Both the position numbers and the translations under genes were made by a program. From Vallitaleaceae bacterium 9-2 (GTDB lineage: Bacteria; Bacillota; Clostridia; Lachnospirales; Vallitaleaceae): DNA of 64,000 bases. This document shows positions 1-64,000 of the stretch, in pieces. The first letter of the stretch is position 1. Every line of letters begins with the position of its first letter. The notes under the pieces were generated by a model that made no database searches, was not told where the DNA came from, and was given only the letters and a program-made list of their open reading frames with translations. The stretch is taken from assembly GCA_038396585.1 (NCBI GenBank), contig CP121691.1, forward strand, positions 434,001-498,000, read 5' to 3'.

Positions 1-1053
1 CAAAAACAAGGACGTCTAGATTTTCGTTTTGATCCACAACTAAGAGCATTTAAATACCTAAAGCGTAAAGATGAGATAGGTGTTATGATCAATTCAATGA
101 AAGAGATGGAAGCCCATGTTGCTGAAGTGATTTTACATACAGAGCAAACAGCACATCTGATGACAAGCTCTTCACAAAACTTATCGACAAACTCTCAACA
201 AGCAGCCCTCGTATCTGATGAAGTTGCATTAACAATTGAAGAGATTGCAAAGGTCTCAACAGATCAAGCCAAAGATACAGAAAGTACAGCCAATAACGTT
301 GATGAGCTAGGCAAACTGTTAGACGAAGATGCAAAATACATTTTAGAACTAAATAGAGCAGCAGATAAGATTGAGGCAGAAAAAGAAGAAGGATTCAAAA
401 TTCTAAGTATTCTTGTTCAAAACAGTGAGAAGTCTAATGAAGCAACAAAACATATTCATAACATTATTCTTAGTAATAATGCGAATGCAGAAAAGATTGA
501 TCAAGCAAGTACAATGATTCAAAGTATCGCAGACCAAACCAACCTATTAGCGCTAAATGCAGCTATTGAAGCTGCTAGAGCAGGGGAAGCAGGAAGAGGA
601 TTTGCTGTAGTTGCAGAAGAGATTCGCAAATTAGCAGAAGAATCCAATCGTTTTACCCAAGACATTAAAGCAGTGATTGACGAACTCAAAAATCAATCTG
701 AACTTGCGGTTCATACTATGAACGATGTTAAAGGAACGATCGATGTTCAATCTGAGAGCGTTGTAGAGACGCAGTTGAAGTTTGAATCCATTGCACAGGC
801 AACAGAAATGGTAAAAAAAGTTGTGTCTGAATTAAACCATTCTGTTAAAGTGATGGCCAACAATAAAGAAAACATTATTGACTTGGTCCAAAACCTATCA
901 GCTATTGCTCAAGAAAATGCTGCCGGAACAGAAGAAGCATCAGCATCAATAGAAGAACAAGCGGCACAGATTGAAGAGATAGCTAGTGCAGGTGAACATT
1001 TAGCAAAGATTGCACAAGAGCTACAAGAGACAGTCGACGGATTTAAAATCTAA
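1..1053 (+). CDS. methyl-accepting chemotaxis protein, 5' end outside window
   Basis: Only the cytoplasmic part of a chemoreceptor is present; the frame is open from base 1, so the ATG at 85 is internal. The first codons read as the end of a HAMP domain (RLDFRF...[11 protein letters not shown]). A long coiled-coil signalling domain follows, with the conserved hairpin tip around positions 520-620 of the window ([20 protein letters not shown]), which binds CheA/CheW. Alanine/glutamate-rich helices on either side hold the methylation sites. The ligand-binding and membrane segments are missing, so the stimulus is unknown. A strong terminator follows directly, which makes this the last gene of its transcript. 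Family assignment is secure. Confidence 0.95.
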
Positions 1054-1059
1054 GTAAGA

Positions 1060-1111
1060 GCGCCTTTTATGATGGAACGTGTCTAAACTTCATCGTAAAA
1101 GGCGCATTTTT
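1060..1111 (+). terminator. rho-independent terminator of the chemoreceptor gene
   Basis: Arms GCGCCTTTTATGATG (1060-1074) and CATCGTAAAAGGCGC (1091-1105) pair with one mismatch and are followed by ATTTTT. It lies 7 bases after the chemoreceptor stop codon. Confidence 0.9.
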
Positions 1112-1122
1112 AATAGGCGTGT

Positions 1123-1151
1123 TTGACTTTATATAAAAAAAATGCTAGTAT
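1123..1151 (+). promoter_or_regulatory. sigma-A promoter of the TetR gene
   Basis: TTGACT (1123-1128), a 17-base spacer and TAGTAT (1146-1151). Transcription would begin near 1158, downstream of the ATG at 1142, which excludes that codon as the start and supports the ATG at 1196. Between the -10 box and the gene, TACT-aacg-AGTA is a short dyad that could serve as an autoregulatory operator (inference). Confidence 0.75.
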
Positions 1152-1195
1152 TTTCATCTGTTACTAACGAGTACTTGCTAGGAAAAGAGGAAAGA

Positions 1196-1774
1196 ATGGA
1201 TATGAAAGATAAAATTATTAATGCAATGATTCATGAGTTTTCAATCAAGGGATATATGGCGTCCATGTCAGATATATCAAAACATGTAGGAATAAAGGTA
1301 CCTTCCATATACAGCCATTTTACAAGTAAGGATGAGATTATATACCGGGCAGTTGAGAGAGAATTAAGTGCGCATTATCAATTCTTGACAACGGTGTATG
1401 ATGAACTTAAAAAGCAGCCAGCAATAGATATTTTACGAGGAATCTATTTTGGTGTGATTAAGTATTATAGCAATCAAGAAAAATTGAGATTTATACACAA
1501 CATTGAATTGATTCCAAATCAGCAGCTGTATGCAAAGTGCAAAACGTTACAAAAAGAGCAAATGAAAAATATACTAAACGGCATAGAAAAGATTTTTGAG
1601 CAAGGGCATAGCCAAGGGGAAATTCGCGGTGGCATTCAAGAAGGTTACCACTATCTTTATGTTACCATGGTTCAGGGTGTATTAAGCGGATTACTCACAT
1701 TTAATGGACAGACAAAACTAAGACAAGACTATGAAAAAAAAATTTGGAATGCATTTGAAAGGAGTATCCTATGA
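1196..1774 (+). CDS. TetR/AcrR family transcriptional regulator
   Basis: A 192-residue one-component repressor. The N-terminal helix-turn-helix is typical of TetR: KDKIINAMIHEFSIKGY, then MSDISKHVGIKVPSIYSHFTSKDEII. The C-terminal two thirds is the variable ligand-binding and dimerisation domain. The start at 1196 has the ribosome binding site GAGGAAAG and lies after the promoter; the longer reading frame from 1142 would begin inside the promoter. The gene overlaps the next one by four bases (ATGA), so the two form an operon and the DUF1801 protein is probably part of the response. The ligand cannot be predicted. Confidence 0.9.
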   Translation: MDMKDKIINAMIHEFSIKGYMASMSDISKHVGIKVPSIYSHFTSKDEIIYRAVERELSAHYQFLTTVYDELKKQPAIDILRGIYFGVIKYYSNQEKLRFIHNIELIPNQQLYAKCKTLQKEQMKNILNGIEKIFEQGHSQGEIRGGIQEGYHYLYVTMVQGVLSGLLTFNGQTKLRQDYEKKIWNAFERSIL

Positions 1775-2229
1775 TCTCAAAAGCAACAACAGTTTCTCAG
1801 TATCTTCAGAGTTTACCTGTAAATCGCCAAGAAGCAATGGCAAAAATACGAATGTGTTTAGCTGAAAATCTTCCCATGCAGTTAAAAGAGCAGATGATGT
1901 ATGGAATGATTTCTTATGTTATTCCGCTAGAGATATATCCTCTAGGCTATCATGCGTCCGAAGGGGAACCACTTCCATTTGTTAGCTTGGCCTCCCAAAA
2001 AAATTATATATCGCAATATCATATGGGAATATATATGGATGAGGCTGTAAAAAAATGGTTTGTGTATGAGTATCAAAAACGATCTTCTACAAAACTTGAT
2101 ATAGGCAAAAGCTGTATACGGTTTAAAAAAATCGAACAAATCCCGTATGAACTAATCGCTGAATTGTGTCATAAAATATCAGTGGAGGATTATATAAAGC
2201 TGTATGAGAGTTCAATAAAAAATAGATGA
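1771..2229 (+). CDS. DUF1801 (YdhG-like) domain protein
   Basis: A 152-residue cytoplasmic protein of the DUF1801 family. Recognisable parts are the N-terminal helix with SLPVNRQEAMAKIR, the central MMYGMISYVIPLE strand region, LPFVSLASQKNYISQYHMGIYM, and GKSCIRFKK near the C-terminus. The Bacillus YdhG/Fra relatives have been proposed as frataxin-like iron chaperones, but that function is not shown for this branch. It is translationally coupled to the TetR gene. No terminator is evident after it; about 170 bases of AT-rich DNA separate it from the next gene. Confidence 0.8.
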   Translation: MISKATTVSQYLQSLPVNRQEAMAKIRMCLAENLPMQLKEQMMYGMISYVIPLEIYPLGYHASEGEPLPFVSLASQKNYISQYHMGIYMDEAVKKWFVYEYQKRSSTKLDIGKSCIRFKKIEQIPYELIAELCHKISVEDYIKLYESSIKNR

Positions 2230-2287
2230 ACAATAAAGAGAATATAGAATAATTGCAATGTATAAATCTTATGGAAAAGACATGAAA

Positions 2288-2350
2288 GTCGATTCTTTAT
2301 AAGTTTTATACATTTTTTTTAAGCAAGAAACCCTAAAAAAATGATAAGAT
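2288..2350 (+). promoter_or_regulatory. promoter with shared 25-bp operator, upstream of the GH110 gene
   Basis: The 25 bases 2288-2312 (GTCGATT, one variable base, then TTTATAAG and TTTTATACA) recur at 4119-4143 with one difference. In both places a -10 box begins 33 bases after the element: TAAGAT at 2345-2350 here. No good -35 box is present, which is usual for activator-dependent promoters. The core TATAA-gtt-TTATA is a dyad. The likely ligand is the AraC-type regulator at 13643-14563 (inference). Confidence 0.65.
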
Positions 2351-2401
2351 GAGAAAGTATATAGAGCGCCTAGCTACAAGACCATGTGAAAGGAGAATTC
2401 G

Positions 2402-4054
2402 ATGTATATAAACATTAAAAAAGATCAAGCAAAAATGGAAAATCTATTCGATTATATTCGAGCTAGACTTTTGGAAGCTCAAGGCAAAGAAGGGGTAGTT
2501 ATTGAATTTGAAAAGGGGAATTATCTATTATCCGATACAAGTGCTAAACAGGATTTTGATGCATTAATGCGAGGGGAATTAGATTATGATACACATTGGG
2601 GAAAACATGGGATTAGCTTTAATACAGGGTTTTCTTTCAATGGAATAAAGGGCGTGACCCTTATCGGAAATGGTTCAACCCTTATTTTTGAAGGCTTGAT
2701 TGCACCTTTTCATTTCTCAAAGTGCCAAGATGTAAAAATTACAGGGTTTACAATTGAATGGAAACGTCCACCCTTTAGTGTGGGTATAATCCAAGAAATC
2801 AAAGGGGAGACGATTAGAGTAAAAAGTCATGCGGATTTTAAAATCAATGGAAAAGAGCCAATATGGGCTCTAATGGACTATGATCCTTTAAAAAAAAGAT
2901 TTGGTTGTGTATGGAAGTTTAGAAACATGTCACCACTAAGAAAAATAGAAGAGGATATCTATGCATTTGATGCAAATGTCGCAAAAGATTTAAATCCTGG
3001 GGATACTCTTGTGCTTAGGCACGTGGGTAATTATCGTCCGTGTATATATTTTTTGGAGACGAAGCAAGTATTAATTGAAGATACGGTTCTTTTGACAAAT
3101 CCTGGGATGGGGGTAGTGGGGCATTATAGTTCAGACCTTGAGTTTAGACGATTGCAGGTACGTCCTAAAAAAAATCACCTTATGTCGACAACAACAGATG
3201 CGACCCATTTTATTAGCTGTGAAGGGGCGATTAACTTTGAGGAGTGCTATTTTGAGGGGATGGGAGATGATGCAGTCAATGTGCATGGTTTTTATAACTA
3301 TATCACAAAAATCATTGATGACAAACAAGTTGAAGTTACCATTCTCAATGAAAACGGAACCCAAGATCAAATATTTGATGCCCCAAGAAGTGGCGATGAA
3401 GTAGAATTTGCAAGGGTAGAGGACTTATCGTTGATTGCACCGAACAACACGGTAAAGCAAGTCGTAGTAGATAAGGAAAAATGGCGTGCCCGCATTACAT
3501 TTGCTGAGGCGATAGATCATAAGATTCAGGTGGGCGATTTACTAACCAAAACGAATGATGTAGCGTCATTACGCTTTGCTCACTGCCATATTAAATCCGT
3601 ACGAGCAAGAGCGTGCTTAATACAGACGCGAAATGTCATTATTGAAAACTGCCGTATTGAAAACTGCACAGGAACGGGAATCCATGTAGATACAGCCACC
3701 GGGTGGTGGGAATCTGTACGGTGTGAAAACATTCAGATACGTCATAACACTATTATAGACTGTGGATATGGTGATGGGACATATTTAAATGCATCAGGGA
3801 TTGCTGTTATGACAGAAGCAAAGCACAAAGCCGTCGGTATTCACCAAAACATTTGTATAGAAAACAACACGATCTATGGAAGTGATAAAGACCTTAATGT
3901 TGGAATTGCAGTTGAATGTGCAGATAATGTTCGCATCCTTAATAATTCGATAAAAAACTGTGCTGTAGCGATAGACATTTCAAGTAGTGATCATCTTTTA
4001 GTTCAAGGCAATGACATAGGTAATCAGGCGATTTGCTATAGACGTGGAGAGTGA
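2402..4054 (+). CDS. GH110-like alpha-1,3-galactosidase (right-handed beta-helix), intracellular
   Basis: A 550-residue right-handed parallel beta-helix protein with the repeating pattern of polar coil turns (for example VIIENCRIENCTGTGIHV, IRIL NNSIKNCA near the C-terminus). The segment with TTTDATH and GMGDDAVNVHG matches glycoside hydrolase family 110: Asp266, Asp289 and Asp290 have the 23/24-residue spacing that I recall for the essential aspartates of characterised GH110 enzymes (321, 344, 345). Those enzymes remove terminal alpha-1,3-galactose with inversion. There is no signal peptide, so it would act on imported oligosaccharides. It heads the island and shares its operator with the ABC importer gene. 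Family call is fairly firm; exact linkage is inferred. Confidence 0.75.
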   Translation: MYINIKKDQAKMENLFDYIRARLLEAQGKEGVVIEFEKGNYLLSDTSAKQDFDALMRGELDYDTHWGKHGISFNTGFSFNGIKGVTLIGNGSTLIFEGLIAPFHFSKCQDVKITGFTIEWKRPPFSVGIIQEIKGETIRVKSHADFKINGKEPIWALMDYDPLKKRFGCVWKFRNMSPLRKIEEDIYAFDANVAKDLNPGDTLVLRHVGNYRPCIYFLETKQVLIEDTVLLTNPGMGVVGHYSSDLEFRRLQVRPKKNHLMSTTTDATHFISCEGAINFEECYFEGMGDDAVNVHGFYNYITKIIDDKQVEVTILNENGTQDQIFDAPRSGDEVEFARVEDLSLIAPNNTVKQVVVDKEKWRARITFAEAIDHKIQVGDLLTKTNDVASLRFAHCHIKSVRARACLIQTRNVIIENCRIENCTGTGIHVDTATGWWESVRCENIQIRHNTIIDCGYGDGTYLNASGIAVMTEAKHKAVGIHQNICIENNTIYGSDKDLNVGIAVECADNVRILNNSIKNCAVAIDISSSDHLLVQGNDIGNQAICYRRGE

Positions 4055-4118
4055 AGATGTAAAAAAGATAAAAAAAAGAAAAATTGTAGAGTTTTTCATT
4101 TACACAAAAAGCATAAAT

Positions 4119-4181
4119 GTCGATTTTTTATAAGTTTTATACAGTTTTTTTTTGAAAAAACTAAAAAGCGCATGTTAAAAT
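4119..4181 (+). promoter_or_regulatory. promoter with shared 25-bp operator, upstream of the sugar-binding protein gene
   Basis: Second copy of the element seen at 2288-2312, here 4119-4143, again with 33 bases to the -10 box (TAAAAT, 4176-4181). A candidate -35 box TTGAAA lies at 4152-4157 with an 18-base spacer. The preceding bases are also alike (CATAAAT here, CATGAAA at the first site). It would drive the importer, GH2, GH65, DMT and AraC genes. Confidence 0.65.
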
Positions 4182-4248
4182 ATAAGAGTAAAGTACATTC
4201 GAATGTAACCATTATAAACTTATTTCATTGTAAAAGGGAGAACAGATT

Positions 4249-5523
4249 ATGAAGAAATATATGGCGGTTTTACTAGTTATTGTAATGAGTATAGCATTTG
4301 TAGGTTGTGGAAATGATAATACACAAGGAACAGACACAGACACGCCTTCTCAAGAAGAAGCATCAGACACGCAACAAGAGCAATCAACAGGAGATAATGA
4401 AGGAACAGAAGAAATTGTTGTATGGATTCCAGGCGATGACGTCGAATATTCATTCTATTACAATATGTTCGAAAATTATAAGACAGCGATGGAAGCAGAA
4501 GGCAAAACATTCAATTATGTAATTGAGCAACAACCATGGGGTGATTACTTTACAAAACTTCCACTTGAAGTTAACAATGGACGTGGTCCTGATATATATT
4601 ATACACACACCGCATATATGGATACATTAGGTCCTATTTCTAGAGAACTAAATCTTTCAGAGGATATCCTAGGTCAATTATCGACAACAGATATGTACTT
4701 GGGAGAGAATAATAAACCACTTGTAATTCCAACAGTCTTTACAAGTATGATTATGTATGCTAATGAAAAAATCGTAGGAGATATGGACAAAGCCCCAACG
4801 ACATGGGAAGAATTATTTGCTGAAAGTTCAAAATATACAGATGCACAAAAGGGTATTATCGGTTACGACTATTCATTTCATATGTTATATGACTTGGCAT
4901 ATCAAGCAGGAGAGCGTTTAACGGATGAAAATGGAGCCGTATTTAGTGAAAAAGCATTGCAACAAGTTTTGGATTGGACAGATGCAGGGTACATGGATTA
5001 TTTGACTTATGGTCAAAATAGTCCGGAAGATTCTTTGTATCAAGATTCCGCAGCTTTTATCTACGGTGCCGGCTGGATGGAATTTTGGGCACCAGAAGAT
5101 GCACAGCTTTATGCTTTCCCTGTTCCGGGAACAACAACGGCTTTTGCTGAACTAACATTTGGAATCAGCAAAAATGTATCAGAAGCAAAATATGAGGTGC
5201 TTAATGATTTTGTTGAATTCATGCTAACGGATGAATCGACAGTTACAGATATTGTCAAAGGTAATTCCGGAGCGCCAAATAATACAACAGTTGATATTAC
5301 ATATGAAGAAGGTACAGCGGGACATGCGGTTTTACAAGCCTATAACTCCGGCGATGCGAAAGTTGTCATTGTACCAAGTAACTTGGAAAAAGTTTATAGG
5401 ACAATGCTTGAAGCGGCTTTAACAGGAACTTCAGTTGAAGATGCGATTGAACAAGCTAAGATGGATGCACAATCAATTGATGTAAGCAATTTGCACCAGA
5501 TGGAGCAGGTAGCTTTCCAATAA
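4249..5523 (+). CDS. extracellular sugar-binding lipoprotein of a CUT1 ABC importer
   Basis: A 424-residue family 1 solute-binding protein. The signal sequence MKKYMAVLLVIVMSIAFVGC has a lipobox (FVGC) that would be cleaved and lipidated at Cys20; a Gln/Asp/Thr-rich linker of about 35 residues follows. The mature domain begins with EEIVVWIPGDDVEYSF and shows the features of maltose-type binders (NNGRGPDIYYTH, APTTWEELF, FGISKN). It captures oligosaccharides at the cell surface and hands them to the two permeases encoded next. A hairpin separates it from the first permease gene, which usually allows the binding protein to be made in excess. No ATPase gene is nearby, so a shared MsmX-type ATPase is likely (inference). 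Confidence 0.93.
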   Translation: MKKYMAVLLVIVMSIAFVGCGNDNTQGTDTDTPSQEEASDTQQEQSTGDNEGTEEIVVWIPGDDVEYSFYYNMFENYKTAMEAEGKTFNYVIEQQPWGDYFTKLPLEVNNGRGPDIYYTHTAYMDTLGPISRELNLSEDILGQLSTTDMYLGENNKPLVIPTVFTSMIMYANEKIVGDMDKAPTTWEELFAESSKYTDAQKGIIGYDYSFHMLYDLAYQAGERLTDENGAVFSEKALQQVLDWTDAGYMDYLTYGQNSPEDSLYQDSAAFIYGAGWMEFWAPEDAQLYAFPVPGTTTAFAELTFGISKNVSEAKYEVLNDFVEFMLTDESTVTDIVKGNSGAPNNTTVDITYEEGTAGHAVLQAYNSGDAKVVIVPSNLEKVYRTMLEAALTGTSVEDAIEQAKMDAQSIDVSNLHQMEQVAFQ

Positions 5524-5533
5524 GGATAGTAAA

Positions 5534-5588
5534 GAAGAAAGGCAATCAAATACCGAGATGTTTAAATTGGTAGGCGTTGTCTTTCTTC
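5534..5588 (+). promoter_or_regulatory. intercistronic hairpin between binding-protein and permease genes
   Basis: GAAGAAAGGCAA (5534-5545) pairs with TTGTCTTTCTTC (5577-5588) with one G-U pair; inside, TACC and GGTA can pair as well. No run of T follows, so it is more likely an mRNA 3'-end stabiliser or processing site than a full terminator. Confidence 0.65.
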
Positions 5589-5607
5589 ATGAAAAGGAAG
5601 AAAAGTT

Positions 5608-6504
5608 ATGATAAAAAAACTCAGATATCATTTAATCGACGATCAAAAAAAATTCATTGTATTTGTAGCCATGTTTGGTCTCATTGTTTTTAATATAATC
5701 TTCTTCTTTATACCTTTAGGATATGGTATTATTGGAAGTTTCAGCAATTGGAATCCATTGCAAAATACGATGGAATTTACAGGGATCGATAATTATATTG
5801 CAATACTTCAGTCAAGTTTATTTAAGATTTCGCTGAAAAATACATTTGTGTTTAGTGGTTCACTGATTATTTTGCGAACAGGATTAGGTCTTGTCATTGC
5901 CGCAGGTCTATATTCATTAAAAAGGCACGATGGTATTCTTCGAAGTCTTTATTTTTTACCGGTGATTATGCCGATTGTGGCAGTTTCTATGGTATGGGAA
6001 TGGGTCTATCATCCACGGGTTGGACTTTTAAATATGCTGCTAGCCGCCTTTGGTTTTGCAGGAAAAAACTGGTTGATGGATAAGACGTTGGCCATGCCGG
6101 CAGTTATTGTTATGACCGCCTGGAAAGATATTGGATATGCAGTAGTAATATTTATGGCAGCCCTTATGAATATTCCCAGGAATCTATATGAGGCAGCCAG
6201 TATTGACGGAGCGAACCAATACAAGTGCTTTCGACATATTACTATACCCATGTTAAAACCAACCATTATTTTTATTGTCATTACATCGTTGATTTCGTAT
6301 TTTCAATCCTTTGTACAGATTTTTGTAATGACAGAAGGTGGTCCGGGAACGGCGACATATGTTATATCGTATATGATTTATAATGAAGCTTTTGAAAATT
6401 ATCGTTTTGGATATGCATCTGCGCTTTCGGTAATACTTTTTATCATTATTTTGATTATTACAGTCATTCAACTAAAAGTACTGTCGAGAGGTGGCGAATC
6501 ATGA
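5608..6504 (+). CDS. ABC sugar permease, MalF/UgpA type
   Basis: A 298-residue inner-membrane permease of the CUT1 family with about six membrane segments, beginning with FIVFVAMFGLIVFNIIFFFIP. The cytoplasmic EAA loop is clear: EAASIDGANQYKCFRHITIPMLKP, the coupling site for the ATPase. It pairs with the MalG-type permease whose start codon overlaps this stop (ATGA-type overlap at 6501-6504). Role: half of the transmembrane channel for the oligosaccharide bound by the lipoprotein at 4249. Confidence 0.95.
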   Translation: MIKKLRYHLIDDQKKFIVFVAMFGLIVFNIIFFFIPLGYGIIGSFSNWNPLQNTMEFTGIDNYIAILQSSLFKISLKNTFVFSGSLIILRTGLGLVIAAGLYSLKRHDGILRSLYFLPVIMPIVAVSMVWEWVYHPRVGLLNMLLAAFGFAGKNWLMDKTLAMPAVIVMTAWKDIGYAVVIFMAALMNIPRNLYEAASIDGANQYKCFRHITIPMLKPTIIFIVITSLISYFQSFVQIFVMTEGGPGTATYVISYMIYNEAFENYRFGYASALSVILFIIILIITVIQLKVLSRGGES

Positions 6505-7325
6505 AGATAGATAAGATAGGTGCGATTACACTCAAAGTTTGTTTGGTTATCGGTGGTTTGATTATGTTTCTTCCGTTTTTTTGGTTGATGCTCTCAACGT
6601 TTAAAACGAGTCGAGAGATTACTTCCGTACCGACTACATTTTTTCCACGAGGATGGACGATTGAAAACTATGTGGATATATTTAAAAGTTTTAACATAGC
6701 AAGATACTTTCTCAATTCTGTATTTTTGGCGACAGTGAAAACGGCAATCGGCATTTATACAAGCTTGCTATGTGGATATGTGTTAGCAAAATTTGAATTT
6801 AAGGGAAAAAAAATTATTTTTTCCATGATTTTATTTACTATGATGGTTCCATACTTAATTATGGTGATTCCTCTTTATCAAATGATAAATACAGTAAATT
6901 TAATTGATTCATATTGGGCAATTATTTTACCAACGCTTTATTCGTCATTTGGAATATTTATGATGAAACAGTATATGACAAGTGGTATTCCTAATGAACT
7001 TATTGATGCCGCACGAATAGATGGGGCAAGGGAATTTACTATTTTTCATAAAATCGCTGTTCCATTATCCGTGAATATGATATCAGCATTATCCATCTTT
7101 TTGTTTTTATGGAACTGGGAAGATTTCTTGTGGCCATATCTTGTGTTAAATACAAAAGACAAGATGCCCTTAGCTGTAGCCCTAAACATGTTTAGCGGAC
7201 AAAATACGGTCAATTATGGTGGTTTGTTTGCGGCGGCTGCAGTGACAATATTACCTGTGCTAATCATATACTTGTTTTTCCAAAAACGCTTTGTTGAAGG
7301 TGTATCGATGTCAGGAATAAAATAA
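6501..7325 (+). CDS. ABC sugar permease, MalG/UgpE type
   Basis: A 274-residue CUT1 permease with six predicted membrane segments (the first is LKVCLVIGGLIMFLPFFWLML). The EAA loop reads ELIDAARIDGAREFTIFHKIAVPLS. The motif TFKTSREI after the first segment is characteristic of the MalG subfamily. It completes the importer with the gene just upstream; 43 bases separate it from the GH2 gene, so importer and enzyme are probably co-transcribed. Confidence 0.95.
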   Translation: MKIDKIGAITLKVCLVIGGLIMFLPFFWLMLSTFKTSREITSVPTTFFPRGWTIENYVDIFKSFNIARYFLNSVFLATVKTAIGIYTSLLCGYVLAKFEFKGKKIIFSMILFTMMVPYLIMVIPLYQMINTVNLIDSYWAIILPTLYSSFGIFMMKQYMTSGIPNELIDAARIDGAREFTIFHKIAVPLSVNMISALSIFLFLWNWEDFLWPYLVLNTKDKMPLAVALNMFSGQNTVNYGGLFAAAAVTILPVLIIYLFFQKRFVEGVSMSGIK

Positions 7326-7368
7326 TAAAATGGATTAAGAATATATAGAGAGATATAAGGTGAATGTA

Positions 7369-10300
7369 ATGCAAGGAATAAATATATTGAATATCAATGA
7401 TTTTGATTGGAATAATTATAATGTTTTAGCGAAAAATCGCAAAGCAAGTCGGACCCATTTTTATTCATATGACAGTGAAGAAAGTGCGCTAACCTATGAT
7501 AAAAATCAGTCCAAGCATATCATGATGCTAAATGGAACATGGGACTTTAAGTGGTTTGAATCTCCGCTACTGGTTGATATGGAGCGCCTAGCAGATATTA
7601 AGGACTATACAACCATTGAAGTACCCAAAAACTGGCAGTTTGAAGGGCATGGAAAGTTTGTATATACGGATATGTGGTATGATTTTCCTGTTGATGTTCC
7701 TTATGTTCCAGTCAATAATAATGAGACAGGTGTTTACCATAAGACATTTAATTTAGAGCAAGAAGTGGCTTCAATTGCTATTCGATTCGAAGGCGTTGAA
7801 AGCGCTTTTCATTTATATGTCAACGGTAAATGTATCGGATATTCTCAGGGAAGTCGCTATCCCAGTGAATTTGACATCACAAAAGCTGTGCACAAAGGCA
7901 ATAACCACATACATGTTGTTGTATATCAATATTGTGATGGTTCATATTTAGAGGCTCAAGATATGTGGTGGCTTGGAGGAATTATTCGAGATGTGTATTT
8001 GATTAAGCGGCAAAAGCTTTCTATAGAAAACCTTGTGTTGGATCCGGATTTTGAGAGTCAAGAACAGGTAGGATACTTAAATACGGACATCCGATTAAGT
8101 GGAGAAGGACAAGTTGATCTTAAAGTATATGATGGAAAGAAGCTACTGACTCATCAGGAAGCTATCTCTTTAAATGGACAGATTGTTCTTGAAGGGGTTA
8201 TGCCTTGGACCGCGGAAACACCAAAGCTATATACATTGATTTTTACGTTGAAAGATGCCCAAGGAAAAGTGATGGAAGTCGTTCCTCAACGTATTGGCTT
8301 TCGACATATCGAAATTGATCAAGGTGTGTTAAAAATCAATGGAAAAAGAGTGTTGCTCAAAGGAATTAATCGCCATGAATATTCAGCAAAGACGGGAAGA
8401 GCTATAACGTATGAAGAGACAAAAAGAGAGCTTCAACTCATTAAACACAATCATATGAATGCAATACGAACGTCACACTATCCCAACAATCCTTTTTTCT
8501 ACGATTTATGTAATGCACTGGGGATTTATGTTATTGATGAAGCAGACCTTGAGAGTCATGGTCTTGAAGTTGTGGCGACAGATACACTTATGTGTGATGA
8601 CAAAACCTATGAGGCACTTTATGTTGACCGTATTGAACGAATAGTCGAACGTGACCGAAACCATGCATGTGTTGTTATGTGGTCACTGGGCAATGAATCT
8701 GCATACGGTGTGAATTTTAATGCGATGTATCAGTGGTGCAAACAACATGAACCGTCTAGACCCATACACTATGAAAGTGATGCGCATAATGCATCAGTGG
8801 ATGTATCAAGTACTATGTATTCAAGTGTAGGAAAACTTTATGAAATAGATACACAAGAGATTCAAATGCCACATATTTTATGTGAGTTTGGTCATGCTAT
8901 GGGCAATGGTCCGGGTAGTCTTAAGGAATATGTCGAACTGATTGAACAATCCAAGCGAATACAGGGGATGTTTATTTGGGAATTTAAGGACCAAGGTGTG
9001 TACTCAATCGATGCACTTGGAAAAGAAAGATTCTTGTTTGGTGGAGAGTTTGGAGAAGATTTTCATAATGGAAACTTTTGCATGGATGGAATGATAATGG
9101 CTAATAACCAAGCGACACCGTCCCTAGGAGAATATGCAAAATTAATTGAAAATATTCATATTCAACAATGGGACATTGGCGAGGGCAAGCTTAGGGTAAA
9201 AAACCGATTTGACTTTATGGATACTTCCATGGTGGATGTGACATATACTTTGCGCTATAATCAACAGGTCATCACCTCTGTTACACAGCCGATGCCGGTA
9301 ATCAAACCTCATCAGATAAGTCATATGCAGATTCCAACGAAAGTGTTAAACATTGATGCCATGCAATGGTGTTATCTTGAGGTAAAATTTGAATTTAGAG
9401 AGCCGATAGACGGATGGGAAGAAACCTATGTCCTTGGATATGATGTTAAGTTATTGCATGAACCTGTACAAGAACCAATCAACATCAGTGCGCAGCTTAG
9501 GGTCAATGAAAGTGGAAAAGATATTACTATTTACGGAGAAAATTTTGAACTAAGTATCTCAAAACGTGATGGATACATTTATGATTATCATGTGCAAGGG
9601 CTCAAGTTCTTTGACCAAGGTCCAAGTGTCAATTTTTTCAGAGCGTATACGGATAATGATGTCAAAAACGAAGAAAATTGGCAGGCAATGCATTTACACG
9701 CGATGACGATGAATGTCTATAACATGCAATATAGTGTGCTAGAGCATGAGGTGATTGTTCATGTTCAAGGACGTGTAGGAGCTAGAGGGCTTAACTGGGG
9801 GTGTGATACGAAACTTACATACCATATTTCCCAGGATGGATATATCCAGTTGCAATGGAGCGGTGGATTTAGCGGAAAAGCACCCAAACATTTGCCAAAG
9901 ATTGGTCTGCAAATGCAGGTGCCTAAACGATATGAGCAAGTGACATACAATGGATACGGACCGCAAGAGTGCTATTGCGATAGCAAAGCAAATGCTTATG
10001 AAGGCATTCATTCGATGCACTATTCAAAAATGAGTTTTCCCTATATGGTTCCTCAGGAAAATGGGAATCGTACAGGCGTAAGATGGGCGTCCTTGGCAAA
10101 TGCACAAGGAGGCATCCAGTTGGGAAGTCACCAGATGGATTTTAGCGTGCGTGATGTTTTAGATCAAGAACTGTATCAGACGATGCATCAAGTCGACCTA
10201 AAGCATGCCCCAAATCTTATCGTTAATTGTGACTTAATCAACTCCGGCTTGGGAAGTCAAAGCTGTGGACCGGATCGTATGCAACAATATAAGGCCCTTA

Positions 10301-10413
10301 CACATGACTTTGAATTTGAGTTGTATATCAAGCCTTTTGTCAATAATGCATCAGACACTGTCGATGAAATAACACGTGCAAATAAATTATTAGCGTATAA
10401 GATTGTTAAATAG
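7369..10413 (+). CDS. lacZ: GH2 beta-galactosidase, LacZ type
   Basis: A 1014-residue cytoplasmic enzyme of LacZ size with the five-domain plan: sugar-binding domain (LNGTWDFKWFESP, VPKNWQFEGHG), two immunoglobulin-like domains, TIM barrel and C-terminal beta-sandwich domain. Catalytic acid/base Glu443 lies in MWSLGNESAYG and nucleophile Glu506 in LCEFGHAMGNGPGSL. It hydrolyses terminal beta-galactosides. The start is ATG 7369 with AAGGTG six bases ahead; a GTG at 7360 is in frame but overlaps this binding site. It lies between the importer and the GH65 gene, consistent with stepwise removal of alpha- then beta-linked galactose from one imported oligosaccharide (inference). Confidence 0.93.
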   Translation: MQGINILNINDFDWNNYNVLAKNRKASRTHFYSYDSEESALTYDKNQSKHIMMLNGTWDFKWFESPLLVDMERLADIKDYTTIEVPKNWQFEGHGKFVYTDMWYDFPVDVPYVPVNNNETGVYHKTFNLEQEVASIAIRFEGVESAFHLYVNGKCIGYSQGSRYPSEFDITKAVHKGNNHIHVVVYQYCDGSYLEAQDMWWLGGIIRDVYLIKRQKLSIENLVLDPDFESQEQVGYLNTDIRLSGEGQVDLKVYDGKKLLTHQEAISLNGQIVLEGVMPWTAETPKLYTLIFTLKDAQGKVMEVVPQRIGFRHIEIDQGVLKINGKRVLLKGINRHEYSAKTGRAITYEETKRELQLIKHNHMNAIRTSHYPNNPFFYDLCNALGIYVIDEADLESHGLEVVATDTLMCDDKTYEALYVDRIERIVERDRNHACVVMWSLGNESAYGVNFNAMYQWCKQHEPSRPIHYESDAHNASVDVSSTMYSSVGKLYEIDTQEIQMPHILCEFGHAMGNGPGSLKEYVELIEQSKRIQGMFIWEFKDQGVYSIDALGKERFLFGGEFGEDFHNGNFCMDGMIMANNQATPSLGEYAKLIENIHIQQWDIGEGKLRVKNRFDFMDTSMVDVTYTLRYNQQVITSVTQPMPVIKPHQISHMQIPTKVLNIDAMQWCYLEVKFEFREPIDGWEETYVLGYDVKLLHEPVQEPINISAQLRVNESGKDITIYGENFELSISKRDGYIYDYHVQGLKFFDQGPSVNFFRAYTDNDVKNEENWQAMHLHAMTMNVYNMQYSVLEHEVIVHVQGRVGARGLNWGCDTKLTYHISQDGYIQLQWSGGFSGKAPKHLPKIGLQMQVPKRYEQVTYNGYGPQECYCDSKANAYEGIHSMHYSKMSFPYMVPQENGNRTGVRWASLANAQGGIQLGSHQMDFSVRDVLDQELYQTMHQVDLKHAPNLIVNCDLINSGLGSQSCGPDRMQQYKALTHDFEFELYIKPFVNNASDTVDEITRANKLLAYKIVK

Positions 10414-10422
10414 AGGTGAACT

Positions 10423-12744
10423 ATGTTAAAGCGGGATATGTTTTCAAAGGAAATAGCAGCGTATTTATCTAAAGATGAGTGGCTGGTCGTGGAAGGTACT
10501 TACGATGCACAAAAAAATCTGGCATATGAATCGATTTTTGGACTTGCCAGCGGATATATGGGAAACAGGGCAAGTCATGAAGAAGCGGATGTGCGGCGAA
10601 TGCTTCCGGCCAATTATGTTCATGGCGTATTTGACAAATCTGAAGCTTTTCAGAGGGAATTATGTAATACCCCAGATTGGGCAAAGCTTAAGATGTCCTA
10701 TCAATGTGATCCTATCGGCATTGAAAGTGGTAAAAAACTAGAAGACTATATTCGTGTTCTAGATATGAAAAAAGGATTCCTAGCAAAACATTATATTACA
10801 ACGGCATATGATGGACGAAAGACAAAAGTTGAGATAATCAAATTTTTAAGCCGCAGTCATAATAATGTAGGACTTTTTCGTATTTACTTGACACCATTAA
10901 ATTATCAAGGTATCTTTGAATTTGAAAATATTATTGATGCCAGCGTGACAAATTTTATGGATTTTCCACGGTTTAGAGTCAAACACTTAGAGACGCTAGA
11001 CATTATAGGGCTTGAAGATTTAGGATGTGGAGTACTGAGCCAAACAAGAGACTTTAAGCTTCCCATAGCAACAACAGCAGCAGTAAAAGTTTTGGATATG
11101 TCCGGACAAGATATCCTAAAAAGTCGAAAATTTAGAAAATACGGTGAGTTAGCGTCTGAATTTTTGGATGTACAAATCAAAGAAAATCAAACCATTATGA
11201 TTGAAAAATATGCCAGCATACGTACCGGGCGAGATAGCTATGCGGTTTTAGAAGATGCAACAACAGATTTGCGTCAAATCATGGAACGCGGATTTGAAAA
11301 AGAATTTATGGACCACCAGCTAGCTTATGGTAAACTTTGGGAACAGGCAGATTTAATTATTCACGGAGACCCCAAAATGCAACATGCGCTCCGGTTTAAT
11401 ATTTTTCATTTGATGAGTACACCAAGTCTAAGCGATACACGGACTAATATTGGAGCCAAGCTGATTCATGGAGAAGAATATGGTGGGCACGCGTTTTGGG
11501 ATACTGAACTTTTTATACTTCCCTTTTTCACCTATGTTTTTCCGGATATTGCGAAAAACCTAGTGACATACCGATACCATTTGTTGGATAAAGCCAGAGA
11601 AAATGCTGTAATGAATGGATATCAAGGGGCAAAATACCCTTGGGAATCTGCAGATACAGGCGATGAAGAATGTCCGGCTTGGACAGTCGAACCCGATGGA
11701 AGTTGTTATCGGTGCTATGTTGCTGATTATGAGCATCATGTAACAGCGGCAGTCGCTTTTGGCGTTGACCGATACTATCGTTTTACAAAAGATCAAGCCT
11801 TTCTAGAAGAAAAAGGGTTGGAAATTATTGTTGAAACGGCGAGGTTTTGGATATCAAGACTTGAATATAATCATGAAAAAGATGTGTATGAAATCAATAA
11901 AGTAACAGGACCCGATGAGTGGCATGAACCAGTGGACAATAACGCATACACGAATCATTTGGCAAAATGGAACATAAAAAAAGCATTGAGCTATTTAGAG
12001 CGGTATCAAGAATATGCGCCGAAAGTTTATGATAAATTACTTCAAAAAATCAAACTATCAGAAGCAGAATATAGACAATGGGAAGCTATAAGCGACAAGA
12101 TATACTTAAACAATACCAGTGGTTTGATCGAACAATTTGAAGGATACTTTGACCTAAAGCATGCTGTCATTGAAGAGTATGATGCCAACAATATGCCCCT
12201 TTTACCAACGGCATTAAAAGGAATCAAACGTAGTGAGACGTGTATCTTAAAGCAGGCAGATGTTGTGATGCTTATGTTTTTACTGGAACATGATTTTGAT
12301 CAGGCAACACAAAAAACCAATTATGAATATTATGAACAACGAACACTGCACCGTTCATCTTTAAGTCCAAGCATACATTGTATGATGGGATTACGTGTAG
12401 GGCACAGACAACATGCATATGAATACCTGGAAAGGTCCGCATATGTGGATTTATACAACAATCAAGGCAATACCCGTGAAGGTATCCATGCGGCATCAAC
12501 AGGCGGAACATGGCAATCGGTGACCCTTGGATATGGAGGTATGTCTGTTGACCGTGACAACATCCTTACATTTAACCCACGGCTTCCAAAACACTGGGAA
12601 GGCATTGAATTTTCCATAGTATGGGAGGAGGTGCCGCTGAGCATTAAGATAACACATGAATCTGTTCAAGTGACGCCTAAGGCCAAGGGCAAACAGGTGC
12701 AAGTCAACATCAATGGAAAAATGACAACAGTCGGAGAGGTTTAG
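10423..12744 (+). CDS. GH65 family inverting disaccharide phosphorylase
   Basis: A 773-residue enzyme with the GH65 plan: N-terminal beta-sandwich, linker helices, (alpha/alpha)6 barrel and small C-terminal sheet. The general acid is Glu499 in VTGPDEWHEPVDNNAYTN. The phosphate-handling signature of phosphorylases is present (LKQADVVMLMFLL, then LHRSSLSPSIHC), which argues against the hydrolase members. Products are a beta-sugar 1-phosphate, usually beta-glucose 1-phosphate, and a free sugar. The acceptor (maltose, kojibiose, nigerose, trehalose or other) cannot be read from sequence. No beta-phosphoglucomutase gene lies beside it, which is a common partner. It is in operon with GH2 (9-base gap). 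Confidence 0.88.
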   Translation: MLKRDMFSKEIAAYLSKDEWLVVEGTYDAQKNLAYESIFGLASGYMGNRASHEEADVRRMLPANYVHGVFDKSEAFQRELCNTPDWAKLKMSYQCDPIGIESGKKLEDYIRVLDMKKGFLAKHYITTAYDGRKTKVEIIKFLSRSHNNVGLFRIYLTPLNYQGIFEFENIIDASVTNFMDFPRFRVKHLETLDIIGLEDLGCGVLSQTRDFKLPIATTAAVKVLDMSGQDILKSRKFRKYGELASEFLDVQIKENQTIMIEKYASIRTGRDSYAVLEDATTDLRQIMERGFEKEFMDHQLAYGKLWEQADLIIHGDPKMQHALRFNIFHLMSTPSLSDTRTNIGAKLIHGEEYGGHAFWDTELFILPFFTYVFPDIAKNLVTYRYHLLDKARENAVMNGYQGAKYPWESADTGDEECPAWTVEPDGSCYRCYVADYEHHVTAAVAFGVDRYYRFTKDQAFLEEKGLEIIVETARFWISRLEYNHEKDVYEINKVTGPDEWHEPVDNNAYTNHLAKWNIKKALSYLERYQEYAPKVYDKLLQKIKLSEAEYRQWEAISDKIYLNNTSGLIEQFEGYFDLKHAVIEEYDANNMPLLPTALKGIKRSETCILKQADVVMLMFLLEHDFDQATQKTNYEYYEQRTLHRSSLSPSIHCMMGLRVGHRQHAYEYLERSAYVDLYNNQGNTREGIHAASTGGTWQSVTLGYGGMSVDRDNILTFNPRLPKHWEGIEFSIVWEEVPLSIKITHESVQVTPKAKGKQVQVNINGKMTTVGEV

Positions 12745-13641
12745 ATGAAAAAAATGATAAGTAAGGCGGACCTAATGTTGCTTCTTGTAGCAATTATCTG
12801 GGGAAGCGGATTTATTGCAACAGAATATGCGATTAATGCAAATATGCAACCGATGCTGATTATGGCATTTCGATTTCCTATTGCTAGCATTGCGCTACTT
12901 ATAGGTATGCGTGGACGGATAAAGACAATCAAAAAAAAAGAGTGGATTCGTGGTGGGATTGCAGGTGTCATCTTGTTTTTGGCCTTTTATTTTCAGACCA
13001 TCGGTCAAAGCATGACAACAGTATCGAACAGTGCCTTTATTACAGCGACTAATGTGGTCATTGTTCCGTTTATTGTCTGGGGGCTTACAAGGAAAAAACC
13101 TCAGATAAAAACGGTAATCTTGGCAATAGTGACGTTCTTAGGTGTGGCAGTTCTTACGGTTTCACCGGAAGGCAAGGTGGCTTTAAACATAGGAGATGCT
13201 TATGTTATGGCCTGTGCAATACTCTTTGCTCTTCATATTGCATATTTAGGGATTGCTGTTCGTGAAAGCAAGGCAATGACCATTGCATTTATACAGATTA
13301 CAGTAGCAGGTATTTTTTCCTTGATTGGATTAGTATTTCAAAGTCCCCAGACATTTACCCAAGTAGATTATGCAACGGGACTGCCAGCTGTCATTTACCT
13401 CGGTCTTTTTAGTACTTGCTTATGTTATTTTTTACAGACAAGTGCACAAAAACAGACGACGGCTTCAAAGGCGGGCATCATCATGTCGATGGAAAGCCTT
13501 TTTGGTACATTATTCTCTATTGCTTTTGGATTGGAACTATTAACAGGCAAGGTGGTTATCGGTGGGATGATTATCTTAACGGCAGTCATCTTAACAGAAG
13601 TTAAACTTAATAATAATGTAAAACAAGTACAAGAGGTGTAA
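12745..13641 (+). CDS. DMT superfamily (EamA) transporter
   Basis: A 298-residue, ten-helix membrane protein with the duplicated EamA fold. The first half starts LMLLLVAIIWGSGFIATEYAI with the family's WG-S-F motif; the second half holds the GDAYVMACAILFALHIAYLG repeat. EamA proteins move metabolites or drugs, often outward. Here the gene starts immediately after the GH65 stop codon (TAG-ATG) and is followed two bases later by the AraC gene, so it belongs to the sugar operon. It may export a by-product sugar or amphiphile, but its substrate is unknown. Confidence 0.88.
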   Translation: MKKMISKADLMLLLVAIIWGSGFIATEYAINANMQPMLIMAFRFPIASIALLIGMRGRIKTIKKKEWIRGGIAGVILFLAFYFQTIGQSMTTVSNSAFITATNVVIVPFIVWGLTRKKPQIKTVILAIVTFLGVAVLTVSPEGKVALNIGDAYVMACAILFALHIAYLGIAVRESKAMTIAFIQITVAGIFSLIGLVFQSPQTFTQVDYATGLPAVIYLGLFSTCLCYFLQTSAQKQTTASKAGIIMSMESLFGTLFSIAFGLELLTGKVVIGGMIILTAVILTEVKLNNNVKQVQEV

Positions 13642-13642
13642 A

Positions 13643-14563
13643 GTGAATAATCGAACAGAATTTTCATTTGACGAATTATGCCCATTTATTCGTGAAGCAG
13701 GACTTCAGCACAGAGATGCTTGGCGAAATAGGACGCGACGAATTTATGATCATCAGTTTATGTATTGCTTTAAAGGGACAGCCAATGCAATCATTGGCAA
13801 AGAGCAATACAAGATAAAAAAAGGGGATCTCATTATTTTTTCGCCCAATACACCGCATCAACTGTGGTTTGATGAGGACACATCGGGAGAATTTTATTGG
13901 TTCCACTGTGACTTTTTTTATTATGATGATAAGGACTGGATTTATGACTATTATCAAAATGCAGAGACGTATATTATGCTTTTTGGACATCACCTGGTTC
14001 ATAGAGAACATATTAGGGCCAATCCGATCTTTAATGGGGGATATCAATTGCCAAAATATCTTCAGGTTCCCCAAGTCAATGAAATCGAATATCTGTTTAG
14101 AAAAATCGTTAAGGCGTATGTGAACCAAGAGCCTTACTGGCAGATTAATGCCAAGATATATTTTTTGGATATCATGAAGCAAATTTTAAGTTTGACGAAT
14201 GTAAGTCCTCTTGAAAATGAACATTATGTTAGCGCCACAATGAAAAATTATATGCATCATAATTATTATCAGAAGCTTACAGCAGATGAGATTTGTCGCG
14301 ATACCGGATTGAATACAGAATATGCTTATCGACTATTTAGAAAAGAGACAGGGCAGAAAGTGACGGATTATTTGAATCGTTATCGGATTCAGCAGGCGAA
14401 AAAATTGTTTTTGGAAATGGATCTTAATTTAATTGACATCTCAGAAATGGTAGGATTCAATAATGAAAATTACTTTTCGAGTGTGTTTAAAAAGTATGAA
14501 GGGAAAACACCTGCCAAATCGCGAGAAGATATATTAGCCGTTTTTAATGATCTAAACGCATAA
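13643..14563 (+). CDS. AraC family regulator with N-terminal cupin-like domain
   Basis: A 306-residue one-component regulator. Residues about 30-110 form the sugar-sensing cupin region (FKGTANAIIGKEQYKIKKGDLIIFSPNTPHQLWF). Residues about 195-300 hold the two AraC helix-turn-helix motifs (LTADEICRDTGLNTEYAYRLFRKETGQ and LIDISEMVGFNNENYFSSVFKKYEG). The start is GTG 13643, after AGAGGTG. It closes the first sugar operon and is the best candidate for binding the repeated element at 2288 and 4119, giving positive autoregulation. No other AraC gene lies within the island. Confidence 0.93.
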   Translation: MNNRTEFSFDELCPFIREAGLQHRDAWRNRTRRIYDHQFMYCFKGTANAIIGKEQYKIKKGDLIIFSPNTPHQLWFDEDTSGEFYWFHCDFFYYDDKDWIYDYYQNAETYIMLFGHHLVHREHIRANPIFNGGYQLPKYLQVPQVNEIEYLFRKIVKAYVNQEPYWQINAKIYFLDIMKQILSLTNVSPLENEHYVSATMKNYMHHNYYQKLTADEICRDTGLNTEYAYRLFRKETGQKVTDYLNRYRIQQAKKLFLEMDLNLIDISEMVGFNNENYFSSVFKKYEGKTPAKSREDILAVFNDLNA

Positions 14564-14572
14564 AAGAAGGAA

Positions 14573-14601
14573 TTGATAATCGTTCTCAAATGATGTATAA
14601 T
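14573..14601 (+). promoter_or_regulatory. sigma-A promoter overlapping a Fur-like box
   Basis: TTGATA (14573-14578), 17-base spacer, TATAAT (14596-14601): a near-ideal promoter. TGATAATCGTTCTCA (14574-14588) matches the Gram-positive Fur 7-1-7 consensus at 12 of 14 positions, as I recall that consensus. The box sits in the same place relative to the -10 as the one at 48285. It drives the 49-residue protein at 14643. Confidence 0.6.
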
Positions 14602-14642
14602 ATAGGTAGAAGATAATTGATGAGCGATAAGGAAGTGATCAT

Positions 14643-14792
14643 ATGTTAGGAAAGTTCGCATATATATGGCGAAAATTTTTAGAACACCTTGCAAAAAAGA
14701 CGGAAACTGTTTTTGGTGAAGGTGATATAACCTATCATCGCATCAATGACCTTGACTTACATTCTGTAAAAAATCCGCGTAAATCGGTTTAG
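14643..14792 (+). CDS. small protein of 49 residues, unknown function
   Basis: An ATG with the ribosome binding site AAGGAAG eight bases ahead opens a 49-codon frame beginning MLGKFAYIWRKFLEHLAKK. The first 20 residues could form a basic amphipathic helix; the rest is polar (GEGDITYHRINDLDLHSVKN). There is no signal peptide or full membrane segment. A strong Fur-like promoter lies 42 bases upstream, which makes a real, iron-regulated gene likely. I do not recognise a family. It is followed by the long inverted repeat at 14842. Confidence 0.6.
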   Translation: MLGKFAYIWRKFLEHLAKKTETVFGEGDITYHRINDLDLHSVKNPRKSV

Positions 14793-14841
14793 GACGATAA
14801 ATAAAAGGGAGCTTTCTTTATGAAACGTTCCGACAACAGTT

Positions 14842-14913
14842 GAAAGATAGAGGTAGTCCCTCAGCCCTTAGGCACTTGCGTGAAGTCGGGCTGAGGGACT
14901 ACCTCTATCTTTC
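14842..14913. repeat. 26-bp perfect inverted repeat, probable bidirectional terminator
   Basis: Left arm 14842-14867 (begins GAAAGATAGAGGTAG) and right arm 14888-14913 are exact reverse complements over 26 bases with a 20-base loop. On the plus strand TGCCTTTTTACC follows, which suits a terminator for the 49-residue gene. The arms are longer than any other terminator in the window. In the rest of the 460-base stretch 14564-15023, apart from the small gene and its promoter, I see nothing else. Confidence 0.75.
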
Positions 14914-15023
14914 TGCCTTTTTACCTTTCACTCCTGTGTTTTAAGAGTTTATGTTGCTGTGAAGGGGAAAATGACCTATAATTGAAGTAGGTATTTAATT
15001 TTTTTGATAGACAAGAGAGGGAT

Positions 15024-16340
15024 ATGATGGCGCTAGGAACGAACTTGATTTTAATTGTAGTATTAACCTTGATTAATGCGTTTTTTGCATCGGCAGAGAT
15101 GGCTATTGTCTCAATCAACAAAAACAAAATAAAGATGCTAAGTGAACAAGGCAACAAAAATGCTCAGTTGGTGGAACAACTAATTCAAGAACCGACGAAA
15201 TTTTTGTCAACAATTCAAGTAGGCATAACTTTGGCGGGATTATTTTCAAGTGCGTATGCTGCAACGGGAATATCCGATGATCTAGCGAAGGTTCTAGATC
15301 TTATACACATTCCATACAGCCAAAATATTGCTTTGATTTTAGTGACGGTTTTGCTTTCGTATTTTACCCTTGTGTTTGGAGAATTGTTTCCAAAGCGCTT
15401 AGCCTTGAAAAAGTCGGAAGCCATTGCCCTTTTTTCGGTAAAACCGATTATAGGTGTGCAAAAGTTGGTTACGCCTTTTATAAAGCTATTGTCCATTTCA
15501 TCGAATATTTTGTTGAAGTTATTTGGAATTCGTGAGGACGATCTAGAAGAAAAAGTATCAAGAGAAGAGATTCGCTCACTTGTTGAAGTGGCTCAAGAAC
15601 ACGGAGCGATTAATCAAACAGAACGTACAATGATTAATAGTATTTTTGAACTTGATGACAAACCGGCAGAAGAGATTATGACACCAAGAACGGAAGCATA
15701 TGTGCTAGATATTGAAAAGGGAATTAAAGAGTATTTGCCGCAGCTTCTACAGGTTAAGCATTCAAGAATACCTGTATACCAAGGGACACGTGATAATATT
15801 ATCGGCATTTTATACATGAAAGACTTTATTGAAGAAGCATATAATGTAGGGTTTGAGCAAGTCGATATCACACAGCTTCTTATACCGCCTTATTTTGTTC
15901 CGGAACGCAAAAGGATTGATGATCTTTTTAAGGAAATGCAAGATCAGAAAAAGAAGATTTCGATTTTGGTGGATGAATATGGAGGCTTTTCCGGTATTGT
16001 CACTATGGAAGACCTCATTGAAGAAATTGTTGGAGATATAGAAGATGAGTATGAAAGGATTGAAGAACCTGATATCCATAAAATAGCTGATAATACATAC
16101 CTTATTCGAGGCAATGTTTTAGTTGAAGAGGTTAATGAACGTTTATTGTTAAATTTTGATACGGATACAGAAGACTATGATACAATTGCAGGCATGCTTA
16201 TTCATGCGCTGGGACATATTCCAAGTGAAGAAATCACGCGCACAATTATTATTGACCATTGTGAGTTTCACATCGAAAAAATTACGAATAACCGAATTAT
16301 GAAAGTAAAATTACGCGTTTTGACAGACAGTAAAAAATAG
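15024..16340 (+). CDS. CNNM/HlyC-CorC family membrane protein
   Basis: A 438-residue protein with the complete family plan: DUF21/CNNM membrane domain (residues about 1-190, starting with LILIVVLTLINAFFASAEMAI), a pair of CBS domains (about 205-335, including VKHSRIPVYQGTRDNIIGILYMKDF and ILVDEYGGFSGIVTMEDLIEEIVG) and a C-terminal CorC/HlyC domain (about 350-435). Relatives are linked to magnesium or cobalt efflux, and the older name hemolysin C is misleading. The start could be either of two adjacent ATG codons (15024 or 15027); the second has better spacing to AGAGAGG. The DGC gene follows after 17 bases. Confidence 0.92.
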   Translation: MMALGTNLILIVVLTLINAFFASAEMAIVSINKNKIKMLSEQGNKNAQLVEQLIQEPTKFLSTIQVGITLAGLFSSAYAATGISDDLAKVLDLIHIPYSQNIALILVTVLLSYFTLVFGELFPKRLALKKSEAIALFSVKPIIGVQKLVTPFIKLLSISSNILLKLFGIREDDLEEKVSREEIRSLVEVAQEHGAINQTERTMINSIFELDDKPAEEIMTPRTEAYVLDIEKGIKEYLPQLLQVKHSRIPVYQGTRDNIIGILYMKDFIEEAYNVGFEQVDITQLLIPPYFVPERKRIDDLFKEMQDQKKKISILVDEYGGFSGIVTMEDLIEEIVGDIEDEYERIEEPDIHKIADNTYLIRGNVLVEEVNERLLLNFDTDTEDYDTIAGMLIHALGHIPSEEITRTIIIDHCEFHIEKITNNRIMKVKLRVLTDSKK

Positions 16341-16357
16341 AGAGCAGGTGGGTGCGT

Positions 16358-17497
16358 ATGGATTATATCGTACAGTTTCAGATTAACATTTTTGGATTAA
16401 TGATATTGTTTGTGCTATATTTATTCATTCGTTTGACAAAAGTGCAGACATATAGCAAAAAGTTAATCAAGTTAATTGTTATGGCAACAGCAATAGCCAT
16501 TGTTGTTGAACCTTTGACGTGGATATTTGATGGAATGACATTTTGGGGTGCGTATTTTTTAGAATACGCTACGAATGTTGTTCTTTTTTTAATGGGACCG
16601 ATTATTGGAGGACTGTTGATTTCTTATGTGGATTTTAGAATTTTTCAATCGCCGCAGCGTATATTTAGACGCTTATATTATCAACATGTAAGTATTGCAA
16701 CTTTTGGAGTACTCATCATTAATTTTTTCTACCCCATATATTTTCGGGTAGATCCGGTGACCAATGGCTATAGTAGTGGCGATTTTAAGTCTTTCCATTA
16801 TTTGGCACTTGCGGGTATATATCTTTTTATGCTTTACATTATCATTAAAAATATTCGTGAACTTTTATTTTATGAAGCGTTAATCTATTTTTTGTGCTTC
16901 CTTATTCCGATTTTAGGTATGTTTATTCAAACCTTTGATTCGAAGCTATATTTTTCATGGACATCCATTGTCTTGGGCTTATTAGTGATTTATATCTTTT
17001 TGGAGACAAATCCTTCGGATGAAGATTTTCTGACCAAGATATATAATCGACGAAACTATGAGATGTATTTAAACCACCTATGCCAATCCAATAAAAATTT
17101 TGGAATTGTTATTTTTGATTTGAATGCGTTTAAAGAAATCAATGATTTTCATGGTCACAACAAAGGTGATGAAACCTTAGTTGCTTTTGCCGATATTATT
17201 AAACGGGTGTTTCTCAATATTGGATTTGCCGCTCGGTTAGGTGGGGATGAGTTTTCTGTGATTATTACCAAGGAGATGGCAGAGATAGAGTTTTTTATAC
17301 ATGAGATAGCAAAACAGCTTAGTCATCATGATGATCCGGTGATAAAAGGTCTAAGCTTTAGCTATGGATATGAGCGCTATCAAGAAGGGATGACCCTTGA
17401 TGAACTCTATATTGCTGCAGATAACAAGATGTATATAAATAAAAAGGATGTTAAAGATGAAAATAGCAGGACTGAAGGATTCCAAACATTTCATTAA
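16358..17497 (+). CDS. membrane diguanylate cyclase (GGDEF)
   Basis: A 379-residue protein with about seven N-terminal membrane helices (residues about 5-215) and a C-terminal GGDEF domain. The active-site loop is intact (RLGGDEF, 295-299), as is the upstream FDLNAFKEINDFHGHNKGD metal/nucleotide site, so it should make c-di-GMP from two GTP. No RxxD inhibitory site is seen just before the loop. The membrane part resembles the 7TM sensor of His-kinase-like proteins, with an unknown ligand. ATG 16358 is preferred over GTG 16352 because AGGTGGG precedes it at normal spacing. The next gene begins 41 bases before this stop. Confidence 0.9.
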   Translation: MDYIVQFQINIFGLMILFVLYLFIRLTKVQTYSKKLIKLIVMATAIAIVVEPLTWIFDGMTFWGAYFLEYATNVVLFLMGPIIGGLLISYVDFRIFQSPQRIFRRLYYQHVSIATFGVLIINFFYPIYFRVDPVTNGYSSGDFKSFHYLALAGIYLFMLYIIIKNIRELLFYEALIYFLCFLIPILGMFIQTFDSKLYFSWTSIVLGLLVIYIFLETNPSDEDFLTKIYNRRNYEMYLNHLCQSNKNFGIVIFDLNAFKEINDFHGHNKGDETLVAFADIIKRVFLNIGFAARLGGDEFSVIITKEMAEIEFFIHEIAKQLSHHDDPVIKGLSFSYGYERYQEGMTLDELYIAADNKMYINKKDVKDENSRTEGFQTFH

Positions 17498-18095
17498 GAT
17501 ATGGGATAGCACGCACATATACTATGGAGCAGATCAGAAGTGGTTTGACATGAAGATTGCAAAAAAAACAGCGTGTGGAACAGTTGCAGCGGCAAATATT
17601 ACGGCATATATGTCCCGAAGCAAAAGGGGAAACTACGCCAATCTATACGCATATGAGGATTTTTCTAAAGATAATTTTAAAAAGCATATGCAAGATATAT
17701 ATACCGTATTAGCTCCTTGGCGTATACCGGGAACACAGATTGGATTGGGAATCTGGCCGATAGATAAGATGAAAAAAGGTGTCGAGGAATTTGCTAATGC
17801 AAGAGGCGTACAGCTACAAGCTGTGAAGCATCCGCTAGCCTTTACAAAGGATAATGTTATTGACTATATTATCATGGGGCTTAATGGGGATGCTCCAATT
17901 GCCATGCTGATTGACTTTAATCGCCAGCTAGAACCCTATGAAGCGCATTGGGTTGTGATTACAGAGCTGATAAAAGATGCTGCCACCTTAAAATACTATG
18001 TCAATGTATCAACGTGGGGCAAGAGTGCTTTGATTGACATAGATGCATATATTGAGGGGGCAACCACATATCAGGGGCTATTATTTTTCAACTGA
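17457..18095 (+). CDS. papain-like (C39-like) cysteine peptidase-fold protein
   Basis: A roughly 212-residue cytoplasmic protein; numbering below counts from the alternative start at 17448. KTACGTVAAANITAYM (Cys43) looks like the catalytic cysteine helix of C39-type papain-fold peptidases; EAHWVVIT (His167) and YVNVSTWG (Asn186) follow in the right order and spacing for the His and Asn/Asp. There is no signal peptide and no ABC domain. The reading frame overlaps the diguanylate cyclase by 41 bases, so they are translationally coupled. It may be a peptidase, a transglutaminase-like enzyme or an inactive binder. Not recognised beyond the fold, and the fold is inferred. Confidence 0.55.
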   Translation: MKIAGLKDSKHFIKIWDSTHIYYGADQKWFDMKIAKKTACGTVAAANITAYMSRSKRGNYANLYAYEDFSKDNFKKHMQDIYTVLAPWRIPGTQIGLGIWPIDKMKKGVEEFANARGVQLQAVKHPLAFTKDNVIDYIIMGLNGDAPIAMLIDFNRQLEPYEAHWVVITELIKDAATLKYYVNVSTWGKSALIDIDAYIEGATTYQGLLFFN

Positions 18096-19433
18096 TTGTT
18101 TAGGTAGATGACGATATTTTTCATAGTCTTTTAATGCATCCACAACTTTTGGTGAGAGAATTAATAATGCAATAAGGTTTGGAAAAATCATGAATCCGTT
18201 AAACAAATCGGCAAGTTCCCAAACCATATCAACATTTAGTTTTGAACCGATGATAATGCAGCCAAGAACAAGAAATTTATAGAGGGGAATTGCCTTAGCG
18301 CCAAATAGGTATCGGATATTGCTCTCGCCAAAATAGTACCATCCTACAATGGTGGTTAGTGCAAAAAAGAATATAGCAATGGCAATAAAAAGGGTTCCCA
18401 AGTGGCCAAAAGAAGTCTCAAAACCTATCTGGGTAAGTTCGACACCCGACGCACCACTATCCATGGCACCCGACGTTAAAATCACCAAGGCGGTTAACGT
18501 ACATATAATCATGGTATCAAACGTGACGCCGAATAAAGCGACTAAGCCCTGTTCACCAGGATGAGAGACCTTTGCCACTGCATGGGCATGGGGGGTGGAA
18601 CCCATGCCGGCTTCATTGGAAAAAAGTCCTCTGGCTACGCCATATCGAATGACGTTCATGATAGTCACTCCGAGCAAACCGCCACCAAGTGCTTGTGGAG
18701 AAAAAGCACCAATCAAGATGGAACGAAGGGCGGAAAAGAAGTTGTCAAAGTTAAGGATAATAACGCCAAAACTTCCGATAACATATAGTAGTGCCATGAG
18801 AGGAACAACTCTCTCTGTAAAAGAGGCAATGCTGGATATGCCCCCAATCAAAATGGCGCCAACGATAATAGCAACAAATATTCCGATGTAGATTGAAGGA
18901 ATTTGGGTTACATTATTGGCCGCCTCAACAATGGAATTTGACTGAACAATATTCCCCATAAACCCAAGAGCTACAATGATTGCAAGGGCAAAAAAGACCG
19001 CTAGGAACTTGCTTTTGATACCGTGGCGGATATAATATGCAGGACCTCCTGTGATTTGACCGTCAACCTCAGTCTTATATAACTGTCCAAGAACAGCCTC
19101 TGCGAAGTTGGTAGCCATCCCAAAGAACGCGCTGACCCACATCCAAAAAATGGCGCCTGGACCTCCGGCGGCAAGTGCTGTTGCTACGCCGGCTAGATTA
19201 CCTGTCCCAACTTGAGCGGCAATGGCAGTGGACAAAGCTTGAAACGAGCTCATGCCTTTGGCATCAGCCTTTTGACTTGGGCGCATTATATTCTTAAAGA
19301 CCCTCTTGTAGGCTTGACCGGTTAAACGCTGAACAAAGTTCAGACGAATCGTATAAAAAATTCCGGTTCCTATTAAAAGGGGGATGAGGATAGGCCCCCA
19401 AAGCAAGGTGTTGATTTTTTCGATGATTTCCAT
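18081..19433 (-). CDS. AGCS family sodium:alanine (amino acid) symporter
   Basis: A 450-residue secondary transporter with about 11 membrane helices. Family signatures include the start (INTLLWGPILIPLLIGTGIFYTIRL), GTGNLAGVATALAAGGPGAIFWMW, and GLFSNEAGMGSTPHAHA. It imports alanine or glycine with Na+. Its 3' end overlaps the 3' end of the convergent papain-like gene by 15 bases with no terminator between. It follows the HAAS protein gene by 11 bases and is probably in the PadR-HAAS operon. Confidence 0.95.
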   Translation of the reverse strand: MEIIEKINTLLWGPILIPLLIGTGIFYTIRLNFVQRLTGQAYKRVFKNIMRPSQKADAKGMSSFQALSTAIAAQVGTGNLAGVATALAAGGPGAIFWMWVSAFFGMATNFAEAVLGQLYKTEVDGQITGGPAYYIRHGIKSKFLAVFFALAIIVALGFMGNIVQSNSIVEAANNVTQIPSIYIGIFVAIIVGAILIGGISSIASFTERVVPLMALLYVIGSFGVIILNFDNFFSALRSILIGAFSPQALGGGLLGVTIMNVIRYGVARGLFSNEAGMGSTPHAHAVAKVSHPGEQGLVALFGVTFDTMIICTLTALVILTSGAMDSGASGVELTQIGFETSFGHLGTLFIAIAIFFFALTTIVGWYYFGESNIRYLFGAKAIPLYKFLVLGCIIIGSKLNVDMVWELADLFNGFMIFPNLIALLILSPKVVDALKDYEKYRHLPKQSVEK

Positions 19434-19444
19434 GAATGTCTCCT

Positions 19445-20401
19445 TTATGTATGTTTTATAATCGCGCGAACATGCTTAAATATATCAATGGATGCCAAGA
19501 CGATGATAACCAAAATAGCAATGCGAAAGCCGGTATTAAGGGATTGTCCAAATTCTATATGCTCACGTTCAAAGACGGTGCTTAAGAGTGGAAAATTTAT
19601 CCAATCAGGTAAGATCATAAGGCGATAAAAAAGAATAATGCCTGCAACATCTAAAAAGATAGAAGCAATTCGGGTTGCTCGCTGCCAGCTTCTTTTTATA
19701 AGTAGATATACATTTAACAAAAGATTAACGCCTAGAATCAGATTGATCCAAATTAAAAAAGGTCGAAGTACACTGATATTGATAAAAGGCGTGATTTTTT
19801 CATCAATCAGGAGCATAATTTCCGGTGGTGAAGGATGATTAAAAAAGACAAGGGCAATGCAAATAAAAACAGATTCAAAGACAAGTTCTGAGATGCAAAG
19901 TGCCTGGTGGCTTTCAGGTGCTTTTTCTAAAAGGTCAAGGGACCATTCTTCATCAGCATTTATGGGTTCTTCTGGAGCATGATGGCTAATGATGACAAAA
20001 ATAAGTGTTACAATCCCAAGAGTCGATAAACTTCCTTGCCAAATGTCAATGAGGATGGTGTAAATCGTCGGAAAGATATCGGTGGTATCAGATAGTGTGA
20101 TAAGATGTGAGACGGTTATACCAATAGCTGTTCCGATAAGTGCAATCTTAAGTATTAACCAATAGACATCAATATATGTTGGACCGATAAGACATCTAGG
20201 TGTGCTCATATATGCCGAGGCAACTTTTTTAGGAGGACCCATTGAACGCATGGCGTCTTCATATTCAGCGTCTGTATACTCTTTTTTTCCATAATTTTCT
20301 TCAAGATAATCATATAGATTTGCTTCTATTTCAGATAAGATCTCCTCCCTTTGTTTTGGCGGCAGATATTTTCCGATGGTATATAAATAATTGGATATCA
20401 T
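19445..20401 (-). CDS. HAAS-domain membrane protein
   Basis: A 318-residue protein. The N-terminal 70 residues are a HAAS-type helical domain (YLYTIGKYLPPKQREEILSE, then EYEDAMRSMGPPKKVASAY). At least five to six membrane helices follow. HAAS proteins occur almost always beside a PadR regulator, as here, where the start codon overlaps the PadR stop by four bases. Their role is unclear; envelope stress or transport control has been suggested. The third gene of this apparent operon is the AGCS symporter. Confidence 0.82.
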   Translation of the reverse strand: MISNYLYTIGKYLPPKQREEILSEIEANLYDYLEENYGKKEYTDAEYEDAMRSMGPPKKVASAYMSTPRCLIGPTYIDVYWLILKIALIGTAIGITVSHLITLSDTTDIFPTIYTILIDIWQGSLSTLGIVTLIFVIISHHAPEEPINADEEWSLDLLEKAPESHQALCISELVFESVFICIALVFFNHPSPPEIMLLIDEKITPFINISVLRPFLIWINLILGVNLLLNVYLLIKRSWQRATRIASIFLDVAGIILFYRLMILPDWINFPLLSTVFEREHIEFGQSLNTGFRIAILVIIVLASIDIFKHVRAIIKHT

Positions 20402-20739
20402 TGTACTCCTCCTACAAGTTTTGACATGGTGGCATTAATGGTATGCCAATCGTGTGTTAACTGTTCGCGAATTTCTCTTCCGATAGCACTGATTTGATAA
20501 TATCGGCGGGGACGATTATCTTCGACCTGCCACAATGATTCTAAGAGCCCTTGCTTTTCGAGGCGACGAAGTAATGGATAAAGAGTGTTTTGCTCAATTG
20601 ACAATCCTTGGTCATTTAAAGCTTGAATAAGGCTGTAGCCATATTGAGGCTTATCCATTTGGGTAAGGACAGCGAGGACAAGGGTGCCGCGCTTCATTTC
20701 TTGCTGTATATTTGTAAGTATTTTATTTGACGCATCCAT
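20398..20739 (-). CDS. PadR family transcriptional regulator
   Basis: A 113-residue winged-helix repressor with the classical PadR sequence: MKRGTLVLAVLTQMDKPQYGYSLIQALNDQGLSIEQNTLYPLLRRLEKQGLLES, then the wing NRPRRYYQISAIGR. Short subfamily-1 PadR proteins usually repress their own operon. The gene is first in the leftward operon with the HAAS and AGCS genes. A good promoter lies just upstream, with a partly symmetrical sequence between its boxes. Confidence 0.93.
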   Translation of the reverse strand: MDASNKILTNIQQEMKRGTLVLAVLTQMDKPQYGYSLIQALNDQGLSIEQNTLYPLLRRLEKQGLLESLWQVEDNRPRRYYQISAIGREIREQLTHDWHTINATMSKLVGGVQ

Positions 20740-20759
20740 AAGATCAACTCCTTTATTGC

Positions 20760-20789
20760 ATTATAATGTATGACGTACAGTATTGTCAA
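20760..20789 (-). promoter_or_regulatory. sigma-A promoter of the padR operon
   Basis: On the minus strand TTGACA (20789-20784), an 18-base spacer and TATAAT (20765-20760). The spacer contains the ACGT-centred sequence CTGTACGTCATA, a candidate PadR operator. Between here and the nitroreductase gene (to 21003) there is AT-rich DNA and a 19-codon GTG frame (20879-20938) without a ribosome binding site. Confidence 0.7.
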
Positions 20790-21003
20790 TTAAAAACATT
20801 TTATATACATAATATTGTTGCTTTGTTTTATAAAATAAATATGTTATTATAAATTTATAAAAGCCCCCTAATATTGACGTGGAGCAAAAGAGGCTGACCA
20901 AATTTTTACATGATGCAATTATAGAGTATATGCGTTAAAAGAGAAGTACAGCATCTGCTGCCGATGAAAGTATATCAAGATAGAATGAGAGGAGTGCAAG
21001 TAT

Positions 21004-21849
21004 ATGAAAGTGAATTTTTCCGTGGATGAAGCCGTTAAAAAAAGGTATAGTGTGCGTAATTATAGTGATAAGGACATAAGTGAGGAATTAAAAAAAGACA
21101 TAGATGCTTTTGTTTTACAGTTGGATAATCCTTTGGGTGTAAAGGTACACTTTCATGACTTGGACTTATTGACCAATTCGAATGACCAAAAACTAGGCAC
21201 GTACGGTGTCATTAAAGGTGCGCGACACTATATCGGAGCAACGGTTGAAAAGGTACCGATGGCTCTAGAAGCTTTAGGATATGCGTTTGAAACATTAATC
21301 CTTTATTTGGCACATAAGGATATAGGAACATGTTGGTTAGGCGGAACCTTTGACCGTAAAGGCTTTGCAGCGGCGATGAACCTTGGGGAAAAAACACTTT
21401 TCCCCATTGTATCGCCCTATGGATATGCGGCAAACAAGAAGCACATTAAAGAAATTGCGATGCGTAAAGTGATTAAAGCAGACCAAAGAAAGCCATGGAA
21501 TGAACTGTTTTTTGACACGGACTTTTTGACGCCACTGACTAAAGAAAAAGCCGGAGAGTTTATGGGGGCATTGGAGATGGTACGTCTAGCGCCCTCAGCG
21601 TCCAACAAGCAGCCTTGGCGTATTGTATGGCGTGATGGTATCTGGCATTTTTATGAATACAAAACACCAGGATATAGTGACCGGTTTACATATGATATAC
21701 AACGTATTGATATGGGAATTGCAGCGGCCCACTTTGATCTTTTGTTAAGACAAAAAGGCAAGATAGGCGCTTTTGAACTGATGGAGGGGCTAGAAAATGG
21801 ATTACCTCAAAATATGGAGTATGTATTTTCTTGGAAACCTATGATTTAG
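21004..21849 (+). CDS. nitroreductase family protein (TM1586 type)
   Basis: A 281-residue FMN-dependent oxidoreductase fold, made of two tandem nitroreductase-like halves as in the Thermotoga TM1586 group. The N-terminal half has VKKRYSVRNYSDKDIS (the usual R-S-x-R-x-F/Y flavin-binding start) and the second half has MVRLAPSASNKQPWRIVWR. The family uses NAD(P)H to reduce nitro or quinone groups, but this branch is uncharacterised. A GAGAGGAG ribosome binding site precedes the ATG. It stands alone; its 3' end overlaps the convergent yeiH-like gene by four bases. Confidence 0.85.
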   Translation: MKVNFSVDEAVKKRYSVRNYSDKDISEELKKDIDAFVLQLDNPLGVKVHFHDLDLLTNSNDQKLGTYGVIKGARHYIGATVEKVPMALEALGYAFETLILYLAHKDIGTCWLGGTFDRKGFAAAMNLGEKTLFPIVSPYGYAANKKHIKEIAMRKVIKADQRKPWNELFFDTDFLTPLTKEKAGEFMGALEMVRLAPSASNKQPWRIVWRDGIWHFYEYKTPGYSDRFTYDIQRIDMGIAAAHFDLLLRQKGKIGAFELMEGLENGLPQNMEYVFSWKPMI

Positions 21850-22859
21850 ATGATTCCCATAAAATATTCGACGCTAATGGCAACAATAACCACAAGAGCA
21901 GAGATAATAAATCCGTGAAGCATTGGACGTGCTCCGGATTTTTTTATTTCTTGGATATTGGTATTTAATCCAATGGCGGCAAGAGAAGCGACCATGAGGA
22001 ATTTACTTAATTCTTTTAAGCTGGTGGAAAAAGCAGGTGAAAAAAGTCCGAAACTGTTGAGTATGGCCATACCGACGAACGCGAGAATAAACCATGGAAA
22101 TAAATGAGTGATGCGAACAGTGTTTTGCTGATTTTGGTGCGTGTCTTTGGCACGGATACGTAAGTGAATGAGTGAAAATACAAGCACTGTGGGAATAATG
22201 GATAAGGTTCGAGTCAACTTGACCATGACGGCAAAATTGCCTGCAGCCTCGCTAAAAGCATATCCGGCGGCAACGACACTCGAGGTATCATTAACAGCAG
22301 TTCCTGCCCATAGCCCATATGCCATGTCATTTAAGTGCAACGCCTGACCCATAATCGGGAAAAGGATAATCATAACCATATCAAACAAAAAGGTTGCAGA
22401 CATAGCATAAGCAATGTCTTTGTCTTTTGCATCAATGACAGGTGCTAAAGCTGCAATGGCAGAACCGCCGCAGATACCTGTACCTGCAGAGATCATATTT
22501 GACAGCTTCCAATCTAATCCAAGAGCTTTGCCAATAAAATGTCCAAGACCAAAGCAGGTTAATAAAGTAAAGAACATCACCGTAAGGGATAGTTTTCCAA
22601 CACTTAAAATAGTGTGAACGTTCAACGATGCACCAAGAAGAATGATGGAGAATTTGAGGATTTTTTTTGAGGTAAACTTAAGACCGATACGCATATGCTG
22701 ATTCGGACGATAAAACTGATGAAGACCCATTCCGATAAAGAGGGCAAGAACAGAACTACCGATAAGATGTATAGGGAACATAGCCTCAATCCATTGGGCA
22801 ATCAAAGCGATACTAAGGGCAAGTATAAATCCGGGACATATTTGATAGATTTTTTTCAT
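21846..22859 (-). CDS. YeiH family putative sulfate exporter (UPF0324)
   Basis: A 337-residue membrane protein with about ten helices and the family's conserved runs: SKKILKFSIILLGASLNVHTI, SAGTGICGGSAIAALAPVIDAKD, and GLWAGTAVNDTSSVVAAGYAFS. Members are annotated as sulfate or sulfite-related exporters (PSE family), with little direct proof. A LysR-type gene is divergent from it, and the intergenic region has a dyad just upstream of its -35 box, so activation by that regulator is likely. Confidence 0.9.
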   Translation of the reverse strand: MKKIYQICPGFILALSIALIAQWIEAMFPIHLIGSSVLALFIGMGLHQFYRPNQHMRIGLKFTSKKILKFSIILLGASLNVHTILSVGKLSLTVMFFTLLTCFGLGHFIGKALGLDWKLSNMISAGTGICGGSAIAALAPVIDAKDKDIAYAMSATFLFDMVMIILFPIMGQALHLNDMAYGLWAGTAVNDTSSVVAAGYAFSEAAGNFAVMVKLTRTLSIIPTVLVFSLIHLRIRAKDTHQNQQNTVRITHLFPWFILAFVGMAILNSFGLFSPAFSTSLKELSKFLMVASLAAIGLNTNIQEIKKSGARPMLHGFIISALVVIVAISVEYFMGII

Positions 22860-22887
22860 GATGAACCTCCTAATGTGTTATGCAATG

Positions 22888-22938
22888 ATTGTAGAGGATA
22901 ATAACAATAAAATCCAATGATGATTTATTATTAATCAT
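22888..22938 (-). promoter_or_regulatory. yeiH-like promoter with LysR-type operator dyad
   Basis: Minus-strand promoter TTGGAT (22917-22912), 18-base spacer, TACAAT (22893-22888). Directly upstream, 22920-22938 is the dyad ATGATT-N7-AATCAT, which also contains the T-N11-A type symmetry used by LysR proteins. A -10-like TATGAT for the divergent lysR gene is at 22949-22954, so one operator could control both genes. Confidence 0.6.
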
Positions 22939-22993
22939 AAAAATATGTTATGATAGAGGTAAATGTGAATATTTTAATAGGAGGTAGATACAT

Positions 22994-23890
22994 ATGCTAG
23001 ATGTAAAACTACAGTCTTTTTTAAAAGTTGTTGAATTAAAGAATTACACCCAGGCAGCAAAAGCATTAAACTTAACCCAACCTGCAATTACGCAGCATAT
23101 CAAAAAATTGGAGGAACATTATCAATGTAAGCTCATCCAAATTATCGGAAAATCTGTTCATCTGACAGCTCAAGGCGAAGCGCTTTACCATTATGCAAAT
23201 TTGCAGATGGCGAATGAAGACTTGTTGATGAACCAACTTCAAAAGGTGGCGATGCCGATTAAGATTGGCGCAACGCTGTCGATTGCACAATATTATTTGG
23301 CAGATGAATTAAGTGCCTACATGGGGCGTAGCGATGATGCACTATCGTTGACCGTTAAAAACACACAGTCTATTATTGAAATGCTACTGAATAATACCCT
23401 GTATTGTGCCTTTGTTGAAGGGATTTTTGATAAATCATTGTTTGCCTACAAGCAATTTTGTACGACGCGATTTCTTCCGGTGGCAAGACAAAATCATCCC
23501 CTTGCAGGTAGAACTATTCAGCGCGTCGATACATACGCATATCCTTTGATTTTGAGGGAGCAAGGTTCAGGAACCCGTGAGATCTATGAAAACTATCTTT
23601 ATCAAAACAATGATACGATTCATTTGGCAAAAAAAATTTATGAAATTAGCAGTTTTGGTGTTATTAAAAAAATCCTGAAGGACACGGATGCCATTTCATT
23701 TATGTATGAAAAAGTTGCCTGGCAAGAGGTGCTTGACAGACAACTGTGCTATCTTGATATTCAGGATTGTCATATCCATCGTCCATTGTATTTTATCTAT
23801 CCAAAAAATAGTTTGATGAAAAATACGATTGAGACATTTTATCGACGTTTAACAGGACAAAGTCTTACTCCCACTGAAAAAAACGAATAG
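22994..23890 (+). CDS. LysR family transcriptional regulator
   Basis: A 298-residue regulator. Residues 1-60 are the winged helix-turn-helix (LQSFLKVVELKNYTQAAKALNLTQPAITQHIKKLEEHYQCKL); the rest is the periplasmic-binding-like effector domain (IGATLSIAQYYLADEL, GSGTREIYENYL). The GSGTR motif and divergence from a YeiH exporter gene resemble the CysL/YeiE subgroup that responds to sulfur compounds. The 3' end overlaps the convergent ABC permease gene by 26 bases. Confidence 0.93.
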   Translation: MLDVKLQSFLKVVELKNYTQAAKALNLTQPAITQHIKKLEEHYQCKLIQIIGKSVHLTAQGEALYHYANLQMANEDLLMNQLQKVAMPIKIGATLSIAQYYLADELSAYMGRSDDALSLTVKNTQSIIEMLLNNTLYCAFVEGIFDKSLFAYKQFCTTRFLPVARQNHPLAGRTIQRVDTYAYPLILREQGSGTREIYENYLYQNNDTIHLAKKIYEISSFGVIKKILKDTDAISFMYEKVAWQEVLDRQLCYLDIQDCHIHRPLYFIYPKNSLMKNTIETFYRRLTGQSLTPTEKNE

Positions 23891-24608
23891 AAACGAAAAG
23901 GCAAATAATGGCAAGCCCGCTTATAAGGAGTAACGGTAAGAGAATGTTATCCAAAGAATATCCTAATGTAGCCGCCTTTAGAATTTTAATACCTTGGGTT
24001 AGGGGAAGGATATTGACAAATTTTTGCATGGATGCGGGCATAATCTCATACGGAAGTGTGGCACCTGAAAAAATCAACATAGGAAAGTACAAAAGGCTGG
24101 CAATGATGCCGGCTATTTTTGAGTTCTTTGCAATACCACCCACCATCATTCCAATACTAAACATGGAGATTAATACACTTAACCATCCAAACATAAATAG
24201 CATCAAACTTCCTTGCATTGTGAATGAAAAAAATACTTTGGCGATGATGAATAATGAAGCCAATGAAAGCAGAGCATAGAGGGTATAGATGGTAAGCTGA
24301 ACAAGCAAAAGCTTAATCGGTTTAACCGGTGTTACATAGAAGCGCTTTAAGATTTCTTTTTCTCGGTAATCAGAGATTACAAGGGGTAAGCCCATCACAC
24401 CGCCGGCAATAATGGAGATAGAGGTGATGGCTCCAAAGGACTGCTCGATAAAGGAGTATTCAGCTCCGGGATAAGCGGGGCGCTGGCCATAGATGAGTCC
24501 TAGAACGATAAGGACAACGATAGGCATGCACAGTGCAAAAATAACCATATCTAATCCACGCAGTGATAGTTTGAGTTCGATTTTTAATAACGTTAAAAAT
24601 GATTTCAT
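23865..24608 (-). CDS. ABC-2 type exporter permease
   Basis: A 247-residue membrane protein with six predicted helices. It shows ABC-2 features: an N-terminal cytoplasmic stretch before the first helix, then VISDYREKEILKRFYVTPVKPIKLL, the loop typical of drug/antibiotic exporters, and FGWLSVLISMFSIGMMVGGIAKN. It forms an exporter with the ATPase gene just upstream (ATGA overlap). The substrate is unknown; the adjacent MerR-type regulator suggests a toxic amphiphile or drug. Confidence 0.9.
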   Translation of the reverse strand: MKSFLTLLKIELKLSLRGLDMVIFALCMPIVVLIVLGLIYGQRPAYPGAEYSFIEQSFGAITSISIIAGGVMGLPLVISDYREKEILKRFYVTPVKPIKLLLVQLTIYTLYALLSLASLFIIAKVFFSFTMQGSLMLFMFGWLSVLISMFSIGMMVGGIAKNSKIAGIIASLLYFPMLIFSGATLPYEIMPASMQKFVNILPLTQGIKILKAATLGYSLDNILLPLLLISGLAIICLFVSIRFFQWE

Positions 24609-25330
24609 AAGTTTTGACCTCCTTCATCGGTAAACCAAAGATAAGCGTCTTCAAATGCTGTATAAGGACTTTTGGCAATTGCTTCTTGAACGGTTCCATA
24701 AAAAACGGTTTGACCTTTTTTTAAAATACAGATTTGATCGCAAAGCAGTTCAACTTCATCCATAAAGTGGGAGGTTAAGAGGATACTAAGCCCTTCTTTT
24801 TTTAATTGAACTAAAATATTCCACACATCACGTCGCGCACGAGGGTCAAGACCTGTCGTTAATTCATCAAGGAAAACAAGCTGAGGTTTTGGAATGAGTG
24901 CAAGAATAATAAATAGACGCTGGCGCTCACCACCGGATAAATCTTTTACATAGGTGGTGGTTTTGTCGGCTAAGGCAAATTTTTGGAGCAAAGTAGAGAT
25001 GTCTTCGGGGTCTTTGTAGAGTGAAGCTGTTGCTTCACATAGCTCAAGAACTTGAATCATATGTTGATACTTGGCTTCTTGAAACTGGACGCCCACATGT
25101 TCAAAAAGTTCCTTTCGGTCTTTTCGAGGGTGCATATCCAAAATAGATATATCCCCGTTGTCGGGAATTTTGGTTCCAAGAATACATTCAATCGTTGTGG
25201 ATTTTCCGGCGCCGTTTGGACCTAAAAGACCAAAGACTTGCCCTTTTTTTAGCTGAATATTCAAGTCAGTGACAGCATTGAGTGATCCATAAGATTTATG
25301 TAGTTGATGAATGTTTAGGATGTAATCCAT
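24605..25330 (-). CDS. ABC exporter ATP-binding protein
   Basis: A 241-residue ATPase with all the motifs: Walker A GPNGAGKST, Q-loop (VGVQFQEAKY), signature LSGGERQRL, Walker B LVFLDELTTGLD and the switch histidine in LLTSHFMDEVE. The Walker B acidic residue is followed by the usual catalytic Glu. It energises the permease encoded by the overlapping gene. It is downstream of the MerR gene, with an 84-base gap holding a palindrome and a hairpin. Confidence 0.95.
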   Translation of the reverse strand: MDYILNIHQLHKSYGSLNAVTDLNIQLKKGQVFGLLGPNGAGKSTTIECILGTKIPDNGDISILDMHPRKDRKELFEHVGVQFQEAKYQHMIQVLELCEATASLYKDPEDISTLLQKFALADKTTTYVKDLSGGERQRLFIILALIPKPQLVFLDELTTGLDPRARRDVWNILVQLKKEGLSILLTSHFMDEVELLCDQICILKKGQTVFYGTVQEAIAKSPYTAFEDAYLWFTDEGGQNL

Positions 25331-25352
25331 ATATGTTCCTCCTTTTTTCTTC

Positions 25353-25403
25353 TGTGTACAGATATCTACACAAAGAATAACACCGGAGTGAAGTCTGGTG
25401 TTA
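25353..25403 (-). promoter_or_regulatory. palindrome and hairpin between merR and the ABC exporter genes
   Basis: TGTGTA-N8-TACACA (25353-25372, with GATATC inside the spacer) lies just ahead of the ATPase ribosome binding site. Next to it TAACACCGGA (25378-25387) pairs with TCTGGTGTTA (25394-25403) with one G-U pair. The hairpin lacks a good T-run, so it may be a partial terminator after merR, and the palindrome may be an operator. Confidence 0.5.
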
Positions 25404-25414
25404 TAGTGGAGGGT

Positions 25415-26158
25415 TTAGTATTTTGTTTTCATATCGTTTAGGTAATGGATGATTTGAAGCGCATTTTTTTTGGCGTCATTCAAAGAATGGATAAGCTTGT
25501 CGCAAACGGAGATGATATCTTCATCGGGTGAGGGGGTATTTAGTACATGATCCATACTTAAGTTTGTATCTTGTGCAAGGGCATTTAACATGCGTAAGAT
25601 AGCGGCTAATGAGTAATTAGCACATCGAAGCGAGCGAATAATTTTTAAACGCTGAATATCTTCATAGGTATAGATGCGATAACCGTTTTTTTGACGTTTG
25701 ACGGTGAGAAGACCATTCATTTCCCAGTTTCTTAATGTATCGGGAGTTATATCTAATAGGTCAGAAACTTCTTGACGCTTTAGGGCAGCATCGTCTTTAG
25801 ATATGGGGGAAGTATATAGCGCATTGGCAATAGCCACGGCTTCGTCTGCATGTGCAATCTCGCGTTCAACAGAGGTGATATATGTATAGGTAAGCTTGAG
25901 TGCTTTATCATATTCACGGCGAGCGGTAGTTTTAATTATGGTAATCATTTGTTTTCGTAGACCGTTTTGTAGAACCTCAATTTCGAGTGCTGTTCGAGCT
26001 AAACGAAACTGGTCAATGTGCAATTGGCTAAAGACGCGGTAGCCGTTTTCTTTTCGAATTGGGGCGCTGATGAGCTGCTGGTCTTCATACATACGCACTG
26101 TATTTGGGTGTATATTAATGATTTTTGCAATTTCTCCGGTCGTATACGTACTTTTCAT
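25415..26158 (-). CDS. regulator with two MerR-type DNA-binding domains
   Basis: About 247 residues. The N-terminal MerR domain reads YTTGEIAKIINIHPNTVRMYEDQQLISAPIRKENGYRVFSQLHIDQFRLAR. A helical region follows, and then a second, full MerR-like domain: VSDLLDITPDTLRNWEMNGLLTVKRQKNGYRIYTYEDIQRLKIIRSLR. Usual MerR proteins have one such domain and a dimerisation coil. The start is taken at ATG 26158, which has AGGTG at normal spacing; an upstream ATG at 26197 has no binding site. It probably controls the ABC exporter downstream. Drug sensing is inferred from context only. Confidence 0.85.
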   Translation of the reverse strand: MKSTYTTGEIAKIINIHPNTVRMYEDQQLISAPIRKENGYRVFSQLHIDQFRLARTALEIEVLQNGLRKQMITIIKTTARREYDKALKLTYTYITSVEREIAHADEAVAIANALYTSPISKDDAALKRQEVSDLLDITPDTLRNWEMNGLLTVKRQKNGYRIYTYEDIQRLKIIRSLRCANYSLAAILRMLNALAQDTNLSMDHVLNTPSPDEDIISVCDKLIHSLNDAKKNALQIIHYLNDMKTKY

Positions 26159-26266
26159 TTTTTTCACCTTGCTTTCATTTGCATAATATTTTATCATATT
26201 AGATAGAAAGTTTCATCACATCATTGGTTGAAATTGTACGTGTGGAAAAAGAAATGAGGTAAATAT

Positions 26267-27847
26267 ATGTATAAGTTATTGATTGTCGATGACGAGACCC
26301 TTGAAAGAGAGGCTCTAAGATATATTATCAATAATAGTGAACTTCAGATTATGGAGATTGCAGAAGCTGCGGATGGATTAAGTGCTGTTGACGTTGCGAA
26401 AAAGTTTGACCCGGATATTGCGATACTTGATATAAAGATGCCCGGTCTTGATGGCCTTGAAGTCGGACATATATTAAAAAAACAAAAACCTGAGATAAAG
26501 ATTATCTTTATGACGGCTTTTGACAGTTTTGAATACGCACATGAAGCTATAAAAATAGGTGTTGAGGAGTTTATTGTTAAGCCGGCATCCAAAGACAAGA
26601 CGCTAGAGATTATTGAAGTATGTATTCAAAAGCTTGAAAATGATAAGCGCCTTCAAGAACAAAAAGAAAACCTCGAAGTCAAATTAAATCAAATCTCGTT
26701 TTATCTTGAAAATGAGTTTGTCAATTCTGTAGCGAATGGAGAGATTGATGAACAAGACGCAGATGAATACCTAAAATTCATGGTTAATGAATTTATTGAA
26801 GGTTTTGGTGTGGTCGTTGAGATTGGGGTCCTAAATCAGCAAAAAGCCAATACTCTACACCGGAATATGATTAACAAACGCTTTGTCGATAAGCTGTCTA
26901 CACTTTTAACCGGCAATATTAAGTTTTTGATGAGTCAGTTAAAAAACACAATCTACATCCTTGTCTTTAATTATGAACCTGACGAGCGACTCAATATTAT
27001 CCGAACCATTGAAGATGAGATACATATGGTCAGTGAAGATGTGAATGAACAGTTAGATCTTCCGATATATTATGGATTTGGAGAGCCCTATAAGCAGATA
27101 TCCTCTCTCTGGAAATCCTTTGCACAAGCCAAGGCATCCGCTCGCAATATGTTGATTGACTTGGTTGATAATGCAGATGATGTAAGTGTAAATATCTCGA
27201 GTACGGACTTTAAAGAACATGAGCTTTGCGTCAGTATTTTTAATGGTAATGAAGAAGAGATGATTCGTATTGCAGATTATATTCTTGAAACCATCATCTA
27301 TGCCAATAATGATATGAATGCGATTCGCTTACGCCTTTATGAGTTCTTTATATTGCTTAATCGCTATTTAAACAAAGAAAGCCAGCTTAAGCATGCCGTA
27401 CCGGACCATATTTTTGATGACATTAAGGATATAGAAAGTCAAGGTGAAGCCAAACGCTACATTCACCGTTATCTATATGGTATACTTGAAGAAATCGAAG
27501 CCCAAAAGGACAATAAGACAACAACAGTATTGGATAAGGCCATCGAGTACATTGAGAAAAACTATGACCAGAGCATTACCCTTGAAGACGTCGCTTTTGA
27601 GATTGGTTTTAGCACATTTTACTTTGGGAAAATGTTTAAAAAGACATATAAGTCAAGTTTTACAGATTATTTGACTCATGTCAGGATAGCTAAAGCCAAA
27701 GACCTTCTTCGTATTGGACAGCTTACGGTAAAAGACATTACCTACCGTGTAGGGTATATGGATCCCAATTATTTTACCCGTGTATTTAAAAAATCTGAAG
27801 GGATTACGCCGACGGAGTACCGGACTAAATTTTTGAGCCCTGAATAA
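26267..27847 (+). CDS. response regulator, AraC output (YesN type)
   Basis: A 526-residue two-component regulator. The receiver domain occupies residues 1-120 with acidic pocket Asp8/Asp9, phosphorylation site Asp55 (AILDIKMPGLDG) and the conserved Lys in FIVKPAS. A middle helical region of about 300 residues of the YesN kind follows. The C-terminal AraC pair is at about 425-520 (ITLEDVAFEIGFSTFYFGKMFKKTYKS, TVKDITYRVGYMDPNYFTRVFKKSEG). No histidine kinase gene is adjacent. The TRAP transporter genes begin 119 bases downstream in the same direction and are the likely target. Confidence 0.93.
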   Translation: MYKLLIVDDETLEREALRYIINNSELQIMEIAEAADGLSAVDVAKKFDPDIAILDIKMPGLDGLEVGHILKKQKPEIKIIFMTAFDSFEYAHEAIKIGVEEFIVKPASKDKTLEIIEVCIQKLENDKRLQEQKENLEVKLNQISFYLENEFVNSVANGEIDEQDADEYLKFMVNEFIEGFGVVVEIGVLNQQKANTLHRNMINKRFVDKLSTLLTGNIKFLMSQLKNTIYILVFNYEPDERLNIIRTIEDEIHMVSEDVNEQLDLPIYYGFGEPYKQISSLWKSFAQAKASARNMLIDLVDNADDVSVNISSTDFKEHELCVSIFNGNEEEMIRIADYILETIIYANNDMNAIRLRLYEFFILLNRYLNKESQLKHAVPDHIFDDIKDIESQGEAKRYIHRYLYGILEEIEAQKDNKTTTVLDKAIEYIEKNYDQSITLEDVAFEIGFSTFYFGKMFKKTYKSSFTDYLTHVRIAKAKDLLRIGQLTVKDITYRVGYMDPNYFTRVFKKSEGITPTEYRTKFLSPE

Positions 27848-27966
27848 TACAATGGCAAAATTATGCTAGGATAGAACTTTTGAGTGCTATTTTCTCCAAC
27901 AACATGTGTGATATACTTAACAAGTAACAAAATATAGAACTATCTTAATATCCATAGGAGGGAAAC

Positions 27967-29064
27967 ATGAAAAAGAAAATTTTATCACTATTATTTGTAC
28001 TCGTAATGATGGTTTCAATTGCAGGTTGTGGATTACAATCTCCAACAGAAACAGAAGATGCGAACACAACAACTGATTCATCAACAACTGAAGAAGAGAC
28101 AACAACAGATGCAGAGGCAACTGAAGATACAACAGAAGCTGTTGAACCTGAAGTGACACTTGTTTATGCAGAAGTTAACCCATTAGATACGATTGTTGGA
28201 CAAACAGGTACAGCATTCAAAGAGAAAGTTGAAGAACTTTCAGGTGGAAAAATTAAAATTGATATCCAAGCAAGTGGTGTATTAGGTTCAGAAAATGACG
28301 TTCTTGATACAATGCTTGGTGGTGGTGGTACGATCGATATGTCTCGTATCTCAGCATTTGCACTTACAAGTTACGGCGGTGAAAAATCAAAATTATTATC
28401 CGTACCTTATACATTTGCAAACCGTGAGCATTTCTGGAACTTTGCAACTTCTGAATTAGCACCTGAATTCTTACTTGAGCCACACGAAAATGGTAGTGGT
28501 GTACGTGGATTATTCTACGGAGAAGAAGGATTCCGTCATTTCTTTACAACACAAGATATCAGTGGTATGGAAGACTTAGCTGGCATGAAACTTCGTGTGT
28601 CTAATGACCCAGTTATGAACGGAATGGTTAACGCTCTTGGCGCATCTCCAACAGTTGTTTCTTTTGGAGAATTATACTCAGCATTACAAACAGGTGTAGT
28701 TGACGGTGCAGAACAACCAATCGCAAACTACAAATCAAATGCATTCCCAGAAGTTGCACCAAACCTAATCCTTGATGGACATACACTTGGAGCGATTCAA
28801 GTTGTTATCACTGATGAAGCTTGGGATGGCTTAACAGCAGAGCAACAAGATATCTTAATGGAAGCTGGAGTATATGCATCTCAATTTAACAGAGAGATTT
28901 CTGAAGAAGCTGAAAATGAAGTATTAGCTGGTCTAATTGAAGATGGCGTAAATGTTGTTGAAGTAACTGACATTGCACCATGGCAAGAAGCATGTGCGGA
29001 AGTTATCGCTGAAGCAACAAAAGACAATTCTGAATTATATCAACAAATTCTTGATTTCCAATAA
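27967..29064 (+). CDS. TRAP transporter solute-binding lipoprotein, DctP family
   Basis: A 365-residue binding protein with a lipobox signal (MVSIAGCG, Cys at residue 20 or so) and a Thr/Glu-rich linker. The DctP fold signatures are present: FKEKVEELSGGKIKIDIQASG, GMKLRVSNDPVMNGMVNALGASPT, and SALQTGVVDGAEQPI. The Arg in KLRVS normally pairs with the substrate carboxylate, so an organic acid, such as a sugar acid or C4-dicarboxylate, is likely. The TRAP membrane subunits follow. With two pectin-related enzymes in the window, a uronate substrate is possible but unproven. Confidence 0.92.
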   Translation: MKKKILSLLFVLVMMVSIAGCGLQSPTETEDANTTTDSSTTEEETTTDAEATEDTTEAVEPEVTLVYAEVNPLDTIVGQTGTAFKEKVEELSGGKIKIDIQASGVLGSENDVLDTMLGGGGTIDMSRISAFALTSYGGEKSKLLSVPYTFANREHFWNFATSELAPEFLLEPHENGSGVRGLFYGEEGFRHFFTTQDISGMEDLAGMKLRVSNDPVMNGMVNALGASPTVVSFGELYSALQTGVVDGAEQPIANYKSNAFPEVAPNLILDGHTLGAIQVVITDEAWDGLTAEQQDILMEAGVYASQFNREISEEAENEVLAGLIEDGVNVVEVTDIAPWQEACAEVIAEATKDNSELYQQILDFQ

Positions 29065-29088
29065 AATCAAAACAATCTAAAATGATAG

Positions 29089-29123
29089 TCAAACACAAAG
29101 GAGGTGTCCTCCTTTGTGTTTGA
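29089..29123 (+). promoter_or_regulatory. intercistronic hairpin between dctP-like and dctQ-like genes
   Basis: TCAAACACAAAGGAGG (29089-29104) and CCTCCTTTGTGTTTGA (29108-29123) form a perfect 16-bp stem with a three-base loop. No T-run follows. It probably protects the upstream mRNA so that binding protein exceeds the membrane subunits. Confidence 0.75.
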
Positions 29124-29143
29124 ATGTATTAAGGAGGTAAAGC

Positions 29144-29671
29144 ATGCCAGCAATTTTTTCTAAGATTGATAAGATTAAACCGGCATATGATTTTACATAT
29201 AAAGTGGTTCTTTTTATATGTAAGATATTATTAATAATCGATATTTTAATTACCACAATGGCTGTTACAGGACGATATGTACCGTTTATTCCTGATCCAG
29301 CATGGAGTGAAGAGGTTGTATTAACATGTATGGCATATATGGCGGTTCTATCGGCAGCTCTAGCTATTCGTAGAGGTGCGCATATACGCATGACAGCATT
29401 TGATCGGTATTTGCCTAAGAGATTAATTCTTATCTTAGATCTTTTGGCAGATTTTGCAGTTTCGGCACTTGCAGTGGTTATGATTGTGGTAGGTTGGTCC
29501 TATGCAGTACAAATTGGTTCACGAGGAACCTACGTTAGTATCCCTAGCCTTTCAAGATTTTGGATGTATTTTCCAATTCCGGTTGCAGGGTTTGCGATGT
29601 TGGTTTTTGAAGTTGAATCAATATATAATCACATAAAAGGAATTTTTGTAGCGAAGGAGGATATAGCATGA
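29144..29671 (+). CDS. TRAP transporter small permease, DctQ family
   Basis: A 175-residue protein with four membrane helices, the first starting at VVLFICKILLIIDILITTMAV. The family motif region WSEEVVLTCMAYMAVLSAALAIRRGAHIRM is clear (DctQ usually has a W-x-E-E motif here). It joins DctM to form the Na+-driven transporter. ATG 29144 follows TAAGGAGGTAA. The stop overlaps the DctM start by four bases (ATGA). Confidence 0.93.
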   Translation: MPAIFSKIDKIKPAYDFTYKVVLFICKILLIIDILITTMAVTGRYVPFIPDPAWSEEVVLTCMAYMAVLSAALAIRRGAHIRMTAFDRYLPKRLILILDLLADFAVSALAVVMIVVGWSYAVQIGSRGTYVSIPSLSRFWMYFPIPVAGFAMLVFEVESIYNHIKGIFVAKEDIA

Positions 29672-30960
29672 GTCCGGAAAGTATAGCAATACTCATTTTA
29701 CTCGGTAGTTTTTTTGTTATGGTCTTCTTAAGATTTCCTATTGCATATGCAGTGGCTATTTCATCTGTACTGACATTGCTTTATCAAGGATTACCACTGA
29801 CAACTATTGGTCAACAAATGGTTAAGGGCATCAGCTCTTTTAGTCTTATGGCGGTACCTTTCTTCATTACCATGGGAGTACTTATGGGTGCGGGAGGTAT
29901 TTCAGATAAACTCATCGCGCTTGCCAATGCATTTGTTGGATGGATGCGTGGTGGTATGGCTATGGTTAACATCGTGGCATCGTATTTCTTTGGCGGAATC
30001 TCAGGTTCAGCGGCAGCAGATACAGCATCTCTTGGAAGTATTTTGATTCCTATGATGGTTGAGCAAGGATATGATGATGACTTTTCAACAGCAGTTACGA
30101 TTACATCTTCATGTGAAGGTCTTCTCGTTCCACCCAGTCACAACATGGTTATCTATGCAACAACGGCAGGTGGTATTTCTGTGGGAAGTCTTTTCCTCGC
30201 AGGTTATATGCCGGGGGCATTACTTGCTACAACGCTTATGATTGGTTCATATATTATCTCGGTTAAACGTAATTATCCCAAAGGTGACAAATTCAGTGTG
30301 ATTAACTTATTGAAGCAATTTGGTATTTCATTCTGGGCATTAGCAGCAGTCCTTATTGTTGTTGTTGGTGTTGTTGGTGGTGTGTTTACTGCGACGGAAT
30401 CTGCAGCGATTGCAGTTATCTACAGTTTGATTGTTAGTGTATTTATCTATAGGGGACTTGACTGGAAAGGTGTATGGAATGTACTGGAAAATTGTATTAA
30501 TACCCTTTCAATTGTCCTGATTTTAATTTCAACATCCAGTATTTTTGGATTTTTATTAACAAGACTTCATGTGCCTGAACTAGCGGCTAACGCAATAATT
30601 AATATTACAGATAATCCAATATTATTAGCACTATTATTGAACTTAATCCTTCTTGTTTTAGGATGTATTATGGATATGGCGCCAATTATTTTGATTGCAA
30701 CACCAATCTTGTTGCCAATTGCTACATCGATTGGAATTCATCCAATTCAGTTTGGTATTATGGTTATTCTTAACTGTGGTATTGGGTTATTAACGCCACC
30801 GGTTGGAGCGGTGCTCTTTATCGGTTCGGCAGTGGGGAATGTCGAGATGGAACGGGTCGTTAAGGCCACCTTGCCATTTTATATCCTCATGATTATCACA
30901 TTGTTACTTGTTACCTTTATTCCTCAAGTTAGCATGTGGCTACCGAATTTATTTGCGTAA
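29668..30960 (+). CDS. TRAP transporter large permease, DctM family
   Basis: A 430-residue protein with about 12 membrane helices that carries the transport site. Typical stretches are FLRFPIAYAVAISSVLTLL, GGISGSAAADTASLGSILIPMM, and PPSHNMVIYATTAGGISVGSLFLAGYMPG, plus the C-terminal GIGLLTPPVGAVLFIGSAVG. It uses a Na+ gradient with DctP and DctQ. The YcxB-like gene begins at the last base of this stop codon. Confidence 0.95.
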   Translation: MSPESIAILILLGSFFVMVFLRFPIAYAVAISSVLTLLYQGLPLTTIGQQMVKGISSFSLMAVPFFITMGVLMGAGGISDKLIALANAFVGWMRGGMAMVNIVASYFFGGISGSAAADTASLGSILIPMMVEQGYDDDFSTAVTITSSCEGLLVPPSHNMVIYATTAGGISVGSLFLAGYMPGALLATTLMIGSYIISVKRNYPKGDKFSVINLLKQFGISFWALAAVLIVVVGVVGGVFTATESAAIAVIYSLIVSVFIYRGLDWKGVWNVLENCINTLSIVLILISTSSIFGFLLTRLHVPELAANAIINITDNPILLALLLNLILLVLGCIMDMAPIILIATPILLPIATSIGIHPIQFGIMVILNCGIGLLTPPVGAVLFIGSAVGNVEMERVVKATLPFYILMIITLLLVTFIPQVSMWLPNLFA

Positions 30961-31436
30961 TGAAGACGATGGATTATTCATTTAAGTATACAACGAAGGC
31001 TATGGATATATGGAAGTTATCGATGTATGGAACTTATGGATCGATGGTTGGATTTATTAATATTATTTTTACCATTGCAATGATACTTCTTGCGGCAAAA
31101 TATTGGATGCAGGTGGGTATTATCTTAAAATTGGTATTGCTTTTAGGTGTTGGACTTTTTACTGTTATTCAGCCAGGATTGGTCTATTTAAAAGCAAAAA
31201 AACAGGTGGAAAAACTCCCGGGTCAGATGGAGATAAGCTTTAATAGTCAAGGGGTTCATGTGACATCAGATAAAGAAGCGTCCCATTTGAAATGGAAATC
31301 CATTAAGGGAATTACCCAAAAACCGGGAATGGTGATTATCATTTCCTCATCCAGACATGGATTTATTCTAACAGATGACGTCTTAGGGACGCAAAAAGAA
31401 GCGTTCTTGAAGTATGTCCAGGAAAAAATTCAATAA
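30960..31436 (+). CDS. YcxB-like membrane protein
   Basis: A 158-residue protein with two membrane helices near residues 30-80 (MVGFINIIFTIAMILLAA, ILKLVLLLGVGLFTVI), followed by a small beta-rich domain (GQMEISFNSQGVHVTSDKEASHLKWKSIKGI, then FILTDDVL), as in the YcxB-like C-terminal domain. The ATG at 30960 shares a base with the DctM stop (TAATG); an upstream frame from 30936 would overlap DctM. Function is unknown. It is the last gene of the TRAP operon and is followed by a terminator. Confidence 0.8.
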   Translation: MKTMDYSFKYTTKAMDIWKLSMYGTYGSMVGFINIIFTIAMILLAAKYWMQVGIILKLVLLLGVGLFTVIQPGLVYLKAKKQVEKLPGQMEISFNSQGVHVTSDKEASHLKWKSIKGITQKPGMVIIISSSRHGFILTDDVLGTQKEAFLKYVQEKIQ

Positions 31437-31447
31437 TGTAATATAAA

Positions 31448-31490
31448 AAAACCGTAATTGGCATAAAGCTGATTGCGGTTTTATTATTTT
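31448..31490 (+). terminator. terminator of the TRAP operon
   Basis: AAAACCGTAAT (31448-31458) pairs with ATTGCGGTTTT (31472-31482) with one G-U pair, followed by ATTATTTT. Confidence 0.85.
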
Positions 31491-31553
31491 TGCGCAAAAA
31501 ATATGTTATAATAGTGCTTAGTATATGTTAATAAATCACAAGGAGAAAACGTG

Positions 31554-32981
31554 ATGAAAAAATGTAAAGTGATGGTATTACTTATTGTAGTTACGTTGTT
31601 ATTAATAGGGTGTCAAAAAGAGACGGGCAAAAAAAGTCCTCTGGATCCGAATAATCCAACGACAGTAGTTGTGTGGCATTATTATAATGGAAATATAAAA
31701 AATAAATTTGACGCGTTAATTGCAGAGTTCAATGAAACCGTGGGTATGGATATGGGCATTGTTGTAGATGCTCAAAGTCAAGGAGATGTTAATCAACTGG
31801 CTATGGCTGTGTATGAGTCAGCCAATGCAACCATTGGAGCTCCACCTATGCCAGATATTTTTGCGGCGTATCCGGATAATGCAATTCGCATTCATGATGT
31901 AGCAGACTTAGTTCCTTTAGAAACGTATTTTTCGCAGGAAGAATTAGGAATGTTTCGAGAAGAGTTTTTAGAAGAGGGGCGTTTTTTGGCGGATGAAAAA
32001 CTCTATATTATGCCGATAGCAAAATCGTCTGAAAACCTTTATGTGAATAAGACTTACTGGGAGCAGTTTGCCAAGGACAATAACTTGCAGCAAGATGAAC
32101 TTGCGACTTGGGAAGGTCTGTTAAGGGTCGCAAAGTTGTACTATGAAAAAACCGGCAAAGGTTTTTTTGGCATTGATTCCAATGCAAATTACATGCTTGT
32201 ATCGGCGATGCAATTGGGACAAGAAATGTTTGTATATACGTCCGATAATTCAGTGGAATTTAATCTAAGTGAAGAAATTGCACGTAAGATGTGGGAGCAG
32301 TTTTATATTCCCTATATTCGAGGATATTTTGTTAAGACCGGACGTTTTAGTTCAGATGATGCGAAGACCGGAACAGTACTTGCCTATACAGGATCAACCG
32401 CAGGAGCTTCATATTTTCCTTCGGAAGTTACATTTAGCCAAGCAAACGTCGAAGCGATTGAACCATTAGTGCTACCTTATCCATATTATGAAGAGGGGGA
32501 TGCGTATACGATGCAGCAGGGGGCAGGGATGTGTATGACAAAAAGTAATTACACACATGAATATGCTGCAGCACAATTCCTACGTTGGTTTACAGAGGTT
32601 GAACAAAACACCCGATTTGCCATTTCAACAGGATATATTCCTGTTAAAAAAGAAGCCCTTGATGAAGCGCTCATGTTAAAGGTGATGCAAGAAGAAGGCA
32701 TACAAAATCCAACCATCGAAGCGTCGATTCGTTCGACGGTAAAAATGATTGATACCTATCATTTTTATAACAATAAACCATTTAAAGGAAGTTATGAGAT
32801 GAGGATTTTGCTTGAGACGCATTTAGTCGATAAAGTGCATAAGGACTTAGCTCAACTTGAAGCATCTAATCTTGAAGAGGATGCGCGAGAAGCAAAAGTT
32901 CAGGAACTTATTTCAGAGGAAGCATTTAAACGGTGGTATCAATCACTTTTTGAAGAGGCAGAGCGAATTTTAGAATCGTAA
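31554..32981 (+). CDS. orphan extracellular solute-binding lipoprotein (family 1)
   Basis: About 475 residues. The signal has a lipobox (LLLIGC, Cys22 or so). The mature domain shows family 1 features: TTVVVWHYYNGNIKNKFDALIAEFNETVGMDMGI, FAAYPDNAIRIHDVADLVPLETYFSQEE, and IMPIAKSSENLYVNKTYWEQF. No permease or ATPase gene is adjacent. Instead the next gene, 12 bases on, encodes a membrane diguanylate cyclase with a large extracytoplasmic part. It may therefore be a sensor subunit rather than an import component (inference). ATG 31554 is preferred to GTG 31551 by spacing to AGGAG. Confidence 0.9.
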   Translation: MKKCKVMVLLIVVTLLLIGCQKETGKKSPLDPNNPTTVVVWHYYNGNIKNKFDALIAEFNETVGMDMGIVVDAQSQGDVNQLAMAVYESANATIGAPPMPDIFAAYPDNAIRIHDVADLVPLETYFSQEELGMFREEFLEEGRFLADEKLYIMPIAKSSENLYVNKTYWEQFAKDNNLQQDELATWEGLLRVAKLYYEKTGKGFFGIDSNANYMLVSAMQLGQEMFVYTSDNSVEFNLSEEIARKMWEQFYIPYIRGYFVKTGRFSSDDAKTGTVLAYTGSTAGASYFPSEVTFSQANVEAIEPLVLPYPYYEEGDAYTMQQGAGMCMTKSNYTHEYAAAQFLRWFTEVEQNTRFAISTGYIPVKKEALDEALMLKVMQEEGIQNPTIEASIRSTVKMIDTYHFYNNKPFKGSYEMRILLETHLVDKVHKDLAQLEASNLEEDAREAKVQELISEEAFKRWYQSLFEEAERILES

Positions 32982-32993
32982 GGATGGAATTAT

Positions 32994-35096
32994 ATGCGTA
33001 ATCGTCATACTCAAAAGAATTCAATTATTGTTAAGTTACCTGCGTTTGCAGTGACAATTATTATTCTCCAATCGATTTTTATATTGGCGGCGCTTATTTT
33101 TGGCGGCGTATTAAAGCAGGCGCGCTTAAATGCATATGAAACTTTCCAAAGTAAAGTGGAAGGGCGAAAAGCCTATTTAGAACTCGAAATGAAAAACCGA
33201 TGGATGAATATCGATCCGTATTTAAAACAGATTTCGGATGAGTTATCCAAACCCTATGAGAATGACTATATGTTGCTAGATAGCCTTTCGACCAATATCA
33301 TCGACATGCTTCGTGCGTCACAAGGAACAGGGGCATTTATGATCTTGGTGGATGCACCTATGGATGCATCGAGCCAAGAATATCCGGCACTTCACATTCG
33401 AGACTATGATCCACTGGCCAATGATTATGATAACAAAGATTTATATATGGTCACAGGACCTTCTGAAATTGCCAAAGCTTATAAGATTCCTCTAGATCAG
33501 ACATGGAGTTATGATTTAGAACTGAATGATTCCAATAATGCCTTTGTTAAGCGACCTTTGGAAAAGGCTGATTTGAGTTATGATTCCAAGCTACTAGGCT
33601 ATTGGAGCAACCCTTTTAAGCTTACGGAAAAGGACTTGGAGATTATCACGTATTCAATGCCTATTTTTGATGAACAAAGACAATTGCGTGGAATTGTTGG
33701 TATTGAGATAACGATTAATTATTTAACGCAGTTTTTACCGGCAACTGATTTGAAGTTAAAAGATTCCTTGGGATATATGTTGGTATATCAGGCGGATGAA
33801 GCATCACAACATGAGCCTATTATCATGGCAGGAGCGCTTCAAAAGCGCTATATTGACCAAGACGAAGAACTTGAGCTTGAACCTATAGTGGATGATGCGA
33901 CCATATATCGACTAAAAAATACTGATAACAATGATGATATTTATTTAAGCCTTGATAAGATGAACCTATATCGGCCACATACTCCTTTTGAGCAAGAATC
34001 CTGGTACTTGGTGGGGATGATGCATGAAAAAGATTTATTTGCATATGTTTATCAAGTTCAGATGATTTTGCTGATTGCATTTTTGGTTTCTTTGGTGTTT
34101 GGTATTTTGGGAGCCTATATTTTTAGCTATCGCTTTGCCAAGCCAATTGTTAACTTATCAAAAAGTGTCAGAGAAAATAGAATGACCCAGTGGCTACGCT
34201 TTGAAAAAACCGGTGTCGCAGAAGTGGATGAGCTGGCGCTTGCTATGGAAGAAGTCAGTCAGGAGCGAATCGATGTGGCATCACGACTCTCAAGGATTAT
34301 TAGTCTGTTGGATATGCCCATTGGCGCATTTGAAATAAGGGATAGTAGCGATCAAGTTCTTATGACAGAACAATTTATTGGTATCGTTGGAAAAAAAATC
34401 ACCAATAAGGAACGCTTTAAAGAATTTTTAGAGGAAATAACCCAAGAACCACTAGAAGGAGAACAAGATGTATATTATATCCATGAAAGTAAGCAGTGGA
34501 TTCGCCTAAAAAAAGTGGAGATGGGACATGTCCATATTGGGATTATTCAAGATGTAACACCGGATATTCAACAAAAATTGGCAATACAAAGGGAACGTGA
34601 TATTGACGGACTGACCCATGTCCTCAATCATCGTGCATTCAAAACGTACATGCATAAAATATTAGATGCCAAGCCACTAAAGACTTCGGCATTGTTAATG
34701 TTTGATTTGGACAACTTAAAAAAAATCAATGATTCCTATGGACATAAGTGGGGAGACCACTATATTCGAGAAAGCGCCAATCGACTTCAAAAAATTGCAG
34801 ATAGAGATCAAATGTTGCTTGGTCGACGTTCAGGTGATGAGTTTGTCGTTTTGCTCCATGGATTTAAAGATAAGAAAGAAATACGCGAAGTGATAAAGCG
34901 TTTTTATGAAGATATGAAAAAATCGCCTTTGGTTTTCCCGGATCAGACGATTCGACAAATATATTTTTCAGGAGGTCTTGTATGGATCCCGATATGGCCT
35001 AATGATTACGAGGCGTTGTTGCACCATGCCGACCAGGCGCTTTATATATCCAAGTATGAGAACAAAGGGACATTATCTGAATACGTAGAGAACTAG
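32994..35096 (+). CDS. membrane diguanylate cyclase with extracytoplasmic sensor domain
   Basis: A 700-residue protein. A membrane helix lies at about 17-40; residues 45-350 are outside the cell and resemble a Cache-type domain (EYPALHIRDYDP, RGIVGIEITINYL, with an ESWYLVGMMHEKDL end). A second helix is at about 355-380, then a HAMP-like coil (PIVNLSKSVRENRMTQW), a PAS-like segment and a C-terminal GGDEF domain. The loop is SGDEF (613-617), an accepted active form, with FDLDNLKKINDSYGHKWGD upstream. No inhibitory RxxD site is seen. It sits in one operon with a sugar-binding lipoprotein that may present ligand to it. Confidence 0.9.
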   Translation: MRNRHTQKNSIIVKLPAFAVTIIILQSIFILAALIFGGVLKQARLNAYETFQSKVEGRKAYLELEMKNRWMNIDPYLKQISDELSKPYENDYMLLDSLSTNIIDMLRASQGTGAFMILVDAPMDASSQEYPALHIRDYDPLANDYDNKDLYMVTGPSEIAKAYKIPLDQTWSYDLELNDSNNAFVKRPLEKADLSYDSKLLGYWSNPFKLTEKDLEIITYSMPIFDEQRQLRGIVGIEITINYLTQFLPATDLKLKDSLGYMLVYQADEASQHEPIIMAGALQKRYIDQDEELELEPIVDDATIYRLKNTDNNDDIYLSLDKMNLYRPHTPFEQESWYLVGMMHEKDLFAYVYQVQMILLIAFLVSLVFGILGAYIFSYRFAKPIVNLSKSVRENRMTQWLRFEKTGVAEVDELALAMEEVSQERIDVASRLSRIISLLDMPIGAFEIRDSSDQVLMTEQFIGIVGKKITNKERFKEFLEEITQEPLEGEQDVYYIHESKQWIRLKKVEMGHVHIGIIQDVTPDIQQKLAIQRERDIDGLTHVLNHRAFKTYMHKILDAKPLKTSALLMFDLDNLKKINDSYGHKWGDHYIRESANRLQKIADRDQMLLGRRSGDEFVVLLHGFKDKKEIREVIKRFYEDMKKSPLVFPDQTIRQIYFSGGLVWIPIWPNDYEALLHHADQALYISKYENKGTLSEYVEN

Positions 35097-35097
35097 G

Positions 35098-35352
35098 CTA
35101 TAGAATTTCTTTTTTGGATATGGAGGTCTTAACCTGAATATCGGGTATTTTTCCAAGCTTCCCGGTGAGGCTATTAATCTCATTAAGATCACCAACCACT
35201 GTAATACAAATGACAGAAAGACTTTCGTCGCTTAGGGGAAGGCCCATGCGACCACGGATGAGGTGCTTATAACTGGCAACTGTTTTATTAAATAAAAGTT
35301 GTGTTTCTTCGGGTTTTTCCAGGATAGCGCTAATGACAGCGACACGTTTCAT
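35098..35352 (-). CDS. TM1266-family iron-only hydrogenase system putative regulator
   Basis: An 84-residue single-domain protein. KRVAVISAILEKPEETQLLFNKTVASYKHLIRGRMGLP and SVICITVVGDLNEINSLTGKLGKIPDIQVKT closely follow the Thermotoga TM1266 family, a NikR C-terminal-domain-like (ACT-like) fold with no DNA-binding domain. The name comes from frequent location beside hydrogenase maturation genes; here none are present and it follows azlD. The function is uncertain. Its stop lies one base from the convergent diguanylate cyclase stop. Confidence 0.88.
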   Translation of the reverse strand: MKRVAVISAILEKPEETQLLFNKTVASYKHLIRGRMGLPLSDESLSVICITVVGDLNEINSLTGKLGKIPDIQVKTSISKKEIL

Positions 35353-35364
35353 AAGTTAATCTCC

Positions 35365-35700
35365 TTATATAAAGACATATTGAACAAGTAACATGTATAA
35401 CAGGGTTCCGGTTCCAATGCTGAGCAGAACATTTTCCTTCCATGTGTGAATGAGCACGATATAGATGATGGCGATACTCTCAGGAAGCCAAGAAGCAACG
35501 CTATCAAAGCGAATGCCTTTTAAGCAGTATATGACAAGAAGGCTGGTTGCAGCATAGGGAAGCACTTGCCCTAAATAGTGGATATAGGCAGTCTTACGCT
35601 TTGGATTTGAAAAAAGGATAAAGGGCAAAAAGCGTGTAATCATTGTACCTAAGGCCACCATAAGTATAGTGATAAATATTTGCATAGGTGTTAATCGCAT
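35365..35700 (-). CDS. azlD: AzlD family branched-chain amino acid exporter subunit
   Basis: A 111-residue membrane protein with about four helices: MQIFITILMVALGTMITRFLPFILF, LGQVLPYAATSLLVIYCLKGI. The sequence matches the AzlD family that pairs with AzlC to export branched-chain amino acids or analogues. It overlaps the upstream azlC by ten bases. The TM1266-like gene is 12 bases downstream. Confidence 0.92.
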   Translation of the reverse strand: MRLTPMQIFITILMVALGTMITRFLPFILFSNPKRKTAYIHYLGQVLPYAATSLLVIYCLKGIRFDSVASWLPESIAIIYIVLIHTWKENVLLSIGTGTLLYMLLVQYVFI

Positions 35701-36398
35701 AGGTCCTCCTTTAATGGTGGAGTGCTTGTCTTGTTGATAGATAGTGCAATGAGTATCACAAGCATGGATGGCAGGATAAAATGATCAGAACCAAAGATTA
35801 ATAGGCAAATAACAGAGCTTATTATTCCAATTAAGGCAGGTCTTCGGTTGACTGCCTTTTTCCAATGGGTCACAAAAATAACAACAAAAAGTGCGGTTAA
35901 GACAAAATCTAGCCCAGCGGTGTTAATGGGAAGCATATTACCGATTAATCCGCCGACAACAGAACCGATAACCCAGTAGCTATGATTAAGTAAAGTCACA
36001 TAAAAATATATCCATTTTCGATCGACGGTCTGGGGAGGATTGATGGTACAAAGGATTGAAAAAGTTTCATCACAAAGACCAAAAATCAGATAAGGCTTTA
36101 ATCGACCGGTATGTTCAAATTTATCTAAAAAAGACAAGCCGTAAAAAAGATGGCGTGCGTTGACCATTAATGTCATGATGAGAGCATATATTGGATTAAA
36201 GGCACTGGTTAAAAACAATATAGCGACGTATTGCGCCGAACCGGCAAAGGCAATAAAGCTCATTAAAAAAGTCCAGCCAACACCAAAGCCTTTGGATGTC
36301 ATTAAAATCCCATAAGCGATACCTAAAAAACTAAAGCCTGTCAGTACAGGTATAGTATGGGGAAAAGCCGTTTTTATTCGATTAAAGTGTTGTCTCAT
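35691..36398 (-). CDS. azlC: AzlC family branched-chain amino acid exporter subunit
   Basis: About 235 residues with some eight helices. AFPHTIPVLTGFSFLGIAYGILMTSKGFG and LMVNARHLFYGLSFLDKF (the AzlC hallmark N-A-R-H region), and GLCDETFSI are conserved. The start is ATG 36398 after GGGTGA; an in-frame ATG at 36473 would put extra residues before the conserved start and lies on the promoter. It acts with AzlD as an export pump. Confidence 0.92.
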   Translation of the reverse strand: MRQHFNRIKTAFPHTIPVLTGFSFLGIAYGILMTSKGFGVGWTFLMSFIAFAGSAQYVAILFLTSAFNPIYALIMTLMVNARHLFYGLSFLDKFEHTGRLKPYLIFGLCDETFSILCTINPPQTVDRKWIYFYVTLLNHSYWVIGSVVGGLIGNMLPINTAGLDFVLTALFVVIFVTHWKKAVNRRPALIGIISSVICLLIFGSDHFILPSMLVILIALSINKTSTPPLKEDLCD

Positions 36399-36444
36399 AA
36401 TAGTCACCCGTTCTTTTTGCAGATAGTAGAATCTATTACATTGT

Positions 36445-36473
36445 ATGGTAATCAAAAGATTAGATTTTGTCAA
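36445..36473 (-). promoter_or_regulatory. promoter of azlCD
   Basis: Minus strand: TTGACA (36473-36468), 17-base spacer, TACCAT (36450-36445). A perfect -35 with a weak -10. The upstream ATG of the longer azlC frame lies at its -35 end, which supports the shorter gene. Confidence 0.6.
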
Positions 36474-36493
36474 TAATACAGTTGAATTTTTGC

Positions 36494-36522
36494 TTGTTGC
36501 ACGTATAAAAAAATGCTATGAT
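36494..36522 (+). promoter_or_regulatory. promoter of the DhaL-DegV gene
   Basis: TTGTTG (36494-36499), 17-base spacer, TATGAT (36517-36522), 63 bases before the ATG. It is back to back with the azlC promoter. Confidence 0.6.
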
Positions 36523-36584
36523 TATAGTATCTATTGATAGTTGCTATTAATAAAGACTAACTACAAAGTGCAGGAGGGGTGTAC

Positions 36585-38375
36585 ATGGTTATTACAAGTA
36601 AACAGGTATTTGATCTATTTATTCATGGTGCACATAAAGTTATTGATAATAAAGAAATGCTTAATAAAATCAATGTGTTTCCGGTACAAGATGGAGATAC
36701 AGGCAGCAATTTGGCATCAATGATGCGGGCAATTATTCATCAATCAGAAGAAAAAGCGACCGTTAAAGCAACGCTTGAGTCTGTGGCAGATGCAGCATTA
36801 TATGGGGCGAGGGGCAATTCAGGAATCATCTTTGCACAATATCTTACAGGTCTTAGTGAATCCGTAATGGACAAAGAGGTGATTTCAATTCAAGAATATG
36901 CACAGGCGAGTAACGATGCAGTAATGTATGCCTATAATTCCATCGAAAATCCTGTTGAAGGAACGATGATATCGGTTATGCGTGAATGGGGTGTGGCACT
37001 TATGCATGCCACAAGGAGTAAAGAGATTGTAGCGGAGATTTTTGAATATGCCTATGAACACACTCAACAGGCATTAAAAAAGACTAAGGAACAGTTAGAG
37101 GTACTTAGAAAAGCAGATGTCGTTGATTCCGGTGCCCAAGGCTTTACTTTTTTTATTGAGGGGGCCCTATATTTTTTGAAAAAAGATAAACATCACGAAC
37201 CAACGATGATTATCGACAAAATTCAAGATAGTCCCTATTTTGTTGGGAAGCTTAATCATGAGAGAAGCGATGGAGGTCGATATTGTACGGAATGTCTAAT
37301 TGAAGGTTCAGATATTGAACATAATGAGCTAAAGCAGCGCTTAAAAACATTAGGTGCGTCGGTAGTGGTTGCAGGCAATGCAAGAAAACTACGCATCCAC
37401 ATTCATACGGATACTCCGGCACAAGTTTTTGAAGAACTTTATCCACTGGGAACCATTGTTTTTCAAAAAATTGATGATATGCTTAAGCAAGAGGCTGTCG
37501 TAAAGGCGCGAAAAAGTTCAATTGCTCTTGTGACCGACAGCATTGCTGATCTTCCTCAAGCATTCATTGATAAGGAACAAATCCATGTGGTTCATTTGGA
37601 TATCTTGTATAAAGATGTGTCATATAAAGATAAACTCACCATACGCGCAAAGACGTTATTAGACATGTCAAAAGATGATCAGGTCTTGCCAACATCATCA
37701 CAACCGGGACCGCGAGAAATAGAAAACATCATGGACTATCTTGCGTCGTATTATGATTCGATTATTGTGTTGACCGTGTCAAAAGCATTAAGTGGAACGT
37801 ATAACAGTTTTGTAAAAGCTGCGCAGAAGTTTGACCCGGAAAAAACTAGAATCAGTGTTGTGGATACAAAGCAAAACTCTGGAGCTCAAGGTTTATTGGT
37901 CAAAAAATGCGCACAATATATAGCCAAAGGTATGGAACATGAGGCAATTCTACGTCAAATTCAATCGGACATTACAAAAAGCAAGATTTTAGTTCAAATC
38001 CGAACACTTGATAATATGATTAAATCCGGGAGACTTAGCATGCGAGCCGGAACAATAGCTCGAGGTGTTGGTATGACGCCGATTATTACCCTAGACCATG
38101 AAGGGCAAGGCGGTGTTGAGGCGATTGCTTTTTCTCAAGAAGGAAGTAATCGTAAACTTGATAAACATATGCGACGTTTGATGAAAGCCAACAAAGTGTT
38201 GGAATATAGTGTTGTGCATGTCAATAATGTGCAAGGTGCTAAAGACTTAGCTAAACGTATGACAACGCTTATCGGTAAGCCACCGGAGTATATTATGGAG
38301 ACATCATCCATTATAGCTATAGGTGCAGGAGAAGGGGCTGTGGCCTTGTCGTATATCTTGGAGGAGGATGTATAA
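36585..38375 (+). CDS. DhaL-type kinase fused to DegV (FakA-FakB-like)
   Basis: About 596 residues with two parts. Residues about 5-190 form a DhaL/DAK2 kinase domain: NKINVFPVQDGDTGSNLASMM, ARGNSGIIFAQYLTGL, with conserved Asp residues that bind ATP-Mg. A middle part holds a Dak1_2-like portion. From about residue 310 a DegV domain follows (IALVTDSIADLP, VLPTSSQPGPREI, LSGTYNSFVKAA). DegV proteins (FakB) bind fatty acids; FakA kinases phosphorylate them. The fusion would join kinase and carrier in one chain to make acyl phosphate for phospholipid synthesis (inference). ATG 36585 follows AGGAGGGG; an upstream GTG lies in that site. Confidence 0.88.
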   Translation: MVITSKQVFDLFIHGAHKVIDNKEMLNKINVFPVQDGDTGSNLASMMRAIIHQSEEKATVKATLESVADAALYGARGNSGIIFAQYLTGLSESVMDKEVISIQEYAQASNDAVMYAYNSIENPVEGTMISVMREWGVALMHATRSKEIVAEIFEYAYEHTQQALKKTKEQLEVLRKADVVDSGAQGFTFFIEGALYFLKKDKHHEPTMIIDKIQDSPYFVGKLNHERSDGGRYCTECLIEGSDIEHNELKQRLKTLGASVVVAGNARKLRIHIHTDTPAQVFEELYPLGTIVFQKIDDMLKQEAVVKARKSSIALVTDSIADLPQAFIDKEQIHVVHLDILYKDVSYKDKLTIRAKTLLDMSKDDQVLPTSSQPGPREIENIMDYLASYYDSIIVLTVSKALSGTYNSFVKAAQKFDPEKTRISVVDTKQNSGAQGLLVKKCAQYIAKGMEHEAILRQIQSDITKSKILVQIRTLDNMIKSGRLSMRAGTIARGVGMTPIITLDHEGQGGVEAIAFSQEGSNRKLDKHMRRLMKANKVLEYSVVHVNNVQGAKDLAKRMTTLIGKPPEYIMETSSIIAIGAGEGAVALSYILEEDV

Positions 38376-39142
38376 TGTATTTAGAAACATTAGGCGTATT
38401 GGTGGCATTTTTTACTATTGTTTTTATTATAGGGCAAATCCTACATGATAACTCCATTGTCGATATTGGATGGGGAGCTGGATTTGTTGTCTCAGCTTTA
38501 TATACTTTTTGGCGTAATCCAGAGGCAGGACTAAAAGCAAGTATCATCACTTTGGCAGTTACCATTTGGGGACTTCGCTTAGCTATACACATCGCAAAAC
38601 GTAACATCGGTAAGCCGGAAGATTATCGATATGTGAATATGCGTAAGCGTTGGGGAGATAAATATGTACTTGTAAAAGCATTTGTCAATGTGTATCTGCT
38701 GCAGTGCATCATTCAGTTTATTGTGACCTTGCCTGTAATCTATGGTAATACAACGATGCAACAAGAACTTTATTGGTTCAATATAGTCGGCATCGGCATA
38801 TGGGGCATTGGTTTTTTCTTTGAAGCCTATGGAGATTATCAGTTAAAAGTTTTTAAAAATAATCCTGAGAATAAAGGTCGTCTCATGACGACGGGGTTAT
38901 GGGCGTTAACCCGACATCCCAATTATTTTGGGGATGCTGCCATGTGGTTTGGGATCTTTTTCATTGCCATATCTTCGCAAAACGGTCTTTGGATTATTGT
39001 TGGTCCGGCGTTGATGACCTTTTTTTTAAGGTATGTGTCCGGCGTTCGTTTACTCGAAAAAAAGTATGCTAATCGACCGGATTATGCAGCATATAAAAAA
39101 AGAACGAATAGTTTTCTGCCTTGGTTTCCAAAAAAATCCTAA
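38375..39142 (+). CDS. DUF1295 membrane protein (steroid 5-alpha-reductase-like fold)
   Basis: A 255-residue, six- to seven-helix protein. The C-terminal part has the NNPENKGRLMTTGLWALTRHPNYFGDAAMWFGIF motif of DUF1295, and MRKRWGDKYVL is in the middle. The fold belongs with 3-oxo-5-alpha-steroid 4-dehydrogenases and isoprenylcysteine methyltransferases; the bacterial substrate is unknown, perhaps a lipid. Its start overlaps the DhaL-DegV stop (TAATG), so the two are co-translated, which hints at a lipid role. Confidence 0.88.
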   Translation: MYLETLGVLVAFFTIVFIIGQILHDNSIVDIGWGAGFVVSALYTFWRNPEAGLKASIITLAVTIWGLRLAIHIAKRNIGKPEDYRYVNMRKRWGDKYVLVKAFVNVYLLQCIIQFIVTLPVIYGNTTMQQELYWFNIVGIGIWGIGFFFEAYGDYQLKVFKNNPENKGRLMTTGLWALTRHPNYFGDAAMWFGIFFIAISSQNGLWIIVGPALMTFFLRYVSGVRLLEKKYANRPDYAAYKKRTNSFLPWFPKKS

Positions 39143-39178
39143 GGCAGATGGAATCAATAAAACATAAGGAGGCAATAC

Positions 39179-39439
39179 ATGAATCACTTTGACATATATG
39201 AAGACATATATAATGACCAGTTTGATAAAACTTATCGCTTTACCAAAGCCGGACTTACGGGGCACCTAGAAGAAGATATTAAGACACTAGAGACAACGAT
39301 ACAGACACTCTTTGATTATCAAGGGCAAGACTGGATCGGGCGAGGCGATGTGTTTTTAGCTAGAAGCAATGCGACGATTGCGGCAACTGAAATGGTTTTA
39401 ACACAGCTGAAGGAAAAGTTAGGGGAGAATGTAAGTTGA
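39179..39439 (+). CDS. small hypothetical protein (86 residues)
   Basis: An ATG after AAGGAGGCAATAC opens an 86-codon frame with no membrane helix. Sequence is acidic and helical (HLEEDIKTLETTIQTLFDYQGQDW, then ATEMVLTQLKEKLGENV). The RGDVFLARSNATIAATE segment near residues 53-70 is the least random part. It overlaps the next gene by four bases and shares its transcript. I do not recognise a family. Its coding reality is supported by the ribosome binding site and the coupling. Confidence 0.7.
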   Translation: MNHFDIYEDIYNDQFDKTYRFTKAGLTGHLEEDIKTLETTIQTLFDYQGQDWIGRGDVFLARSNATIAATEMVLTQLKEKLGENVS

Positions 39440-40404
39440 AAAAAAAGCCTACAGTATTTTTAAGTCGATGTATTGAACATGGGTATTGTCGTTATGATGG
39501 TAGCCAAATCAGTAGCGTATTCATTAAGAAGTTAGAGCCGTATGTAAACTATATCACTGCCTGTCCGGAGGTGGAGATTGGCTTACCTATTCCACGAGAG
39601 GCCATACGTATCATTAAGCCGGAAGCGACGGAGATTTTAGTCTCTTCACAAACAGGGGTAGATGTAACTGAAAAGATGCAGCGTTATGCAGCCCGGCGAG
39701 TGGAGCAGTTAAAGGGAGAAAGAATCCATGGATTTATTCTTAAGAGTCGATCGCCATCGTGTGGAATCAAAGATGTAAAAACTTATAAAACCTTTGGTAA
39801 GGCACCTTCAACAGGCGATAAAACAACCGGTTTTTTTGGACGAGCCGTTTTAGAGGGATTTGAAGATTATCCGATTGAGGATGAAGGGCGCTTGATGAAT
39901 TATCATCTTCGCGAACATTTTTTAACCCAGATTTATACCTTTTTAGCTTTTGATGAGGTCCGCGACAAGATGACCATGAAGGCTCTGATTGATTTTCATA
40001 CCAAAAACAAATACCTACTTATGGCGTATCATCAAATGCATCAAAAAACGCTTGGAAAAATTGTTGCAAACCATGAAAATAAAAAAACACATGAGGTGAT
40101 TGAGGCTTATGAGACCTTGTTGCGAAAAAGTCTTGAAAAGCCTTTGCGTCGAGGGACCAACATTAATATGTTGATGCACCTTTTTGGCTACTTTAAAAAA
40201 GAATTAACATCAACGGAAAAAGCATATTTTCTAGATACGTTAGAAAAATATCATATGAAGAAAATTCCTTTTAGCGTTCCTATTGCCATCATTCATGCAT
40301 GGGTGGTTCGCTTTGATGAAAAATATTTAAAATATCAGACGATTTTTGAGCCTTATCCGGCAGAAATTCTCGATGTAAGTGATTCAGGCAAGGGAATTGA
40401 TTAA
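39436..40404 (+). CDS. DUF523-DUF1722 fusion protein (TudS/YbgA-like)
   Basis: A 322-residue protein. The DUF523 domain (1-150) holds Cys12 (FLSRC), Cys43 (TACPEVEIGLP) and Cys109 (RSPSCG), the three cysteines that bind a [4Fe-4S] cluster in thiouracil desulfurase TudS. The DUF1722 domain (160-310) follows, with FHTKNKYLLMAYHQ. The full-length type is widespread and uncharacterised; sulfur removal from modified bases is a reasonable idea. The start is TTG 39436 after AGGGGAG, and it overlaps the previous gene by four bases. Confidence 0.88.
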   Translation: MKKKPTVFLSRCIEHGYCRYDGSQISSVFIKKLEPYVNYITACPEVEIGLPIPREAIRIIKPEATEILVSSQTGVDVTEKMQRYAARRVEQLKGERIHGFILKSRSPSCGIKDVKTYKTFGKAPSTGDKTTGFFGRAVLEGFEDYPIEDEGRLMNYHLREHFLTQIYTFLAFDEVRDKMTMKALIDFHTKNKYLLMAYHQMHQKTLGKIVANHENKKTHEVIEAYETLLRKSLEKPLRRGTNINMLMHLFGYFKKELTSTEKAYFLDTLEKYHMKKIPFSVPIAIIHAWVVRFDEKYLKYQTIFEPYPAEILDVSDSGKGID

Positions 40405-40442
40405 TATAGGGATAAAAACATATCAAAATCAACAAGATAGAC

Positions 40443-40487
40443 ACTTTATTAACTGTTTTTTCCAGTCCTTTTTTATTAGAATAAGAT
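40443..40487 (+). promoter_or_regulatory. candidate promoter with element shared with the GH4/AraC region
   Basis: ACTTTATT-N5-TTTTTT at 40443-40461 recurs at 47382-47400 in the intergenic region between the GH4 and AraC genes. A -10-like TAAGAT lies at 40482-40487, with a weak -35. The element is AT-rich, so chance is possible. It would drive the GH115, GH112 and GH105 genes. Confidence 0.4.
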
Positions 40488-40537
40488 AAGAAGCACGTCA
40501 ATGTACGTTTATTTATTCAATGAAAAAGGAATGGGTT

Positions 40538-42562
40538 ATGAAAAAGTCAGTGTTTATATTAACAAGCAATACGCGTCTAGTAAGTGATAGTGATGATGCG
40601 GTTATTTTGCGAAGTGTTAAGCGTATGTATCGCGACATGCAATTTATTCTTTCAAAGACGGATGGTACAACATCGACCATTCGTCTTATTCATGAAGCTG
40701 CAATTTCGCAAGAAGGATATTGTATTGAGTTTCCTAATGAGAAGACGATGCATATTAAAGCAAGGGATTCACTAGGATTTACTTATGCCTTACTCTTTCT
40801 GAGTGAACAGTTTCTTCAGATTACCCCTTTTTGGTTTTGGAACGATCAACAATTTCATAAAAAGACATCCGTAGATATTCCAATAATGACCTATACGAAC
40901 CCAAGGTACAATGTAGCTTATCGGGGTTGGTTTATTAATGATGAAGTTCTATTAGACACGTGGAAGGTGAATGGATGTAATGACTATCCTTGGGAGATGG
41001 TTTTTGAGGCACTCCTTCGCTGTGGTGGAAATATGACAATTCCAGGGACCGATAAGACATCGATAAAGTATAGATGTCTAGCATCTGACATGGGGCTTTG
41101 GATTTCCCAACATCACGCAGAACCTTTGGGAGGCGAGATGTTTTCACGGGTTTATCCAGAGCTTAATCCATCATTTGATGAACACCCGGAGCTATTTCGT
41201 AAACTTTGGAGAGAAGCAATTGCATCACAAAAAAATATGAAGGTGATTTGGAATTTAGGATTTCGAGGGCAAGGTGATTGTCCTTTTTGGGCAAATGACC
41301 CTAAATATGCCAATGATAAAGATCGAGGTGAATTGATAAGTCGCTTAATCCAAGAACAATATGAACTTGTCAAAGCCGAACAACCGGATGCAATCTGTTG
41401 TGTGAATTTATATGGTGAGACGATGGAGCTATATCGAGAGGGATGGATTGATCTTGCCCAAGAGATAATAAAAATATGGGCGGATAATGGATATGGCAAG
41501 ATGGTTTCTAGGCGCCAAGGGCTACACAATCCACGTGTTAATGCTGAACCTAAAAAAGGTTTGGGGCGCCAAGGCATCTACTACCATGTATCCTTTTATG
41601 ACCTTCAAGCGGCCAATCATATTACCATGGCAACCAATGCGCCAACCTTTTATCAAGAAGAATTAAAAAATGTCTTAGCCAATGATGGGAATAGCTATTG
41701 GATGATTAACGCATCGAATATTAAACCGCACATCTACTACTTAGACTTTATTGCTCGTATGTGGAGAGAGGGCGATATCGATGTGCATCAGCACCGAATG
41801 GCCTATGCAAACACATATTATGGAAAAGCAGCGGCAAAGACTATTGCAGATAGTCTTAAGGCGTACGGGGATGCGGCAGTTTTTTTTGGAGAGCATACCG
41901 ATGAGCATATCGGAGAACAATACATCAATCACAATACTCGGATTTTGGCATCGCAGTGGTGGTCAGGTACCGACCAAGCGGCAAGGGAGTTTTTGTGGGC
42001 ATCTAAGGCCCAAACTCTGGAAGAACAGATAGCTTTTTATAAACAAATTGCAAAAAAAGGTGTGGATAATTATACGGCATTTGAACGCCGCTGTGAATAT
42101 TATCGACTGGATCTAGAAGAAAGTGCGAAGCAATTATTTGAAGATAGTCTTATGCTTCATGGACGCATCTATGCAAAATGTTTTCAAGGAGCTTATGCGT
42201 TTTGCATTGCTTATGAAAAATACAGTCAGAAAGCATATCAAGAAGCCTTTTATTTTCTTGGACGTGCCGCAGAGTTTTATGGTCAGGCGTATGAAGCGAT
42301 GACCGATTGCGAACATGATAAGTGGATTGGATTTTATGCCAATGATTGCTTGACGGATATACGTCAAACCGCATGGATACTTAAAGAACTAATGGGATAT
42401 GTTCGAAACCTAGGCGATGGCCCCCACTTTTACAAGTGGAAAAGAGAGTTTATGTACTCGGAGCAAGATCGTAACATTATGTTGTTACTTGTACATGAAC
42501 GCCACATCGATAATGGGACATTATATCAATTTATGAAAGCAAGAGGAGGATTTACATGGTAA
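40538..42562 (+). CDS. GH115-like (alpha-glucuronidase family) enzyme, short form
   Basis: About 674 residues, cytoplasmic with no signal peptide. The GH115 catalytic region is recognisable: YRGWFINDEVLLDTWKVNG, VFEALLRCGGN, DMGLWISQHHAEPLGGEMF, and VIWNLGFRGQGDCPFW. Known members are longer and remove (4-O-methyl)-glucuronic acid from xylan or related chains; this one is shorter than the roughly 800-970 residues I recall for the family and may lack the C-terminal beta-domain. It is first in an operon with GH112 (7-base overlap) and GH105. ATG 40538 is preferred because AAAGGA precedes it. Family call is good, substrate uncertain. Confidence 0.78.
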   Translation: MKKSVFILTSNTRLVSDSDDAVILRSVKRMYRDMQFILSKTDGTTSTIRLIHEAAISQEGYCIEFPNEKTMHIKARDSLGFTYALLFLSEQFLQITPFWFWNDQQFHKKTSVDIPIMTYTNPRYNVAYRGWFINDEVLLDTWKVNGCNDYPWEMVFEALLRCGGNMTIPGTDKTSIKYRCLASDMGLWISQHHAEPLGGEMFSRVYPELNPSFDEHPELFRKLWREAIASQKNMKVIWNLGFRGQGDCPFWANDPKYANDKDRGELISRLIQEQYELVKAEQPDAICCVNLYGETMELYREGWIDLAQEIIKIWADNGYGKMVSRRQGLHNPRVNAEPKKGLGRQGIYYHVSFYDLQAANHITMATNAPTFYQEELKNVLANDGNSYWMINASNIKPHIYYLDFIARMWREGDIDVHQHRMAYANTYYGKAAAKTIADSLKAYGDAAVFFGEHTDEHIGEQYINHNTRILASQWWSGTDQAAREFLWASKAQTLEEQIAFYKQIAKKGVDNYTAFERRCEYYRLDLEESAKQLFEDSLMLHGRIYAKCFQGAYAFCIAYEKYSQKAYQEAFYFLGRAAEFYGQAYEAMTDCEHDKWIGFYANDCLTDIRQTAWILKELMGYVRNLGDGPHFYKWKREFMYSEQDRNIMLLLVHERHIDNGTLYQFMKARGGFTW

Positions 42563-44715
42563 ACAAGGAATCAGGAAGCTTTACCCTTCCGGGAGAAGCA
42601 GGATATGAAAAATTAACATTGGAGCTTGCAAATAAATGGGGTGCAGATGTTATACGTGATAGTGACGGAACCAAACTTTCAGATGAGATTATTCAAGCAG
42701 GGCATGGTATCTACTCAACAATATGTATTATACGTAATCATAATGCCTGGGCAAAAGAAAACCAAGATAAACTTCAACAGTGCTTTTTAATGAGCGATCC
42801 GGTTGTTGCTACCAAAGATTATGTGCGTATCCCTTTGATGGATGTATACTTTGATGAACAGTTTCGCATTAATGATTCGATAGAAGCGATGAAGTATTGG
42901 CAGGTATATGATCGAACGACCAATCAAGAAATTAAGCGAGAGCAGTGGAGTTATGACAAAAAAAGTGGTGAAGTACAGATAAAAGATATAACAATGTGGC
43001 ATCGCTATACCGTTAGTTTTATGGCATATCGTATATGGGAAGAGATCTCCATGTATAACCATACCACCAATAACTGGGAGCAAGAACACTTAATGCAGAT
43101 CGATCCCATATATCCAAAGACCCAAGAGTATCTGCTTGATTGGATGCAAACTTGGTGCGAAGAGCATCCAGAGACCACAGTGGTACGCTTTACATCGATG
43201 TTCTATAATTTTGTATGGATATGGGGAAAGGATCTTAAGAATCGTCATCGTTTTACTGATTGGGGATCTTATGATTTTACAGTGAGTGTCAAAGCCTTGG
43301 AACTTTTTGAAGAAAAATATGGTTATGCCATGTGTGCAGAAGATTTTATTAATGGAGGAAAGCTTCATGTCAGCCATATGCCAAGCACCCAACGTAAAAA
43401 AGATTGGATTGCCTTTATCAATGACTTTGTCATTGAGTTTGGAAAAAAACTGATAGATATTGTACATGGCTATGATAAATTAGCCTATATGTTTTATGAT
43501 GATAGCTGGGTTGGAACAGAACCCTATAATGCTCGATTTAAAGAGTTTGGTTTTGATGGGATGATTAAGTGTGTCTTTTCGGGCTATGAAGCGCGTCTGT
43601 GTTCAGGAGTAGATGTTAAGACACATGAGATTCGCCTGCATCCATATCTGTTCCCCGTAGGTCTTGGAGGTAAGCCCACATTTATGGAGGGTGGAGACCC
43701 AACACTGGATGCGAAAAATTATTGGATTAGTATTCGTCGAGCGCTATTGCGGGAAAAAATCGATCGCATGGGTCTTGGAGGTTATTTGCATTTGGTAGAA
43801 CCCTATCCGGATTTTTGCGATTACATTGAAAAAATTGCCGATGAATTTCGTGAGATTAAAAAGCTGCATCATGCAGGAAAGCCTTATGCTATCAAACCCA
43901 AAGTGGCAATACTTCATAGCTGGGGAAAAGAGCGGTCTTGGACTCTTTCAGGACATTTTCATGAGACGGATACCCATGACCTGATTCACATTAATGAGGC
44001 CTTATCCGGTCTGGCAATCGATGTTAAGTTTATTGATTTTGAAGATATAAAACAAGGTGCACTTAAGACGGTAGATGTTGTCATCAATGCGGGTTACGCA
44101 GGGTCAGCATGGAGTGGTGGAAAACACTGGGAAGATGATACCATTGTAGAAATCCTCACGCAGTGGGTCTATGAAGGCGGAGCGTTTATTGGAGTCAATG
44201 AACCCTCGGCAGTTCAAGGTTATGATCAAGTATTTCGTATGGGACATGTCCTGGGAGTCTATCAAGACCTTGGAGATTATGTGAGCCATGGGAAGTGGTC
44301 TTTTGAGATAGAACCCGTTCAAGGACTCATTCCAGAAGGAGCAACCATTCAAACCAAAGATAACATTTATTTATCCGATGGACAGGCAAAAGTCCTTAAA
44401 GCAGAAGGAGACAAACTGCAATATACAGTAAACCGCTTTGGGCAAGGGATTGGAATCTATATGCCATCGTTTAGACTGAGTATGGAAAACACACGAATGT
44501 TATTTAATAGTATTCGCTATGCCGGTGACAGTTGGGAAGATACAAAATATATGACGGATAATTTATATACAGAATGTGCGTATTATCCAGACAGTCGTAT
44601 TTTAGTGGCTATCAATAATAGTGACCAGCATCAGACAACGATGATTCAAACGGCTGATGGTGTGGAACGATTTGAGCTAGAAGCCTTTGATACCTTAATT
44701 CGAAAACTTGATTAA
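42556..44715 (+). CDS. GH112 galactosyl-(N-acetylhexosamine or rhamnose) phosphorylase
   Basis: A 719-residue enzyme of family 112. FTSMFYNFVWIWGKD, the YDDSWVGTEPY motif (Asp315/Asp316 near the general acid Asp313 of the Bifidobacterium enzyme), HPYLFPVGLGGKPTF and LGGYLHLVEPYPDFCDYIEKI are typical. It splits beta-galactosides with phosphate, giving alpha-galactose 1-phosphate. GH112 members act on lacto-/galacto-N-biose or on galactosyl-beta-1,4-rhamnose. Here the neighbours are pectin enzymes, so galactosyl-rhamnose is more likely (inference from context). It overlaps the GH115 gene and is followed 16 bases later by GH105. Confidence 0.88.
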   Translation: MVNKESGSFTLPGEAGYEKLTLELANKWGADVIRDSDGTKLSDEIIQAGHGIYSTICIIRNHNAWAKENQDKLQQCFLMSDPVVATKDYVRIPLMDVYFDEQFRINDSIEAMKYWQVYDRTTNQEIKREQWSYDKKSGEVQIKDITMWHRYTVSFMAYRIWEEISMYNHTTNNWEQEHLMQIDPIYPKTQEYLLDWMQTWCEEHPETTVVRFTSMFYNFVWIWGKDLKNRHRFTDWGSYDFTVSVKALELFEEKYGYAMCAEDFINGGKLHVSHMPSTQRKKDWIAFINDFVIEFGKKLIDIVHGYDKLAYMFYDDSWVGTEPYNARFKEFGFDGMIKCVFSGYEARLCSGVDVKTHEIRLHPYLFPVGLGGKPTFMEGGDPTLDAKNYWISIRRALLREKIDRMGLGGYLHLVEPYPDFCDYIEKIADEFREIKKLHHAGKPYAIKPKVAILHSWGKERSWTLSGHFHETDTHDLIHINEALSGLAIDVKFIDFEDIKQGALKTVDVVINAGYAGSAWSGGKHWEDDTIVEILTQWVYEGGAFIGVNEPSAVQGYDQVFRMGHVLGVYQDLGDYVSHGKWSFEIEPVQGLIPEGATIQTKDNIYLSDGQAKVLKAEGDKLQYTVNRFGQGIGIYMPSFRLSMENTRMLFNSIRYAGDSWEDTKYMTDNLYTECAYYPDSRILVAINNSDQHQTTMIQTADGVERFELEAFDTLIRKLD

Positions 44716-44731
44716 ATGAAGGAGAATAATA

Positions 44732-45808
44732 ATGAAACTATATGTGGAAAGAGAACAAATATTACAAAAAATTGATGCCATTGTCGATAAGACGTTTCAG
44801 ATGGATATGGAATGGGACTGGCCTTGTGGTGTTGCTTTTTATGGCGTTGCAAGAGCGTATGAGATTACAAAAAAACAATCCTATATTGATCGATTAAAAG
44901 CTTGGTTTGATGAATATATCGAACTTGGAACACCTGTGTGGACAGTGAATACATGTGCAATGGGACATGCGCTCATTACCTTATATGAGGCGACGGGCGA
45001 TGAGCGGTATATGGAGATTATTCAAAGTAAAGTGGATTATCTTACCCATGATGCGCTGCGCTTTGGAGATCAAGTGCTTCAACATACTGTATCGGCCAAC
45101 AATGATTTTCCTGAACAGGCGTGGGCAGATACCCTGTTTATGGCAGGATTTTTCTTGTTGAGGGTTGGTATTATGCGAAAGGATCAAGCCTTGATTGAAG
45201 ATGCACTTAATCAATACTATTGGCATATTAAATATTTGATGGATGATGTGGACGGGCTATGGTATCACGGGTATAACAACATCCATCAAGATCACATGTC
45301 CGGTTTTTACTGGGGACGAGCAAATGCATGGGCGGCATATACTATGTCACAAGTACTTAAACGTCTTCCGGAGTGGTATCTATATCCAAAGTGTATGGAT
45401 GTCCAATGCGCAGTTCGTGATCAACTGGCTGCATTAAAATTATATCAAACAGAGAATGGGTTATGGCGCACCATCATTAATGATCCTTCTTCATATGAGG
45501 AAATATCTGCATCATGTGGTATTGCAGCCGCTATGCTTGATAATGGAAACCCTTTACACATCAAGTATGTGAACAAAGCCTTAAAAGGAATTCTAGAAAG
45601 TATTACAGAAGATGGCAGAGTGATTAATGTATCTGGTGGAACAGCAGTTATGCGAGACAGCGAAGGATATCAATCCATTACAAAAGACTGGATACAAGGG
45701 TGGGGACAAGGATTGGCATTAAGCTTTTTAACGGCTTGTCTAGAAAAAACAGAGTCCCCCAAAATAGATGAGAGTAACACAGAGCAAAAACCAGAAGAAG
45801 AAAAATAA
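44732..45808 (+). CDS. GH105 unsaturated rhamnogalacturonyl hydrolase
   Basis: A 358-residue intracellular (alpha/alpha)6-barrel enzyme of the YteR/YesR family. MEWDWPCGVAFYGVARAYE, NTCAMGHALITLYEATGDERY, and QAWADTLFMAGFFLLRVG (Asp133 corresponds to the catalytic Asp143 of YteR) are clear, as is YHGYNNIHQDHMSGFYWGRANAW. It removes the 4,5-unsaturated galacturonic acid from the end of rhamnogalacturonan oligosaccharides made by lyases, by hydration. Last gene of the operon, ahead of a bidirectional terminator. Confidence 0.92.
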   Translation: MKLYVEREQILQKIDAIVDKTFQMDMEWDWPCGVAFYGVARAYEITKKQSYIDRLKAWFDEYIELGTPVWTVNTCAMGHALITLYEATGDERYMEIIQSKVDYLTHDALRFGDQVLQHTVSANNDFPEQAWADTLFMAGFFLLRVGIMRKDQALIEDALNQYYWHIKYLMDDVDGLWYHGYNNIHQDHMSGFYWGRANAWAAYTMSQVLKRLPEWYLYPKCMDVQCAVRDQLAALKLYQTENGLWRTIINDPSSYEEISASCGIAAAMLDNGNPLHIKYVNKALKGILESITEDGRVINVSGGTAVMRDSEGYQSITKDWIQGWGQGLALSFLTACLEKTESPKIDESNTEQKPEEEK

Positions 45809-45834
45809 AGCCATCGCTTAGAAGGTAAAAAATA

Positions 45835-45876
45835 GCTGTTGCCATCGCATATATGCGATGGCAACAGCCGTTTTTA
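45835..45876. terminator. bidirectional terminator between GH105 and GH4
   Basis: A 16-bp perfect stem (GCTGTTGCCATCGCAT / ATGCGATGGCAACAGC, 45835-45850 and 45853-45868) with a two-base loop. On the plus strand CGTTTTTA follows; on the minus strand TATTTTTTACC follows. It serves the two convergent genes. Confidence 0.9.
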
Positions 45877-45903
45877 TATAAAATTTATAGGGGTATCACG
45901 ATA

Positions 45904-47280
45904 TTAGTCAATCGAAGCCACACGATCATACATATAGTCAAAGCAGGCTTTAGCATCATCTAAAGATAAGTTCACCAGTGGGTCATTTAAAAATGCTTGG
46001 AAAGCCAGTTCTCGATTTCGGGTTAAACCAGCTTCGACAATCATTTCTTGGTTAGATGAATGGGTTGATATCATAGAAGTTACAGCCGGATTAGGTTGTC
46101 CGCCATTGATTGGGCAGATGCTATTGTAGCGAAGCATCGCATTACTCTCAACAACTACATCTGTTGGAAGATAAGGTACTTGCCCTTGATTTGGAAGGTT
46201 AACATTTGTAGCTAAATCCTTTAATCCGAGTAAAGCTTTCATTTGAAGAACACCTTCTTCGCCGGTTTCTTTAATTTCAAAAGGTTTCTTTCCTGCAACC
46301 AAATCGTTAGATTGCTGAATACGATCTTGTTCATTTTCTTTTCGCCAAGATACAGGTGTTAAACTAAACTTCCATGATTGGATGGTTTCAGGATCTTTAA
46401 GATACCATTTATTTGGACAAAATTCGGCAAGATGACGATCACCTGCAGCAGCGATGGAACCATAACGTAAAAACAAGTCGAACTTGATGCGCTGTGCGCT
46501 TGAGAAAAAGTCATTGAGCCAATTGCCGGTTTTTTTGCCTTCATATCCGCTTTCATAGTATTTGGTTACAAAGTCTCGATAGACAGGAAAGAGATCAATG
46601 TCCTTGTATGAAGCAGAGGTCAGCCAAGTAAAGTGATTGATACCGGTAACAGATACTTTGATGTCTTCACGAGCTACATCGGTGATTCCCTTGATATCAG
46701 CAAGTGCTTCAACCAAAAGTTTTTGAGTGCCAAAGACTTCGTGGCAATTCCCAAAAGCTTTAATTTGTGGGAAGACCCGATACAAAGTACGTGTACAGAT
46801 GGTCATCGGATTCGTATAGTTTAAAACCCAAGCATTAGGAGAATAATCTTTTATGGCATTTGCGATGGTTTCGAACATAGGGATTGTTCTTAGCGCACGC
46901 ATTAAGCCTCCCGGACCGGCGGTGTCGCCAACAGATTGATAGATGCCGTATTTTTCGGGATGATGCACATCGATTTCCATGTGATCAAAAGTACCCGGCA
47001 AAATAGAGATAATGACAAAATCTGCACCAGTAAGTGCTTCTTGAAGGCTTGTAGCCATGGAATACTTCCATTTTGCCAATGTAGGGTCAGACGCTGTTAA
47101 TTGGTTACCGATGGTTTCATTTGCTTTTGCTGCGTTGTGATCAATATCATATAAACGGATATGTCCGCTTAATTGCTTATCAGTAGCAAGGTCGCTCATA
47201 AGACCCCAAGCCCATCCTTTAGAGCCACCGCCGATATATGCTATTTGAAGATCAGAGACAGTGTTGTCTGTACGAATCAT
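45904..47280 (-). CDS. GH4 alpha-galacturonidase/alpha-glucuronidase-type enzyme (LplD-like)
   Basis: A 458-residue NAD+/Mn2+-dependent glycosidase of family 4. The Rossmann start is AYIGGGSKGWAWGLMSDLA, followed by VGDTAGPGGLMRALRTIP and NYTNPMTICTRTLY. The metal-binding motif is CHEV at residues 179-182, the type I recall for uronic acid-cleaving GH4 enzymes such as LplD. It uses a redox mechanism on alpha-linked galacturonic (or glucuronic) acid. It is convergent with the GH105 gene and divergent from the AraC gene, so it belongs to the same pectin island. Confidence 0.9.
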   Translation of the reverse strand: MIRTDNTVSDLQIAYIGGGSKGWAWGLMSDLATDKQLSGHIRLYDIDHNAAKANETIGNQLTASDPTLAKWKYSMATSLQEALTGADFVIISILPGTFDHMEIDVHHPEKYGIYQSVGDTAGPGGLMRALRTIPMFETIANAIKDYSPNAWVLNYTNPMTICTRTLYRVFPQIKAFGNCHEVFGTQKLLVEALADIKGITDVAREDIKVSVTGINHFTWLTSASYKDIDLFPVYRDFVTKYYESGYEGKKTGNWLNDFFSSAQRIKFDLFLRYGSIAAAGDRHLAEFCPNKWYLKDPETIQSWKFSLTPVSWRKENEQDRIQQSNDLVAGKKPFEIKETGEEGVLQMKALLGLKDLATNVNLPNQGQVPYLPTDVVVESNAMLRYNSICPINGGQPNPAVTSMISTHSSNQEMIVEAGLTRNRELAFQAFLNDPLVNLSLDDAKACFDYMYDRVASID

Positions 47281-47332
47281 AAAAATCCTCCTTGTAAAAA
47301 GTAATCCATTCTTTTGTTTTATATGATACTAT

Positions 47333-47378
47333 AGTATAATTAAATTATGTTGAAAACAACAACATTAATTGCTAAAAT
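47333..47378. promoter_or_regulatory. divergent promoters of the GH4 and AraC genes
   Basis: Minus strand, for GH4: TTGTTG (47362-47357), 18-base spacer, TATACT (47338-47333). Plus strand, for AraC: TTGAAA (47350-47355), 17-base spacer, TAAAAT (47373-47378). The two overlap, so they cannot fire together easily. An element shared with 40443 lies just beyond, at 47382-47400. Confidence 0.7.
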
Positions 47379-47417
47379 ACGACTTTATTCTACATTTTTT
47401 GCGAAAAGGAAGGGTAT

Positions 47418-48284
47418 ATGATGCAACGTTATGATTTTATAGAAAATCAGCGGCCGATGCTCGTTGAATATACAAAAAGAGGGCATATGACCAAAAGTAT
47501 GCCGCTACCGCATGTTCATAATAGCTATGAAATATATTACCTGTTGGAAGGTGAACGTTATTATTTTATTCACAACACAACCTATCATGTAAAAAAAGGG
47601 ATGCTAGTTTTGATTGAACCATCGGTTATTCATCGAACGATTTCTACGGGACGCCCGGAGCATGAACGCTTATTGATTAATATTCAAGAAGAGGAACTGA
47701 AGCGGTTTGCCTCGGGATTTGGTCGGTTTGATTGGTTTCAAGGATTTGACAGCAAGCGGCCGGTGATTACACTTGACATTCGCCAACAAAGTGAATTACG
47801 TGAGATGATGTTTGCGATTTATCATTGGTATCACGACAGTCCGGAAGAAAATATTCAACGGATTATGTTAAAAATTATGGAAGTGCTTATATATATTCGT
47901 GAAGTCTCTAATGGAGTTGATAGCGTAGGCGAGCCTATGCTAGAAGTTAATGATCCGATGTTTAACCGTATAAGTCAAGTCGTGCAATATATTAATGAAC
48001 ATTATGGTGATACGTTATCGTTAGAGCTTTTGGCAAAAAAATTCTTTTTTAGTCCTTATTACTTAAGCCGAAATTTTAAAAAAACAACAGGATTTAACCT
48101 TAAGGAGTATATTAATCAAGTCCGTATTCTTGAAGCAGAACGTCTGTTGACCCAGGAACAAAATTCGATATCCGGGATTGCTCAAAAGGTTGGATTTGAA
48201 AGTCAAACGCACTTTGGACGGGTTTTTAAACAGTATAAAGGCATTTCGCCAAGCATATACCGTAAAAAACATAACAATACATAA
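47418..48284 (+). CDS. AraC family regulator of the pectin island
   Basis: A 288-residue protein. A cupin-like sensor domain is at residues about 30-110 (LPHVHNSYEIYYLLEGERYYFIHNTTYHVKKGMLVLIEPSVIH), and two AraC helix-turn-helix units end the protein (LSLELLAKKFFFSPYYLSRNFKKTTGF and ISGIAQKVGFESQTHFGRVFKQYKG). It is divergent from GH4 and would probably activate GH4 and the GH115-GH112-GH105 operon when an oligosaccharide is present. Its starts at 47418 or 47421 are both possible; the second is better spaced to GGAAGGG. Confidence 0.92.
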   Translation: MMQRYDFIENQRPMLVEYTKRGHMTKSMPLPHVHNSYEIYYLLEGERYYFIHNTTYHVKKGMLVLIEPSVIHRTISTGRPEHERLLINIQEEELKRFASGFGRFDWFQGFDSKRPVITLDIRQQSELREMMFAIYHWYHDSPEENIQRIMLKIMEVLIYIREVSNGVDSVGEPMLEVNDPMFNRISQVVQYINEHYGDTLSLELLAKKFFFSPYYLSRNFKKTTGFNLKEYINQVRILEAERLLTQEQNSISGIAQKVGFESQTHFGRVFKQYKGISPSIYRKKHNNT

Positions 48285-48313
48285 TTGATAATGAATATCA
48301 ATTATGTTATAAT
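48285..48313 (+). promoter_or_regulatory. promoter with Fur-like box, cytochrome b5-lipoprotein operon
   Basis: TTGATA (48285-48290), 17-base spacer, TATAAT (48308-48313). TTGATA-ATGAA-TATCAA (48285-48301) is a perfect dyad, and TGATAATGAATATCA matches the Fur 7-1-7 consensus at 13 of 14 positions. Placement is identical to that at 14573. Confidence 0.7.
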
Positions 48314-48361
48314 GTCTATGTATATAAATTTACTCCAGGCACTATAATTAGGAGGTAAGAT

Positions 48362-48706
48362 ATGAAAAGGACAAATCAATGGATTTTAGCGTTATTTGTA
48401 ATAAGTTTTATCTTTTCAGCATGTGCACCCTCAAATGATAACGGACAACCAGAGGATACTTCAATGGATGAAATCACATTAACTATTGAGGAATTGGCAA
48501 TGTATGATGGAACCAATGGTAATCCAGCATATGTGGCGGTTGATGGTATGATATATGATGTGTCAGATTCTGATTTTTGGAAAGAAGGAGCGCATAACGG
48601 GTTCCAAGCAGGGCGTGATTTGACCGATGCCATTAAAAATGAATCACCCCATGGGGTCAAAAACCTCGAACGTGTACCTAAAGTTGGACGGATTGTAACC
48701 GAGTAG
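48362..48706 (+). CDS. cytochrome b5-like haem-binding lipoprotein
   Basis: A 114-residue surface protein. The signal has lipobox FSAC (Cys20 or so). A short cytochrome b5 domain follows: LTIEELAMYDGTNGNPAYVAVDGMIYDVS, the first haem histidine in GAHNGFQAGRDLT and the second in SPHGVKNLERVPKVG. This is the clostridial short cyt-b5 type, seen in electron carriers outside the membrane. A Fur-like promoter precedes it, and the next gene, 15 bases on, is a haem-type membrane protein. Confidence 0.88.
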   Translation: MKRTNQWILALFVISFIFSACAPSNDNGQPEDTSMDEITLTIEELAMYDGTNGNPAYVAVDGMIYDVSDSDFWKEGAHNGFQAGRDLTDAIKNESPHGVKNLERVPKVGRIVTE

Positions 48707-48721
48707 ATTGAGGTGAAAGCA

Positions 48722-49186
48722 ATGAGTAGAGTATTGCGCAATGATTTCTTAAAATGGCACTTTAGCTTTATTACGCTGTATATAGCGACGTTCATTGTGG
48801 GATGGCTACGTGCTACGCACATCGTTTTTTATACTCTACATCCATGGTTGGGACTGTCAACAGTCATCGTACCGCTAGGTGTTTACCTTTTTTCAAAAAA
48901 CAAACGCCTTATACGTCAGATGATAAAAAGTAACTTTAATATTAAAGGGAAACCACTTGTAAAGGTAGCTAAAATATCCACACAAGTGATTCTTATCTAT
49001 TACGCCTTTAGTATTGTGAGTGGAATAATCATGAATTACGGTTGGTACACATCCGCGGATATGTATGGAGGCTTACAGGTTATTCATGGTTTGGCACGCT
49101 TTATAGTTCCAGCTGCAGTAGTTACCCATGTAACGGCGCGACTTTTAATTAAAGCAAAGAAAAAAAAGCCCAATAAAGACTTATAG
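48722..49186 (+). CDS. four-helix membrane b-type cytochrome-like protein
   Basis: A 154-residue protein with four helices and histidines placed for haem ligation: WHFSFITLYIATFIVG, VFYTLHPWLGLSTVIV, AFSIVSGIIMNYG, and VIHGLARFIVPAAVVTHVTARLL. The scheme resembles the cytochrome b561/ferric-reductase-like small families. With the lipoprotein it could pass electrons across the membrane to an outside acceptor. The start is ATG 48722 after GAGGTG; a GTG at 48713 lies within the binding site. Not assigned to a named family. Confidence 0.75.
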   Translation: MSRVLRNDFLKWHFSFITLYIATFIVGWLRATHIVFYTLHPWLGLSTVIVPLGVYLFSKNKRLIRQMIKSNFNIKGKPLVKVAKISTQVILIYYAFSIVSGIIMNYGWYTSADMYGGLQVIHGLARFIVPAAVVTHVTARLLIKAKKKKPNKDL

Positions 49187-49222
49187 TTGAGCTTTTGGAA
49201 AGATAGCGTTATAATAGACATA

Positions 49223-49867
49223 TTATTCAATATGTGCATGTTTGCCATATCTTAAAGGTATGGCAATTTTTATGTTAAAGATGGCAATTACCGGTCCCAT
49301 AAAAAATGCGGTAATGACGGTTCCGATACCGACAGTAGCGCCAAAAATAAAGCCTATTAATGTACACAAAAGATCTGTTGATATACGACAGTACTGAAAT
49401 TTTGCAATTTTTTTCTCAGACATAATCAGCGCAACAGCATCATAGGTCGAGACACCCATATCTGCAGTAAAGTAAAGGGCAGACCCGAAGCACAATATGA
49501 CTAAACCAAGGATTAGAAGAAGGCTTCGATTAAAAAGTGTAGGGACGGGCAAGAGCATTGTAAACATCCAGGAAGAAAACTGGACAATATACCCAAGAAG
49601 AAAGATATTAATTATCGTTCCAAGGCCAATTTTTGATCGGTCAATAAAAAAAATGAAGATAAGCATAAGTAGATTAAGTAAAGTATAAAAATGACCGAAT
49701 CCGATAGGGATATGATAAGAGATTCCATGTGCAAAGACTTGGAAGGGATCCATACCAAAGGTAGAATAGTTGAACATGCCAACAGAAAAACCGCAAATCA
49801 ATACACCAAGGATTGTCATCCATATTCGACGTTTATATTCAGGGGTAAAATCAAGTTTTGCTTTCAT
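49223..49867 (-). CDS. YczE/DUF6198-type membrane protein
   Basis: About 214 residues and six to seven helices. RIWMTILGVLICGFSVGMFNYSTFGMDPFQVFAHGIS and GVSTYDAVALIMSEK are the typical YczE/YitT-like repeats, with a second partly similar half. Its function is unknown. The start is taken at ATG 49867 after GGAG; the ATG at 49906 overlaps the -10 box of the promoter. It is convergent with the cytochrome gene. Confidence 0.8.
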   Translation of the reverse strand: MKAKLDFTPEYKRRIWMTILGVLICGFSVGMFNYSTFGMDPFQVFAHGISYHIPIGFGHFYTLLNLLMLIFIFFIDRSKIGLGTIINIFLLGYIVQFSSWMFTMLLPVPTLFNRSLLLILGLVILCFGSALYFTADMGVSTYDAVALIMSEKKIAKFQYCRISTDLLCTLIGFIFGATVGIGTVITAFFMGPVIAIFNIKIAIPLRYGKHAHIE

Positions 49868-49897
49868 CATAAGCTCCATTTCTACTGAGATATTTGT

Positions 49898-49903
49898 ATT
49901 ATA
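49898..49903 (-). promoter_or_regulatory. -10 box of the YczE-like gene
   Basis: TATAAT on the minus strand at 49903-49898 with a weak -35 about 17 bases upstream. The long frame would begin beside it, which supports the later start. Confidence 0.5.
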
Positions 49904-49966
49904 CATGGGAACGATATAAAAGTATAGTATGAGAAAAAAATAAAAAGAAAGAAGGAATTCATTGTT

Positions 49967-51091
49967 ATGATATATTTAGATTATGCTGCAAATACACCTG
50001 CATGTGAAGCGGTTATTCAAAACTTTGGCGAATGCGAACGGCAGTTTATCATGAATCCAAATGCAAATAATCCGTTGGCTATAGAGGCAAAACAGCGATT
50101 GGATGAGGCGAAAAATCGCCTTGCCGACATATTGAAAATCAAGCCCAACGAGTTGATTTTTACATCGTCTGGAACCGAATCCAACAATTTAGCCATTAAA
50201 GGGATTGCAGGAGAGCATGGTGCACGTAAAAAACATATCATTACAAGCTTTTTGGAGCATTCTTCGATGTTGGGTCCGATTGGAGAACTTGAAAAACAAG
50301 GATATACGATTGACTATGTTAATCTTCAAGCAGATGGACGCTTTGACCTTGAACATCTACAATCCCTACTTCGAGAAGATACCCTTGTTGTCGCTCTTTG
50401 CGAAGTCGATAGCGAAGTAGGTATCCATCAAGACATTCGAGGAATTGCTAAATGTGTTCGCGAGCATTCAGATGCTTTTATTCACATTGATGGAACACAG
50501 GCTGTGGGTAAAGTACCGGTTTTCGTAGAATATGTGGATAGTTATACGTTTTCAGGACATAAACTTTATGGATTTAATGGCAGTGCTGCGCTGGTGCTCA
50601 AGGAATCAGTGATTATTGAACCGCTTCATCACGGGGGATTAAGCATATCACCTTATCGAAGCGGGACGCCTTCCCTAAGCCTTATTGATTCTTTGGCAAC
50701 AGCACTGGAAGGGCTTGCACAAAAACAAGAACAACACTATGCCTATGTAAAAGAGCTGCAGGGGCAACTGCTTGAATTTTTTGGACCCTATGAGGGGATA
50801 CGGATTAATTCGACGCAGAGGAGTGTCCCATATATTATGAACATCACGTTAACGTGCGTTAAAGCAGAAGTATTAAAGAACCGCTTAGCTGAGCATGGGA
50901 TTTTTGTCTCGACCAAATCGGCATGCTCATCGCCTTATGCACCATCACGCTCAGTCTATGCATTGACGAAGGACAAAAAAGGAGCCAGGTCGACACTGCG
51001 TATAAGTTTAAGCCATTTAACGACACAAGAGGAAATAGAAGCCTTTAAAAAAATCTTTGATATAGAATTGAGGAAGTTAAAAGATGAATAG
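49967..51091 (+). CDS. cysteine desulfurase (NifS/IscS family)
   Basis: A 374-residue PLP enzyme. YLDYAANTP at the start, TSSGTESNNLAIKG, the lysine in YTFSGHKLYGFNG (Schiff base), and the catalytic cysteine in TKSACSSPYA are present. It moves sulfur from cysteine to acceptor proteins. The next gene, overlapping by eight bases, is a TtcA-like tRNA thiolation enzyme, so this one is probably the sulfur donor for it rather than the housekeeping Fe-S assembly enzyme (inference). Confidence 0.94.
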   Translation: MIYLDYAANTPACEAVIQNFGECERQFIMNPNANNPLAIEAKQRLDEAKNRLADILKIKPNELIFTSSGTESNNLAIKGIAGEHGARKKHIITSFLEHSSMLGPIGELEKQGYTIDYVNLQADGRFDLEHLQSLLREDTLVVALCEVDSEVGIHQDIRGIAKCVREHSDAFIHIDGTQAVGKVPVFVEYVDSYTFSGHKLYGFNGSAALVLKESVIIEPLHHGGLSISPYRSGTPSLSLIDSLATALEGLAQKQEQHYAYVKELQGQLLEFFGPYEGIRINSTQRSVPYIMNITLTCVKAEVLKNRLAEHGIFVSTKSACSSPYAPSRSVYALTKDKKGARSTLRISLSHLTTQEEIEAFKKIFDIELRKLKDE

Positions 51092-51905
51092 AGCAAGAGA
51101 AGTTGAACGAAGTATTAATAAGACCTTTAAAAAATCCATATGGTCAAAGTTTGTGAAAGGAATAAAAACTTATGACCTGATTCAAGAGGGAGATAAAGTT
51201 GCTGTATGTATTTCTGGAGGCAAGGATTCCATGTTACTTGCAAAATGTATGCAGTTGATTCATAAGTATTCCATTTTTCCTTTTGATGTAGAGTATATTG
51301 TCATGGACCCGGGGTACAATGCCATTAATCGTAAACGTATTGAAGACAATGCGGCAATGCTTGAGATTCCCATAAAGATATATGATTCAACGATTTTTGA
51401 AGCGGTGGCGGACATGGATGATAATCCATGCTACATGTGTGCAAAAATGCGTCGAGGACATCTCTACAAATACGCTCAAGACTTAGGATGCAATAAGATC
51501 GCCCTTGGTCATCACTTTGATGATGTGATTGAGACGACGGTAATGAGTATGTTTTACGGTGCTGAAATCAAGACCATGATGCCAAAGCTGCATAGCTTGA
51601 ATTTTGAGGGGATGCAATTAATTCGTCCGATGTATTTGATTCGCGAAGATACCATCAAAGAGTGGATGAAACTCAATGATTTAAAATTCATTCAATGTGC
51701 GTGTCGTTTTACAGAAAATTGTGTTCTTGATGGCCAGGGTGGTGGTTCAAAGCGCGCAGAAATGAAACGGCTTATCCAAAAACTTCAAAAAGATAACCCC
51801 TATGTAGAGATGAATATTTTTAATGCAACACATAATGTGAATATGGATACAATTCAGGGATATAGAAAAGATGGGAAAAAGCATAGCTTTTTAGAAGAGT
51901 ATTAA
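51084..51905 (+). CDS. TtcA-like tRNA 2-thiolation (PP-loop) enzyme
   Basis: A 273-residue PP-loop ATPase. The loop is SGGKDS (44-49). CYMCAKMRRGHLY supplies a CxxC pair, and CACRFTENC supplies further cysteines; TtcA binds a [4Fe-4S] cluster with the pair and one more Cys. It activates a tRNA base with ATP and adds sulfur, probably at cytidine 32. Coupled to the cysteine desulfurase upstream. The exact target is inferred; other TtcA-family members act on other positions. Its stop overlaps the convergent HAD stop by four bases. Confidence 0.87.
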   Translation: MNRAREVERSINKTFKKSIWSKFVKGIKTYDLIQEGDKVAVCISGGKDSMLLAKCMQLIHKYSIFPFDVEYIVMDPGYNAINRKRIEDNAAMLEIPIKIYDSTIFEAVADMDDNPCYMCAKMRRGHLYKYAQDLGCNKIALGHHFDDVIETTVMSMFYGAEIKTMMPKLHSLNFEGMQLIRPMYLIREDTIKEWMKLNDLKFIQCACRFTENCVLDGQGGGSKRAEMKRLIQKLQKDNPYVEMNIFNATHNVNMDTIQGYRKDGKKHSFLEEY

Positions 51906-52492
51906 GAGATGGCTTGAGAATTGGTGGCAAAATGTTGAATCAAGGCGTTGATTTCTGGCCAAGAGTAGACACGGGTAATCAACGATTCATAATGTGAAGG
52001 AATATTTTGATTATAGTGTGTATCAAGTAAGAGTACGTTAAATCCGCCATTTGCAAGTTCTATAGCATTAGATAGACTGTCTTCAATAAATATATCGCAG
52101 TCCAGTAACTTTGCATGATGGACTTTGTTGGGAGAGCCGATGACATGTAGGCTGTTATAAGAAATTTTGTGGCGTCGAAGATACATATAGGACAATGCTT
52201 CAAGTTCTTGTTCTCTAGCAGTTACAAAGTGAATACGGTGCATATGATTTAGAGTATTAATGACTGTTTTGGCATCTTCGCGTAAGGTTGGGTTTGCATG
52301 TAAACGGAATTTATACTTAGCATAAAAATCCTCGTAGTCTTTTTTTTCGATACCCATAACTTTGTATATTGCATAGTCCGTTACGTTGTGAATACCTACA
52401 TCTTTTTTAAAAAATTCATTGCATGGCTTAAGCCAATAATATGGATCGGTTATAGTTCCGTCAATATCAATACATATGTTTAGTGGTCGCAT
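51902..52492 (-). CDS. HAD-like hydrolase, 5'-nucleotidase (NT5C/YqfW) type
   Basis: About 196 residues. ICIDIDGTITD gives the nucleophile and acid Asp pair; FVTAREQE is motif II; FIEDSLSNAIEL holds the third motif. The short cap and the motif order match deoxyribonucleotidase-like proteins of the NT5C family. The start is ATG 52492, well spaced from AGGAGG; a GTG at 52501 is inside the binding site. No clear operon partner. Confidence 0.85.
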   Translation of the reverse strand: MRPLNICIDIDGTITDPYYWLKPCNEFFKKDVGIHNVTDYAIYKVMGIEKKDYEDFYAKYKFRLHANPTLREDAKTVINTLNHMHRIHFVTAREQELEALSYMYLRRHKISYNSLHVIGSPNKVHHAKLLDCDIFIEDSLSNAIELANGGFNVLLLDTHYNQNIPSHYESLITRVYSWPEINALIQHFATNSQAIS

Positions 52493-52568
52493 TTTTTTCA
52501 CCTCCTATCTTATATAGAGTATACATCCACAATATAAATACTGGATGATGTGGATGTCAAGTTTATGT

Positions 52569-52605
52569 AAAAAAGCCTGTCTCAATGTCTGAGGCAGGCT
52601 TTTTT
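52569..52605 (-). terminator. terminator between ftsH and the HAD gene
   Basis: AAAAAAGCCTGTCTCA (52569-52584) pairs with TGAGGCAGGCTTTTTT (52590-52605) with one G-U pair. On the minus strand the T-run follows the stem directly after the ftsH stop. Confidence 0.9.
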
Positions 52606-52607
52606 GT

Positions 52608-54440
52608 TTATGCAACATCGGGTTGAGCGTTGAGAATTTCCATGAATTCTTCTCCGGTGATGGTTTCTTTTTCATAGAGATATTTTGACAATTCATGTAA
52701 CTTGTCTAAATTATCTTTAAGAAGTTGTTCCGCTTTGTTGTATTGTGTTTGAACCACATTGATAATCATGCTATCAATTTTTGCGGAAGTGGTTGGGGAG
52801 CAGGCTAGGGAAGAATCTCCGCCCAAGTATTGATTGGATACGGTTTCAAAGGCAACCATACCGAATTCATCATCCATACCAAAGCGTGTAATCATGTTCC
52901 TAGCAAGCTTGGTTGCTTGTTCAATATCATTTGATGCACCGGTGGTAATGGAATTAAAGATAAGCTTTTCAGCGACACGACCACCTGTATATGTAGCGAT
53001 TTTGTTTTCTATTTCTTCTTTGGACATCAAGTTTTTATCTTCTTCATCTGCTTGCATGGTGTAACCGAGAGCACCGGATGTACGAGGGATAATCGTAATC
53101 TTGGTTACAGGAGCAGTTTGAGTTTGTAATGCAGCAACAAGTGCATGTCCAACTTCATGGTAAGCAACAATAAGTTTTTCTTTTGAAGAAAGAATCTTAT
53201 TCTTCTTTTGATGTCCGGCGATAACGATTTCAATACTCTCTTCCAAATCGGCTTGAGTCACAAATTGTCGATCATGCTGAACTGCACGAATAGCCCCTTC
53301 ATTGATGATGTTGGCAAGCTCGGCACCGGATGCACCTGGCGATAATCTTGCAAGTTTTGTAAAGTCTACATCGTCACCTAGTTTAACTTTCTTACCATGA
53401 ACACGTAGGATGGACTCACGTCCTTTAAGGTCCGGTAATTCAACAGGGACTCTTCGGTCAAAGCGTCCGGGACGAAGAAGTGCAGGGTCTAATGTTTCAG
53501 GACGGTTGGTTGCAGCAAGGATAACAACACCTTTAGAAGAATCAAAGCCATCCATCTCAGCAAGAAGTTGGTTAAGTGTTTGTTCACGTTCGTCATTACC
53601 TGAGATTCCGTTGCTGTCACGCTTTTTACCGATGGTATCAATCTCATCGATAAACACAATACAAGGCGCCTTTTCATTGGCTTGCTTAAAGAGGTCACGT
53701 ACCTTTGAAGCACCAACACCGACAAACATTTCAACGAATTCTGAGCCGGATATGGAAAAGAAGGGAACGCCAGCTTCCCCGGCAACGGCTTTAGCTAACA
53801 AGGTCTTTCCGGTTCCGGGAGGTCCGACAAGGAGTGCTCCTTTTGGCATGTTGGCTCCGATTGTGGTATATTTTTCAGGGTTATTCAAGTAATCAACGAT
53901 TTCTGTTAATGAATCTTTAGCTTCATCTTCGCCTGCGACATCTTCAAATCGTACGCGATTATCGGAGTCTTGATAAATCTTGGCATTACTTTTTCCAAAT
54001 TGCATTGGATTACCCATGGACTGCCCCATGCCTTTCATCAGCTTTTTACCGATATAGCGATAGATAAAAAAGAGAAGGGCAAATGGTAAAATCCATGATA
54101 AGAGGAATCCCATAAGTGGGGAAATCTCTTTTTCAACGACTTTTCCAAATTCAATATTGGCTTGGTGTAAACGCTCGACAAGATTTGGGTCTTCAAATCG
54201 AACCGTTTTATACGCAAGGTTCTCAGAATCGGATAGTGAATAGTAGACATAGTTTTTTTCTACCTGAACCATATCGATTTGTCCGGATTCGAGGGTGTTT
54301 AAAAACGTTCCGTAATCAACTTCTTCAAACTGTGCGTTTAATAGAGCTGGCATTACAAAAATGTTTAGAAAAAAGAATGTTGAAATCATAATAACAATGT
54401 ATAAAATTTTTGGATTATTTTTTGGTTTATTAATTTGCAT
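52608..54440 (-). CDS. ftsH: ATP-dependent zinc metalloprotease FtsH
   Basis: A 610-residue AAA+ membrane protease. Two membrane helices (about 8-27 and 100-125) flank an extracytoplasmic region. The AAA domain has Walker A GPPGTGKT, Walker [12 protein letters not shown] and the SRH region ([19 protein letters not shown]). The protease motif is HEVGH. It hexamerises and degrades membrane and regulatory proteins. The start is best placed at ATG 54440, nine bases from AAGGAG; two ATG codons at 54449 and 54446 are too close. Single gene with its own terminator. Confidence 0.96.
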
Positions 54441-54622
54441 AGTCATCATCTCCTTACGTCATTCTACCACAGTTTTCTAGGAAAAGAGGCTTTTATATGT
54501 ATATTTAACGATGTTTTTATCAGGTGTTAATAGGGTCTTTATAGAATTTTAAAAATTGATAAAATTAATAGAATTATTTGTCATTTATGATAAAATATAG
54601 ACACAGGAAGTGAGGGAATTAG

Positions 54623-55510
54623 ATGAAAAATGAAGCTATGGTTACGAATAATATAAAAAATACAGCACTCATTTTTGAAGGTGGTGGAATGCGTGCAAGT
54701 TATACAGCGGGATTTGCAACAACATTATTAGAAAACGGATTGTACTTTGATTATGTGACGGGAATATCGGCAGGATCAAGCCATACAGTCAACTATTTAT
54801 CAAGAGACATTGAGCGGACGAAAAAATCTTTTGTGGATACGGTTTTAGATCCAAAGTTTGGAGGATGGAAGTATTTTTTTAAAGGGGAAGGCTTTTTTCG
54901 TGCAGAATACATCTATGAACAGACGCCGTATCCAGATGCAGCACTTCCTTTTGATTATGAGACATTTAGGAAAAATACGGCGAAATTAAGAATTGGAGCA
55001 TTTAACTGTGCACAAGGGCATATGGAATATTTTAGTAAGGATGATATGAAAGAAATGTTGGATGTTCTTAAAATTGTTCGTGCGTCGTCATCGATGCCCT
55101 TTTTTATGCCACCGACAATCTATAACGGACAAATGTATGTTGATGGTGGTATTAGTGGGGGGATTCCCCTTGATATTGCTAAGCATGATGGATATGATAA
55201 ATTTTTTGTTGTGCTGACACGTGAACGAGGATATCGAAAAAAACCGATAAAATTTCAAGGGCTGATTAAAGCCTATTATCGCAAATATCCTAAGGTGGTT
55301 GAGGCGATGCTAAGCCGCCACATTGAATATAACCGTACGTTAGAAGAGTTGGAACAATTAGAACGGGAAAACAAGGCGTATTTGGTCTACCCAAATACAA
55401 TGCCCATATCAAACAAAGAGACCAACCATAAACGGTTGGCCGATTGTTATGAAATGGGCTATCATCAAGGTCAAATGGAACTTTCGCTTTGGAGAGAGTT
55501 TCTTTTGTGA
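54623..55510 (+). CDS. patatin-like phospholipase (YjjU family)
   Basis: A 295-residue serine acyl hydrolase. The oxyanion loop is EGGGMR, the nucleophile is the Ser in GISAGSS, and the catalytic Asp is in DGGISGGIP, which give the Ser-Asp dyad. The C-terminal part (SRHIEYNRTLEELEQLERENKAYLVYP) matches YjjU-type proteins. It probably acts on membrane lipids inside the cell; there is no signal peptide. Its 3' end overlaps the convergent MFS gene by 40 bases. Confidence 0.92.
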   Translation: MKNEAMVTNNIKNTALIFEGGGMRASYTAGFATTLLENGLYFDYVTGISAGSSHTVNYLSRDIERTKKSFVDTVLDPKFGGWKYFFKGEGFFRAEYIYEQTPYPDAALPFDYETFRKNTAKLRIGAFNCAQGHMEYFSKDDMKEMLDVLKIVRASSSMPFFMPPTIYNGQMYVDGGISGGIPLDIAKHDGYDKFFVVLTRERGYRKKPIKFQGLIKAYYRKYPKVVEAMLSRHIEYNRTLEELEQLERENKAYLVYPNTMPISNKETNHKRLADCYEMGYHQGQMELSLWREFLL

Positions 55511-56670
55511 ATCACGTTGATAATAACAAAAAGAATCATTAGGGCAATGGCACCAACGATTGCACTCATACCGGCTAAGATACCAAATTGATCGGAAAGA
55601 GCGCCTGTGATGATTGGCATGGCAATGGCGCCGACCCCACCTAACATCAGCAAGACACCCATAGCCATAGGATACGCTTTAATCGTATTACCGACAGTGG
55701 CCACAGTTGTTGGGTAGATACCTGCCATTGAAAATCCTAGACCCATAATAGCTACAGTAATTAGACCAAGATTTTGGGTGGATAAAAGCAAGGTATAAAA
55801 AATAACGGTTCCAACACTTGTAGAGACGAGAATAAGTTCCTTCGAAATACGATCGCCGATAAAAGTCGTTGTCAAACGTCCTGCAAGGATAACGACCCAG
55901 AGTAATGAGTTAAGCATTTGAGCATATTGAGTAGTCATAATCTGGGTATCAACAAAATACTTAACCAACCAGCCAGTAATTGCAGCTTCGGCACATAAGT
56001 AGAAGAATAAAATTCCGGTTCCAACCCAAAAGTACTTATCCTTTAAGAAAACATAGGAAAGTGCTTTTTGTTTTTTTCGCGCTTCATCATCAATTTTCAT
56101 GCGAGAAAATAAAAGCATGGAGATGAGTGCAAGAACAATAATGACACCTGTGGCAATACGCCATCCTTCATTGCCTCCAATGGATGTAGATAATATAACT
56201 AAAAACGGAGCAATAAGAGCACCAACAGCAAAGATACTATGTAAAAAACTTAAAGCAGCAGGGCTACTGTTAGAGACTTCATTAACCACGGTATTATTGA
56301 AGTTTGAAATACTTCCGCGACTTAAACCTGTAAATAAAAAGCCTAGAATCAAAAGAACGGGATTGCCTGTAATCATCATAATGAAAAATCCCATTACAAC
56401 AAAGCTGCATAAGAAAATAATGGCTTTTTTACGTCCGAGATAGACAGGTAATATTCCGGCGATAAAACCTGCAATGAGGTTACCGGCTTGGTGTGCAGAG
56501 ATTAATCCGCCACTAATGGTATTATTTAAATTGTATTCGCTACTGATTAAAGGAAGTAAAGAACCTAAAATCATGGCATATAAACCGTTAACAGCAAATA
56601 CAAAGAAACAACAAATCAAGATATAACGTTGATCTTTATTAAGTTTTGAATAAAATGATGTGTTTGACAT
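55471..56670 (-). CDS. MFS transporter
   Basis: A 399-residue, 12-helix major facilitator. It begins YILICCFFVFAVNGLYAMILGSLLPLISSEYNLNNTISGGLISAHQAGNLIAGFIAG with LGRKKAIIFL in the loop after helix 2. The second half contains GDRISKELILVSTSVGTVIFYTLLL. The family resembles sugar-type (FucP-like) importers, but the substrate cannot be read from sequence. Confidence 0.88.
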   Translation of the reverse strand: MSNTSFYSKLNKDQRYILICCFFVFAVNGLYAMILGSLLPLISSEYNLNNTISGGLISAHQAGNLIAGFIAGILPVYLGRKKAIIFLCSFVVMGFFIMMITGNPVLLILGFLFTGLSRGSISNFNNTVVNEVSNSSPAALSFLHSIFAVGALIAPFLVILSTSIGGNEGWRIATGVIIVLALISMLLFSRMKIDDEARKKQKALSYVFLKDKYFWVGTGILFFYLCAEAAITGWLVKYFVDTQIMTTQYAQMLNSLLWVVILAGRLTTTFIGDRISKELILVSTSVGTVIFYTLLLSTQNLGLITVAIMGLGFSMAGIYPTTVATVGNTIKAYPMAMGVLLMLGGVGAIAMPIITGALSDQFGILAGMSAIVGAIALMILFVIINVIHKRNSLQSESSI

Positions 56671-56723
56671 AGTATGTCCTCCGTAAAATTATAGTCATAT
56701 GGCACATCTACAGTCGATGTGTC

Positions 56724-57548
56724 TTACAAAGTAGTTTTGGTGCTTAGTTGTCCCAAGCTAATCTCAGGGCGGTTAGAACCATGGAAGTCCGAGCCGCCGG
56801 ATTGCATGAGGTTAAACGTAGTAACACAGCGTTGGATAAATCGTCGGTCTTCATCGCTATATGTAGGATAAAAAGCTTCAATGCCATCCAAACCTTGCTG
56901 CTTGAGTTTTTCAAGTCGAAAAAGTTTGTCGTCGTCGCTAAATCCCTTAAGACCAATAGGTTTATGAATATGAGCGATAAAAGCTTTCCCATGACCGGCA
57001 TGAATCATGTCAAAAGCGCCTTGGACGTCAATGATTTCTTCAGGCATGTAGGCAATCCCATCGAGGATTTGCACCCAAGCACGGGGAATAGACGAGGCAT
57101 AATTATTGGCATGAAGCCATTTTGCAACGGTTTGGCGATCAAGATAGTTTCCCGTTCGATATATCTCTAAATCAGCGATACGTAGGGCAATGCCCATTTT
57201 TTGAAGTTCGCTGACGACATAAGACAGTGCTTGCTCGCGATGCCTTCTAAATACTTTGTATTTTGTCATAAAATCGGATTGGTCCAAATCGATACCTAAT
57301 CCTAAAATATGAATCAATCGATGCTGATCATAGCGCGTGCTTAACTCAATTCCATTGATAAAATCTATATCTAACAAAGTAGCTTCTTTTTGTGCTTCTC
57401 TTAGTCCGTCGATGGTATCGTGGTCTGTTAAAGCAAGAACATCTAGTCCCTGCTGTTTGGCTTGCCAAATGAGGGATTGGGGGCTTTCGCTACCATCGGA
57501 ATATTTTGAATGGGTGTGAAAATCATAACGGGTATGTGTACGTATCAT
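56724..57548 (-). CDS. PHP-domain phosphoesterase (TrpH-like)
   Basis: A 274-residue metal-dependent hydrolase. YDFHTHSKYSDGSESP, LALTDHDTIDGL, and FINGIELST supply the metal ligands; SGGSDFHGSNRPEISLG ends the domain. Relatives include RNase AM/YciV, which acts on 5'-3' RNA ends and nucleoside bisphosphates. The true start is ATG 57548 after AGGAG; a long N-terminal extension to 57671 is not conserved. Confidence 0.88.
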   Translation of the reverse strand: MIRTHTRYDFHTHSKYSDGSESPQSLIWQAKQQGLDVLALTDHDTIDGLREAQKEATLLDIDFINGIELSTRYDQHRLIHILGLGIDLDQSDFMTKYKVFRRHREQALSYVVSELQKMGIALRIADLEIYRTGNYLDRQTVAKWLHANNYASSIPRAWVQILDGIAYMPEEIIDVQGAFDMIHAGHGKAFIAHIHKPIGLKGFSDDDKLFRLEKLKQQGLDGIEAFYPTYSDEDRRFIQRCVTTFNLMQSGGSDFHGSNRPEISLGQLSTKTTL

Positions 57549-57657
57549 AATAGCTCCTGTCTTTTTATTGCCTAGGTATTCTGGTAATTTACCATGAACC
57601 ACATACATTCTAATGCTTTTTATCAGGATAGTCAAATATAAAAAAAAGAAAAAAGAA

Positions 57658-57692
57658 ACCCTTGACTTCAAGCAAGCTTAAGGGTGTATAAT
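57658..57692 (+). promoter_or_regulatory. gatC promoter with 19-base spacer and dyad
   Basis: TTGACT (57662-57667), 19-base spacer, TATAAT (57687-57692). ACCCTTGA ... TTAAGGGT (57658-57685) is an imperfect dyad spanning the -35 box and spacer. A 19-20-base spacer with a dyad inside is the layout of MerR-activated promoters. Confidence 0.5.
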
Positions 57693-57732
57693 CAGGAACA
57701 TGATGTTTTTTAGGAGGCTATTAGGAGGATAT

Positions 57733-59103
57733 ATGAAACATATAATGGATGTGATTGACTACATTTTAAGCTTTGAAGTATATGTATTGCTACCTATACT
57801 TATGTTTAGCATTTGCATGATTGTTAAAATGCCTTTTTTTGATGCATTAAAGCATAGCTTAACATTGGGAATCGGATTTTTTGGGATTTTTATGGTGTTT
57901 GATGCGTTTGTGATGAAAATGGGACCGGTTATTGAACTTATTGCAAGAAAAAATGGACAACAACAAGCGATACTTGATGTGGGGTGGCCGCCATTAGCAG
58001 CCGCTTCATGGACTTTTGGACTGGTACCTATTCTTATCGTACTGTTTATCGCTATCAATGCCCTAATGCTTGTATTTAAATGGACGAACACCATTAATAT
58101 TGATATATGGAATTTTTGGCACTTTATTTTCCTGGGACAGATGGTGCATTTTACAACCGGGAATTTATGGTTGGCAGCAGCAGCGGCGATTGTAAGTATG
58201 ATTTTAGTCATTAAGCTGGGTGACTGGAGTGCCCCAAGGACGGAGATGATGAGTAAGATTCCCGGTATTGCGATAACAACATTGTCAGGTGTGTGTTATT
58301 ATCCTTATGCGCTTTGTATGGATTGGCTTATTGACAAAATACCGAGGGTCAAAAACATTAATGGGAATCCGGAACATATTCGAGAGCGATTTGGCTTTTT
58401 TGGCGATCCGATGTTTATAGGTCTTGTGATTGGACTGGGATTAGGGGTTGCAGCAGACTATGAGTTTAAAGAGATCGCCAATCTGGGAATTAGTGTGATG
58501 GCCGTTGTTTTTTTACTTCCAAGAATGGCAACGATACTTGGAGAAGGGTTGATGCCGATTTCAGAAGCAACAAAAAAACAATTATTAAAAAAATTTCCTT
58601 CAATGCATGATGCTAGAATCGGCATGGATTTGGCCGTTGTTATAGGACATCCAGCCAACATTGCGACGGGAATATTAGTCATGCCCATAACATTAATTTT
58701 GGCGATTATCTTGCCGGGGGTAGGTTTTATTCCGGTGGGAGACTTAGTTAACTTGATTCCGGCAGGTGCCTTGATTGTTATTGCTATGCGTGGAAATATT
58801 TTTCGCTCAGTCATAAGCTTTATTCCTATTCTTATTGGGCATCTTTATTTGGCGACACATTTATCCGGTTTTTTTACTCAGATTACCTTGGAAAGTCAGA
58901 TTGAGATACCAAACTTTCGTGGGAATATCACATCATTTTTAGATGGAGGGAATTTGCTTCGTAATTATTTCTATGGAGTTTTTTCAGGTGTCGGATGGAC
59001 GATTGCACTGATGCCGATTATCGTATTTATGCTATGGGTGACGTATCGGACGTACAAAAAAGATGAACAGAAAATAATGGAAAGTAAAAAGACCGTTTAT
59101 TAA
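57733..59103 (+). CDS. gatC: PTS galactitol-type transporter subunit IIC (GatC)
   Basis: A 456-residue membrane protein with some 12 helices. FEVYVLLPILMFSICMIVKMPFFDALKHSLTLGIGFFGI, ILDVGWPPLAAASWTFG, and MVHFTTGNLWLAAAAAIVSM are characteristic of IIC of the galactitol family. It should translocate and phosphorylate a hexitol or pentitol together with IIA and IIB, but none are encoded nearby. ATG 57733 has AGGAGG in front; the frame from 57700 is not preferred. Its own terminator follows. Confidence 0.92.
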   Translation: MKHIMDVIDYILSFEVYVLLPILMFSICMIVKMPFFDALKHSLTLGIGFFGIFMVFDAFVMKMGPVIELIARKNGQQQAILDVGWPPLAAASWTFGLVPILIVLFIAINALMLVFKWTNTINIDIWNFWHFIFLGQMVHFTTGNLWLAAAAAIVSMILVIKLGDWSAPRTEMMSKIPGIAITTLSGVCYYPYALCMDWLIDKIPRVKNINGNPEHIRERFGFFGDPMFIGLVIGLGLGVAADYEFKEIANLGISVMAVVFLLPRMATILGEGLMPISEATKKQLLKKFPSMHDARIGMDLAVVIGHPANIATGILVMPITLILAIILPGVGFIPVGDLVNLIPAGALIVIAMRGNIFRSVISFIPILIGHLYLATHLSGFFTQITLESQIEIPNFRGNITSFLDGGNLLRNYFYGVFSGVGWTIALMPIIVFMLWVTYRTYKKDEQKIMESKKTVY

Positions 59104-59115
59104 ACGGTCTTTTTG
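59086..59115 (+). terminator. terminator of gatC
   Basis: AAAAAGACCGTTTA and TAAACGGTCTTTTT form a 14-bp palindromic stem overlapping the stop codon, with the T-run built in. Confidence 0.88.
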
Positions 59116-59145
59116 ATGAGGGGAGTATAAATAATTAATAAGGGT

Positions 59146-59193
59146 ATAGTTTTGTCATAAGTGGCTTTGGGCCAAGAAATGATGACAAACTAT
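59146..59193. other. compact imperfect stem-loop in the 59.1-59.4 kb gap
   Basis: ATAGTTTTGTCAT (59146-59158) pairs with ATGACAAACTAT (59182-59193) with one bulged base, and TGGC (59162-59165) pairs with GCCA (59171-59174) inside. No T-run follows. The rest of the 259-base gap is AT-rich; a TTATAAT lies near 59282-59288. It does not match a riboswitch I know. Confidence 0.35.
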
Positions 59194-59362
59194 GTAATTA
59201 TAATAATATATATATTAAAAAAAAGCAACCCCTTTTTTCAAAAAACGTTATTTTTTTTGCATTTTTTTTAAAAAGGAATATGTTATAATATAAAGTAAGA
59301 GATGCTTAGGATGCATTCTCTTAAAAAAAACAGATGAAGGATAGGAAAAAGGAGGTTTTTAA

Positions 59363-59632
59363 ATGGAGTTATGCAAAGAAATAGTTAAACAAATTACGGA
59401 CACTGCAGATGCTTACATGAAAGACTCAGATTGGACTGACCTAGTATTACTTAAGTTTTGTATGGTTTCTTTTGGGGCAATCGTCGGCGTTTTAATGGCT
59501 CGAAAAAAAAGAACGCCAATGTTGATTATCAGTTCAATTATCTTTATAGCTACATTCATCCCCATTATGATTCGCTTTTTACCGACTTTTTTTGAAGATG
59601 CAAAAAAAGTGTATGAAAATAATTTTAAATAA
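59363..59632 (+). CDS. small two-helix membrane protein
   Basis: An 89-residue protein: an amphipathic start (KQITDTADAYMKDSDWTDLVLLKFCM) and two membrane helices (about 30-45 and 52-71) with the KKRTPMLI turn between. Very similar small proteins are often labelled permease of phosphate ABC transporter, a name with no support from this sequence. AAAGGAGG precedes the ATG. The next gene follows 13 bases later. Confidence 0.75.
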   Translation: MELCKEIVKQITDTADAYMKDSDWTDLVLLKFCMVSFGAIVGVLMARKKRTPMLIISSIIFIATFIPIMIRFLPTFFEDAKKVYENNFK

Positions 59633-59645
59633 AGGAGAGGATACA

Positions 59646-60581
59646 ATGTTTGGAAAAAAAAGAATAGCTGTTGTATTAATGACAGCACTTATCATAAGCC
59701 AATTCAGTATTGTTAGTGCCGCGCAGGAGAAAATGGCGAAGGCATATTTTGGAACGTTTACCGGAGTTATACAAGAAATCAATCTTCATGGAGCGGACCA
59801 AAGTATGCAATTAGTTTTGGTAAAAAATGCAGAGGAGGCAATTGCTAATTTAGTTGTCACGGAAGGGACGTATATGATTGGCGGACAAGAATTGGAGGTA
59901 GGCCAAGAAGTCACAGGATATTATGTGGCAGATGCACCGATGATCATGATTTATCCACCTCAATATCCAGCCAAAGTTATTCGTATAGAAAATGATGAAC
60001 AGCAGATAAAGATTGACCGATTTAATGAAGAGCTTATCAGTGATGACCATATGCTCAAATTAAATGATGTGTCTGAGACGGTTATTGTTGATGAAAATGA
60101 AGAACCTTTTATGAAAAAGCTTTCTGGACGTCAGTTAATCGTATACTATGATATGGCAACAAAAAGTATACCTGCACAGACAAATCCAACCCGTATTGTT
60201 GTCCTTGATCGGGAGCAAGAGATTATGGAGATGGACATTGTTGTCCAAGGTGCGGTTATTGAAGGACCACAGGCGTTTGAGAATCCGGATGGAACAATAA
60301 TGGTTCCTATTCGAGCCATTGCAGAGGCCCTTGGATATGAAGTGCAGTGGGAGAATGCAACCCGAAAAGTGTTGGTGGGTAATGTCAGTTCGTTTCAAAT
60401 CGATGTCAATGCCTATGCTTTTGCTAAGATGATGCCAATGGAATTAGCAGCAGCTCCGGTGATTGTCAATGACCGAAGTTACATACCGTTGGAATATTTT
60501 ACAAAAGTACTTAACCTTTCAGAAGCGTATGTAGGCGAATATGAGATTATCATTCATGACGCAGTACTTTTTAATGAATAA
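59646..60581 (+). CDS. stalk domain-containing secreted protein (copper amine oxidase N-like)
   Basis: A 311-residue exported protein. Signal peptide at about 1-25 (RIAVVLMTALIISQFSIVSAAQ). The central 170 residues are beta-rich and not recognised. The C-terminal domain (about residues 195-310) has the stalk motif (VPIRAIAEALGYEVQWENATRKVLVG and DRSYIPLEYF), as in copper amine oxidase N-terminal-like domains of clostridial cell surface proteins. ATG 59646 after AGGAGAGG; the frame to 59592 overlaps the previous gene. The stalk region probably binds the cell wall. Confidence 0.85.
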   Translation: MFGKKRIAVVLMTALIISQFSIVSAAQEKMAKAYFGTFTGVIQEINLHGADQSMQLVLVKNAEEAIANLVVTEGTYMIGGQELEVGQEVTGYYVADAPMIMIYPPQYPAKVIRIENDEQQIKIDRFNEELISDDHMLKLNDVSETVIVDENEEPFMKKLSGRQLIVYYDMATKSIPAQTNPTRIVVLDREQEIMEMDIVVQGAVIEGPQAFENPDGTIMVPIRAIAEALGYEVQWENATRKVLVGNVSSFQIDVNAYAFAKMMPMELAAAPVIVNDRSYIPLEYFTKVLNLSEAYVGEYEIIIHDAVLFNE

Positions 60582-60644
60582 TAACAAACCATCTCCCCAA
60601 TATTTATGCTTCTTTGACAATACAGAAGTTGTTCGATAAAAATG

Positions 60645-60673
60645 TTGCGAAACGTCGCATCTTTCTATATAAT
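60645..60673 (+). promoter_or_regulatory. promoter of the pyruvate kinase gene
   Basis: TTGCGA (60645-60650), 17-base spacer, TATAAT (60668-60673). A second possible -35 (TTGACA, 60614-60619) lies upstream with a weak -10. The frame that begins at 60642 falls on this promoter and so is not coding. The 73-base leader has a small CTGA-caaaa-TCAG hairpin. Confidence 0.7.
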
Positions 60674-60746
60674 AAGTAATGCTGACAAAATCAGTTATGT
60701 AAGGGCGTTAGTAACTTTAGGGAAAAGAACAAACAAGGAGATGAAT

Positions 60747-62177
60747 ATGAGAAAAACAAAAATCATATGTACAATGGGACCTGCAACTGAAGGTATCTAT
60801 GAAGAAATGATTAAAAATGGAATGGATGCAGCACGTTTTAATTTCTCCCACGAAAATCATGAAGTACATGGACACAGAATTCGAACAATGCAAGCGGCTA
60901 GAGAAAAGCTGAACCGACCAATTCCGCTTATCGCAGATACAAAAGGACCAGAGATTCGTATTGGCGTACTGAAGGAAAAAGTTAAGCTTGTTAATGGAGA
61001 GACAATACGTCTTATTGTGGAAGATATTGAAGGTGATGCACAAAGAGTTTCCTTGACATTCAAAGAGCTATATAAAAACGTGACTGTTGGACAAGATATA
61101 TACATTGATGATGGGCGGATTAATCTTGCAGTTGAAGCGATTGAAGGAACAGACATTGTTTGTACAATCGTTGCTGGCGGAGTATTAAGCAGCCGAAAAG
61201 GTGTTAATGTACCGGGATGTTCTACAGGTCTACCGTTTATGACTGAAAAAGACCAAGCTGATATAGAGTTTGCTGTTGATCAAGGGATTGATTTTCTTGC
61301 ATTGTCCTTTGTAAGTAGTGCAGCAGATATTCAAATTGTAAGAGATATTTTAAAGAAAAAAGGGCGCGAAGAGGTTAAGTTGATTGCAAAAATCGAAAAC
61401 CGAGAAGCCATTGACAACATTGACGAAATCATTGAAGCCGCAGACAGTATTATGATTGCAAGAGGAGACTTAGGGATTGAAATGCCTATTCGTTCTGTTC
61501 CGGTTGTGCAAAAGCGGATGATTAAAAAATGCTACAGCAGTTCAAAGCCTGTTATTGTAGCAACACAAATGCTTGAAAGTATGACGGACAATCCAATGCC
61601 AACGCGTGCAGAGGTATCAGATATTGCTAATGCCATTTATGACGGAACAAGTGTTGTTATGCTATCTGGTGAAACGGCAGCAGGAAAATACCCGGTTGAG
61701 ACACTGCGCATGATGAATACGGTTATTGAAGAGACGGAAGAAGACATTGACTATCAATCTAAACTCGATGAAGGTGTTTGGAAAGTCATCGATAAAAATG
61801 TCATCAATGCGATTAGTGAAGTTGCAGTTATCGCTGCTGCAAAACTAGATGCAAAAGCTATTGTTGTTCCCACAAAGACAGGTAATGCAGTGCGAATGAT
61901 TTCAAGCTTTAGACCGGCATGTACAATTATTGCTAGTACGTTGGATGAGACAATGCAACGTCAATTGAATCTGTCTTGGGGAATCTATCCGATTTTAAAT
62001 AAATTTATCGGAGATCAAAAAGACTTTTTCGAAAATGTTATTAAAGAAGCCGTTGCAACGGATTTAATTCATAACGGCGACCAAATCATTATTGCAGCAG
62101 GAATTCCTGCTGGACACCAAGGATCAACAAACATGATAAAAATGCATGTTGTTGGAGAAGATGTTATCGGCAACTAG
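60747..62177 (+). CDS. pyk: pyruvate kinase
   Basis: A 476-residue glycolytic enzyme. RKTKIICTMGPAT, the ADTKGPEIRIG active-site stretch, IAKIENREAIDNIDEI, MIARGDLGIEMP and MLESMTDNPMPTRAEVSDIANAI are standard. It makes ATP and pyruvate from phosphoenolpyruvate. Length fits the short form; the C-terminal PEP-utiliser domain of Bacillus-type enzymes is absent. ATG 60747 is six bases from AAGGAG. Terminator follows. Confidence 0.97.
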   Translation: MRKTKIICTMGPATEGIYEEMIKNGMDAARFNFSHENHEVHGHRIRTMQAAREKLNRPIPLIADTKGPEIRIGVLKEKVKLVNGETIRLIVEDIEGDAQRVSLTFKELYKNVTVGQDIYIDDGRINLAVEAIEGTDIVCTIVAGGVLSSRKGVNVPGCSTGLPFMTEKDQADIEFAVDQGIDFLALSFVSSAADIQIVRDILKKKGREEVKLIAKIENREAIDNIDEIIEAADSIMIARGDLGIEMPIRSVPVVQKRMIKKCYSSSKPVIVATQMLESMTDNPMPTRAEVSDIANAIYDGTSVVMLSGETAAGKYPVETLRMMNTVIEETEEDIDYQSKLDEGVWKVIDKNVINAISEVAVIAAAKLDAKAIVVPTKTGNAVRMISSFRPACTIIASTLDETMQRQLNLSWGIYPILNKFIGDQKDFFENVIKEAVATDLIHNGDQIIIAAGIPAGHQGSTNMIKMHVVGEDVIGN

Positions 62178-62190
62178 ATAATTAAAAACC

Positions 62191-62245
62191 AAAGGGTCTA
62201 TGTATCCGCCAGCAAGTCTGGCGATACATAGACCCTTTATTATGT
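62191..62245. terminator. terminator between pyk and the carboxypeptidase gene
   Basis: AAAGGGTCTATGTATC and GATACATAGACCCTTT pair perfectly; inside, GCCAG and CTGGC continue the stem. TTTATTAT follows on the plus strand; GGTTTTTAAT follows on the minus strand, so it serves both genes. Confidence 0.88.
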
Positions 62246-62301
62246 GCTTTTTAATCATGGGATTGAAAAGTTTACCTCGGAGACGATAATGTCAAAATGC
62301 A

Positions 62302-63609
62302 TTAAACAATTTTTATGACAAGACCGATAATTGCAAATACGCCGATAAATACAAATAAAATAAGAGGTTTCCATGGATTTTTTCCTATAGCTTCATGGGT
62401 GGCGTTTGAGTCACTGCCTGAATCAGCGGTTTCAGATAGTGCACCGTCAGATAACGCATCGTCAATACTGTCTTGAACCTGATAGGAGACGGTCTTAATT
62501 CGAAGAGGTACTTGCATGAGCTCTTGGGCACCAATGGAGAGAACAACGCTTCCAAATAAATCATTGGCTGATAATGCATATTCAGGAAAACTGGGGAGCT
62601 CTAATGAATATACAAGATGTTCGCGTTCTGCACTGACAGGTATACAAAGTTCAATATCTTCATTAAGCATTAAATCCATAGTTCCAATGGACATGCCGTT
62701 ATCTTGGATAGGCTGTGTTTGTAAAAAATCTGATGCTAGAAGTGGTACGTGCTTATATTCTTCAAAGCCATAATCTAAAAGTTTGGCAGTATCAGCATAG
62801 AGATCGTTATATTCTGTACGCATAATCACAGCGATTAGGGTACGAGACCCCTGTCGAGCAACGGTTACGAGTGTATTTTTGGATTGACTTGTATAGCCGA
62901 CTTTACCTGCAATTACATCGTCGCGATAAATAGACAGGTCATTTTTGGTGTTGAGCATTTTATGTTGTTGATATAATAAACGTGTTTCGTCAGATTTATT
63001 GGTTATAGGTATTTCATAGGTGCTGTCAGCCATAATTTCTAAAAAATAAGGGTGACGTATAAGCTCTCTGGTTATAAGTGCCATGTCGTAAGCTGTGGTT
63101 TGATGGGCTACATTAAAGAGGCCGTGGGGATTGGTAAAGTTCGTATTTATTGCACCTAAATCCTTGGCACGAGTGTTCATATCCTGAACAAAATTATCGA
63201 TGCTTTGACTCGTTTTTTCAGCTAAGCCATTGGCAACTTCATTGGCGGACATAAGTAATAAGCCATGTAGGGCATCATTGACTGTCAAGACTTCACCTGG
63301 ATGAATACCAATACGGCTTCCACCACTATCTACGCTGTCAATTGCGGTTTCGCTAAAGGTAATGGTGTCATCAGGGTCCAAAGCTTCAATGGCTAACAAA
63401 GCTGTCATCAGCTTAGTGATACTGGCAGGGTACATGGATTTATCTGCTTGCTTTTCAAATAGGACTTGACCGGTATCTCCGTCAATAAGCACGGCAGTCT
63501 CAGAACCTAAGACAGGCTCGCTGGCAGTGACATGTGTAGCAAATACAAAGGACCAAAGGCTAATGCAAAAAGAAAACAAGATAAAGGTAGTGCGGGTATA
63601 CTTTGACAT
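62302..63609 (-). CDS. D-alanyl-D-alanine carboxypeptidase (DacF/PBP5 type)
   Basis: A 435-residue penicillin-binding protein. Signal peptide at about 1-30. Catalytic SITK (Ser63, Lys66) and the SAN triad in LLLMSANEVANG are standard. The third motif, usually KTG, reads KVG here (AGKVGYT). A C-terminal beta-domain follows, and a membrane anchor ends the protein (PLILFVFIGVFAIIGLVIKIV). It trims peptidoglycan stem peptides outside the cell. The ATG is preceded by AGGAG. Confidence 0.93.
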   Translation of the reverse strand: MSKYTRTTFILFSFCISLWSFVFATHVTASEPVLGSETAVLIDGDTGQVLFEKQADKSMYPASITKLMTALLAIEALDPDDTITFSETAIDSVDSGGSRIGIHPGEVLTVNDALHGLLLMSANEVANGLAEKTSQSIDNFVQDMNTRAKDLGAINTNFTNPHGLFNVAHQTTAYDMALITRELIRHPYFLEIMADSTYEIPITNKSDETRLLYQQHKMLNTKNDLSIYRDDVIAGKVGYTSQSKNTLVTVARQGSRTLIAVIMRTEYNDLYADTAKLLDYGFEEYKHVPLLASDFLQTQPIQDNGMSIGTMDLMLNEDIELCIPVSAEREHLVYSLELPSFPEYALSANDLFGSVVLSIGAQELMQVPLRIKTVSYQVQDSIDDALSDGALSETADSGSDSNATHEAIGKNPWKPLILFVFIGVFAIIGLVIKIV

Positions 63610-63703
63610 GAGAAACTCCTATAGTATAAGTTTTGAGTGTAGTGTGTGACGCGTAAATAATAATATGGGTTATTTTATCATATTGTTGCTATAGACACCA
63701 TAG

Positions 63704-64000
63704 TTATTTCATATCTATAAGAAGAATCATATCTGCCGTTAAAGAATTTAACTGATCATCTTCATAATAAAGGTTGATGTTATTAGGTATAATTTTTAGA
63801 CGTGCAGATGTGTTTTCACTCTCATAGGAAGGTGCATCATAGGAAGCGGTATCGATAGAGATTAACAATGTATTTTGGTCATTGTATAGGTCATACTTCC
63901 CAAGATGTTCATTTGGCGACCATGACAAATGGTAGGAGGTATTATTAATAACAAAGGAAGTTGGGGTTATGGATGTATCCTCATCCAAAAAGTATGTAAT
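63704..64000 (-). CDS. hypothetical protein, N-terminal part outside window
   Basis: The frame is open to the right edge of the window, so the gene is incomplete; only the last 98 or so codons are seen. The TTG at 63988 need not be the start. Sequence is polar and beta-rich (FVINNTSYHLSWSPNEHLGKYDLYNDQNTLLIS), with no helix or motif I recognise. It lies upstream of the carboxypeptidase gene, with a 94-base gap between them. Confidence 0.55.
   Translation of the reverse strand: MTYFLDEDTSITPTSFVINNTSYHLSWSPNEHLGKYDLYNDQNTLLISIDTASYDAPSYESENTSARLKIIPNNINLYYEDDQLNSLTADMILLIDMK

Follow-up and report, generated by a model that had tools for sequence, protein, structure and literature searches.

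A binding lipoprotein without a nearby transporter and a two-helix Cache-like sensor with varied outputs probably form one receptor in Clostridia

To our knowledge, few systems have been worked out in which a binding protein sets the activity of a c-di-GMP enzyme. In LuxP-LuxQ, a binding protein and a membrane sensor constitute one receptor, but there the sensor, LuxQ, is a histidine kinase, and the binding protein, LuxP, comes from a family other than that considered here. In Vibrio cholerae, the binding protein NspS is described as associating with the membrane c-di-GMP enzyme MbaA and setting its activity (PMC8967002), and homologues of NspS-MbaA are reported in Sinorhizobium (PMC9993111). 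Sensor kinases activated by solute-binding proteins (SBPs) have also been described (PMC9602780, PMC11113362); in BctC-BctE, for example, the sbp gene adjoins that of the membrane receptor activated by the SBP, and BctC is also reported to be part of a transporter operon (PMC9602780). In the VtrA-VtrC co-component system, the products of two adjacent genes are reported to form one outer receptor (PMC9214523).

The two genes analysed here lie in a window of 64,000 nucleotides (the whole stretch of DNA studied). By analogy, NspS-MbaA is a closer counterpart of this pair than LuxP-LuxQ: the binding-protein gene here adjoins, and is co-inherited with, the gene of a membrane GGDEF(-EAL) protein, as expected of a receptor of the NspS-MbaA type. 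The initial annotation had compared the logic of the pair to that of LuxP-LuxQ. Its view of a binding protein and a sensor as a receptor is supported, but LuxP-LuxQ was set aside as the closest relative in favour of NspS-MbaA. The features of the pair are as follows:

31551..32981, + strand: orphan solute-binding lipoprotein gene, SBP_bac_8, 476 aa (ORF, Pfam PF13416)
31602..31613, + strand: lipobox LIGC, the cysteine being residue 21 (sequence)
32994..35096, + strand: membrane diguanylate cyclase gene, 700 aa (ORF, Pfam)
33045..33101, + strand: transmembrane helix 1, residues 18-36 (hydropathy)
33102..34064, + strand: outer Cache-like (dCache-type) sensor domain, residues 37-357 (weak PDC/dCache matches, profiles)
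34065..34121, + strand: transmembrane helix 2, residues 358-376 (hydropathy)
34602..35063, + strand: GGDEF cyclase domain, residues 537-690 (Pfam PF00990)
34830..34844, + strand: active-site motif SGDEF, residues 613-617 (sequence and alignment)

The lipoprotein gene starts with GTG at position 31551 (alternative ATG at 31554), and its product matches SBP_bac_8 with an E value of 8e-28. A lipoprotein signal is present at the N-terminus, with a hydrophobic leader followed by the lipobox, and Cys21 is invariant across 29 aligned homologues. The closest relatives in the PDB are sugar and UgpB-type (glycerophosphodiester-type) binding proteins and family membership points to a sugar, or a derivative of one, as the most likely ligand. 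This clostridial lipoprotein differs in these respects from NspS, a polyamine-binding protein located in the periplasm of a Gram-negative bacterium; SBP_bac_8, as a Pfam family, is reported to include polyamine binders too (PMC9602780).

As the initial annotation had indicated, the gene of the membrane protein follows after 12 bases on the same strand, with both ORFs in place, and the predicted two-helix cyclase carries a large outside domain, a Cache-like domain of about 320 residues between the helices. This domain gave an MCP-like_PDC_1 match above the cut-off (E 1.2e-7), a dCache_1 match below it, and weak PDB profile matches to Cache-type chemoreceptors (E 0.009 and 0.02). The GGDEF domain was clearly recognised (E 7e-30) and its catalytic motif is intact, with SGDEF and the surrounding residues conserved. 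The RxxD inhibitory site, which is not required, is absent, the position that we take to correspond to it reading RDQM. There are four c-di-GMP-I riboswitches in the same genome, so c-di-GMP has readers there; an Rfam search of the whole 64-kb window yielded no match at gathering scores.

The lack of an adjoining permease, on which the initial annotation had remarked, was confirmed: the closest ABC permease match (BPD_transp_1) lies 24.4 kb away from the lipoprotein gene, whereas 38 of the 43 SBP_bac_8 places in this genome have such a permease within 3 kb. The lipoprotein has the fold and the lipoprotein signal expected of the binding protein of an ABC importer, but permease genes are absent from the locus. 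On an alternative and less likely view, it serves an ABC importer encoded elsewhere, sharing the permease and ATPase of that importer, with the cyclase sensing something else directly via its Cache domain. In favour of this view, 26 of the 64 permease clusters in this genome have no SBP_bac_8 (the only binding-protein family counted) within 5 kb, and direct ligand binding is common among Cache domains.

Upstream of the lipoprotein gene, at a distance of 591 bases, is the end of a TRAP transporter operon (27967-30960), which encodes a DctP lipoprotein of its own; TRAP transporters are a class different from ABC transporters. Between the two are a small YcxB-like gene and a hairpin resembling a terminator. 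A link between this operon and the pair was set aside because the hairpin intervenes and the flanks of the homologues differ. Terminator-like hairpins were no commoner than chance (2 in the region versus 2.9 expected in shuffles):

31448..31482, + strand: terminator-like hairpin closing the upstream TRAP/YcxB unit (15-pair stem, T-rich tail; consensus match only)
35132..35146, + strand: weak terminator-like hairpin after the cyclase gene (6-pair stem; not above chance)

Among the 22 genomes of the family sample, six contain close lipoprotein homologues (E at most 3.4e-81); sensor homologues (E at most 1.6e-77) occur in exactly these six, and the two are adjacent in every one. Conservation of the gene pair, which the initial annotation had proposed as a check, extended to the order sample (392 genomes), in which 48 close lipoprotein homologues were identified with a cut-off of E <= 1e-72, picked after seeing the gap from 9e-73 to 6e-44. 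Forty-four of these 48 directly adjoin a sensor of the same type, always in the same direction, with the lipoprotein gene first in 38 pairs and the sensor gene first in six; three of the four unpaired homologues are at or near contig ends. The two-helix arrangement was found in 43 of the 44 paired sensors, the remaining one being cut at its start. The outer sensor domain is conserved along with the lipoprotein, and profiles A3/A5 detect it beside the SBP. Pairing with the sensor was also observed at 17 of 23 lipoprotein places in the phylum sample and at 39 of 52 in the class sample, which overlaps the order sample (shared genomes among the matches: G000, G107 and G150); neither a sensor nor a CUT1 permease was adjacent at nine of these 52 places. 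Across the samples, roughly 95 pairs were identified in total. A search of genome contigs returned only the near-identical UBA4039 contig L003, and no relative of the pair was found in viral contigs (59 pattern stretches).

The initial annotation had held that its reading would be refuted if homologues regularly lay beside permease genes or if the pair lacked conservation; neither was borne out. ABC permeases were present in the retrieved region for only one of the 48 order-sample homologues versus 19 of 20 control binding proteins, with several retrieved stretches being short because contigs end, and with permease and ATPase profiles (started from L136 and extended by iteration across every retrieved ORF) that are composed for the most part of CUT1-type genes from the control loci themselves, such that other transporter types would escape. 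Some ABC-type ATPase gene occurs in the retrieved stretch at eight of the 48 loci, which does not imply a sugar-importer role. Permeases and an ATPase are adjacent at L136, just below the order-sample cut (E 6e-44), and three transporter proteins with permeases (G678, G792 and G833) were found among the relatives detected with a broader profile. At L105 (G128), two permease genes are located about 3 kb from the pair, as might be expected if the lipoprotein had a dual role, passing its ligand on to an importer encoded far away and, once loaded, reporting to the sensor, as chemoreceptor binding proteins do, with signalling tied to uptake. SBPs reported to present substrates to transporters and to stimulate receptors provide a precedent for such a role (PMC9602780). 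We nevertheless consider it improbable, since no CUT1 permease was found in the retrieved stretch at 47 of the 48 loci, and the joint inheritance of the two genes favours a dedicated receptor.

The trees of the two proteins were compared for 43 of the 44 pairs (L003, from the same species as the window, was left out). These quick trees, in which 11 of 40 forks are open, had 25 of 40 splits in common (at most 2 in 500 shuffles), and the distances between lipoproteins and between sensors were correlated (0.85 over the 35 pairs left after the removal of near-duplicates; none of 5000 shuffles reached this value, the highest being 0.57), but such shuffles leave species descent in, and it is the within-family and cross-family agreements alone that argue against descent. 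Within family f6 (15 pairs), r was 0.89, a value reached in none of 5000 shuffles. In both trees, the window pair grouped with genomes of another family (f2) and not with g8, the other genus of its own family. The two proteins thus depart jointly from taxonomy, and their genes therefore seem to travel together. Gene order is conserved anyway among close relatives, so adjacency might be due to nothing more than chance or shared descent, the two genes being functionally unrelated. We regard this as extremely unlikely, given that pairing spans different families, occurs in both gene orders and with differing flanking genes, and is accompanied by a matching non-taxonomic signal in both trees.

An importer encoded elsewhere would likewise leave the adjacency in the order sample, the tree agreement and the joint departure from taxonomy unexplained, and the control SBPs retain their adjacent permeases. 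Sensors of the same type do exist without an SBP beside them: 12 GGDEF-EAL proteins (L119-L127, L141, L142 and L076), of which 10 come from genomes lacking any lipoprotein match at E <= 1e-20, the LuxR-type L128 and the kinase-type L129. The sensor can therefore evolve to work alone, but we attach only a small probability to the view that the lipoprotein and cyclase of the window act separately.

The outputs of the 44 order-sample sensors (18 scanned with Pfam and the rest typed by profiles built from such members) were GGDEF (6), GGDEF-EAL (18, the commonest), hybrid histidine kinase (14) and LuxR-type (6), the last of these being a membrane-tethered DNA-binding domain; in the class sample, output types were checked by profile for a few loci only. 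Pairing of the lipoprotein and the sensor persists across these changes. Coupling of the lipoprotein to a diguanylate cyclase, as initially annotated, thus fits this genome, but not the family, because relatives carry EAL, kinase and LuxR outputs. As the outer unit is kept while outputs vary, the conserved entity is the receptor, the cyclase being one output among several. We lean towards the view that a receptor cassette, consisting of a dedicated binding lipoprotein and a two-helix Cache-like sensor, is widespread in Clostridia and elsewhere in the phylum. The two would have stayed together while the cytoplasmic part was swapped, by parsimony about 6-7 times in the order sample, between modules that make c-di-GMP, modules that both make it and break it down, hybrid phosphorelays and LuxR-type transcription factors tethered to the membrane. 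The same outside solute may then elicit different responses in different species.

The GGDEF-EAL output resembles that of MbaA, whereas kinase and LuxR outputs set these sensors apart from NspS-MbaA. Unlike LuxQ, the window protein has GGDEF only and no kinase output, although the 14 relatives mentioned above do carry hybrid kinases. BctC-BctE differs in its transporter, which is lacking here, and in that the output module varies here while the outer unit stays. The LuxR-type relatives are membrane-tethered DNA-binding proteins, as in VtrA-VtrC, but the co-component here is folded as a binding protein, which VtrC is not known to be. At L130 (G228), a truncated binding protein is in one frame with a LuxR-type sensor; this fusion was not counted as proof of contact, because the middle of the binding-protein part is missing and the resulting topology would be unusual.

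The layout, the absence of nearby permeases, co-conservation, tree agreement, the intact motif and the reuse of the outer unit form the basis for reading the pair as one receptor. The co-inheritance of a transporter-less lipoprotein with one sensor and varied outputs suggests that the two proteins are probably one receptor reporting an outside nutrient to the cell. We consider it likely that both genes encode a two-protein receptor through which an outside ligand sets c-di-GMP, and we infer its docking, ligand class and direction of response. The lipoprotein, anchored at the outer face of the membrane, would capture a small solute, with a sugar or a derivative of one as the likeliest candidate, and, loaded or unloaded, would dock on the outer Cache-like domain; docking would act through the second membrane helix to alter GGDEF activity. 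Single-sequence structure models of the two window proteins were unusable (mean pLDDT 43.1 and 40.1).

Many Clostridia carry this cassette, in most cases free of the transporter that usually complicates tests of such systems. It provides natural output swaps, the outer unit staying the same whether it is joined to a cyclase, to a GGDEF-EAL protein, to a kinase or to a DNA-binding protein, and so lends itself to studying how a single ligand-binding event reaches unlike outputs. The ligand could be sought via whichever output reads most easily.

As initially described, the two genes lie on the same strand, 12 bases apart.

31551-32981, + strand: lipoprotein gene (476 aa; GTG start, with ATG as the next codon)
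32994-35096, + strand: membrane protein gene (700 aa)

The lipoprotein belongs to SBP_bac_8 (Pfam, E 8e-28) and has the lipobox LIGC. The membrane protein has two predicted helices (residues 18-36 and 358-376), an outer part with a PDC/Cache-type match (Pfam, E 1.2e-7) and a GGDEF domain (Pfam, E 7e-30) with the active-site motif SGDEF; RDQM stands at what we take to be the inhibitory RxxD site. A terminator-like hairpin with a 15-pair stem was found 5' of the pair and a weak one 3' of it, these being the two found across the region, versus 2.9 expected by chance. The 5' neighbour is a TRAP transporter operon, and AzlC/AzlD genes lie 3' on the opposite strand. The window also encodes an AraC-type response regulator 5' of the TRAP transporter genes, with no adjoining kinase gene (26267-27847), and a protein of glycoside hydrolase family 115, a glucuronidase family, with no evident tie to the pair (40520-42562). 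The nearest named record, from Clostridiales bacterium UBA4039 (class Clostridia), has a lipoprotein 99% identical to that of the window.

The lipoprotein is an orphan in its own genome, as the initial annotation had proposed from the lack of a permease or ATPase beside it, and also across its family. In this genome, 38 of 43 SBP_bac_8 places have a BPD_transp_1 permease no more than 3 kb away, and the window lipoprotein is 24.4 kb from the nearest one. CUT1-type permease genes were present in the fetched stretch, sometimes shortened by a contig end, of 1 of 48 homologues from the order sample (392 genomes; E <= 1e-72), whereas two permease genes and an ATPase gene lay nearby for 19 of the 20 binding proteins taken as controls from that search (E between about 1e-20 and 1e-25; exception L159). 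Of the permease genes of that one homologue (locus L105, genome G128), two precede the sensor by about 3 kb and one is on the opposite strand; one L105 permease was confirmed with Pfam. An ABC-type ATPase gene without CUT1-type permeases was found in 8 of the 48 stretches. The genome encodes a second SBP_bac_8 lipoprotein 21 kb from any permease (L137, 9033-13832; G000:C1, about 940-945 kb), immediately 5' of genes for a YesM-type kinase and an AraC-type response regulator; genomes G006 and G012 have similar pairs.

The pairing itself, on which the proposed two-protein sensor depends, was found to be conserved at every level sampled. Within the family (22 genomes), close homologues of the lipoprotein (E at most 3.4e-81) and sensor (E at most 1.6e-77) occurred in the same six genomes and were adjacent in all six; two further genomes had weaker binding-protein matches (E 1e-10 to 1e-9). 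The 48 order-sample homologues, from 47 genomes, are set apart by a gap in E-values (next match 6e-44), and a sensor of the same type adjoins 44 of them, always co-directionally, with the lipoprotein gene first in 38 pairs and the sensor gene first in six. Two of the other four (L107 and L109) are truncated by a contig end or run right up to it, and in L116 a sensor-like ORF begins within the last 0.4 kb of the contig. The fourth, L087 (G304; 4650-6482 and 6502-7944), is the only order-sample homologue away from contig ends that lacks a Cache-like sensor; its lipoprotein gene lies 19 bases 3' of a gene that encodes CHASE2 together with a class III nucleotide cyclase and may represent another type of partner. 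Two matches border on the family: L136 (6e-44), a transporter protein accompanied by permeases, and L135 (9e-44), a broken pair.

In the class sample (391 genomes; lipoprotein E <= 1e-45), a sensor was found within 0.5 kb of 39 of 52 lipoprotein places, 48 genomes having the lipoprotein, 44 the sensor and 38 both. Three of the 13 unpaired lipoproteins lie close to or at the end of a contig (G410, G414, which is unsure, and G643:C10), six belong to family f39 and two to f89, one (G756) follows a gene for a carbohydrate phosphorylase, and the last (G678) is a transporter protein whose locus has an ATPase and two permeases. The f39 subfamily (L169, L170, L172-L174 and L176) has a recurring neighbourhood without a sensor, with SpoVS (Pfam-checked in L169) and other genes; in L169, a weak permease match, accompanied by a binding-protein-like gene of its own, follows about 4 kb onward. 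Nine sensors had no listed partner: two (G499, G562) adjoin a lipoprotein fragment at a contig edge, five (G410, G414, G555:C20, G650, G664) lie at contig ends or are separated from a mate on a different contig, and two (G666 and G697, the latter broken) have no mate. In the phylum sample (378 genomes; window's own pair left out), the sensor was present at 17 of 23 lipoprotein places; three of the others are at contig edges, two (G792, G833) have an ATPase and permeases, and L207 has neither. The transporter-linked L136, G678, G792 and G833 mark the border of the family with ordinary importers, and the f39 and f89 relatives show that the lipoprotein can be kept where the sensor is missing.

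Sensors without an adjoining lipoprotein numbered 14 in the order sample: 12 of GGDEF-EAL type, one LuxR-type (L128) and one kinase-type (L129). Ten of the 12 are in genomes with no lipoprotein match at E <= 1e-20. A tree included ten of the 12; nine of those fell within a group (support 94) with paired sensors of genus g8 and L112, L126 being unplaced. This grouping reads as lipoprotein loss and shows that the sensor can do without the lipoprotein. Lipoprotein-free GGDEF-EAL sensors of this type occur in family f12 (L119-L123, L141, L142), several adjoining genes judged by eye to be shikimate-pathway-like. In L130 (G228; 6460-8580), a truncated binding protein is fused in frame with a LuxR-type sensor, in what looks like a deletion product.

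Where paired, the two genes appear to have travelled together. The lipoprotein and sensor trees (43 pairs) had 25 of 40 splits in common, versus at most two in 500 shuffles, and the distance correlation was 0.85 (35 pairs; reached by 0 of 5000 shuffles), 0.69 when the LuxR group was left out (29 pairs; 0/5000), 0.89 within family f6 (15 pairs; 0/5000) and 0.88 within f18 (7 pairs; 2/5000). Both trees place the window and its congener with G202 and G181 (family f2) rather than with genus g8 of their own family, and both intermix f6 and f18 members in the LuxR group. Host descent by itself would not produce such joint departures from taxonomy.

The conserved unit is the outer sensor and not the cyclase. 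The two-helix outer unit was present in 43 of the 44 paired sensors, the last being cut at its N terminus. Their outputs (Pfam scan of 18 of the 44) were GGDEF alone (6), GGDEF-EAL (18), HisKA-HATPase-receiver hybrids, in some of which a GGDEF remnant is recognisable (14), and a LuxR/GerE DNA-binding domain (6); the LuxR form was commonest in the phylum sample (15 of 17). By parsimony, seven output changes were required on the lipoprotein tree and six on the sensor tree, below the minima in shuffles (16 and 14), so outputs are clade-bound and yet have changed several times. Coupling of the lipoprotein to a diguanylate cyclase, as initially described, would thus be a trait of this genome and not of the family. 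The lipoprotein is the better conserved partner, with 28-40% identity to that of the window in 26 of 28 other aligned rows, versus 14-30% for the sensor in 24 of 26. W42, Y45 and D209, among others, are invariant across 29 aligned lipoproteins representing all four output types, which suggests one ligand class for all of them.

By profile, the lipoprotein is closest among solved structures to 7bvt (a binding protein of a sugar ABC system), UgpB/UspB and a maltodextrin-binding protein; no polyamine binder is named among the 26 solved-structure matches, yet SBP_bac_8 as a whole also includes polyamine binders (PMC9602780). Most likely, the loaded lipoprotein would dock onto the outer domain of the sensor, and the signal would then pass through the second helix into the GGDEF domain. 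An Rfam search found no c-di-GMP riboswitch in the 64-kb window; the genome has four c-di-GMP-I (RF01051) matches (G000:C1 1282100, 1438277, 1438447 and 2887787), two of them in tandem.

No lipoprotein/sensor cassette of this kind was found described in the open full-text literature, which is weak evidence of absence, as subscription papers fall mostly outside that scope. NspS-MbaA is the model of a binding protein setting a membrane c-di-GMP enzyme (PMC8967002). A general account gives chemoreceptors, c-di-GMP enzymes and both sensor and Ser/Thr kinases as targets that binding proteins activate (PMC9602780), and a survey of sensor domains in the human gut microbiota raised signalling mediated by such proteins as a possible cause of missing ligands (PMC12415202). 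Co-inheritance, tree agreement and the absence of permeases argue, to the extent that sequence allows, for the two-protein sensor first proposed, with the correction that the cyclase is one of several outputs of a conserved receptor.
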